Below, piece by piece: positions 1 to 40,928 of a DNA stretch of 40,928 nucleotides (its first letter is position 1; every line of letters starts with the position of its first letter). This DNA is from Anaerolineales bacterium (GTDB taxonomy: Bacteria > Chloroflexota > Anaerolineae > Anaerolineales > DRKV01), in the NCBI GenBank assembly GCA_024763355.1, contig JANTFR010000003.1, forward strand, positions 1-40,928, in the 5' to 3' direction. A program made the translations under genes and the position numbers. The notes under the pieces were generated by a model. The model did no database searches, was not told where the DNA came from, and worked only from the letters and a program-made list of their open reading frames with translations.

Positions 1-644
1 GGCCCGTGAGAGAGATGCCGCATGTCCTCCCGAAAGACCTGCCACTCGGAAGTCTCCTCCGCAGCGGACTCCCTTTGGGCGGCTTGCTGTGCCCCTAGAA
101 TTCCCCACCCCCGGATGTGCAGCCCGGCCTGCCGCAGCAAACCAGGCAATTTGCGTCCCATCCGGATGTCGGCTCCCTGTGCCCGCAGGGAACGCGCCTG
201 CCAGTCGGCGGCCTCCGCCAGGGCGGGAGGGTAGTCAATCCGCCCGCCGTAATCCGGCTCGGCCAGAGCCAGGACGCACCCGCCGGGACGGGTGACGCGG
301 CGCATCTCGCGCAGGGCATCCAGGGGGTCGGGCAGCCACAGCAGGAGGAAGTGGCAGAAGACGATGTCGAAAGCGCCGGAGGGGTAGGGCAGGCGGAGGG
401 CATCCCCCTGGACGCAGGCTGCTTGCGGGGCGTTGCGCGCAGCCAATCGGAGGGCGGGGCGGGCGGCATCCACCCCAAAGAGGCGTAACCCGTCGGTTGG
501 CGGGGTATCCGCCAGAACCGCGCCCGTTCCGCAGCCGACCTCCAAAACGCGGCTGCCCGGCGGAGGGCTGCATTCCTTTAGCAGGTGGAAACGTATCTCC
601 CGCGTCCAGGCGGCCTGTTCCGTGTAGCGGGCGTGCCAGTCCAT
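1..644 (-). CDS. class I SAM-dependent methyltransferase (3' end runs off window start)
   Basis: Reverse-strand translation beginning MDWHARYTEQAAWTREIRFHLLKE... contains VLEVGCGTGAVLAD (SAM motif I), FDIVFCHFLLLWLPDPLDALREMRRVTRPGG; ATG overlaps stop of the upstream ORF. Confidence 0.85.
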   Translation of the reverse strand, partial: MDWHARYTEQAAWTREIRFHLLKECSPPPGSRVLEVGCGTGAVLADTPPTDGLRLFGVDAARPALRLAARNAPQAACVQGDALRLPYPSGAFDIVFCHFLLLWLPDPLDALREMRRVTRPGGCVLALAEPDYGGRIDYPPALAEAADWQARSLRAQGADIRMGRKLPGLLRQAGLHIRGWGILGAQQAAQRESAAEETSEWQVFREDMRHLSHG

Positions 645-1192
645 CAGCGTCCGGAGAGAAGTTCGGCCAGGGAGGGAGTGTCGGCATGTTCGCGGCGCTC
701 GGCGCGCAGTCTGCGGGCCTCCTCCAGCCGCTGCTCGCGCAGGCGGTAGATGCCGCTGACCAGGGCTACCAGCAGCCCGCCCAGAATAACCAGTTCTAGC
801 ATCAACATCAGGAAATGGGCGTCGCGCTGGGTGCCGATGTAACGCGTCCCCTCGGCGGTGATGATGAGCACCCGGCGCACGACCGAGATGAGGCCGACAA
901 TCAGGAAGGGTTCGCTGAACAGGCGGCGCTGGGTGAGGGAAATTTTGACCATCTGCAAAATTTCGGCCAGCATGGAGACCAGCAGAAGGCGGTCGAGCAC
1001 TTCCAGGGCATCCAGCGGGGTCATTCCCTGTATCCAGGGGATGAGAAAGTCCGTCCACACTTCCAGCAGGGCGCCGATGGCGGTCAGCAGGAGAGTCAGC
1101 CCCAGGATGGTGTAAACCAGCAAGTCGGCGTTGTTCCAGATGGTAAGCAGCCGCTGCTGGTAGGAAGGCGGGGTGGGTTCGGAAGGGTTCAT
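644..1192 (-). CDS. PsiE-like (phosphate-starvation-inducible E family) membrane protein
   Basis: MNPSEPTPPSYQQRLLTIWNNADLLVYTILGLTLLLTAIGALLEVW...; several TM helices and a conserved RxxFSEPFLIVGLISVVRR segment; start trimmed from the long ORF. Confidence 0.7.
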   Translation of the reverse strand: MNPSEPTPPSYQQRLLTIWNNADLLVYTILGLTLLLTAIGALLEVWTDFLIPWIQGMTPLDALEVLDRLLLVSMLAEILQMVKISLTQRRLFSEPFLIVGLISVVRRVLIITAEGTRYIGTQRDAHFLMLMLELVILGGLLVALVSGIYRLREQRLEEARRLRAERREHADTPSLAELLSGR

Positions 1193-2364
1193 GGGGTGGG
1201 GGAGGAGGCGGGGACGAGGCGCTGCCGGATGGTTTCCCAATCTTCGCGCAGGAAGTTCCCCAGGACGCGGTTGACGCCTTGCGCGGGGAGCACGTCGCCG
1301 TCCGGCTCCAGATATAGGCAGGCGCAGGCCGGGGCGGAGGCCGCATCTCCCGCGGCGCGTTCCTCCAGCGTGACGGGATTGGCCTCGCCGTAGGGCACGG
1401 GCAGCCCCCATTTGAGTTCCAGCCCCAGGTCGGCGCTCAGGTCTTGCAAGGGGGCGAGCGCGGGATAGAGAGCGGGGTCGGCGGCGCTCAGGGAGAGGGC
1501 ATTGGCGCCAAGTTCGGCCAGGCGGCGCAGGGTCGCCTCGGCTTGCGGAGTGTTCTCCGGCGTGAGGGTCAGGTGCACGGTGGTAAAGATGTCTTCAGGC
1601 AGGATGGCTTCCAGCGCCTCCCAGGATGCGGGGTCGGCGGGGCGCAGGAGGAAGAGGAGGTGGTCGAGGCCGGTTTGCAGGAGAGCGCGGCGGTAGGCCG
1701 GGTCGCGCAGGCGCAGGCCGAGGCTGCACAGCCCGGTGACCTGTCCGTTGGCCTCGCCGCGAGCGATGAGGGCGGGCAAGTCCTCCCGCAGGGTGGGTTC
1801 GCCGCCGGTGAAGACGACGTGGGGGATGCCGGCCTGCCAACTTTTGTCGAGAATGGTCTCCCACTCCCCGGTGGAGAGTTCGCGGTCTACGCGTTTGGCG
1901 GGGGCGTATTCCGCGGGAATCCCCTCCGGCAGGCGGTAGGTGAGGGCGCAGTCCAGGCGCAGAGGGGCGCTCAGGCTGGCGAGCGTTTCCGCTTCGGCGC
2001 TTTCCAGATAGAGGTCGGGGGCCAGGTCGGGCGTTTCCAGCAGGGTGCGAATGCGCTCCTGGAACTGCGTGTAGTCATCAAGCGCCTGCTGCCGGGAGAT
2101 GTGGTAGCGGCGGGTCATATCGGCGGCGGTCTCTTCGGCGTGGTGCCCCTGGACGAAGTGGTAAGCGTACTCGGCGGCGGTGGGGTTGAGGTACAGCACG
2201 GTGGCGGCGTCCAGGATGAGCAGGCCGCTCCCGTCGGCCTCCAGGCGCAGGTGAAGACGGTAGGGGCGGCCATCCTGCGTCTCGGCGGCGGTGGTGTACA
2301 CCCCTGGGGCGGGGGGCGGCGGGGGGGCGAGCAGGCGGGCAATCGCTTCTCGGATGCTGGTCAT
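1189..2364 (-). CDS. PqqD-domain / radical-SAM-like protein lacking the CxxxCxxC cluster
   Basis: N-term PqqD-like (VLYLNPTAAEYAYHFVQG), FTGGEPTLREDLPALIARGE (radical-SAM GGE motif), but LDCALTYRLPEGIPAEYAPAKR where CxxxCxxC is expected. Confidence 0.8.
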   Translation of the reverse strand: MTSIREAIARLLAPPPPPAPGVYTTAAETQDGRPYRLHLRLEADGSGLLILDAATVLYLNPTAAEYAYHFVQGHHAEETAADMTRRYHISRQQALDDYTQFQERIRTLLETPDLAPDLYLESAEAETLASLSAPLRLDCALTYRLPEGIPAEYAPAKRVDRELSTGEWETILDKSWQAGIPHVVFTGGEPTLREDLPALIARGEANGQVTGLCSLGLRLRDPAYRRALLQTGLDHLLFLLRPADPASWEALEAILPEDIFTTVHLTLTPENTPQAEATLRRLAELGANALSLSAADPALYPALAPLQDLSADLGLELKWGLPVPYGEANPVTLEERAAGDAASAPACACLYLEPDGDVLPAQGVNRVLGNFLREDWETIRQRLVPASSPTP

Positions 2365-2429
2365 ATCGGTCTTCTCCGGTGGATGTTTTTGAAATTATAC
2401 CTGAATGCGGGAAATTTAACGCAAAAAGC

Positions 2430-2453
2430 CGCAGGTCGGGGAGACCGCGGCTT
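2430..2453 (-). terminator. intrinsic terminator after tRNA-Glu
   Basis: minus strand GCCGC-GGTC...GACC-GCGGC followed by TTTTT. Confidence 0.6.
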
Positions 2454-2455
2454 GG

Positions 2456-2531
2456 TGGTGCCCCCAACGAGGTTCGAACTCGTGTTTCGGCCTTGAGAGG
2501 GCCGCGTCCTGGGCCACTAGACGATGGGGGC
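2456..2531 (-). tRNA. tRNA-Glu(CTC), CCA apparently encoded
   Basis: GCCCCCATCGTCTAGTGGCCCAGGACGCGGCCCTCTCAAGGCCGAAACACGAGTTCGAACCTCGTTGGGGGCACCA; cloverleaf with CTC anticodon. Confidence 0.95.
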
Positions 2532-2596
2532 GGAGCGGGCAGGATTTTACCACAAGGGGGCGGCGCAGTCAACGGAAATTTTGGCCGAAAAAACGA

Positions 2597-2627
2597 GGTG
2601 ACAGTCACTTCGCAAGTGACTGTCACC
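2597..2627. repeat. perfect palindrome GGTGACAGTCACTT-CGC-AAGTGACTGTCACC
   Basis: 14-bp perfect arms, 3-nt loop, intergenic. Confidence 0.95.
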
Positions 2628-2654
2628 TGACGCCCTGCCCCAACCAATGCTATA

Positions 2655-3005
2655 ATGCCTTCCATGAAAACCCCAGACGGAAGAGAATGCAAATACTTCT
2701 ACGGAGACTACTACCGCGGGCGGGAACACGAGGAATGCCGCCTTCTGAAAGCCCACGACATCCCCTGGACGCCCGACCTGTGCGCTGCCTGTCCCGTCCC
2801 CGACATCCTGCGCGCCAACGCCTGCACCTACATGGAACTGCGCCCCGTATTGCAGCGCAGTCTCCTGCCCCCCTGGAAGCGGCAGGTGCGCGTCACGGCA
2901 TTTTGCCGCAAGACCAGCCGCCCGGTAGCCGAGCCGGAGGTCGGCTGCGGAGAATGCCATACCCTCCCCGAAGCCTTTCTCCACATCGGAGACGACCATC
3001 CATGA
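2655..3005 (+). CDS. conserved small Cys-rich hypothetical protein
   Basis: MPSMKTPDGRECKYFYGDYYRGREHEECRLL...DLCAACPVPDILRANACTYMEL...CGECHTLP; eight or more Cys, probable metal binding; stop overlaps next start. Confidence 0.6.
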   Translation: MPSMKTPDGRECKYFYGDYYRGREHEECRLLKAHDIPWTPDLCAACPVPDILRANACTYMELRPVLQRSLLPPWKRQVRVTAFCRKTSRPVAEPEVGCGECHTLPEAFLHIGDDHP

Positions 3006-4222
3006 CCTTTACCCTGCTCCTCGACCTCGACGACACTCTCCTCGACAACGACATGGATGCCTTCGTCCCGGCGTACCTTCAGGCGCTCTCCGGGCACATG
3101 GCGCGGCACAGCCCTCCGCAGCGCTTTGCCCAGACCCTCATGGCGGCCACCGAGGCGATGATGGCAAACCGCCGTCCCGACCGCACCCTCGAAGAGACCT
3201 TCGCCGAGGCCTTCTATCCCGCCCTGGGCCTCTCTCCCGAAGCCCTCCGCCCGGACATCGAAACCTTTTACCGGGAAGTCTTTCCCGCCCTGCGGCAGGT
3301 GACACGTCCCCGCCCGGCTGCTCCCGCCCTGGTGGAGGCCGCCCTGGAGCGCGGATGGCGTCTCGCGATTGCTACCAATCCCCTTTTCCCCCGCACGGCT
3401 GTGGAGCAGCGTCTTGCCTGGGCCGGTCTCCCGGTGGAAGAATACCCCTACGCCCTGGTGACCTCTTTCGAGACCTTTCACTTCACCAAATCCACCCCCG
3501 CCTACTACGCCGAAGTGCTGGGAAGATTGGGATGGCCGCAAGGCCCCCTCCTGATGGCGGGGAATGACCTTGATTTGGATGTGCGACCCGCCCAAAAAGC
3601 GGGATTGCCCGTATTTTGGGTGACCGCCTTCCCCGAAGGCGGTACGAACCCCCTTTTGGTGGATGGCCGCGGCCCCCTCGATTCCCTGCTTTCCTGGCTG
3701 GGTGCCCGTCCCCCTGCTTCTCTCGCGGGGCGTTTTGAAACCCTGGATGCCGCCCTCGCCGCCCTGCGCGTTACCCCCGCCGTGCTGGATACCTGGACAC
3801 GCCGCCTTTCCCCCGAGGTCTGGAGCGTCTCTCCCGCTGAAGGCTGGAGCCTTGTCGAAACCATCTGCCACCTGCGCGACGCCGATTTGGAAGTCAACCT
3901 GCCGCGCCTGCAAACCACCCTGCGGGAGGACAACCCCTTCCTGCCCGCCGTGGACGCGGATTCCTGGGTGGAGGCGCGCAAGTACCGCTGCGAAAACGGC
4001 CCCGATGCAGCGCGCCGCTTTATCGAAGTTCGCATGGGCTTGCTGGCTTTGCTGGATGCGCTTTCCCCGCAAGATTTTCGACGTCCCGTGCGGCACGGCA
4101 TTTTTGGCCCCACCACCTTGGGGGAACTGGTAATTTTCATGGCCGGGCACGACCGGATGCACCTGCGGTCGCTCCACGCGCTCATCTCACCGCGGATTGC
4201 AGCGCGCCAGGGCGCATCCTGA
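3002..4222 (+). CDS. HAD-family hydrolase fused to DinB-like C-terminal domain
   Basis: N-term LLLDLDDTLLDND HAD motif I, MAGNDLDLDVRPAQKAGLP late HAD motif; C-term WSLVETICHLRDADLEVNLPRLQ...LGELVIFMAGHDRMHLRSLH DinB-like His positions. Confidence 0.8.
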   Translation: MTFTLLLDLDDTLLDNDMDAFVPAYLQALSGHMARHSPPQRFAQTLMAATEAMMANRRPDRTLEETFAEAFYPALGLSPEALRPDIETFYREVFPALRQVTRPRPAAPALVEAALERGWRLAIATNPLFPRTAVEQRLAWAGLPVEEYPYALVTSFETFHFTKSTPAYYAEVLGRLGWPQGPLLMAGNDLDLDVRPAQKAGLPVFWVTAFPEGGTNPLLVDGRGPLDSLLSWLGARPPASLAGRFETLDAALAALRVTPAVLDTWTRRLSPEVWSVSPAEGWSLVETICHLRDADLEVNLPRLQTTLREDNPFLPAVDADSWVEARKYRCENGPDAARRFIEVRMGLLALLDALSPQDFRRPVRHGIFGPTTLGELVIFMAGHDRMHLRSLHALISPRIAARQGAS

Positions 4223-4298
4223 GCGGGGGAAAAGTGTTGTACTCCCCGCAGACCGCCCTTGTTTCCCCGGAAAAGCATCTTCGCAAGGAGATTTTTGG

Positions 4299-5414
4299 AT
4301 GACCAGATACGCACACATTACCGGCTGGGGGGCCGCCGTGCCGGAAAAAATCCTGACCAATGACGACCTGGCCCAAATCGTGGAGACCAGCGACGAGTGG
4401 ATTCGTTCCCGCACCGGCATTCGCGAACGGCGCATCGCTGCTCCTGAGGAGAGCACCGCTACCCTGGCGAGCGAGGCGGCCTTGAAGGCGCTGGAAGTAG
4501 CCAGCATCTCTCCCTCCCAGGTGGATTTGATAATCGTGGCGAGTTCTTCGCCGGAATATCTTTTCCCCGCCACCGCCTGTCTGGTGCAAGACCACATCGG
4601 GGCAGACAAAGCCGGCGCTTTCGACCTTTCCGCCGCCTGCACCGGCTTCATCTACGCCCTGAACATGGCCGCCTCCCAGATTCGCACCGGGGCGATTGAC
4701 ACTGCCGTGGTCATCGGGGCTGAGACTCTCTCCCGCCTGGTGAACTGGGAAGACCGCAACACCTGCATCCTCTTCGGGGATGGGGCGGGGGCCTTCGTCT
4801 TGCAGGCCTGCGAGGAGCCTGGCGGGGTGATGAGCGCCGTGATGCGTTCCGACGGCTCCGGGGCCAAATTGCTCATGTTGCCCGCCGGCGGGAGCCGCTA
4901 TCCCGCTACGACGGAGACGGTCCGCAAGGGGATGCACTACATCCAGATGAGCGGGCGGGAGGTCTTCCGCTTTGCGACCCGCGTCATGGCGCAGGCCACC
5001 CGCGAGGTCGTCGAGAAGGCCGGGCTGACCCTGGAAGATGTGAATCTGATTGTGCCGCACCAGGCCAATCAGCGGATTATCGATGCCGCTGCCCGCGGCC
5101 TGAAACTGCCCGCCGACCGCTTTATGGTCAACCTGGAGCGTTACGGGAACACCTCTACGGCCTCCATCCCCATCGCCGCCGTGGAAGCGGTCGAGAAGGG
5201 CCGCCTGCGCCCCGGCGACCACGTGGTATTCGTCGGCTTTGGGGGGGGATTGACGTGGGGCGCGTTGCTGGCGCAATGGAGCGGCCCCCTGGCCGAGCGG
5301 CCTGCCCGCCGCGTGCCGGAGATACCGCGTCTCCATCGGGCGCGTGGCCTGATGCGCCGGGCGCGCCGCTTTGTGGAAGGCCTCATCTGGGGGCGTTATC
5401 CTGACGAGAAGTGA
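4299..5414 (+). CDS. fabH: 3-oxoacyl-ACP synthase III
   Basis: TSDEWIRSRTGIRERR, DLSAACTGFIYAL (active Cys), VPHQANQRIIDAAA, GNTSTASIP; AAGGAG upstream of ATG. Confidence 0.95.
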   Translation: MTRYAHITGWGAAVPEKILTNDDLAQIVETSDEWIRSRTGIRERRIAAPEESTATLASEAALKALEVASISPSQVDLIIVASSSPEYLFPATACLVQDHIGADKAGAFDLSAACTGFIYALNMAASQIRTGAIDTAVVIGAETLSRLVNWEDRNTCILFGDGAGAFVLQACEEPGGVMSAVMRSDGSGAKLLMLPAGGSRYPATTETVRKGMHYIQMSGREVFRFATRVMAQATREVVEKAGLTLEDVNLIVPHQANQRIIDAAARGLKLPADRFMVNLERYGNTSTASIPIAAVEAVEKGRLRPGDHVVFVGFGGGLTWGALLAQWSGPLAERPARRVPEIPRLHRARGLMRRARRFVEGLIWGRYPDEK

Positions 5415-5444
5415 TGAGCGCTCCTGAGGTGGGGTAAGACTTCG

Positions 5445-5486
5445 CCGGGAGTTTTGGGAAATCTGTCTGTTCCCGAAACTCCCCGG
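5445..5486. repeat. imperfect inverted repeat downstream of fabH
   Basis: CCGGGAGTTTTGGGAA...TTCCCGAAACTCCCCGG. Confidence 0.7.
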
Positions 5487-5666
5487 AATAGATGCGTTTT
5501 ACGAACGCCAAGAGGGGGAAAGGTTGGCTATCAGTCGCCGCGTTTCTAACAAAATTGTCCGTCTCGGTACTTGAATATGGTGCGATTTGTGAGTAGAATA
5601 AAGTTGCGTTGTCTGTGGTAACGCCTTGACGGGATGAATGGCTGGTCAATTTAAGGAGGCGGTGTG

Positions 5667-7454
5667 ATGAAAGCAGGTATTTTGCGATTTGTGTTTGTGT
5701 TGTTTCTGGCGGGAGGCATTCTGTGGGGAGGCTATTTTGTCCTCTCCGCACATGCCGCCACGTACGGGGATGTGGTCATCAGTGAAATCATGTACGACCC
5801 GATTGGCGCAGAGCCGGATACTGAGTGGGTGGAACTCTACAACCCCGGCAGCGCTTCCGTGGACGTGGGCGGCTGGGTGTTGAGTGATACGGAGGGGACT
5901 TGCACCATTCCCTCCGGGACGAGCATCGCGGCGGGGGGCTTTTTGGTGGTTTCTCAGGCGGCGTTGAGCGATACCGATTTCATCACTATCACTAAAGTCG
6001 TCTGCACGCCCAGCGGGACGTTTGAACTGGGAGACGGCACCGGCTTCGGCACCGCTGCGGACGAATTGGCCTTGTTCAACGCCTCGGGCGAGCGCGTTTT
6101 CGGCAGTTTGGCGCTGCCTTATCCCGATATGGATGCCGGTTCTAATCAGGGCAATTCCATTGGGCTGGTTTACCCCCTGGCTGGCTGGAGCAGCGATACC
6201 GCCGACTGGGCTGTGGAAACCACAGTTGTATCCAGTACCAACTATGCTCACCACACCGCAGGCGCGCCTAACGACGGCTGGAGCGGCTACATGACCACAA
6301 ACCACACCATCACTGCCGACGGCACGGTCAACGTGGGAACCGAGTGGCAGGCCAACGGCGAGCAACTCGGCAGCGCCGATTCGGTGGATTTCTACGTTAC
6401 CTGGGACGCAGACTACATCTACGTGGGCATGGTGGGTGGGAATACAGGCTCCGACAAGTACAACGTGTTGATTGACACCGACCCCCTGGACGAGGGCGCG
6501 GACAACAGCGGAAATACCACCCCGAATTATTGCGGGGCGACCTTCGCGGAGGACGGCAAGCCCGATTATGCCATCCAACTGTACCCCGGAAACATGGCGC
6601 GTGCCCAGGCCACCGGGTCCTCCTGGATTAACTGGACGCCTAGCGACAGTGGCGGGAACATGGGAACCAATCAGGTGGAGTTTTACATTCAGAAAAGCGA
6701 CCTGGGACTGACCAGCAGCGACCCGGTGGGCTTTTACCTGTATGCCTGCAACAGCGGCGACCGCGTCTGGGCTGCCTGGCCGCCGGAAAACGAGGTAGAT
6801 ACCACCAACGTGGTCACCCAAACCACCCGTGTGGTCTTCGAGAATACCCTGGCTAACCGTTCTCCGCGCTACGAAGGTTCCATGCGCGGTGCACAGACGG
6901 TTGCCGCCGACACCACAGGTGAAAAATTGTTCTTTGACGATGCCAGCGGCGCTGTGGATTACTACGCCCGCTTGTATGTGACCACTGCCGGCGGGGGTTC
7001 CTGCACCGTGAAAGTTACTACTCGAGGCAATGCGTTGGCAACTCGGCTGGATGGCGGTTTGCGGCGTTTGTACACCATTACTCCCCAAAATTGTACTGGC
7101 TTGGCAGCAAGGATTAACCTTAAATTCAACGATGGTGCAATGAACGGCGCGCCGGATGAGTACCGGGGTGCACATCCAGATACTACCCAGTTGTACCGCT
7201 GGGACGGAACGGCTTGGACGGTAATTACATCAACTTATGATATAAACAACAAGGTCATATACACTAACGACGCGCAAAGTTCTTTCTCCCCTTGGACGGC
7301 GGGCGACCCCACTAATGCCAGCGCCCCTACCGCCATCACGCTGCAAACCTTCCGGGCTGAGGGCGGGCTTCCCCTTGCCCTTTCCCTGGGGCTGCTCTTC
7401 GGGCTGGCGGTGATTCTGGTGGGACTGCGCCTGTACCGGCGGCGCACCGTTTGA
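5667..7454 (+). CDS. secreted lamin-tail-domain protein with C-terminal membrane anchor
   Basis: signal peptide; DVVISEIMYDPIGAEPDTEWVELYNPGSASVDVGGWVLSDTEG (LTD); C-term TM GLPLALSLGLLFGLAVILVGLRLYRRR; AAGGAGG RBS. Confidence 0.8.
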   Translation: MKAGILRFVFVLFLAGGILWGGYFVLSAHAATYGDVVISEIMYDPIGAEPDTEWVELYNPGSASVDVGGWVLSDTEGTCTIPSGTSIAAGGFLVVSQAALSDTDFITITKVVCTPSGTFELGDGTGFGTAADELALFNASGERVFGSLALPYPDMDAGSNQGNSIGLVYPLAGWSSDTADWAVETTVVSSTNYAHHTAGAPNDGWSGYMTTNHTITADGTVNVGTEWQANGEQLGSADSVDFYVTWDADYIYVGMVGGNTGSDKYNVLIDTDPLDEGADNSGNTTPNYCGATFAEDGKPDYAIQLYPGNMARAQATGSSWINWTPSDSGGNMGTNQVEFYIQKSDLGLTSSDPVGFYLYACNSGDRVWAAWPPENEVDTTNVVTQTTRVVFENTLANRSPRYEGSMRGAQTVAADTTGEKLFFDDASGAVDYYARLYVTTAGGGSCTVKVTTRGNALATRLDGGLRRLYTITPQNCTGLAARINLKFNDGAMNGAPDEYRGAHPDTTQLYRWDGTAWTVITSTYDINNKVIYTNDAQSSFSPWTAGDPTNASAPTAITLQTFRAEGGLPLALSLGLLFGLAVILVGLRLYRRRTV

Positions 7455-7477
7455 GTTGCCTGTTCCCCCGTGTTATG

Positions 7478-7507
7478 CAGGCGGCGGCCTCTTCTGGCCG
7501 CCGCCTG
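7478..7507. terminator. hairpin between convergent genes
   Basis: CAGGCGGCGGCC-TCTTCT-GGCCGCCGCCTG, 12-bp perfect arms; no strong T-run. Confidence 0.5.
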
Positions 7508-7512
7508 TCGCG

Positions 7513-8661
7513 TTACGGGATGCTGTTTAGCGCCTGGCGCATTACTGCCAGCACGGCCTCCCGCACGGGAAGGAGCACCTGCGCCCCGCTGGTCGGCACG
7601 GTGTAAGGAATGACCTGCTGCGGCCCGATGTAATACGATTGGATGTTTCCGCTCTGCCCCACCGCCTTTGCCAGCGGGAGCAAGGGCTGGATGTCGGCCA
7701 GGGTCAGGTCGGTGAACACATTTTGCTGATACATGGCAAACAGTTCCGGGGCGCGCTGGATGGCATTCAAACTCAGCAAGCGGTAGAACACGGCCTCCAG
7801 CACCTCCTGCTGGCGGCGGGTGCGGTCGAAATCGCTGGTCGTGTAGCGCGAGCGCACGTACCACAGGGCGGTTTCTCCGTCCATGTGCACCACCCCGGCA
7901 GGGACGCTGTACATGCCGTACCCGTCTCGGTGGTCACTGAGCGGAACAGCCACCTGCACGTCAATCCCGCCCAAACTGTCCACCACGTTCTGGAAGGTGA
8001 ACAGGTTGATGCGCACGTAATGGTCGGGACGCACGCCGAAGTTGTACTCAAAGGTCTGCGCCAGGGCATCGAAGCCCCCCCAGGCCATCGCCGTATTGAT
8101 GCGCTGCACCGTCCAGCCGGGGATGTACACGTAGAGGTCGCGGGGGAAGGAGGTGAGATGCACGCTCTGGCGGGCGGGGTCAATCGTCAACAGGATGATG
8201 GTGTCGGTGCGAAAGCCCCCTTCGTACGGGCGTTGGTCGGAACCGAGCAAAACGATGTTGATTTGCCCCTCCGGTTGGGGCAACAAGCCCGCTGGCGGGG
8301 AAATTTCCACGGCGGGCCAGACGATGGGGCCGGGGTAGTCTCCCCAGGCCTTCCCGCTGCCGGGGGAGAGAGTCACCTCAGGGGTGGGTGTGGGCAGTGC
8401 GGTGGGGAGCAGGGTAGCCGTCAGCGCCTGGGGGCGGAAGGGGGTCGCCGTGGCGGTGGCATCCGGCGGAACGGTGACCAGCGGGCCGTGAGCGGCCACC
8501 ACGCGGGCTGCCGGCGCCTTGCCTGCCAGCGGGACGAACAGGAGCGGCAGATTGCAGGCCAGCATTGTCAGGAGCACTGCCCCTGTCAGCCAGGCCAACC
8601 CGCTTTTCAGGGCGTAGGTGTCGGCAGGAGGACGAGCGTTGGGCTGGGGGTGGGTGTCCAT
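7513..8661 (-). CDS. LytR-CpsA-Psr (LCP) family cell-envelope protein
   Basis: INIVLLGSDQRPYEGGFRTDTIILLTIDPARQSVHLTSFPRDLYVYIPG, GGIDVQVAVPL, ALWYVRSRYTTSDFDRTRRQQEVLEA. Confidence 0.92.
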   Translation of the reverse strand: MDTHPQPNARPPADTYALKSGLAWLTGAVLLTMLACNLPLLFVPLAGKAPAARVVAAHGPLVTVPPDATATATPFRPQALTATLLPTALPTPTPEVTLSPGSGKAWGDYPGPIVWPAVEISPPAGLLPQPEGQINIVLLGSDQRPYEGGFRTDTIILLTIDPARQSVHLTSFPRDLYVYIPGWTVQRINTAMAWGGFDALAQTFEYNFGVRPDHYVRINLFTFQNVVDSLGGIDVQVAVPLSDHRDGYGMYSVPAGVVHMDGETALWYVRSRYTTSDFDRTRRQQEVLEAVFYRLLSLNAIQRAPELFAMYQQNVFTDLTLADIQPLLPLAKAVGQSGNIQSYYIGPQQVIPYTVPTSGAQVLLPVREAVLAVMRQALNSIP

Positions 8662-9584
8662 GTGCTGGTAGACGTTGGCGTGGGCGTGTCGGTTCCCGGT
8701 ATTGGCGTTGAGGTGGCCGTGCTGGTTGGCGTAGGCGTGGCGCTGGGAGGGAGCGTCGTGCCAGCCGTGGGGGTGGGCGAAGGGGGCCCCGCCGTGGGGG
8801 AGGCTGTCTCGGAGGGCGTCGGCGTGATGGTTGGGGTGGGCGTCCCCGGGGATGGGGAGGCCGAGGGGGTGAAAGATGGCGTCCAGGTAGGGGTGAAGGT
8901 TGGCGGGATGGCCGTGAAGGTAGGCGTTTTGGTGGGAGCGGGAACCGCCGTAAAGGTGGCCGTCACCGGCAGCGGGGTGCGGGTCGGCACGTTGGGGACG
9001 TAAAGCCGCTGTCCGGAGCGGATGTAGGTGCTGTTCCCCAGGCAATTTGCCCATTGGAGGGTGGTCACTTCCACCCCGAAAGCCAGGCCGATGCGGAACA
9101 AATTCTCTCCGGGCTGCACCGTATAGAAAATCCAGCCGGGGGGCGGTCCGCATTGCGCCGCCGCGGGCGGAGTGGGGGAGGCGTTCGGCGCGGGTGGTAC
9201 GTAGAGCAGCGCGCCCGCCGGTACGCTCTTGCCGTGCAGACAGTTGCCGTTCTTGATGGCCTGCACGCTGACGCCGTACTCCTGCGCCAGAGACTCCAGC
9301 GTTTCACCGCTCTGGACGGTGACCGCTACCCAGCCGGCCGGCGGCGGGCAGGAGGCGGGCGGTGCAATTGTCTCTGTGGGACGAGGGGCTGGCGGGGAGA
9401 CAGCGGCCGCGCCCGGCGTGAGCAGGACGGGGGAGGGGAAAACAAGCAGCGGCGGAGTGGGGCTGGCGGAAGGAGAAAGCACAGCGCGGTTCTCGTGGAG
9501 CGCGGTGAACGCGCCGCCCAGCACCAGGATGATGGAGAGCAACGAGAACAAAGGCCCGGAGAGATGAGAAAAGCGCTTGGACAT
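8607..9584 (-). CDS. LysM-repeat secreted/anchored protein with Thr/Pro-rich tail
   Basis: two LysM domains (VTVQSGETLESLAQEYGVSVQAIKNGN; YTVQPGENLFRIGLAFGVEVTTLQWAN); TPTPTxTPS tail. Confidence 0.85.
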   Translation of the reverse strand: MSKRFSHLSGPLFSLLSIILVLGGAFTALHENRAVLSPSASPTPPLLVFPSPVLLTPGAAAVSPPAPRPTETIAPPASCPPPAGWVAVTVQSGETLESLAQEYGVSVQAIKNGNCLHGKSVPAGALLYVPPAPNASPTPPAAAQCGPPPGWIFYTVQPGENLFRIGLAFGVEVTTLQWANCLGNSTYIRSGQRLYVPNVPTRTPLPVTATFTAVPAPTKTPTFTAIPPTFTPTWTPSFTPSASPSPGTPTPTITPTPSETASPTAGPPSPTPTAGTTLPPSATPTPTSTATSTPIPGTDTPTPTSTSTWTPTPSPTLVLLPTPTP

Positions 9585-9591
9585 GTCCTGG

Positions 9592-11910
9592 TCAGGTGTT
9601 GGCCGGTTCCTTCTCTCCCGCCAAAGGTAGCAGCACGCTGAAGGTGGCCCCGATACCTTCCTGGCTGTCCACCCAGACGCGCCCGTCCTGGTTTTCGATG
9701 AGGGTTTTGGCAATCGTCAACCCCGTGCCGTTGTCGCCCAGCCCCTCTATGGGTGTGTTCTCCGAGCGATACAGGCGGGAGAAGACCCGCGGCAAATCGT
9801 CGGGGTGAATGCCGCCGCCCTGGTCGCTAACTTGCAGGAGGACAAAGCCCGGCTCGTTCTCCGTGTCATGTTCCAGGCGGATGCGGAAGGTGACCTCCCC
9901 CTCCGGAGGGGTTGCCAGCGTGGCATTTTGCAGCAGGTGGAAGAGGGCTTGCTGCAACGATTCCTGGTCTGCGGTGAGGGTGGGTAAATCCCGAGGCAGG
10001 TCCAGGCGGAGGGCGATATTTTTCTCCCGCATTAGAGGCCCGGCCGCTGCCAGGGCTTTATCTACCACGCGATTGAGGGGGACGTTAGACTGGATGAGGG
10101 CCTGTGGCGGCTTTCCGACGGTCACGATTTGTATCAAATCTTCAATCAGCGTCCCCATGCGCTCGATGGAAGCGCGAATCCGTTCCAGGAATTTTCGCTG
10201 CAAGGCTCCTAAAATGCCGACGGATTCTCCCAGCAGCAAGTCGGTGTACCCCAGGATGGAAGACATGGGCTGCCGCAACTCTTGCGCCAGGTTCGTGAGG
10301 GCCTGCCGTTGTTCGTCCGTCACCGGTTCGCTCTTCTGCGCCAGCAAGGCGCGGCGGTCGGCCTCCGAAAGAAGTTGCTGTAAGCGGGCGACTTCGCTGA
10401 GCGCCGTGCGCAGTTCTCTTTCCAGTTGAGAGACCTGCCCGTTACCGGATGTCTGTTTACTCAGGTCGCTCAGTTGTTCCTGAAGCGCCCGATTTTCTTC
10501 CTGTAATTTGTGGATGACCTCCTGGGCGGTTTCCTGCGCTTCCAGAAGCGCTTCCAGACTCCCTTCAGGTGGCTCCCGTTGTTGTTGGGCGGTTGCTGCT
10601 TTGAAAGCGGCTATTTCCTCCTCCAGGCGCTGACGGGCGGCCTCCGCTTCCTGCTGTTTTTGTTGTGCGGCCTCCAGTTCTGTGCGGACCGTTTGCAGGT
10701 TTTCTTCCAGCGTTTGCAGGCGACTTTCCTGCACCTTCTGCTCCCCCAGGGCCTGCCCCGCCCGCAAAAGCGAGGTCTGGGCTGTCTGGCTCCAACTTTG
10801 CTCGCCAGAAAGGAGCACCAGCCCCATTTCCACGGCATCTTCCGGGGAAATCACGGGGGCAGCGAGCAGGTGGCCTTCCGGAACGTTCAAACGTTCCCAT
10901 AGCGTGTGCAGGTCTATCGATGTGCTGCTGGCCGGCAGGCGGAGAGGCCGCTTGCGGCGCAGGGCATTGTTCAGGATGGGGATGTCTCCCACGGAGAACG
11001 TCCCCTCCGGCCCGTAGGCATCCTCTTTCCGTTGGTAACTGCACGCAATTTGCCAGGCCCGTTCTCCCGCGGGGAGTAGAATCCCTACCGCGTCGGCCTC
11101 GAAAAAACCAGCCAAAGCGCGGGCCAGCAGGCGGTAGCGTTTTTCATCCGGCAGGTTGCTTTGCTGTAGTCCCAGCCAGTCTTCCCAGGCGGCGGTTATC
11201 CCTTCCCGGATTTGCGATGCTGTGCGAGGCGCGGCGGGAATTTCGGGGAGGAAACGTTGGGAAAGGGCAATCAGGAGGGGATATGCGGCCATCTGGGCTG
11301 CCCGCACTGCGCCGGGTAAGTCGCTGTTGGGCAAGGGAGTGATAAAGTGTGCCAGGTGTCCTGCCATGCTTATCCCCAGCATTGCCAGTCCGGTTTCCCA
11401 TTGATTGGGACGCCGTACAATCAAGAGGAAACTGCCAAAAACCAGTATCGCCAAGGCCATGATTTCCCAGGCCAGGTCGAAGCCGCTTTCGTTGTAGGCC
11501 CCGGCAGGCTCTCCCCAGGTCAGGTTGAGCAGAAAGACCACCCCCACAAACAGACCGAAGAATCCGGCGGCGGCATCCGCGCCTCGCTCCGGCTCGGGAT
11601 AGGCCCATAACCAGGCAATAAGCAGCACCCCCAGGGTGGTAACCAGCCTGTCCAGGGTGGGCAACAAGATGGGAAAATCCACCCATCCCTGGGCGGCGAC
11701 GATTGCCCCTCCGAAGAGCAACAGGCGCAACCCCAGCAGGGCGCTCAAGCCTGTCACCATGCGGCGCGCCGGGGGAGAGGGGCGCGTGCGCCACAAGGTC
11801 AACGCGCTTTGCAAAGCCCAGGCAACCGAAAAAGCCACAACCAGATGGTAGGCCATGTTTCCGGGCTGCGTAGTGAGGATAGTCAAAATTTGTTGGAAGA
11901 AAGAAGCCAT
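9592..11910 (-). CDS. membrane histidine-kinase-like protein lacking the phosphoacceptor His
   Basis: N-term TM region, GAF-like region, coiled coil, LTNLAQELRQPMSSILGYTDLL (H-box with Q), intact HATPase_c (LLQNATLATPP, VSDQGGGIHPDDLPRVF, GTGLTIAKTLIENQDGRVWVDSQEGIGATFSVLLPL). Confidence 0.88.
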   Translation of the reverse strand: MASFFQQILTILTTQPGNMAYHLVVAFSVAWALQSALTLWRTRPSPPARRMVTGLSALLGLRLLLFGGAIVAAQGWVDFPILLPTLDRLVTTLGVLLIAWLWAYPEPERGADAAAGFFGLFVGVVFLLNLTWGEPAGAYNESGFDLAWEIMALAILVFGSFLLIVRRPNQWETGLAMLGISMAGHLAHFITPLPNSDLPGAVRAAQMAAYPLLIALSQRFLPEIPAAPRTASQIREGITAAWEDWLGLQQSNLPDEKRYRLLARALAGFFEADAVGILLPAGERAWQIACSYQRKEDAYGPEGTFSVGDIPILNNALRRKRPLRLPASSTSIDLHTLWERLNVPEGHLLAAPVISPEDAVEMGLVLLSGEQSWSQTAQTSLLRAGQALGEQKVQESRLQTLEENLQTVRTELEAAQQKQQEAEAARQRLEEEIAAFKAATAQQQREPPEGSLEALLEAQETAQEVIHKLQEENRALQEQLSDLSKQTSGNGQVSQLERELRTALSEVARLQQLLSEADRRALLAQKSEPVTDEQRQALTNLAQELRQPMSSILGYTDLLLGESVGILGALQRKFLERIRASIERMGTLIEDLIQIVTVGKPPQALIQSNVPLNRVVDKALAAAGPLMREKNIALRLDLPRDLPTLTADQESLQQALFHLLQNATLATPPEGEVTFRIRLEHDTENEPGFVLLQVSDQGGGIHPDDLPRVFSRLYRSENTPIEGLGDNGTGLTIAKTLIENQDGRVWVDSQEGIGATFSVLLPLAGEKEPANT

Positions 11911-12084
11911 AGCAGATTTCCCTTCACGCCAAATTATAGCATGTTCATATCTGTGCAAGATGGCGGAAGGATGACACCTCCGTGATGACGTTGACCGCCC
12001 TTTCCCCGTTGCAAGTGCCGCGCCAGTTTTTCGTCCCGAAATTCCCGCCGTCAGGTGACAGCCTTGTTTGTCCGCGTGGTATGT

Positions 12085-12145
12085 ATCCGCAGATTACGCC
12101 GATTGCACGGATTTTTTGCTTCCTCCATCTGCGCCATCTGCGGAT
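12085..12145. repeat. inverted repeat ATCCGCAGAT ... ATCTGCGGAT
   Basis: 10-bp perfect arms, 41-nt spacer. Confidence 0.7.
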
Positions 12146-12227
12146 GAATCTGTCCACCTTTGGAATTCCTGAATTTCTGCGAAGAAGGTTGACAAATCGA
12201 AAATTCCGAGTACAATACCCTGCGCAT

Positions 12228-12312
12228 GCCGAAGTGGCGGAACAGGCAGACGCGCTGCGTTCAGGGCGCAGTTCCCATTACGGGAGTGTGGGTTCGACTC
12301 CCACCTTCGGCA
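12228..12312 (+). tRNA. tRNA-Leu(CAG)
   Basis: GCCGAAGTGGCGGAACAGGCAGACGCGCTGCGTTCAGGGCGCAG...GGGTTCGACTCCCACCTTCGGCA; anticodon CAG, long variable arm. Confidence 0.95.
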
Positions 12313-12314
12313 CA

Positions 12315-12345
12315 GAAAAAGCCCCCTTCCGAGGGCTTTTTTTGT
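12315..12345 (+). terminator. intrinsic terminator after tRNA-Leu
   Basis: AAAAAGCCCCCTTCCGAGGGCTTTTTTTG. Confidence 0.75.
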
Positions 12346-12380
12346 TTGCCAGAGTGGGATAGATGCGGTATCATCAGAGC

Positions 12381-12758
12381 ATGAAGAGCAAAGTCAAGTA
12401 TGTCTTGATTGCGGTGGGACTGGCCGTATTGGTCATGCTGCTCAGCGACTTCAACGCCCGCATTGCCGAGTTGAACCGTCTGCGCCGCGAACACGAACAG
12501 GTGGCCACCCAACTGGCCGGCATGCAGGGCACGCAGGCGGCCCTGCAAACGCAAATTGTGTATGCCACCTCGGATGCCGCCGTGCTGGAAAATGCGTATG
12601 AGGAAAACCGTATGGTGCGGCCGGGTGATGTTCTGGTTGTGCCCCTGGGTGGGGTAACCGCTACTCCTACGCCGGTTTTACCTGTTTCCCCTCAGGCAGC
12701 GGAGGAACATGCTCCCTGGGAATACTGGTTTGCGCTTTTCTTTGAAGAAACCCCTTGA
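12381..12758 (+). CDS. FtsB/DivIC-like (septum formation initiator) small membrane protein
   Basis: MKSKVKYVLIAVGLAVLVMLLSDFNARIAELNRLRREHEQVATQL: one TM helix then coiled coil. Confidence 0.65.
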   Translation: MKSKVKYVLIAVGLAVLVMLLSDFNARIAELNRLRREHEQVATQLAGMQGTQAALQTQIVYATSDAAVLENAYEENRMVRPGDVLVVPLGGVTATPTPVLPVSPQAAEEHAPWEYWFALFFEETP

Positions 12759-12807
12759 CGGGAGCGGCGCGGCGTGCTAGAATTGCGCCCGCTCAATAAG
12801 ATAGCGT

Positions 12808-12879
12808 TGCGGGGTGGAGCAGTGGCAGCTCGTCGGGCTCATAACCCGAAGGTCGCAGGTTCGAGTCCTGCCCCCGCTA
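12808..12879 (+). tRNA. tRNA-fMet(CAT), initiator
   Basis: GCGGGGTGGAGCAG...GTCGGGCTCATAACCCGA: three GC pairs in anticodon stem, unpaired position 1:72. Confidence 0.92.
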
Positions 12880-12889
12880 CCTGAAAAAA

Positions 12890-12913
12890 ACGCCTGATTT
12901 CAGGCGTTTTTTG
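12890..12913 (+). terminator. intrinsic terminator after tRNA-fMet
   Basis: AAAACGCCTGATTTCAGGCGTTTTTT. Confidence 0.8.
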
Positions 12914-12958
12914 CTTTAAGGGTCACGGCAGTTAACCGTGGAAGCGTAAAAAACTGAG

Positions 12959-13058
12959 GCAACGTGGAATTGCGGGGTAAGAGGGGCAGACTTCCGAGAT
13001 TTCTTCGGAGGAACGTTCGGCTGGAGCGGCCCTCGTCAAAATCTCGGAAGTCTTAACC
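12959..13058 (+). repeat. dispersed hairpin repeat, copy 1
   Basis: CAACGTGGAATTGCGGGGTAAGAGGGGCAGACTTCCGAGATTT...AAATCTCGGAAGTCTTAACC; 14-bp stem. Confidence 0.85.
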
Positions 13059-13098
13059 GAAAACGCTTGTGTCTTCGTTGGCGCTAACGCTCTCTTAC

Positions 13099-16000
13099 CT
13101 ACGGCGCGGATTGCGCTTGATGCCATTGGCGCATGACCACCATTTCAGATGCCCACCGCTCGGTTTTTCCGGCAGGCAACCCATTTTCGGCTGCCTTCAG
13201 GCTTGCGAGGCTTGGCCCTTTGGAAATGTGTTTGGCGCTCGCGGATGTCTGGCGCATTACCAGAGGCAAGTAGATATGATACCCCTCCACCGTGACTACC
13301 ACTTCATCCGGCGTCGGGTCGGGCAGCCCCAGACTGTCAGTAACGGTCAGGGTGAAAGTCAGCACCGCCGGGCTGCTCGGCGCGGTAAAGGTGGGACTGA
13401 CCACTGTTGCGTCGGACAGCGTCACCGCCGGGCCGCCGGTCTGGGTCCAGCGGTAGGTCAGCGGGTCGCCGTCCGGGTCGCTACTGGCCGAACCGTCCAG
13501 AGTGACCACCGCGCCGGGGGCCACCGTCTGGTCTGAACCGGCGTCAGCCACAGGTGGGTTGTTGACTATGCTAGTAACGGTCAGGACGCCGGTCTGGCCT
13601 ACATCAAACGGGTTGCCGGGCCACACCCCCTTGAGGTCGCCATATTCCCAGGCGGCATTGGGGTTGCCCGCGCCGTGATTGCCGTCAAAGCGCACGGTGT
13701 AGGAATAAACGCCGGCAGCCAGAGGGGTGAGAGTGGCAGTGTAGATGTCGTTGTTGCCGTTCTGATTGCCGGTAAAGGTCATTGGCGTCCAGGTCCACGA
13801 GGCGGGGTCGGCGCTCGTGCCGTAGCCAAGTTCAGCCCACACACCTCGGCCCTCGCCGGCCGGGTTGGTCACATTTTGGATATAGACTTCGCCGCTGATG
13901 GGTTCGGTTGTGTTGCCCAGGCTGATGGTAATGGTTGACGGTTGCATCAGGTGGGCGTAGCCAACGGTGACGTTACGATAGTCGTCCACTGTCGCCGTGG
14001 TGGTCACCGTTACTACGCGGTTGTCGGTGTTGAGCCAGTCCCATTGGTCCCCACCGCTCTTGACGACGTATTTGTACTCGTAGGTACCGGTATCGCTCAG
14101 AATGACGGTGACGGAAAAGACGCTGGCATCGGCGTTGGCGGTCATGTAGGTGGCAGTGGTGCTCCAACCGTTAAAGTCACCGCTCAGGTAGAGGTCCTCG
14201 CCGTTCTGCACCACATCTTCTGCATCGTGGTAAACAAAGGTAAGGGGGTAGTCCAGGTCTATGTCGGCATCGTAGCGAGGAACCAGTTTGTAATTGCCGT
14301 AACTATAGTTGCCGATGCCCCGGATAAAGCCGTACAGGTCGCCGTTGGTGGGAGTGTAGGTCAGGTACTGGCTCCAGTCGTCGGCGTGGGCCTCGCCCGA
14401 ACCGTCATCGAAAGCCCATTCACCGTAGCCCAGGTTGTCATTCGTCACCGTTGCACCCTGGAACTCGATGAGCACGCTTTCGTAGGCTTCGGCAGTAGCG
14501 GCAGCGGTGGGAGCAAAGACGCCGGTGGTCAGGACCTCAGGGGCCGGCAGTGGGTTGCCGTTGCTGATGACCTGCTGGACGCCGCCCACGCTGTCGCGGA
14601 TGCTCAACTGGGTGACGCCGTTGTATTCCAGCACCTGCCCGTAGAGGAGCACCCTGTCGCCTTCCTGCACTGCCGGTTTATCGCCGCCGTTGTAGATGTA
14701 GAGGCCGCTCCACGGACCGCCGGCCGGGTCTTCGATAAAGTAGCGGTTGTTGGCCGTCGGATAAACATCGCTGGCGGCAATGACCACTCCCTCGACCCAA
14801 ACATGCTGACCGGCGTAAGGTGAGGCGTCGTCGTTGGCCGGCTCGGGCACGTATTGTATCTCGCGGATGGGCATGACCAGCACGTGAGCATATTCGGCAT
14901 AGTTGTTGCCCGTGACCGTATCGTTGCTGGCCGTGATTTCGACCGTATTGGTCAGCACGTACATCGTTGGCGAGGTCGCCACCGTGCCGGTGACCACCAG
15001 CCAGCCGGACTGGGTGAGGGTCGGTGTGGCGCAAACCAGCGTGGTCAACGTGGGCGTGCAGTTCATCGTGGGGGAGATGGCGTGGTTGGTGTAGGTGAAA
15101 TCGGCGGGGAAGGTGTCGGTCAGAATCACGCCCAGGGCCGGGTCGGTGCCGATGAAATCAAAGTCAACGGTGTAGGTGATGTCGTCGCCGGGCCACACCG
15201 GGCCGGTGGGGCCGGTCTTGGTCACCGAGAGGTCCATGCCGGTGATGGTGGTGGTCAGAACGGCGGTGTTATTGGTGGGCGAGATGTCGCCGCCGGCGTC
15301 AATGGTCACTTCGTTGGTGATGACCGTGCCGGGCAAAACCGAAGTCGTTATCTGAGCGGTGACGGTCACCACACCCGAGGGGAAACCGCAGTCCAGCGTG
15401 CCAGACCAGGAGACCGCGTGGGCCACCGGGTCGTAGGTGCCCGGCGGGTCGGTGGAGATATAGTCCACTTCCGCGGGCAGGGTATCGGTCAGGGTATAGG
15501 TGGTGGCCGGTGCCGGGTTGAGCGACGAGAAGGTCACGGTGTAAGTGATGGTGTCGCCGAGCGAAGCTGATGCCGGGCCGGACTTCGTCACGGTCATATC
15601 CACAGGGCCGGGGGTGTTGGTCGTGCCGTAGGTGGTCGGCAACTCAAAGAGAGTGCTCCATCCACCAGATGTGCTCCAGTTGTAGCCATCGTTGGGGCCT
15701 TGCCCGTCGCAGACGCGCTGAATGGAGCCGCTCTCGTTGCCCGGCGCGTCGGATGTGATCTGATCCACTCGGATGCCCTCGTCGGTCCAGAGGTAGAGTC
15801 CGTCGTTGTAGCCGATGGCCAGAGTACCCGAATAGACGATCCAGCCGCCGGCCGGGATGGTGTCGGTGAACACTTGCAAGCCATCGCCGCCATCGGTGAC
15901 GTACCAGCCGGTCATCACCACGGTGGCGGTGAGGGGGTTGTACAGCTCATAGTAGTCGAAGTCAACTTCATCGTCGGCGTCCAAATAGGCGTTGACCTCG

Positions 16001-17115
16001 TTGATGACCACCGAGTTGCCCAAAAGAACCGCCGCGGCGTTGTTAGGGCCGCCAAAGGTCGTGCCCCCGTCGATGCGGCTCATGTTGAAATCGCGGGCGT
16101 CGTCGTCGGTGTCGGTGCCGTTGGGTACGCGCTGGATGGAGTAATTGCCCAGCCCTTCAGTGTCGGCGACCTCGATGGGGGCCGCGCCGTTAAAGCCGTA
16201 GGCTACCTCGTCCACCAGCACATCGCCGGCATCGTAGAGCATAATCTCGTCGCCTGCATTGCTGAGACCAAGCGTGGTGGCGACGTCCAGGTACGCGCCG
16301 GCGGCGAGCGAGCCACTCAGGTTCTCGGTGCCTTCCCCATCGCTCAGGTACCAGCCGGTCAGGTCCACATCGCTCCCGGTGGGGTTGTACAGTTCAACGT
16401 GTTCCGTGTCCTTGGCCTTGAACTCGTTGATGACGACGTGATCGGCCAGCACCGAAGCGTCCAGCGAGATGCCCTCCACCAGCGAGGGAAAGTGGTAGGC
16501 GTGGGTAAAGGTCTCGCTGCCGGAATTGCCGGCCGGGTTGGGCGTGGGCCAGGAGGCGGTGACGCCGTTGTCGGTCTGGTTCTGGAAAAAGGCCATGACG
16601 TACAGGTTGCCCGTGGGCGAACCCATACTGCTCCAGGGGACGCTCAACTCGGTGGTGGGGTTGCCGCTCCAGCCGACATACTTGCTGCCGGGCCAGGTGG
16701 ACCAATCCCAACTGCTGGTTCCGCTGTTCCAGGAAAGCCAGCCGATGTTCCCATCCGAGTCAACGGCCACGCCATAGTCGGCGGCGAAGGGCAGGGTGTG
16801 GGTGCCGTTCCAGTTCATACTCGTGGTGCTGCCGCCGACGGCGGTGTCCAGGTAGACGAAAAAGACGCCGTCGTCGTCCACGTTGACATTGCCCAGACCG
16901 ATGTAGAGATTGTTTTCGTCCCAGGTGAGGTAGAAGTCGCCACCGTTGTCGGTTTCCATCAGTTCGTCGGTGGCCCATTCGCTTGTGTTGCCGTCTACAG
17001 CAATGGTGTGATAGGCCATTGCACTGACCGTCGTCGCCGTCAGCGCCAGGAGTACCAGGGCTGCCAGCATTGATGCGAGCATTGATGCGAGCATTGATAA
17101 AAGTTTGTGTTTCAT
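13099..17115 (-). CDS. large secreted multidomain protein (CBM9-like, two lamin-tail domains, DUF11-type repeats, CBM48/AMPK-like, PKD/Ig-like)
   Basis: signal peptide; VVINEFKAKDTEHVELYNPTGSDVDLTGWYLSD; VTKSGPASASLGDTITYTVTFSS; LYLSGDFNGWS; ADAGSDQTVAPGAVVTLDGSASSDPDGDPLTYRWTQ; C-term YHIYLPLVMR. Confidence 0.88.
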   Translation of the reverse strand: MKHKLLSMLASMLASMLAALVLLALTATTVSAMAYHTIAVDGNTSEWATDELMETDNGGDFYLTWDENNLYIGLGNVNVDDDGVFFVYLDTAVGGSTTSMNWNGTHTLPFAADYGVAVDSDGNIGWLSWNSGTSSWDWSTWPGSKYVGWSGNPTTELSVPWSSMGSPTGNLYVMAFFQNQTDNGVTASWPTPNPAGNSGSETFTHAYHFPSLVEGISLDASVLADHVVINEFKAKDTEHVELYNPTGSDVDLTGWYLSDGEGTENLSGSLAAGAYLDVATTLGLSNAGDEIMLYDAGDVLVDEVAYGFNGAAPIEVADTEGLGNYSIQRVPNGTDTDDDARDFNMSRIDGGTTFGGPNNAAAVLLGNSVVINEVNAYLDADDEVDFDYYELYNPLTATVVMTGWYVTDGGDGLQVFTDTIPAGGWIVYSGTLAIGYNDGLYLWTDEGIRVDQITSDAPGNESGSIQRVCDGQGPNDGYNWSTSGGWSTLFELPTTYGTTNTPGPVDMTVTKSGPASASLGDTITYTVTFSSLNPAPATTYTLTDTLPAEVDYISTDPPGTYDPVAHAVSWSGTLDCGFPSGVVTVTAQITTSVLPGTVITNEVTIDAGGDISPTNNTAVLTTTITGMDLSVTKTGPTGPVWPGDDITYTVDFDFIGTDPALGVILTDTFPADFTYTNHAISPTMNCTPTLTTLVCATPTLTQSGWLVVTGTVATSPTMYVLTNTVEITASNDTVTGNNYAEYAHVLVMPIREIQYVPEPANDDASPYAGQHVWVEGVVIAASDVYPTANNRYFIEDPAGGPWSGLYIYNGGDKPAVQEGDRVLLYGQVLEYNGVTQLSIRDSVGGVQQVISNGNPLPAPEVLTTGVFAPTAAATAEAYESVLIEFQGATVTNDNLGYGEWAFDDGSGEAHADDWSQYLTYTPTNGDLYGFIRGIGNYSYGNYKLVPRYDADIDLDYPLTFVYHDAEDVVQNGEDLYLSGDFNGWSTTATYMTANADASVFSVTVILSDTGTYEYKYVVKSGGDQWDWLNTDNRVVTVTTTATVDDYRNVTVGYAHLMQPSTITISLGNTTEPISGEVYIQNVTNPAGEGRGVWAELGYGTSADPASWTWTPMTFTGNQNGNNDIYTATLTPLAAGVYSYTVRFDGNHGAGNPNAAWEYGDLKGVWPGNPFDVGQTGVLTVTSIVNNPPVADAGSDQTVAPGAVVTLDGSASSDPDGDPLTYRWTQTGGPAVTLSDATVVSPTFTAPSSPAVLTFTLTVTDSLGLPDPTPDEVVVTVEGYHIYLPLVMRQTSASAKHISKGPSLASLKAAENGLPAGKTERWASEMVVMRQWHQAQSAP
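17065..17100. repeat. 3 x 12-bp tandem repeat in signal-peptide coding region
   Basis: (G/C)AGCATTGATGC x3 encoding SMLASMLASMLA. Confidence 0.9.
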
Positions 17116-17166
17116 TCGGTCACCTCCTTGTGGGATTGTGGGATGTAAGTGCGGAGATTTGATAGG

Positions 17167-17266
17167 GGCAACGCGGAATTGCGGGGTAAGAGGGGCAGGG
17201 AGATTTTCCCGGGGGGATGTTCATCCGGGGCGGCTCTCGTCGAAATCTCCCTTTACCCCATAAATC
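17167..17266 (+). repeat. dispersed hairpin repeat, copy 2
   Basis: GGCAACGCGGAATTGCGGGGTAAGAGGGGCAGGGAGATTT...AAATCTCCCTTTACCCC. Confidence 0.85.
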
Positions 17267-17558
17267 TGTGTAGAGCCTGTTGTTCTTGGCGTCTTCGCAC
17301 CCCTGCGTTGCTATCCGCAGAATGATGCCGGGGAAGGTGTCCCCTTAATTTTGAACCATGCCGGATATTTTACTCCAAAACCTGAAAGATGGGTCAACGC
17401 GGAAGGCACGCAGAGCGGCAGGGTGGCGTGTTGCCCTCCAATACATCTCTAGTGCTCCCCACGGTGCGAAGAACAAACTTGATAACGACTCTCCCCGATT
17501 GCGGTACAATTCCATTCGTACAGCCATCCAACCATTGCACATTCGGGGAGCGTGTCCC

Positions 17559-18092
17559 ATGAACAAAGGAAATCTCAGTGGAGTCATCTTTCTGGTTGCC
17601 GGTATCGCCATCTTCGTATTGGCCCTCCTGTTTCTCGGCGCGGGCTACGCCACCGGCAAAGTGGAGTTGACCGGCGCCGTCCTGGGCGTCGGCCTGTGCG
17701 GGTTGATGCCGCTCCTCATTCTGGGGGGCGTGGGCGCTTACCTGATGGTCAGCGGCAAACAGGAGGCGGTGCAGTTGCAGGCCGCCCAAAAGCGCGAGCG
17801 CATCCTGGGGATGATTGAAGCCCAGGGGCGCGTCCCCATTGACCGCATCATGGCCGAGATGGGCATGACCCAGGCCGAAGTCAAGACCGCTATCTACGAT
17901 TTGGTCAATCAGGGCCTTTTTACCGGCTACATCAACTGGGACGACATGACCTTCTACTCGGCGGAAGCCTCCAAAGTGGGCAGTACCACCTGTCCCAACT
18001 GCGGCGGCGTCCGGGAGTTCGTCGGCAAAGGCGTAGTCAAGTGCCCCTATTGCGGGGTGGAACTCTACCTGCCTCCCGATGCGGGGAAATGA
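17559..18092 (+). CDS. membrane protein with winged-helix-like region and C-terminal zinc ribbon
   Basis: two TM helices, RERILGMIEAQGRVPIDRIMAEMGMTQAEVKTAIYDLVNQGLFTGYI, CPNCGG...CPYCG. Confidence 0.75.
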   Translation: MNKGNLSGVIFLVAGIAIFVLALLFLGAGYATGKVELTGAVLGVGLCGLMPLLILGGVGAYLMVSGKQEAVQLQAAQKRERILGMIEAQGRVPIDRIMAEMGMTQAEVKTAIYDLVNQGLFTGYINWDDMTFYSAEASKVGSTTCPNCGGVREFVGKGVVKCPYCGVELYLPPDAGK

Positions 18093-18221
18093 AAGTTCGC
18101 AAGTGGGAAGTGTGAAAAGGAGCAGGTTTGCAGATGACCTCGTGTGGGTCAGGGGCGGGAACCGGTCGTAAGATTGTCCTCCGGCATCCCGTCTGACGTA
18201 TTGCGCCAGCCTCCGCTCCAG

Positions 18222-18325
18222 ACTCCCCAACCACCCGACCGGGTGACCAGGCGACTACCCGACCACCTGACCACCTGACCACCCGACTACCCGACTATCC
18301 GACTACTTGACCAGGCGACTACCTC
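18222..18325. repeat. degenerate short tandem (G)ACTACCCGACCACCT tract upstream of tal-pgi
   Basis: ccaaccacccgaccgggtgaccaggcgactacccgaccacctgaccacctgaccacccgactacccgactatccgac. Confidence 0.8.
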
Positions 18326-21181
18326 ATGAACCCTATTGCCACCCTTACCTCCCTCGGACAATCCATCTGGTACGACAACATCCAGCGCCGCCTGCTGGAA
18401 AACGGCGAATTGGCTGCCATGATACAGCGCGGCGACATCCGCGGCCTGACCTCCAACCCCAGCATCTTCCACAAAGCGATTGCCAACTCCCGCGATTACG
18501 ACCCTGCCCTCGTCCCCATGGCCTGGGCCGGATACGACGCCGCCCGCATCTTCGAGCGCCTGGCCGTGGAAGACATCCGTGCCGCCGCCGACCTCCTGCG
18601 TCCCCTTTACGACGAAACGGAGGGGGCCGACGGCTACGTCAGTTTGGAAGTCAGCCCCGACCTGGCCTACGATACCGCCGGGACGCTGGCCGACGCCCGC
18701 CGTTTGTGGCAACTGGTGGACCGTCCCAACCTGATGATAAAAATCCCTGCCACCGAAGCCGGCCTGCCCGCCATCCGCGACGCCATTGCGGAGGGCATCA
18801 ACGTCAACGTCACCCTCATCTTCTCCGTCGAACGCTACGAAGCCGTCATAGACGCCTACCTCACCGGCCTCGAATCCCTCCTTAAAATCACCCCTCCCCT
18901 CTCGGGGGAGGGGCCGGGGGTGGGGGCATCCCCCTCTCCCTTTGGGGGAGGGGCCAGGGGTGAGGGCAAAACCATCCAATCCATCGCCTCCGTAGCCTCC
19001 TTCTTCGTCTCCCGCCTGGATACCAAAGCCGACGCCCGTTTGGAAGAAATCATCGCTGCGGGCGGCCCTCAGGCCGAAATTGCCCGCGCTCTTCTCGGAA
19101 AAATCGCCATAGCCAACGCCAAAGAAGCCTACGCCCGCTTCAAGCGCGTCTTCAGCAGTGAGCGCTTCCGCCGCTTGGAGGCGCTTGGGGCGCGTCCCCA
19201 GCGGCCTTTGTGGGCTTCCACCAGCACCAAGAACCCTGCCTACCCCGACACCATCTACGTGGATTCTCTCATCGGCCCGCACACCGTCAACACCGTTCCG
19301 CCCAAGACCCTGGCGGCCTTCAAAGACCACGGCAAGGCCGCTCCCACCCTGGAGGCCGACCTTGACGAAGCCCGCCGTCACCTGGCCGCTCTCGACTCCC
19401 TGGGCATCTCCCTGGCAGAACTCACCCGCGAACTGGAAGAAGAAGGCGTCGCCGCCTTTGCCAAAGCCTTCCGGGAGATGATGAAAACGATTGAAGAACG
19501 GCGGCAAGCCGCCCGGAACCAACTCGGCCCCCTGGCTGCTTCCGTTGCCCGCAGAGTGGCGGCCCTTGAAGAGATTGCCCTCCCCTCCCGCCTTTGGAAG
19601 CACGACCCCTCCCTGTGGACGGATGAGCGCCAGGGCGCCGCCGAAATCCGCATCCGCCTCGGCTGGCTGGATGCCCCCCAAAAGAGCCGTCCCCTTTTAG
19701 AATCTCTCGCCGCCCTGCGCCAATCCATCCGGAAAGACGGCATCCGCCGCATCCTTCTCCTCGGCATGGGCGGCTCCTCCCTGGCCCCTGAAGTGATTGC
19801 CTCTATCCTTCTCCCCTCCCCCCTCGGGGGAGGGGCCGGGGGTGGGGGTCTCTCCTTCGCCATCCTCGATTCCACCCACCCCGACCAGGTGCGCGCCGCC
19901 GCTCGCGCTTTCCCGCCGAACGAGAGCCTCTACATCGTTGCCAGCAAATCGGGAACTACCGCCGAGCCGCTGGCTTTCCTCGACTACTTCTGGGAACTGA
20001 CCGGCGGGGATGGCAGCCGTTTCGTGGCCATCACCGACCCCGGTTCGCACCTGGAGGCCCTCGGGCGGGAGCGGGGATTCCGCGCCGTCATCCTGGCCGA
20101 CTCCAATGTGGGCGGGCGCTACTCCGCCCTGACCGCCTTCGGCCTGACCCCGGCTGCCCTGATGGGGGCCGACCCCGCCGCTCTGCTGGACCGCGCTGCC
20201 CGGATGCGGGCGCAATGCCTCCCCGAAGTCCCTGCCGGACGCAATCCCGGCCTGGTGCTGGGGGCCGTGCTGGGGCAGGCCGCCCTGCGCGGCCGTGACA
20301 AATTGACCGTCTTTGCGGACGACTCCCTGCGCGCCTTTGGCGCCTGGCTGGAACAACTCATCGCCGAAAGCAGCGGCAAGCGCGGCCTCGGCATCGTGCC
20401 GGTGGATGGTGAACCCCCCGCCGACCCCGCCCTCTACGGCGAAGACCGCCTCTTCGTCTATCTGCGCCGCGACGGCTCGCACGACGTTGCCCTGGATGCC
20501 CTGCGCGCCGCTGGACACCCTACTCTCGTGCTGGATTTCCCGGATGCCTATCACCTGGGCGCCGAGTTCTACCGCTGGGAGGTCGCCACCGCCGTGGCCT
20601 GCGCCATCCTGGGCGTGAATGCCTTTGACCAGCCCGATGTGCAGGACGCCAAAACGCGCGCCAAAAATGCCATCGCCGCTTACCGGCAGCGGGGCGCGTT
20701 CGACGAGGGCGCGCCCGTCTGGGAAAACGAATCCGCTGCCGTGTACGGCGAAATCCCTGCCAGGGCGGGTTCCCTGGGTGAAATCGTGGATGCCTTCCTG
20801 GCGCAGGGGAAGGCGGGCGACTACGTGGCGCTGAACGCCTTCCTGCCGCGCACCCCGGAGTGGCAGGCGCGCCTCACCGAAGTGCGCATAGCCATTTGGG
20901 AGCGCACTCGCCTTGCCACCACCCTGGGCTTCGGGCCGCGCTTCCTGCACTCCACCGGGCAACTGCACAAAGGCGGTGCGAACAACGGCCTTTTCCTGGT
21001 CTTCACCGATGACCCGCAGGAGGACGTCGAAATCCCCGGTCAGGGATTGACCTTTGGAGCCTTACTGCGCGGCCAGGCTTTGGGCGATATCGAAGCCCTC
21101 CGCTCCCGCGTCCGCCGCGTCCTGCGTATCCACCTCCGCATCCCCGATGCCTTGCGAGAGATAGCGGCAGACGATGGATGA
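18326..21181 (+). CDS. bifunctional transaldolase / glucose-6-phosphate isomerase
   Basis: N-term LGQSIWYDNIQRRLLENGELAAMI...GLTSNPSIFHKAI, LMIKIPATEAGLPAI (transaldolase Lys); C-term LLLGMGGSSLAPEV, VASKSGTTAEP, FVAITDPGS (PGI SIS domain). Confidence 0.95.
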   Translation: MNPIATLTSLGQSIWYDNIQRRLLENGELAAMIQRGDIRGLTSNPSIFHKAIANSRDYDPALVPMAWAGYDAARIFERLAVEDIRAAADLLRPLYDETEGADGYVSLEVSPDLAYDTAGTLADARRLWQLVDRPNLMIKIPATEAGLPAIRDAIAEGINVNVTLIFSVERYEAVIDAYLTGLESLLKITPPLSGEGPGVGASPSPFGGGARGEGKTIQSIASVASFFVSRLDTKADARLEEIIAAGGPQAEIARALLGKIAIANAKEAYARFKRVFSSERFRRLEALGARPQRPLWASTSTKNPAYPDTIYVDSLIGPHTVNTVPPKTLAAFKDHGKAAPTLEADLDEARRHLAALDSLGISLAELTRELEEEGVAAFAKAFREMMKTIEERRQAARNQLGPLAASVARRVAALEEIALPSRLWKHDPSLWTDERQGAAEIRIRLGWLDAPQKSRPLLESLAALRQSIRKDGIRRILLLGMGGSSLAPEVIASILLPSPLGGGAGGGGLSFAILDSTHPDQVRAAARAFPPNESLYIVASKSGTTAEPLAFLDYFWELTGGDGSRFVAITDPGSHLEALGRERGFRAVILADSNVGGRYSALTAFGLTPAALMGADPAALLDRAARMRAQCLPEVPAGRNPGLVLGAVLGQAALRGRDKLTVFADDSLRAFGAWLEQLIAESSGKRGLGIVPVDGEPPADPALYGEDRLFVYLRRDGSHDVALDALRAAGHPTLVLDFPDAYHLGAEFYRWEVATAVACAILGVNAFDQPDVQDAKTRAKNAIAAYRQRGAFDEGAPVWENESAAVYGEIPARAGSLGEIVDAFLAQGKAGDYVALNAFLPRTPEWQARLTEVRIAIWERTRLATTLGFGPRFLHSTGQLHKGGANNGLFLVFTDDPQEDVEIPGQGLTFGALLRGQALGDIEALRSRVRRVLRIHLRIPDALREIAADDG
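18889..18968. repeat. palindromic G/C-rich element inserted in frame in the transaldolase part
   Basis: CCCCTCCCCTCTCGGGGGAGGGGCCGGGGGTGGGGGCATCCCCCTCTCCCTTTGGGGGAGGGGCCAGGGGTGAGGG; two tandem hairpin units. Confidence 0.85.
19809..19850. repeat. second palindromic element inserted in frame in the PGI part
   Basis: CTTCTCCCCTCCCCCCTCGGGGGAGGGGCCGGGGGTGGGGG, same family as 18889-18968. Confidence 0.85.
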
Positions 21182-21299
21182 TAGACCGTGGACAGTGGGT
21201 CGTAGACCGTGCGGCGTGCGGATAGCAGACCACAGACGACAGACCACGGACGACAGACCGCAGACCGCAGACCGCAGACTACCCGACTAACTAACCGAC

Positions 21300-21407
21300 C
21301 AGACCAATTTGACCAATCAGACCAATTTGACCAACCAGACCAATTTGACCAATCAGACCAATTTGACCAACCAGACTAATTTGACCAATCAGACTAATCA
21401 GACCAAC
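21300..21407. repeat. 6 x 18-bp tandem repeat CAGACCAATTTGACCAA(T/C)
   Basis: five near-identical units alternating AAT/AAC at the end plus one degenerate unit, immediately upstream of proC. Confidence 0.95.
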
Positions 21408-21414
21408 GCAACCA

Positions 21415-22281
21415 ATGAACCGACCAACCAATGAATCAAAAATTGCCTTCATCGGCCCCGGCGTGATGGCCGAGGCGATGATAAAGGGCCTTCTGGCGCA
21501 GCAAGTCTTCCCCCCCGAAGCCATACTTGCCGCCGGGCCGCGGCGCGAGCGCCTGGAGAAATTGCAGCAGCGCTACCAGATTGCCGGATACACGGATAAC
21601 GCCCTGGCGGCCCGCCTCGCCGATGCGGTTATCCTGTCCATCAAACCGCAGCGCCTGGACGAGGTGCTGCACGACCTGCGCGGTGTGCTGCGCCCCTCGG
21701 CGCTGGTGCTTTCCATCGTGGCCGGGGCGCGCATCGAGAAAATTGCCTCCGGGCTGGGACACGACATCATCGTGCGCGCCATGCCCAATACGCCGGCCCA
21801 AATCGGCGAGGGCATCACCGTATGGACGGATTCCCCCGCGGTGGACGAATCGCAACGCGAAGCGGCGGCCCGCATCCTGGGGGCCTTTGGCGAGCAGATT
21901 TACATGGAAGACGAGGACTACCTCGATATGGCGACGGCGCTCTCCGGCACCGGGCCGGCCTACGTCTTCCTGTTCATGGAGGCTCTCGTGGATGCCGGGG
22001 TGCACATGGGTTTTCCCCGCCGGGTGGCCGAAAAACTGGTTGCCCAAACCCTGCGCGGCTCGGTAGATTACTACCTCCGGCACATGGATAACGGCAGCAC
22101 CTTGCACCTGGCGCACCTGCGTAACCAGGTTACCTCACCGGCGGGCACTTCGGCGGCTGCGCTCTACTACCTGGAGAAAGCCGGTTTCCGCACCGCCCTC
22201 TCGCGGGCCGTGTGGGCGGCCTACGAACGCTCGCGGGATTTGGGCCGCGGCCGCAAAACCCACGACCCGGAAGCATCATAG
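21415..22281 (+). CDS. proC: pyrroline-5-carboxylate reductase
   Basis: KIAFIGPGVMAEAMIKGL, VRAMPNTPAQIGEGITVW, ALSGTGPAYVFLFMEALVDAGV, QVTSPAGTSAAALYYLE. Confidence 0.95.
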   Translation: MNRPTNESKIAFIGPGVMAEAMIKGLLAQQVFPPEAILAAGPRRERLEKLQQRYQIAGYTDNALAARLADAVILSIKPQRLDEVLHDLRGVLRPSALVLSIVAGARIEKIASGLGHDIIVRAMPNTPAQIGEGITVWTDSPAVDESQREAAARILGAFGEQIYMEDEDYLDMATALSGTGPAYVFLFMEALVDAGVHMGFPRRVAEKLVAQTLRGSVDYYLRHMDNGSTLHLAHLRNQVTSPAGTSAAALYYLEKAGFRTALSRAVWAAYERSRDLGRGRKTHDPEAS

Positions 22282-22397
22282 CAAACAGGTGACTGCAAGT
22301 CCCTCGCCCGCCGGCGGCTTTGTGAATAACTGGACAATTAAGCCTCTTTCAGGTATCATTTGGCTTGGCTTGTGGACAGCGGCCCCGAAGGTATGGC

Positions 22398-22514
22398 ATG
22401 AATGTAGAGATACTACTGAAGACCCTCACCGAAACACATAGCATTTCCGGTAGTGAGGCGCCCGTTCGGGCGCTTATGCGCGCTTATCACCAAAACATGG
22501 GGGAATTCGCTTGA
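22398..22514 (+). pseudogene. possible truncated N-terminus of an M42-family aminopeptidase
   Basis: MNVEILLKTLTETHSISGSEAPVRALMRAYHQNMGEFA*; resembles M42 N-terminal helix, then stop. Confidence 0.5.
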
Positions 22515-22559
22515 GGCCTCAACTTATTACGCAAAGACACAAGGATACGCGGAGGAACG

Positions 22560-24221
22560 ATGTCTGATTTCATCCAACAACTTACCAACGATTTGCAGCA
22601 GCAGATTGAGCAGTTCCAGCCGGAGACCAAAGTGCGGGATGTCGGCACGGTCACCGAGGCGGGCGACGGGATTGCCCGCGCGCGCGGCCTAGCCGATGTG
22701 CGCGCCCAGGAACTGGTGGAATTCGCCAACGGGGTGCAAGGGATTGCCTTCAACCTGGAAGCGGAAAGCGTCGGCATCATCGTGCTGGGCGATTATGCCG
22801 GCATCGAAGAGGGGATGCAGGTGCGTTCCACCGGACGTATCGCCTCCGTCCCCGTGGGCGACGGCATGATTGGGCGCGTCGTCAATGCCCTGGGTGAGCC
22901 GATTGACGGCAAAGGCCCCATCAAATTCGACCGCTACCGCCCCATCGAGCGCATCGCCCCCGGCGTGGTGGCCCGCCAGGACGTGGATACCCCCGTCCAG
23001 ACCGGTATCAAGGCCATCGATGCCATGATTCCGATTGGCCGCGGCCAGCGCGAGTTGATTATCGGCGACCGCCAGACCGGCAAAACCGCCCTGGCGATTG
23101 ATACCATCATCAACCAGAAGGGGAAAGACCTGCTCTGCATTTACGTTGCCATCGGCCAGAAGAAGGCCGCCGTAGCCCGCACGGTCGCCATTCTGGAGAA
23201 ATTCGGGGCGATGGATTACACCACCGTGGTGTTGGCCTCCGCTGACGACCCCGCCGCCATGCAGTACATCGCTCCCTATGCCGGGTGCGCCATCGGCGAA
23301 GAATTCATGGAGAGCGGACGCGACGCCCTGGTGGTTTACGATGACCTTTCCAAGCACGCCTGGGCGTACCGCCAGGTATCCCTCCTCCTGCGCCGCCCTC
23401 CCGGACGCGAGGCCTACCCTGGTGACCTGTTCTACCTGCACTCCCGCTTGCTGGAGCGCGCCGCCCGCCTGGCCGACCAGTACGTCATCGTGCCTGCTGA
23501 TTACGCCGGCGATTTGGCGGAAGCCTCCGAGGGGGTGGACGGCAAAGTCTATGGCGGGCCCCTCTCCAAACACGATGCGGAACAGGCTCTCAAAGGCATG
23601 GAAAACCCCGAAGGGTATAAAATCCTGAAGGTGCGCGGTTCCGGCGGTTCCCTTACCGCGTTGCCCATTATCGAAACCCTTCTGGGCGATGTCTCCGCTT
23701 ACGTCCCCACCAATGTGATTTCCATCACCGACGGGCAGATTTATCTGGAAACCAACCTGTTCTACGCCGGTATTCGCCCGGCTATCAACGCCGGTCTCTC
23801 CGTCTCCCGCGTCGGCGGTGACGCCCAGACCAAAGCCATGAAGCAGGTGGCCGGACGTCTGCGCCTGGAAATGGCCGCCTTCCGCGAACTGGCCGCTTTC
23901 GCCCAGTTCGGCTCCGACCTGGACAAGGCGACCCAGGCGCAATTGAACCGCGGTTTGCGGCTGCGCGAAATCCTCAAGCAGCCCCAGTACTCCCCCGTGC
24001 CGTTGGAGCATCAGGTGGAGGTTATCTTTGCCGCCATCAACGGCTTTGCTGATGACGTGCCCGTGGAGCGCATTTCCGAGTGGGAGGCTGCCCTGACCCG
24101 CTATCTGGATACCGCCCACCCCGAAATTGGCAAGCAAATCGTGGAAAAGAAGCGCCTCTCGGACGAGTTGCAAGAGGCGATGCGGAAGGCGATTGCGGAA
24201 TTCAACGCCGCCTGGCAGTAG
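22560..24221 (+). CDS. atpA: F-type ATP synthase subunit alpha
   Basis: [86 protein letters not shown]. Confidence 0.97.
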
Positions 24222-24273
24222 GCATTCCCGCTGTGCCTGAGGCGCAGCGTTTACCACAAGGCAGGCAGGAAGT

Positions 24274-26596
<2,323 letters not shown>

Positions 26597-26611
26597 AGGA
26601 AAGGGAACGGC

Positions 26612-27055
26612 ATGACCATTCGTGTAGAAATCGTCTCTCAAGACCGCATGGTGTACGAGGGAGAGGCCGATATTGTGGTAGTGCCGGGCGTGAGCGGCGA
26701 GATGGGCATCCTGCCCAACCACTCCCCGCTGATTTCCACCTTGCAATACGGTATTCTCAAAGTGCGCCGCGGCATGGATGAGCAGGTCTTCACCGTGGCA
26801 GGCGGCGTTGTGGAAGTCCAGCCGGACATCGTTACCGTGCTGGCCGACGCGGCGGAGAACGTGGCCGAGATTGACGTGGCCCGCGCCGAAGCGGCCCGTC
26901 AGCGGGCGGAGAAGTTCCTGCAGGAAGGCCCGCCCCCCGATACGGATACTTACCTGCGCATGGAGGCGGCTCTGCGCCGCTCCAACTTGCGTTTGGAGGC
27001 CGTGCGCCGCTACGGGCGCGCTATCCGCCGCCGCCAGGAAGAAGAGAACGTCTAG
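26612..27055 (+). CDS. atpC: F-type ATP synthase subunit epsilon
   Basis: MTIRVEIVSQDRMVYEGEADIVVVPGVSGEMGILPNHSPLISTLQYGILKVRR. Confidence 0.95.
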   Translation: MTIRVEIVSQDRMVYEGEADIVVVPGVSGEMGILPNHSPLISTLQYGILKVRRGMDEQVFTVAGGVVEVQPDIVTVLADAAENVAEIDVARAEAARQRAEKFLQEGPPPDTDTYLRMEAALRRSNLRLEAVRRYGRAIRRRQEEENV

Positions 27056-27057
27056 TC

Positions 27058-28071
27058 ATGGCTCTGTTCTCGCGGGACCTGGGCATTGACCTGGGAACTA
27101 AGTTCACGCGGATTGCCTCGGGAGATGCCGTCATCGTCGAGGAGCCCACCGTCGTGGCGATTGCCATCGAGGAGGCCAAGGCCGTGGAAATCGGCCAGGC
27201 CGCCGACGATATGGACGGCCGCGTCCCGGAATCTATCGAGGTGGTGCGCCCCCTGCAAAATGGGGTGATTGCCGATTACGAGGTGACCACCATCCTGCTG
27301 GATGCTTTGCTGCGCCGCACGCGTTCGGGATTCTCCTTCGTTGGGCCGCGGGTGGCAATCTCGGTTCCCGAAGGAATCACCAGCGTGGAGCGCCGCGCCG
27401 TCCACGAGGCTGCCCTGGAAGCCGGTTCGCGGGAAGCCGTCCTGGTGCAGCAGCCCCTCGCGGCGGCCCTGGGGGCCGATTTGCCCATTGGGACGCCCTC
27501 CGGCAACATGCTCCTGAGCATCGGGGCCGGTTCCACCCAGGCGGCGGTGCTGGCGATGTACGGCATCGTCACTTCCGAGACGATGCGGGCCGGCGGCTAT
27601 GCTATGGACGAGGCTATCGTTTCCTATGCCCGCCGCAAGTACGGCGTCATCATCGGGCCGCGCGTTGCCGAGCAAATCAAAATCCGCATCGGGGCTGCCG
27701 TTCCCCAGGAGACCGGCGACAGCGTGGAAGTGCAGGGGCAGGACCAGGTCTCCGGCCTGCCGCGCCCCCTCAGTCTGACCACCGATGAAGTGGTGGAGGC
27801 CTTGCAGGAGCCGTTAGCGCAGATTGCCGAGACGGCCCGCCGCGTTCTGGAAAAAACCCCCCCGGAATTGGTCTCGGACATCATTGACCACGGCCTTGCT
27901 CTGTGCGGCGGCGGCGCTCTCCTGCGCGGGATTGACAAACTGCTCACCAAGGAACTGGGCATCCCCGCTTACCTTGTGGAGCAGCCCCGCCACGTGGTGG
28001 CCCTGGGAGCTGCCCAGGTGCTCACCCCCAGCGTCTACGCCGTCGTGCGACGCAACCTGCCGCCCTCGTAA
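27058..28071 (+). CDS. MreB-like actin-family protein with altered phosphate-2 motif
   Basis: LGIDLGTKFTRIA, VPEGITSVERRAVHEAALEAGSREAVLVQQPLAAALGADLPI, GNMLLSIGAGSTQAAVLAMYGIV, ALCGGGALLRGIDKLLTKELGIPAYLVEQP. Confidence 0.9.
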   Translation: MALFSRDLGIDLGTKFTRIASGDAVIVEEPTVVAIAIEEAKAVEIGQAADDMDGRVPESIEVVRPLQNGVIADYEVTTILLDALLRRTRSGFSFVGPRVAISVPEGITSVERRAVHEAALEAGSREAVLVQQPLAAALGADLPIGTPSGNMLLSIGAGSTQAAVLAMYGIVTSETMRAGGYAMDEAIVSYARRKYGVIIGPRVAEQIKIRIGAAVPQETGDSVEVQGQDQVSGLPRPLSLTTDEVVEALQEPLAQIAETARRVLEKTPPELVSDIIDHGLALCGGGALLRGIDKLLTKELGIPAYLVEQPRHVVALGAAQVLTPSVYAVVRRNLPPS

Positions 28072-28073
28072 AG

Positions 28074-28124
28074 GAATGGCAGAATGGGGAATGCGGAGTG
28101 CAGAATGTAGAATGCGGAATGTAG
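28074..28124. repeat. degenerate GGAATGcag/tag tandem tract
   Basis: ggaatggcagaatggggaatgcggagtgcagaatgtagaatgcggaatgtag. Confidence 0.8.
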
Positions 28125-28158
28125 AAAGCCCGCCTCGTGTTGAGGTCGGGCTTTTTTG
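28125..28158 (+). terminator. intrinsic terminator after mreB-like gene
   Basis: AAAGCCCGCCTCGTGTTGAGGTCGGGCTTTTTTG. Confidence 0.75.
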
Positions 28159-28269
28159 TTGCGGCGTTTGCCAGAATTGCTCTTTGGCCACATCCCCGAT
28201 GTATTCTGCTATGCGTACCGTGGCATCGTGATATGCCGCAGGTACATCATGTTGTCATGGTATTTCAGG

Positions 28270-28382
28270 GTTAACACGGAATTGTGGGGTAGGATGAGCA
28301 GACTTCCGAGATTTTCCCGGCCTGATGTTCATCCAGAGCGGCTCTCGTCGAAATCTCGGAAGTCTTTACCCCACAAATCTGA
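28270..28382 (+). repeat. dispersed hairpin repeat, copy 3
   Basis: TTAACACGGAATTGTGGGGTAGGATGAGCAGACTTCCGAGATTT...AAATCTCGGAAGTCTTTACCCCACA; 14-bp inner and 9-bp outer stem. Confidence 0.88.
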
Positions 28383-28388
28383 GGAGAG

Positions 28389-28490
28389 CCATATTTCATA
28401 AATCCCCTGGGCACTGGACAATACCGCTTCGCGGATGTAAGGGCTGATGGCCTGCTCAGTGACCAGGTCCACTTTGCGCCCAGCCAAGGC
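28389..28490 (-). pseudogene. C-terminal relic of an MNT-type nucleotidyltransferase
   Basis: minus-strand reading ALAGRKVDLVTEQAISPYIREAVLSSAQGIYEIW; no N-terminal catalytic part in the 28-bp gap to rex. Confidence 0.6.
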
Positions 28491-28516
28491 ACCTGTGCCC
28501 TCTTGCCTGCTCCCTC

Positions 28517-29143
28517 CTAGCGCGGTGCCAGATAGTACGTCATGTGCTGCAAATGGATGACGGGGTCAATGTGCTCCACGCGTATCCCCTCGCGCACGGC
28601 CAGATTGACCGGGGCGTAATTCAGGATGGCGCGTACGCCGACGGCAATCAGTTTGTCGGCGGTCTCCTGTGCCACCTCCGCCGGAACGGCCAGCATTGCC
28701 ACCTGGATGCTTCCCTCCGCGATGAGGCGCTCCATATCGGCCACATCCCGTACTTCAATACCGTTGATGACCTTGCCGATTTTGGCGGGGTCGCTGTCGA
28801 ACAGCATGGCGACGCGAAAGCCGTGCTCCTGAAAACCTTGGTAGCGCGCCAGGGCGCTGCCTACGTCTCCCGCTCCAATGACGGCCACATCCCAAACGCG
28901 GTCCACTTTCAGGATGCGGATGAGTTGCTTCTTCAAAAAGGGAATGTGATAGCCGGTGCCTTGTTTGCCGAATTCGCCGAACTGGGATAAATCCTTGCGA
29001 ATCTGCGCCGCGGAGATGCCCAATCGGGCGCCCAGTTCGTGGGAAGAAACGTATTCCAGGCCCTCTTCCTCCATGCGGCTGATGGCGCGCAAGTAGAGGG
29101 GCAGGCGGCTGACAACGATATCCGGGATGATGGGGCGTGTCAT
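28517..29143 (-). CDS. rex: redox-sensing transcriptional repressor Rex
   Basis: RLPLYLRAISRMEEEGLEYVSSHELGARLGISAAQIRKDLSQFGEFGKQGTGY, VAVIGAGDVGSALARYQGF. Confidence 0.96.
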   Translation of the reverse strand: MTRPIIPDIVVSRLPLYLRAISRMEEEGLEYVSSHELGARLGISAAQIRKDLSQFGEFGKQGTGYHIPFLKKQLIRILKVDRVWDVAVIGAGDVGSALARYQGFQEHGFRVAMLFDSDPAKIGKVINGIEVRDVADMERLIAEGSIQVAMLAVPAEVAQETADKLIAVGVRAILNYAPVNLAVREGIRVEHIDPVIHLQHMTYYLAPR

Positions 29144-29177
29144 GCGGTCTCCTTGGCAATCCCGATGAACAAGAACC

Positions 29178-29244
29178 TGTCCGAAAACTTATGAAATGGC
29201 CTTTCCAGGCTGGTTGGAAAGGCCGCCTAACAACATGTTTCGGA
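29178..29244. repeat. nested inverted repeat upstream of rex
   Basis: inner GGCCTTTCCA(29198-29207)/TGGAAAGGCC(29215-29224); outer TGTCCGAAAAC/GTTTCGGATA imperfect. Confidence 0.75.
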
Positions 29245-29320
29245 TAGACTCTGATAATATGAGAAATTTACCACAAAGTCCCCTTTTCCGCAAATCAGGC
29301 AAACGTACGCGGACGGCTGC

Positions 29321-30100
29321 TCACAGGTTGAGCAGGATGACGTTCTGCCCGTTCACCCGGCCGACATCCAGTTCCGTGCCGTATGTGGCGCTCAGATTGG
29401 CAGCGTTGAAGACTTCCTCCAATCTGCCATGTTTCAGGACACGCCCGCCGCGCATCAGAATTACGTTGTCAGCGATAACCGCTGCGGATTCTGGGTCGTG
29501 GGTCGTATAAATTACGGTTATCTTCCGGTTCGCGAGGGCGCGCATGATTTGGAGGACGCGTTTTTTGTTGGCAAGGTCGAGATGGGCGGTTGGTTCGTCG
29601 AACAAGAGAATTTGGGGAGATTGAGCAAGGGTACGGGCAATCAAGGCCAATTGATGCTCGCCACCGCTCAAGGTGGTAACTGCCCGGTGAGAGAGTGCAT
29701 CCAGGCCTAAATCGTGGAGCGCCGTTCTGGCGGCCTGGATGTCTTCCGGTTGGGGGGTGGAGAAAAAGCCCAAATGCGGGGTGCGCCCCAAAAGGACGTA
29801 TTCCAGCACACGGTAATCGAAAGGGGTATGCTCGCGTTGAGGCACCAGCCCCAGGGTGCGGCTCAATTCCCGATGTGAGTAATCTCCCAGAGGGGTGCCG
29901 CGCAACAGAATTGTGCCGTCCTTCGGCGTGTATCTTCCCAGAAGAAGATACAGCAAGGTAGATTTTCCTGCCCCGTTGGGGCCAAGGATGGCATTGACCG
30001 TTCCTGAGAAGATGTCAAAAGATACGGAGTGCAGCGCCTCGGTGGCCGCCTCAGGGTAGGAGAAGAGCACGTTTTGCAGGCTGAGCAATGGCGTAGTCAT
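29321..30100 (-). CDS. FecE/BtuD-type ABC transporter ATP-binding protein
   Basis: ILGPNGAGKSTLLYLLLGRYTPKDG, TLSGGEHQLALIARTLAQSPQILLFDEPTAHLD. Confidence 0.94.
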   Translation of the reverse strand: MTTPLLSLQNVLFSYPEAATEALHSVSFDIFSGTVNAILGPNGAGKSTLLYLLLGRYTPKDGTILLRGTPLGDYSHRELSRTLGLVPQREHTPFDYRVLEYVLLGRTPHLGFFSTPQPEDIQAARTALHDLGLDALSHRAVTTLSGGEHQLALIARTLAQSPQILLFDEPTAHLDLANKKRVLQIMRALANRKITVIYTTHDPESAAVIADNVILMRGGRVLKHGRLEEVFNAANLSATYGTELDVGRVNGQNVILLNL

Positions 30101-31089
30101 CGGTTGATTTTCAGTTGCTGAGTGGTCATCAAGAAAGCAAAGACCAGGGCGCCAATCAGTGAGGTGATGATGCCCAAAGGGATTTCGCCGGCGAGGAGAG
30201 TGCGAGCAAGGTTGTCGCACAGCAAGGTGAAGATGCCTCCTATCAGCATAGCCGCCGGCAAAGCGTACTGTGTGTTCGCACCAAAGAAACGCCGCGCCAG
30301 ATGGGGAATAATCAATCCGACCCAGCCAATCATACCGGCTACGGAAATTACGGGGGCAGCAGAGGTGACCGCCAGTACCAACAAGATAGTGCGTTCACGT
30401 GCCGGGGCCGTTCCCAGGGAGAATGCAGTTCCATCCGACAACGAAAGGACGTTGAGCCGCCAGCGGGTCAGGTATAGCACCAGGAGGGAAGGAAGAACCG
30501 CGGGCAGGATGGCAAGCAGACTTTGCCAGCGCGTCCCCCACAGCCCGCCCAGCAGCCAGAAAGTGATTTCGGGAAGTTGGGTGAGAGGGTCGGCCATGTA
30601 TTTGAGCAGGCCGACCCCGGACGCGAAGAGAGCGGAAACCGCAATTCCGGCAAGTACCATGCGCAACACCCAACCACCATAACGCAGATATTTCGCCAGT
30701 AAGTAGGAGAAGAGAAGACCCAGCAAAGCGAAAAACGCGGCGCTGAGTTGTATCCACAGGGGGGAGGCGTTGAGAGTCAGAATAGCCAACGCCGCTCCGA
30801 ATGCCGCCCCCTGGGATACCCCCAGAAATCCCGGCTCGACCAGCGGGTTGCGGAACAGTGTTTGCATGACCATGCCGCTTGCTGACAAAGCCGCTCCCAG
30901 GATAAAGGCCGTCAAAATCCTGGGGAGGCGGAGGCTGAAGACGAGACGATATGCTAACGGTTCTGTCTGAAGGGACAGAGAGAACGGCGAGACAGGGTAT
31001 CTGCCTACAAAGAGAGATGCTCCTAATCCCAGTATGGAGGCCAGAATCAGGAGCGTGAAAGCGAATAAGGAGGAGCGATTGGAGCGCAC
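30097..31089 (-). CDS. FecCD-type ABC transporter permease
   Basis: RLPRILTAFILGAALSASGMVMQTLFRNPLVEPGFLGVSQGAAFGAAL, GMIGWVGLIIPHLARRFFGANTQYALPAAMLIGG. Confidence 0.94.
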   Translation of the reverse strand: MRSNRSSLFAFTLLILASILGLGASLFVGRYPVSPFSLSLQTEPLAYRLVFSLRLPRILTAFILGAALSASGMVMQTLFRNPLVEPGFLGVSQGAAFGAALAILTLNASPLWIQLSAAFFALLGLLFSYLLAKYLRYGGWVLRMVLAGIAVSALFASGVGLLKYMADPLTQLPEITFWLLGGLWGTRWQSLLAILPAVLPSLLVLYLTRWRLNVLSLSDGTAFSLGTAPARERTILLVLAVTSAAPVISVAGMIGWVGLIIPHLARRFFGANTQYALPAAMLIGGIFTLLCDNLARTLLAGEIPLGIITSLIGALVFAFLMTTQQLKINR

Positions 31090-31093
31090 AGGG

Positions 31094-32212
31094 TTAGCGA
31101 AGCGGAGTGGCGGGCAGAGTTATCAGAGGCAGGATTTGTTCGCTGACAACCGATTTATCCAGATTGTAGAGGCTGCCGTAGAAATCGTAGACCTCGTTCT
31201 CCATCTCCAGGTCTGTAAACAGGTCAGGATGGGTTTGGGTTGCCATCCAGGTGAGGCACAAAATCCAGCGCGGGTCTGGCTGGTCCCAACTGTAGAAATC
31301 TCTGGGGACTGCAAAAATCTGGCTGTTCTGCACGGCTTGCAGACTTTGGGTGAGGGGATTTCCCTGAAGGTCCTTGATGGCCTCGTTGGTGTCGCCGAAG
31401 TAATCTACGATGTAAATCTGTTCCGGATTCCAGACGGCGACTTGCTCCAGCCCGACCACGGTCCAGCGGGAACCGAGTTCTGCATCCAGCCAGACAGGCG
31501 CTCCGCCGGCCAGTTTGAGCATTGTCGTCTGCATCCAGTCTGCTGGCGGCACATTGTAAGATATTTCGCCGCCTTTGGTGGAATACTGGAGGAAAAGGAC
31601 GGATGGCTTGTCGTCGTCTGCCACTTTGCTAACCGCATCCTCGATATGCTGCATCCGCTCCTGATAAAACGAGATGATTTCCTGTGCGCGGGCCTCGTTT
31701 TGGAAAATGACCCCGAAACGCTGGATATCCTGAAAAAATCCTTCGGGTGTTTCGGAACTCAAATAGACTACTGGCACGCCCAGCCCCTCAACGGCCGCCC
31801 CCAGTTTTTTTGCCATCGAGTCTTTGATGATAATCAAGTCTGGATTGACGGTGGCGATTTGCTCTGGCCCGGCATCGCCTTCCAAGACCAACTTTTCATC
31901 GGCCTTTGGCTCGACGAGATATAGAAAATCGTTGCCCTGGCCGGATTTGGCAATCGCGGCGACCTTTGTAAGGGCCTCAGGGAAGAGATAAGCCTCGTCC
32001 ACCAGCATCAGGTTGGCGAAACCCGCGATAACGATACGGGAGGGGGGCGCTTCGAGGGTGACGGTGCGTCCCAGGTCGTCTTCGAGTACGATGGGGGTGG
32101 GTTGGGCTGCCTCCTCTGTGGCGGCAGGCGTCTGTGGAGCGGGAGCGCAGGCGCTGAGCAGCATCGCCGATAGCGAGAACAGGATGAAAGTAAAACGAAG
32201 CAAGGTTTTCAT
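31094..32212 (-). CDS. periplasmic-binding (BtuF/FecB-type) lipoprotein of the ABC transporter
   Basis: lipobox LLSACAP; DDLGRTVTLEAPPSRIVIAG; NPDLIIIKDSMAKKL. Confidence 0.9.
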   Translation of the reverse strand: MKTLLRFTFILFSLSAMLLSACAPAPQTPAATEEAAQPTPIVLEDDLGRTVTLEAPPSRIVIAGFANLMLVDEAYLFPEALTKVAAIAKSGQGNDFLYLVEPKADEKLVLEGDAGPEQIATVNPDLIIIKDSMAKKLGAAVEGLGVPVVYLSSETPEGFFQDIQRFGVIFQNEARAQEIISFYQERMQHIEDAVSKVADDDKPSVLFLQYSTKGGEISYNVPPADWMQTTMLKLAGGAPVWLDAELGSRWTVVGLEQVAVWNPEQIYIVDYFGDTNEAIKDLQGNPLTQSLQAVQNSQIFAVPRDFYSWDQPDPRWILCLTWMATQTHPDLFTDLEMENEVYDFYGSLYNLDKSVVSEQILPLITLPATPLR

Positions 32213-32754
32213 AGAGACTTGTCCTTATGGGAGATGATGGTGTGGAAGAGTTTGGTGGGAATTGTATCGCGATTCTCTTTGTCCAGAACGATGATGGATG
32301 GCTTCAATCTGCCAAGCCTATTCTTAAGTGACTCCATCAGTGAGGGGCGCATGGTGACGATAGCCAGGCGGTATCCGGCGTTCTCCAGGGCCGGGAGAGC
32401 GCGGGTCAACCCCCGCCCCTGTATGAGTTCCAGGGGGCCGATTTCATCTATCAGGAGAAGGTCTGTCCTGGAGATTGCATCGAGACAGGTGTTTCCCCAG
32501 GCAATCGTATCTTTGTCCATGCGCCAGTAGCCAATATCAGGAGTTTCATGCGGTAACGCTCTTCTGGCAAATGGCCGCTCTTCCCCTGTTGCTACATTCT
32601 GGAGATGGATAGCGGTTTTCTCTCCCGCCTGAAAAATGGGGATAGACAGGATTCCCGCGGCGCTCAGGTTGTTCTGTTGGACAGTGTCTAGCAGCCGAGC
32701 GCACGCGGTTGTTTTTCCGGAGCCGGATGGCGCGGAAAGAAGGACTAGTTTCAT
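32209..32754 (-). CDS. THEP1/NTPase_1-like P-loop NTPase
   Basis: MKLVLLSAPSGSGKTTACARLLD (Walker A), LLLIDEIGPLELIQGRGL (Walker B); overlaps next start by 4 nt. Confidence 0.8.
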   Translation of the reverse strand: MKLVLLSAPSGSGKTTACARLLDTVQQNNLSAAGILSIPIFQAGEKTAIHLQNVATGEERPFARRALPHETPDIGYWRMDKDTIAWGNTCLDAISRTDLLLIDEIGPLELIQGRGLTRALPALENAGYRLAIVTMRPSLMESLKNRLGRLKPSIIVLDKENRDTIPTKLFHTIISHKDKSL

Positions 32755-32801
32755 GCGAAATCTTTCGTAGAGGGGATAGAAGCGGTCATCCGCCGCGGGG
32801 G

Positions 32802-33122
32802 TCAAATCACCAGCGTTGCCATGTCTGCGCCAAAGAGTGCCAGTCGGTCGCCATCCTTGATGGTGACGCACAAATCCCAGTTGTGACAATCTTCGCAGAA
32901 TTGCTGGTAGCCGAGATAGTCCGCCATGCGATTATGCGTGGTGAGCAATTTACTATTCAGAAAGACGGTGTAAAGCGTGTCACGGGGAATGCCGATGCGC
33001 TGCAACAAATCGTCCAGCGTCTCCATCGGGCGAGCGGGTACTTCGATGATACCCTGCGTACCGATTTCCCGGTCCGTCTTGTATATTTTACGCAGGCGCC
33101 CATACAGAACAATCGTGACCAT
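32802..33122 (-). CDS. ThiS/MoaD-like small protein with Cys-containing insertion, no terminal GG
   Basis: MVTIVLYGRLRKIYKTD...ETLDDLLQRIGIPRDTLYTVFLNSKLL...CEDCHNWDLCVTIKDGDRLALFGADMATLVI. Confidence 0.65.
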   Translation of the reverse strand: MVTIVLYGRLRKIYKTDREIGTQGIIEVPARPMETLDDLLQRIGIPRDTLYTVFLNSKLLTTHNRMADYLGYQQFCEDCHNWDLCVTIKDGDRLALFGADMATLVI

Positions 33123-33159
33123 GATTTGCTTTTTCTTCTCTCCGGCGGGAAGCGGGGGG

Positions 33160-33969
33160 CTATTTGTCCGTCGAAGCGTGGGCTTCCTGAACATATTGGA
33201 TGGCGATATGGGCAGTATCAGCATTCTTGTCGGGGATGATGTGCACGGCTGCACCACGCCCGGCTTTGTGCAGCACCAGGCTGGCATGTTGGATGTACGG
33301 GTCTCTGTTGGGGTAAGGGTAGAAAGCCAGGCTTTCCCAGCCGTGGAAAGGTGCCTCCCGCAAATAGAAAATTTGCAGCGCATCCGCCGGGCCTGAACCT
33401 CGATAGGCTTCCCATGTGGATGAGGCTTCCGCCTGGGGATAAATGGCCTCAATGGGAGCGGCTTGAGACCCTCGCGGCAATGGCATGCCCAGGGGCGATA
33501 CATGGACGCCCTCGACGTGGGCGGAGAAGCGCAAACTGGCAACCATGCGCGAGACGACCGGTTGAAAGGTCTCTTTCTCATCCTTTCGGTGGGTGACCAT
33601 TAAATGCAGGATGATGCCGCCTGCCGAAAGGATGCCCGTCCACAGCCGGCGGTTATCACGCCGCGGCAAGAGCAGTTCGGCCTCGAACCCTCGAGCACTA
33701 CCGACTTCAAAGGGAGCGGAACCGACCTTCTTGGCCGTGTGCATGACGGCGATTTTAGTCAGATGCTGACTCCACAACGGTTCGACAGGCCGTTGATAGG
33801 GGTTGTATTCGGCGCGGACGAGCAGATAGCCCATCCGCGGCCCGTGGTAGGCTGTATCTAGCGCCTCGCGGTGCATCGCAAAGGCTTCTACGTCGCCATG
33901 CGTGGCATGTACCCACTCGTTGGGATAGGTGACCTCGTAGCCCCAAAAATGCTGTTGAAAGACAGCCAT
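33160..33969 (-). CDS. uncharacterised 269-aa protein of the AOR operon
   Basis: MAVFQQHFWGYEVTYPNEWVHATHGDVEAFAMHRE...; 3-nt spacing from upstream ORF; no clear family motif. Confidence 0.75.
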   Translation of the reverse strand: MAVFQQHFWGYEVTYPNEWVHATHGDVEAFAMHREALDTAYHGPRMGYLLVRAEYNPYQRPVEPLWSQHLTKIAVMHTAKKVGSAPFEVGSARGFEAELLLPRRDNRRLWTGILSAGGIILHLMVTHRKDEKETFQPVVSRMVASLRFSAHVEGVHVSPLGMPLPRGSQAAPIEAIYPQAEASSTWEAYRGSGPADALQIFYLREAPFHGWESLAFYPYPNRDPYIQHASLVLHKAGRGAAVHIIPDKNADTAHIAIQYVQEAHASTDK

Positions 33970-33971
33970 GC

Positions 33972-34211
33972 TCAGCCTCCACCTACGGCGGGGATGTAAG
34001 CGATGCGGGCGTCAGGCTCCGCCGGTGTATCGAAGTCAACTTGCAGCCCATTTTGCATGACTATTTTGATTTCCTGGCGTGGGATACCCAACTGGTCGCA
34101 GATTCGCCCCAGCGTGGCTCCGTCCTGAACATCCAGACGCAACGCTTCTCCAATGCCTTGTTCGGGCATGTAACGCCGTAAGGTGGCAAAAACGCGGACA
34201 TCCACTTCCAT
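33972..34211 (-). CDS. MoaD/ThiS family sulfur-carrier-like protein ending in GG(G)
   Basis: MEVDVRVFATLRRYMPEQGIGEALRLDVQDGATLGRICDQLGIPRQEIKIVMQNGLQVDFDTPAEPDARIAYIPAVGGG. Confidence 0.88.
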   Translation of the reverse strand: MEVDVRVFATLRRYMPEQGIGEALRLDVQDGATLGRICDQLGIPRQEIKIVMQNGLQVDFDTPAEPDARIAYIPAVGGG

Positions 34212-34291
34212 AAGAAATGTTTCCTGAACAGTCTGGATAAATGACAGACGCGAGCAGTTGATAGCCCGCGTCTGTCGTCGAAGCGTAAATC

Positions 34292-36046
34292 TTATTCGTG
34301 AACCCAGGCGTATACTTCATCTAGCACTTCGTCGGGGACATCCCAGACGGTATTGTGCGGCGGTAATGGCTCAGTACGCATGAATTCCGGCAGGCGGTCG
34401 TCTTCTTTGGTGAAGCCGGCCCGCTCATTGAACAGGCGCTCCATGCGCAAAATTTCTTTGCCCATCGGCACCACGTCTGCACCGGTGATATCCATTCCCA
34501 TCACGCCCGCCACACTTTCGGCCATCCCTTCCCATCCTTCGGGGATGTCCAGAATGGGGAAAGCGATGAACAGGCAGTAGCCGGTACTGTCAATGAAAGC
34601 GGTCGCGGCTTGGAAGGTCAGGGAAAGTTCTGCCTTGCCTTCAATGCTCATTGGATCCACCTTGCCGCCTACGCCGGCGATTTCGGGGGCGATGGTGTAG
34701 CCGGATGTATGGTCGGCCCCCATGGTGGACGTGGCGTACGTCACGCCAATACCTTTGATGGCGCGCGGCTCGTAGGCCGGCATGGATTGCCCCTTGACGG
34801 TTGGGACGCGGTAGAGACCGAAGGCTTTAGCCGTGGCCTCTACTCCCTGGCCGAGGATACGTCCTAAGGGGGTCCCTTTGGCAATCTCCTCGAAGAGCGC
34901 CAGTGCGCCCTCTTTGTCGCCGAATTCAAGCAGGCCGCCTTCCATGGCTACGGCAATTGTGTTGCCGGCCTCGATGGTATCCATGCCAAGGTCGTTGCAG
35001 TATTTGGTCATCTGGGCCACGAAATCCAAATCGTCAATGCCACAGTTGGAGCCCAAAGCCATGGCCGTTTCGTACTCAACCGGCGAGGCGATAATCTGGC
35101 CGTCAGGGCCGGGGTAAACATTGGAGCATTGAATAATGCAGCCCGGATGGCAGGCGTGACCGGTTTGTCCTGCCTTGCGCTTTTCCACCATTTCCGCAAT
35201 CATCTCACCGGAAATCTTGGCGGCGCCTTCGAACTGTCCGGAACTGAAATTGCGGGTGGGCAGGCCGCCGGCCTCGTTGATGATGTTCATCAGCACGTCC
35301 GTGCCGTAAGCGTTCAATCCGCCGTTCTTCTTGGTCAGGTCGTGGGCCTGAATAGCCTTGGTCAGTTTGCGGCGTCCTTGTTTGAACAACTCGGGGTTGG
35401 CGATATGTACGCCGGGGCCGCCTTTGTCGTCTACTACGATGGCTTTCACGCCACGCGCCCCCATGACAGCGCCCAGGCCGCCGCGTCCGGCATATCGACC
35501 GGGGTTGTTCTCCGGGTCGTTTACGGAAATGCCGGCGTTGGTGAGTTTGCGCTCGCCCACTGGCCCGATGCCGATGACCGCTGGCTTGTGGGGATAACGC
35601 TCCCACATGACTTTGTCCACTTCTTCCATGCCCTTACCGAGCAGGTCACTGGCGTCCTCGAACTTGACGCCGTCTTTGTCAATGAAGATAGAGTACCACT
35701 TGCCGTCTTTGGGCTGGCCTTCCAGAATGATGGCTGCGATGCCCAATTTACCGATTTTCTGGCTGGACAGGCCGCCGGAATTGGACTCCTTGATTGTCCC
35801 GGTCAGCGGGCTTTTCGCACCAAACGAAGTGCGCCCGCTGCTGGGGGCGGCGGGAGTCCCGGAAACCCATCCCGGGGCGATGACCAGTTTGTTGTTTGGC
35901 CCTAGCGGGTGACAGGTTGGCTCGACTTCATCGAAAATGATGGCGGAAGTCAATCCGCGACCGCCCCATTTGGCCCACTTTTCAGGAATATCCTCATAAG
36001 TAGCCGAAAGGTCGGTCATGTTGATACGAAGAATTTTTCTGGCCAT
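34292..36046 (-). CDS. tungsten-type aldehyde:ferredoxin oxidoreductase (AOR family)
   Basis: MARKILRINMTDLSATYEDIPEKWAKWGGRGLTSAIIFDEV; SSGRTSFGAKSPLTGTIKESNSGG; GRYAGRGGLGAVMGARGVKAIVV; GHACHPGCIIQCSNVYPG; EYETAMALGSNCGIDDLDFV. Confidence 0.95.
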   Translation of the reverse strand: MARKILRINMTDLSATYEDIPEKWAKWGGRGLTSAIIFDEVEPTCHPLGPNNKLVIAPGWVSGTPAAPSSGRTSFGAKSPLTGTIKESNSGGLSSQKIGKLGIAAIILEGQPKDGKWYSIFIDKDGVKFEDASDLLGKGMEEVDKVMWERYPHKPAVIGIGPVGERKLTNAGISVNDPENNPGRYAGRGGLGAVMGARGVKAIVVDDKGGPGVHIANPELFKQGRRKLTKAIQAHDLTKKNGGLNAYGTDVLMNIINEAGGLPTRNFSSGQFEGAAKISGEMIAEMVEKRKAGQTGHACHPGCIIQCSNVYPGPDGQIIASPVEYETAMALGSNCGIDDLDFVAQMTKYCNDLGMDTIEAGNTIAVAMEGGLLEFGDKEGALALFEEIAKGTPLGRILGQGVEATAKAFGLYRVPTVKGQSMPAYEPRAIKGIGVTYATSTMGADHTSGYTIAPEIAGVGGKVDPMSIEGKAELSLTFQAATAFIDSTGYCLFIAFPILDIPEGWEGMAESVAGVMGMDITGADVVPMGKEILRMERLFNERAGFTKEDDRLPEFMRTEPLPPHNTVWDVPDEVLDEVYAWVHE

Positions 36047-36069
36047 GCTTTTCTCCTCTCGTGAAGAAT

Positions 36070-36420
36070 TTACTCTGACCTTGTGTCGTGATGCAGTGCA
36101 TCGCGTTTAGCGAGCGCTGCTTGTAGCCGCTCCGAAAAAACTGACCCGTCGCGATATTGGTAGGGCCAGACGTACCCTTTGGAAAATATACCGATGTGGT
36201 CGCCATCGTGTAAGTCGTCTTCCAATGCCACCGTCATGCCGGGCATATCGGACAGGACAGCATTGACGAAAACGTAGGTTGTTTCTTCTGCCTGAATGCC
36301 AATCGAATCATACAAATCCTTGATTTTGGATGCTTCCGGCAGTGAGATTTTTTTAGTGGCTATAAATTTCCCGCCGAGCAATTTCGATAATTTGCCATAG
36401 ATAGCAACATCTACAATCAT
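36070..36420 (-). CDS. ThiS/MoaD-like small protein with C-terminal extension, no terminal GG
   Basis: MIVDVAIYGKLSKLLGGKFIATKKISLPEASKIKDLYDSIGIQAEETTYVFVNAVLSDMPGMTVALEDDLHDGDHIGIFSKGYV... Confidence 0.65.
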   Translation of the reverse strand: MIVDVAIYGKLSKLLGGKFIATKKISLPEASKIKDLYDSIGIQAEETTYVFVNAVLSDMPGMTVALEDDLHDGDHIGIFSKGYVWPYQYRDGSVFSERLQAALAKRDALHHDTRSE

Positions 36421-36676
36421 GATGGGGCTCTTAATCCTGGTTCGCGCCGGTTCGCCTTGACCCAATTTTTCATACAATCACATTATAGCCTTTTTTCCCT
36501 GTTTTGTGGCAGCGAGTTGATATGCAATCTGTGCTTTGTGCTTCTCAACTGGCCTCGTTTCTCCCCTGCTCGGACTCCGACTATCCGACCATCCCACCAT
36601 TCACTTATCGCACTATCCAACTACAACTACCCGCGCTCGCGCCCGACCCTATGCCCGATGGTATAATCCTCCCGCT

Positions 36677-37936
36677 ATGTTCATTGACGAAGTTAAAATT
36701 TACGTGCAATCGGGAAAAGGCGGCGACGGGATGGTGCACTTCCGCCGCGAAAAATACATCCCCCGCGGCGGCCCCGACGGGGGCGACGGCGGGCGCGGCG
36801 GAGATGTCACCCTGGTGGTCAATCCCCACCTGAATACCCTGGCCGCTTTCCGCCACAAGCGCCATTTTCGCGCCGCTTCCGGAGGCAAAGGCGGTCCCAA
36901 CAACCGCACCGGCAAGTCGGCGGAGCCTCTCCTGTTGGACGTGCCTCCCGGCACGGTAGTTTACGATGCCGATACGGGAGAAGTCCTGGGCGACCTGGTG
37001 GAGCCGGGACAGCGCCTCGTGGTGTGCCGCGGTGGGCGCGGCGGGCGCGGCAACGCCCGCTTTGCCACCGCCCGCCGGCAGGTTCCCCGCCTTGCGGAGC
37101 GCGGCGAACCGGGGGAGGAACGCTGGCTGCGTCTGGAACTCAAGTTGATTGCGGATGTCGGCATCGTGGGCGTGCCCAACGCGGGCAAATCTACCCTCCT
37201 TTCGACGGTCACCAACGCCAAACCGAAAATTGCGCCCTACCCCTTCACCACCCTGGAACCCAATCTGGGGGTGGCTGAACTTGATGACGAGACCAGTCTC
37301 GTTTTGGCCGACATCCCCGGCCTCATTGAGGGGGCACACCAGGGATTGGGGCTGGGCGACCAGTTCTTGCGCCACATCCAGCGCACCCGCGTCCTCATCC
37401 ACCTGTTGGACGGCACCGCCGAGAACCCGCTCCTGGATTTCCAGCAAATCAATGCCGAACTGGCCCTCTTCGACCCCGGCCTGGGGGAGAAACCTCAAGT
37501 AGTGGCTTTCAACAAGATGGATTTGCCTGAGGCCCAGGCGCGCTGGCCCCAGGTGGAAACCGCCCTGCGAGAACGCGGTTACGACCCCCTTCCCGTTTCA
37601 GCGGCTACCGGCGAGAACCTGCGGGATTTGCTCTACCGCGCCGTCCGCCTCCTGGCCGAAATTCCGCCAGAGGAGAAAACCGTGGCCGTCCCCGTCTATC
37701 GTCCCGAAAGCGACCCGCGGGCCTTCGAAATCCTGCGGGAAGGGGATGCCTGGCGGGTGCAGGGAGCGGCCATCGAGCGCGCCGCTGCCATGACCTACTG
37801 GGAGTATCCCCAGGCAGTGCGGCGTTTCCAGCGCATCCTGGAGACCCTGGGGGTGGATGCCGCCCTGCGTGAGGCGGGCGTGCAAGAGGGCGACACCGTC
37901 CTGATTGGCGATTTCACCCTCACCTGGGAGGCCTGA
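36677..37936 (+). CDS. obg: GTPase Obg/CgtA
   Basis: [80 protein letters not shown]-terminal OCT domain. Confidence 0.97.
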
Positions 37937-38563
37937 ATGCTGCGCCTGGGGGTTTTCGGCGGCACTTTCGACCCGCCGCACATCGGGCATCTCATCCTGG
38001 CGGCGGAGGCGCAGCATCAATTGGCGCTGGAACGCGTCCTGTGGGTTTTGGCGGCCAATCCGCCCCACAAGCACGGTTACTCCCCCGTGGAGCGGCGCCT
38101 GGCGATGGTGCAAACTGCTATCGCCAGGGAGCCGCGCTTCGTGCTCTCTCGCGTCGATATCGACCGTCCTCCCCCGCATTACGCCCTCGATACCGTGCGG
38201 ATTTTGCGGGAAGTTTACCCCGCTGCGGAACTCGTCTACCTGATGGGGAGCGACTCCCTGTTGGATTTGCCCACCTGGCATCGCCCGCGGGATTTTGTGG
38301 AGGCCTGCGACGCTTTGGGGGTGGTGCGCCGCCCTGGAGAGACTGCCACCCCGGATGAAGTCTTCCGCTCCCTGCCCGGCCTGCGGGAGAAAGTCCGCTT
38401 TGTGGATGCACCCCTCTTGCAAATTGCCTCCCGCGACATCCGGGCGCGGGCCGCTTCGGGGAGGCCGTTCCGCTACTTTCTGCCGGAGGGGGTTTACGAA
38501 CTGGTGCGCGCCTGGGGGTTGTACGCGAGGCGCACAGACCTCACAGGTCTCCGAGACCTGTGA
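37937..38563 (+). CDS. nadD: nicotinate-nucleotide adenylyltransferase
   Basis: MLRLGVFGGTFDPPHIGHLILAAEA, LVYLMGSDSLLDLPTWHRP, LLQIASRDIRARAASGRPFRYFLPEGVYELV. Confidence 0.95.
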   Translation: MLRLGVFGGTFDPPHIGHLILAAEAQHQLALERVLWVLAANPPHKHGYSPVERRLAMVQTAIAREPRFVLSRVDIDRPPPHYALDTVRILREVYPAAELVYLMGSDSLLDLPTWHRPRDFVEACDALGVVRRPGETATPDEVFRSLPGLREKVRFVDAPLLQIASRDIRARAASGRPFRYFLPEGVYELVRAWGLYARRTDLTGLRDL

Positions 38564-38568
38564 GGTCT
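38536..38568. repeat. near-perfect palindrome overlapping the nadD stop codon
   Basis: AGACCTCACAGGTCTC-C-GAGACCTGTGAGGTCT, 16-bp arms. Confidence 0.95.
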
Positions 38569-38605
38569 TGAGAAGGCCCTCCAAATTGGCTATACTCAAG
38601 ATGCC

Positions 38606-39016
38606 ATGAGTTACCGCGAAATCGAACACACCGCCGATTGGGCGCTGGAAGTGACGGCCCCGGACGAGGCCTCCCTGCTGACGGAGGCGGCTCGCGGCAT
38701 GTATGCCCTGGCCGGGACGCGCCTGGCCCCCGTTCCGTCTCTCTCCCGCCGCCTGGAACTCTCCGCTCCCGACCTGGAGGGGCTGCTGGTGCGCTTTCTG
38801 GAGGAGTTGCTTTACCTGAGCGAGAGCGAAGGCGCGGCCTTCGACGCTTTCTCCCTGCGGGTGGAGTTTGCCGGCGATGAATGGCATCTGCACGCCGACC
38901 TGGGCGGCGCGCCCATCGAGGGCATGAACAAGGAAATTAAGGCCGTCACCTGGCACAACCTGCGCGTCCGCCGCACGCCCCGCGGCTTGCACACCGTCCT
39001 GGTTTTCGACGTTTGA
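38606..39016 (+). CDS. archease (RtcB activator)
   Basis: [33 protein letters not shown]...[24 protein letters not shown]. Confidence 0.93.
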
Positions 39017-39030
39017 GTGAGGAGGCAGCC

Positions 39031-40482
39031 ATGATACGCTTGCAAGATTTGGTCCGTATCAGCGATACGGAGTGGGAAATCCCCCGCAGTTACCGCTCCG
39101 ATATGCGCGTCCCGGTGCGGATTTTCGCCACCCGCCGCCTGCTGGAAGAAGTGACCCGCGACAAATCCCTGGAGCAAGCCGTCAACGCGGCTACCCTTCC
39201 GGGACTGGTGGGACGCGTCCTCGTCATGCCGGATATGCACCAGGGGTACGGCTTCCCCATCGGGGGCGTGGCCGCTACCCGCTATCCGGATGGGGTCATC
39301 TCCCCCGGCGCCATCGGGTACGATATCAATTGCGGCGTTCGGCTGCTTGGCTCGCAAATCGAGTACGAAGAGGCCGAACCGTACCTGGATAGCCTGGCAA
39401 GCGCGCTGGATGCCCATTGCCCCAGCGGAGTGGGCGTCAAGGGGGCTGTGCGGGTGGAGGATGCGGAACTGAATCGCATCTGCCGGGAGGGGGCGCAGTG
39501 GGCCTTGAAGAAGGGCTATGCCACCGAAATGGACGTGCGCCGCACCGAGGAGGGGGGCCGCCTGGATGGTGCCGACCCGACGAAAATCAGCCCGCGCGCC
39601 AGAGAGCGCGGCAGGGTGCAGGTCGGTTCCCTGGGGGCGGGCAATCATTTCATCGAGGTTGACATGGTGGACGAAATCTTCGACCCCCATGCCGCCGAGG
39701 TGATGGGGCTGCGCCGGGGCGCTCTGGCGGTGCAAATCCACTGCGGCTCGCGCGGCCTCGGGCATCAGGTTTGCTCCGACTACGTGCGGACGTTTCAGGG
39801 CGCGGTGCGGCGCTACGGCATCCGCCTGCCGGACAGGGAACTGGTCTGCGCCCCGCTGGATTCTCCCGAAGGGCGGGATTATCTGGCGGCGATGCGCGCC
39901 GCGGCCAACTTTGCTTTCGTTAACCGGCAGGTGTTAGCGCACCAGGTGCGGCTGGCTTTCGAGCAGGCCCTGGCGGGCAAAGTGCGGAACTGGCACCTGC
40001 ATCAGGTCTATGATATCGCCCATAACATGGGAAAAATCGAGTGGCACGAAGTGGACGGGAAACGCCTGCGGGTGTGCGTCCACCGCAAGGGCGCGACGCG
40101 CGCCTTTGGGCCGGGGTCGCGGGAACTTCCCCCTGAATACCGCGAAATCGGGCAGCCGGTCATCATCCCCGGCTCGATGGGGACGGCTTCCTGGGTGCTG
40201 GTGGGCACGGCAGAGAGCATGGTGCGCTCTTTCGGCTCCACCTGCCACGGGGCGGGACGGGTGATGAGCCGTCGTCAGGCCAAAAAATCGGTGCGCGGCG
40301 ATGCTCTGCGGGAAAGACTGGAGAGCCGCGGCATCCACGTGCGCGCCGGTTCTATGCCGGGACTGGCGGAGGAAGCCCCGCAGGCTTACAAAGACGTGGA
40401 TGAGGTGGTCGAGACCGTCAGCCGGGCCGGGATTGCCCGCAAAGTGGCGCGGCTGCGCCCCGTCGCGGTGGTGAAAGGGTAA
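39031..40482 (+). CDS. rtcB: RtcB-family RNA 3'-phosphate ligase
   Basis: [91 protein letters not shown]. Confidence 0.96.
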
Positions 40483-40486
40483 AAAA

Positions 40487-40517
40487 AAACAGGCAGGAGA
40501 GTCTCTCCTGCCTGTTT
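40487..40517. terminator. bidirectional terminator between rtcB and the ABC ATPase gene
   Basis: AAACAGGCAGGAGA-GTC-TCTCCTGCCTGTTT preceded by A-tract. Confidence 0.8.
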
Positions 40518-40532
40518 CGCCAGTCGGGGGGG

Positions 40533-40928
40533 TCAGTGCTGCAAAATCTGGGAAAGGAAAAGTTTTGTGCGGTCTTCTTGGGGGTTGTGGAAGACTTCCT
40601 CGGGAGGCCCGCTTTCCACGATTTGGCCTTCATCGAAGAAGTACATCGTGTCGGCCACGGCGCGAGCGAAGCCCATCTCGTGGGTGACAACCAGCATGGT
40701 CATCCCGCTTTCGGCCAGTTCCACCATTACGTCCAGCACTTCCTTAATCATTTCGGGGTCCAGGGCGGAGGTAGGCTCGTCGAAGAGCATGATTTTGGGC
40801 TTCATTGCCAGGGCGCGGGCGATGGCAACGCGTTGCTGCTGGCCGCCGGAGAGTTGGCCGGGGTATTTGTTGGCCTGTTCCGGGATGCCGACGCGCTTGA
40901 GCAGTTGCATGGCGGTTTCTTCGGCCTC
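40533..40928 (-). CDS. polar amino-acid (GlnQ-type) ABC transporter ATP-binding protein, 5' end beyond window
   Basis: [88 protein letters not shown]. Confidence 0.95.

Follow-up and report, generated by a model that had tools for sequence, protein, structure and literature searches.

In-frame palindromic elements in tal-pgi and other genes of an Anaerolineales genome and their association with genes for the DUF559 nuclease domain

Introduction

A stretch of 40,928 nucleotides from an Anaerolineales genome (contig JANTFR010000003.1, positions 1 to 40,928; hereafter the window) carries a gene for a fusion of transaldolase and glucose-6-phosphate isomerase (tal-pgi), whose transaldolase half contains a G/C-rich palindromic insert that leaves the reading frame intact. 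This locus raises the questions of what kind of element the insert represents, how such an element can persist in a coding sequence, and which enzyme might spread it.

Results

Anatomy of the inserts in tal-pgi

The first-pass annotation had described the insert as two tandem hairpins translated as part of the protein. Tandem Repeats Finder reported a direct tandem at 18891-18968, with a period of 40 and 2.0 copies, and both the sequence and the encoded peptide matched that description, which confirmed the presence of an in-frame palindromic element in the transaldolase gene. Each copy is a G/C-rich hairpin with a one-sided, G-rich tail (Table 1). A third copy, with the full sequence IASILLPSPLGGGAGGGGLSFAILD, was found in the same open reading frame and had been missing from the annotation.

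Table 1. Coordinates of tal-pgi and of the palindromic element copies within it (window positions).
Feature	Position	Strand	Composition or evidence
tal-pgi fusion gene (transaldolase + glucose-6-phosphate isomerase, 951 aa)	18326..21181	+	ORF; Pfam TAL_FSA 6e-83, PGI 3e-13; carries three element copies
Left outer end of tal insert	18888..18895	+	TCACCCCT; inverted partner of AGGGGTGA at 18958-18965
Element copy 1	18891..18926	+	Stem CCCCTC-TC-GGGGGAGGGG + tail CCGGGGGTGGGGG; translated PPLSGEGPGVG
Element copy 2, direct tandem of copy 1	18930..18966	+	CCCCCTCTCCC-TTT-GGGGGAGGGG + tail CCAGGGGTGAGGG; translated SPSPFGGGARGEG
Right outer end of tal insert	18958..18965	+	AGGGGTGA; inverted partner of TCACCCCT
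Element copy 3, isomerase half of tal-pgi	19808..19848	+	CCCCTCCCCC-CTC-GGGGGAGGGG + CCGGGGGTGGGGG; translated LPSPLGGGAGGGG

The two outer ends of the tal insert paired in a fold of single-stranded DNA, which was not significant relative to shuffled sequences. Folding energy was rejected as evidence for the element, as it showed no gain over dinucleotide shuffles and is uninformative because the stretch is so G/C-rich. A search of the window against Rfam returned only tRNAs. Tandem repeats with units of 7-9 bp (CGACTACC; CAGACCAAT) form arrays on either side of tal-pgi, at 18221-18323 and 21226-21416, and similar short tandem repeats occupy loops of valS and metH, in frame, in related genomes.

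Comparison with orthologues

In an alignment of 28 Tal-Pgi orthologues, the tal insert, with a net excess of approximately 25 residues, was present only in the proteins of the window genome and of L067 (the same record as G001, MAG HyVt-449, congeneric with the window genome), and absent from the other 26. A tal match was obtained in 142 genomes of the order, and only in G000 and G001 was it split exactly at the insert into two long pieces. The in-frame palindromic element proposed by the annotation would have been refuted by orthologues sharing a conserved loop of equal length encoded by non-repetitive DNA; these were looked for in both comparisons and not found. At the pgi site, four orthologues from other lineages (L072, L077, L086, and L096) had similar Pro/Gly/Glu-rich peptides in the same alignment.

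The sister species G001 shared several insert sites, yet with another frame or orientation: the copy at the pgi site was read in a frame different from that of copy 3, and the element at the second pulA site had the opposite orientation. Element copies are thus replaced more rapidly than the gene around them changes.

In the AlphaFold model of Tal-Pgi (mean pLDDT 88.4), residues 193-214 and 498-507 showed pLDDT values below 50, a prediction of disorder for both inserts, and each stretch was positioned between a helix and the following strand. In alpha/beta barrels, helix-to-strand loops point away from the active site; on this basis, and within the limits of the model, the inserts are probably harmless.

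Dispersal and in-frame copies

The element, of about 37-40 bp, consists of a stem CCCC(T/C)CTCCC-NNN-GGGAG(A/G)GGGG with a one-sided tail CCGGGGGTGAGGG. Genome-wide counts bore out its dispersal: the tail motif gave 40 matches in the 2.76 Mb genome (285 contigs) versus one with a reversed control, a degenerate tail motif 63 versus seven, and the stem motif 22 palindromic sites versus none, amounting to about 50 dispersed copies. Many copies in G000 were close to contig ends, at distances of no more than a few hundred bases (C10, C21, C22, C37, C49, C89, C111, C117, and C170), a position to be expected of a repeat that interrupts assembly, so that the true copy number is probably higher than counted.

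Codon scoring and translation identified in-frame copies in pulA (two sites), ligA, valS, ade, metH, alaS, rlmN, tlyA, and tal-pgi, as well as in one molybdenum-cofactor gene and two genes for YYY-type membrane proteins, giving approximately 14 sites in 12 genes. Coding or intergenic status rested on a simple codon score applied to individual contigs, without full annotation. Matches of LigA, ValS, Ade, MetH, AlaS, and TlyA to NCBIfam equivalogs broke at or beside the inserts. Four of the six reading frames were used by in-frame copies, the antisense frame LTPxPSPxGRGE being the commonest; no paper was found on the translated motif LTPGPSPKGRG or its variants. The element consensus is free of stop codons in five of the six frames, and in all six with a GTGGGG tail variant. 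With so few stops, insertions of 3n bases in flexible surface loops would be able to survive, and copies would persist within important genes as disordered Pro/Gly/Ser-rich loops. This tolerance is inferred, most directly from the structural model, while dispersal, frames, and insertion sites were observed.

Relation to known palindromic repeats

As a palindrome of 20-40 bp with many dispersed copies, occurring as monomers and as tandems or dimers, the element meets the criteria for REP-like sequences. In-frame palindromes in genes are in themselves a known phenomenon, exemplified by intragenic REPs and Rickettsia RPEs, the latter classed among the CGTC REPs (PMC3733652). In-frame REPs in open reading frames, including excinuclease/UvrA and tRNA synthetase genes, have been described for the GTAG and CGTC families and are likely to lie in loops. 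The likeness to Rickettsia elements noted in the annotation held for behavior only: in both cases dispersed palindromes lie in frame within genes for conserved proteins. Membership of the RPE/CGTC family was not demonstrated; the element differs in sequence, its unit is shorter, no CGTC tag is present at the element end in the consensus, and neither the consensus CTCCCCTCTCCC-NNN-GGGAGAGGGGCCGGGGGTGAGGG nor its reverse complement has a terminal GTAG.

DUF559 genes flanked by palindromes

The metH insert of the window genome contains a DUF559 (PF04480) domain, and PF04480 was therefore searched across the genomes of the order, thereby addressing an association that the first-pass annotation could not have seen. 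The domain was found in 75 of 151 genomes, often within very long open frames. Close to the domain (up to 200 bp upstream and 100 bp downstream), perfect GC-rich stems with 8 or more base pairs reached a density of 4.2-6.3 per kb, versus about 0.2 per kb farther away and 0.05 per kb inside the domain. In 12 of the 18 pairs with tails readable on both sides, the outermost tails pointed outward. Stem type followed the DUF559 tree, with 17 changes versus 33.8 after shuffling and none of 200 shuffles as low. DUF559 was present in 37 of 45 genomes with at least five CTCTCCC-type stems and in 38 of 106 genomes with fewer (Fisher p = 1.4e-7, not corrected for phylogeny). Six genomes with at least ten stems showed no DUF559; these are drafts, in which the gene may have been lost or missed. 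One DUF559 clade was mostly without stems by the criterion used, and the only DUF559 copy found in the window genome, that inside metH, had palindromes on its left side only.

Plasmid loci were sampled from Pseudomonadota, Deinococcota, Cyanobacteriota, and Bacillota. A stem was present within 300 bp of DUF559 in 15 of the 21 loci (2.46 versus 0.21 per kb), with stem sequences that differed between lineages. Flanking stems recurred in three other phyla (Pseudomonadota, Deinococcota, and Cyanobacteriota); among the 21 loci, no stem lay within 300 bp at the only one from Bacillota or at the one from E. coli. The flanking of DUF559 genes by palindromes and the co-variation of stem type and copy number with DUF559 are new observations. 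No paper linking DUF559 with palindromes was found, most subscription journals lay outside the search, and priority is uncertain.

Discussion

DUF559 as candidate mobilizer

DUF559 matched, by profile and by fold, a Neisseria DUF559 of solved structure (3HRL) and I-Bth0305I, a homing endonuclease (3R3P; E 3e-5 by profile, 7e-5 by fold), and residues D55, E66, D68, and H72 were invariant in 39 rows. These matches identify a Vsr-like PD-(D/E)XK nuclease fold. The reading preferred here, although held with reserve, is that the REP-like palindromes are mobilized by DUF559 and tolerated in permissive loops; mobilization is inferred, as neither transposition nor cleavage was observed. Under this proposal the window element would be a non-autonomous form, the autonomous form being a palindrome-DUF559-palindrome unit whose mostly outward-pointing tails would act as inverted ends. 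Binding and cutting are likewise inferred: DUF559 would recognize its cognate hairpin or the ends and nick or cut there or at a target, and the break would then be filled by host repair with a copy of the whole unit or of a palindrome alone.

This arrangement resembles that of REPs and REPINs with their RAYT (TnpA-REP) enzymes, in which palindromes of 20-40 bp occur as singlets, tandems, and inverted pairs and, in REPtrons, an enzyme gene is bounded by its own palindromes while non-autonomous copies are scattered. It differs in the absence of a GTAG tag and in the enzyme, a Vsr-like nuclease instead of an HUH tyrosine transposase. A RAYT was rejected as mobilizer, since the genome had only two weak Y1_Tnp (PF01797) matches and the element was absent from both loci.

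A rival explanation, judged unlikely but not dismissed, is that a tyrosine transposase, recombination, or replication slippage spreads the palindromes, with DUF559 being a repair nuclease of the Vsr type and its small open reading frame having become trapped between copies. The two Y1_Tnp matches would fit such a scenario, as would Caulobacter VsrA, a stand-alone member of the same PF04480 family, interpreted as a possible mismatch-repair nuclease without mention of palindromes (PMC12907096). However, the element lies near neither Y1_Tnp locus, and passive capture does not predict flanking on two sides in unrelated lineages, by stems that differ between them and track the DUF559 tree.

DUF559 units within host proteins

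Besides MetH, ValS, and UvrA, the proteins in which DUF559 was observed in frame with adjoining palindromes include several DNA methylases, and there were a few further contexts. The segments EADIDE(I/V)INR and HE(I/T/V)AVHxLNxVLLPAMK enclose the unit in metH, and this site was occupied in three genomes and empty in three within genus g12, and occupied in two and empty in two within genus g28. The empty sites were too diverged at the DNA level for a target-site duplication to be defined. In valS, four g8 genomes hold DUF559 where the window genome has bare palindromes. UvrA of L264, L266, and L267 (family f12) has a mid-protein DUF559 domain with flanking repeat-coded linkers. Fusions of DUF559 with methylases could be ordinary restriction-modification fusions, so the case rests on MetH, ValS, and UvrA. 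In these three proteins Pfam gave only DUF559 between the host domains, without a Hint or intron module around the nuclease. From the position of the full unit, in frame in all three genes, host protein and nuclease are predicted to be translated into a single, unspliced polypeptide; such expression remains an inference.

The same observations could also be read as homing, with DUF559 acting as a site-specific endonuclease on metH, valS, uvrA, and other genes and the palindromes being its ends or scars; this reading is considered improbable. DUF559 shares with Vsr/EDxHD homing endonucleases such as I-Bth0305I the fold, conserved acidic and histidine residues, and presence or absence at fixed sites, as in the two genera above. 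The MetH DUF559s of three families are, moreover, compatible with a single clade (p-AU 0.517); as one clade was not rejected, independent entry into metH is not claimed. Against homing, one nuclease clade spans MetH, ValS, methylase, APH, PIG-L, and OMP decarboxylase contexts, bare palindromes occur at some 50 dispersed sites, and unrelated repeats occupy the same loops. The DUF559 unit also differs from these endonucleases in being bounded by palindromes and read as part of the host protein, with no surrounding intron or intein.

Linkers of valS and metH hold differing lineage-specific repeats, always in frame (L367, L368, L371, L375-L377, L379, L381, L383, and L385). Strict site-specific targeting of valS and metH is weakened by such unrelated tandem repeats in the same loops of other species: these loops are permissive, and repeated occupation alone is therefore no proof of targeting and may reflect tolerance instead. 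The same linkers are the one argument for local slippage creating low-complexity sequence in tolerant loops without any mobile element, an explanation that can hardly be maintained, as the inserts in tal, pgi, and other genes are a defined, tailed palindrome dispersed over the genome and across genomes, with opposite orientations at orthologous sites and identity to distant copies already seen.

Implications and further repeats

Mobilization by DUF559 would offer a candidate for the unknown machinery that spreads such palindromes: a concrete, testable enzyme whose fold is known, whose genes have matching palindromes on their borders, and which varies together with stem type and occurs together with high copy number. 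PF04480, whose function is still given as unknown, would gain a biological role, and the Pro/Gly-rich insertions that repeats encode in MetH, ValS, UvrA, LigA, Tal-Pgi, and other core enzymes would be accounted for. A wider generalization is put forward only tentatively, as it may well not hold: that DUF559 is the dedicated mobilizer of a large, RAYT-less class of palindromic repeats in several phyla, possibly also of "orphan" CGTC REPs including Rickettsia RPEs, and that the full unit represents a new kind of mobile nuclease element, one that sits in frame and does not splice.

Two further repeats were noticed. In L066, a few hundred bases separate a palindrome with a 16-bp stem (AAGACCTCCGAGGTCTTGGAGACCTCGGAGGTCTT, 2108-2142) from a weak Y1_Tnp match, and the two possibly form a REP-RAYT pair of their own. 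In the window, a second dispersed repeat of about 98 bp is present in three copies (12961-13058, 17167-17265, and 28273-28370), two of which have the inverted ends AGACTTCCGAGATTT...AAATCTCGGAAGTCTT; it is a separate, MITE-like family.
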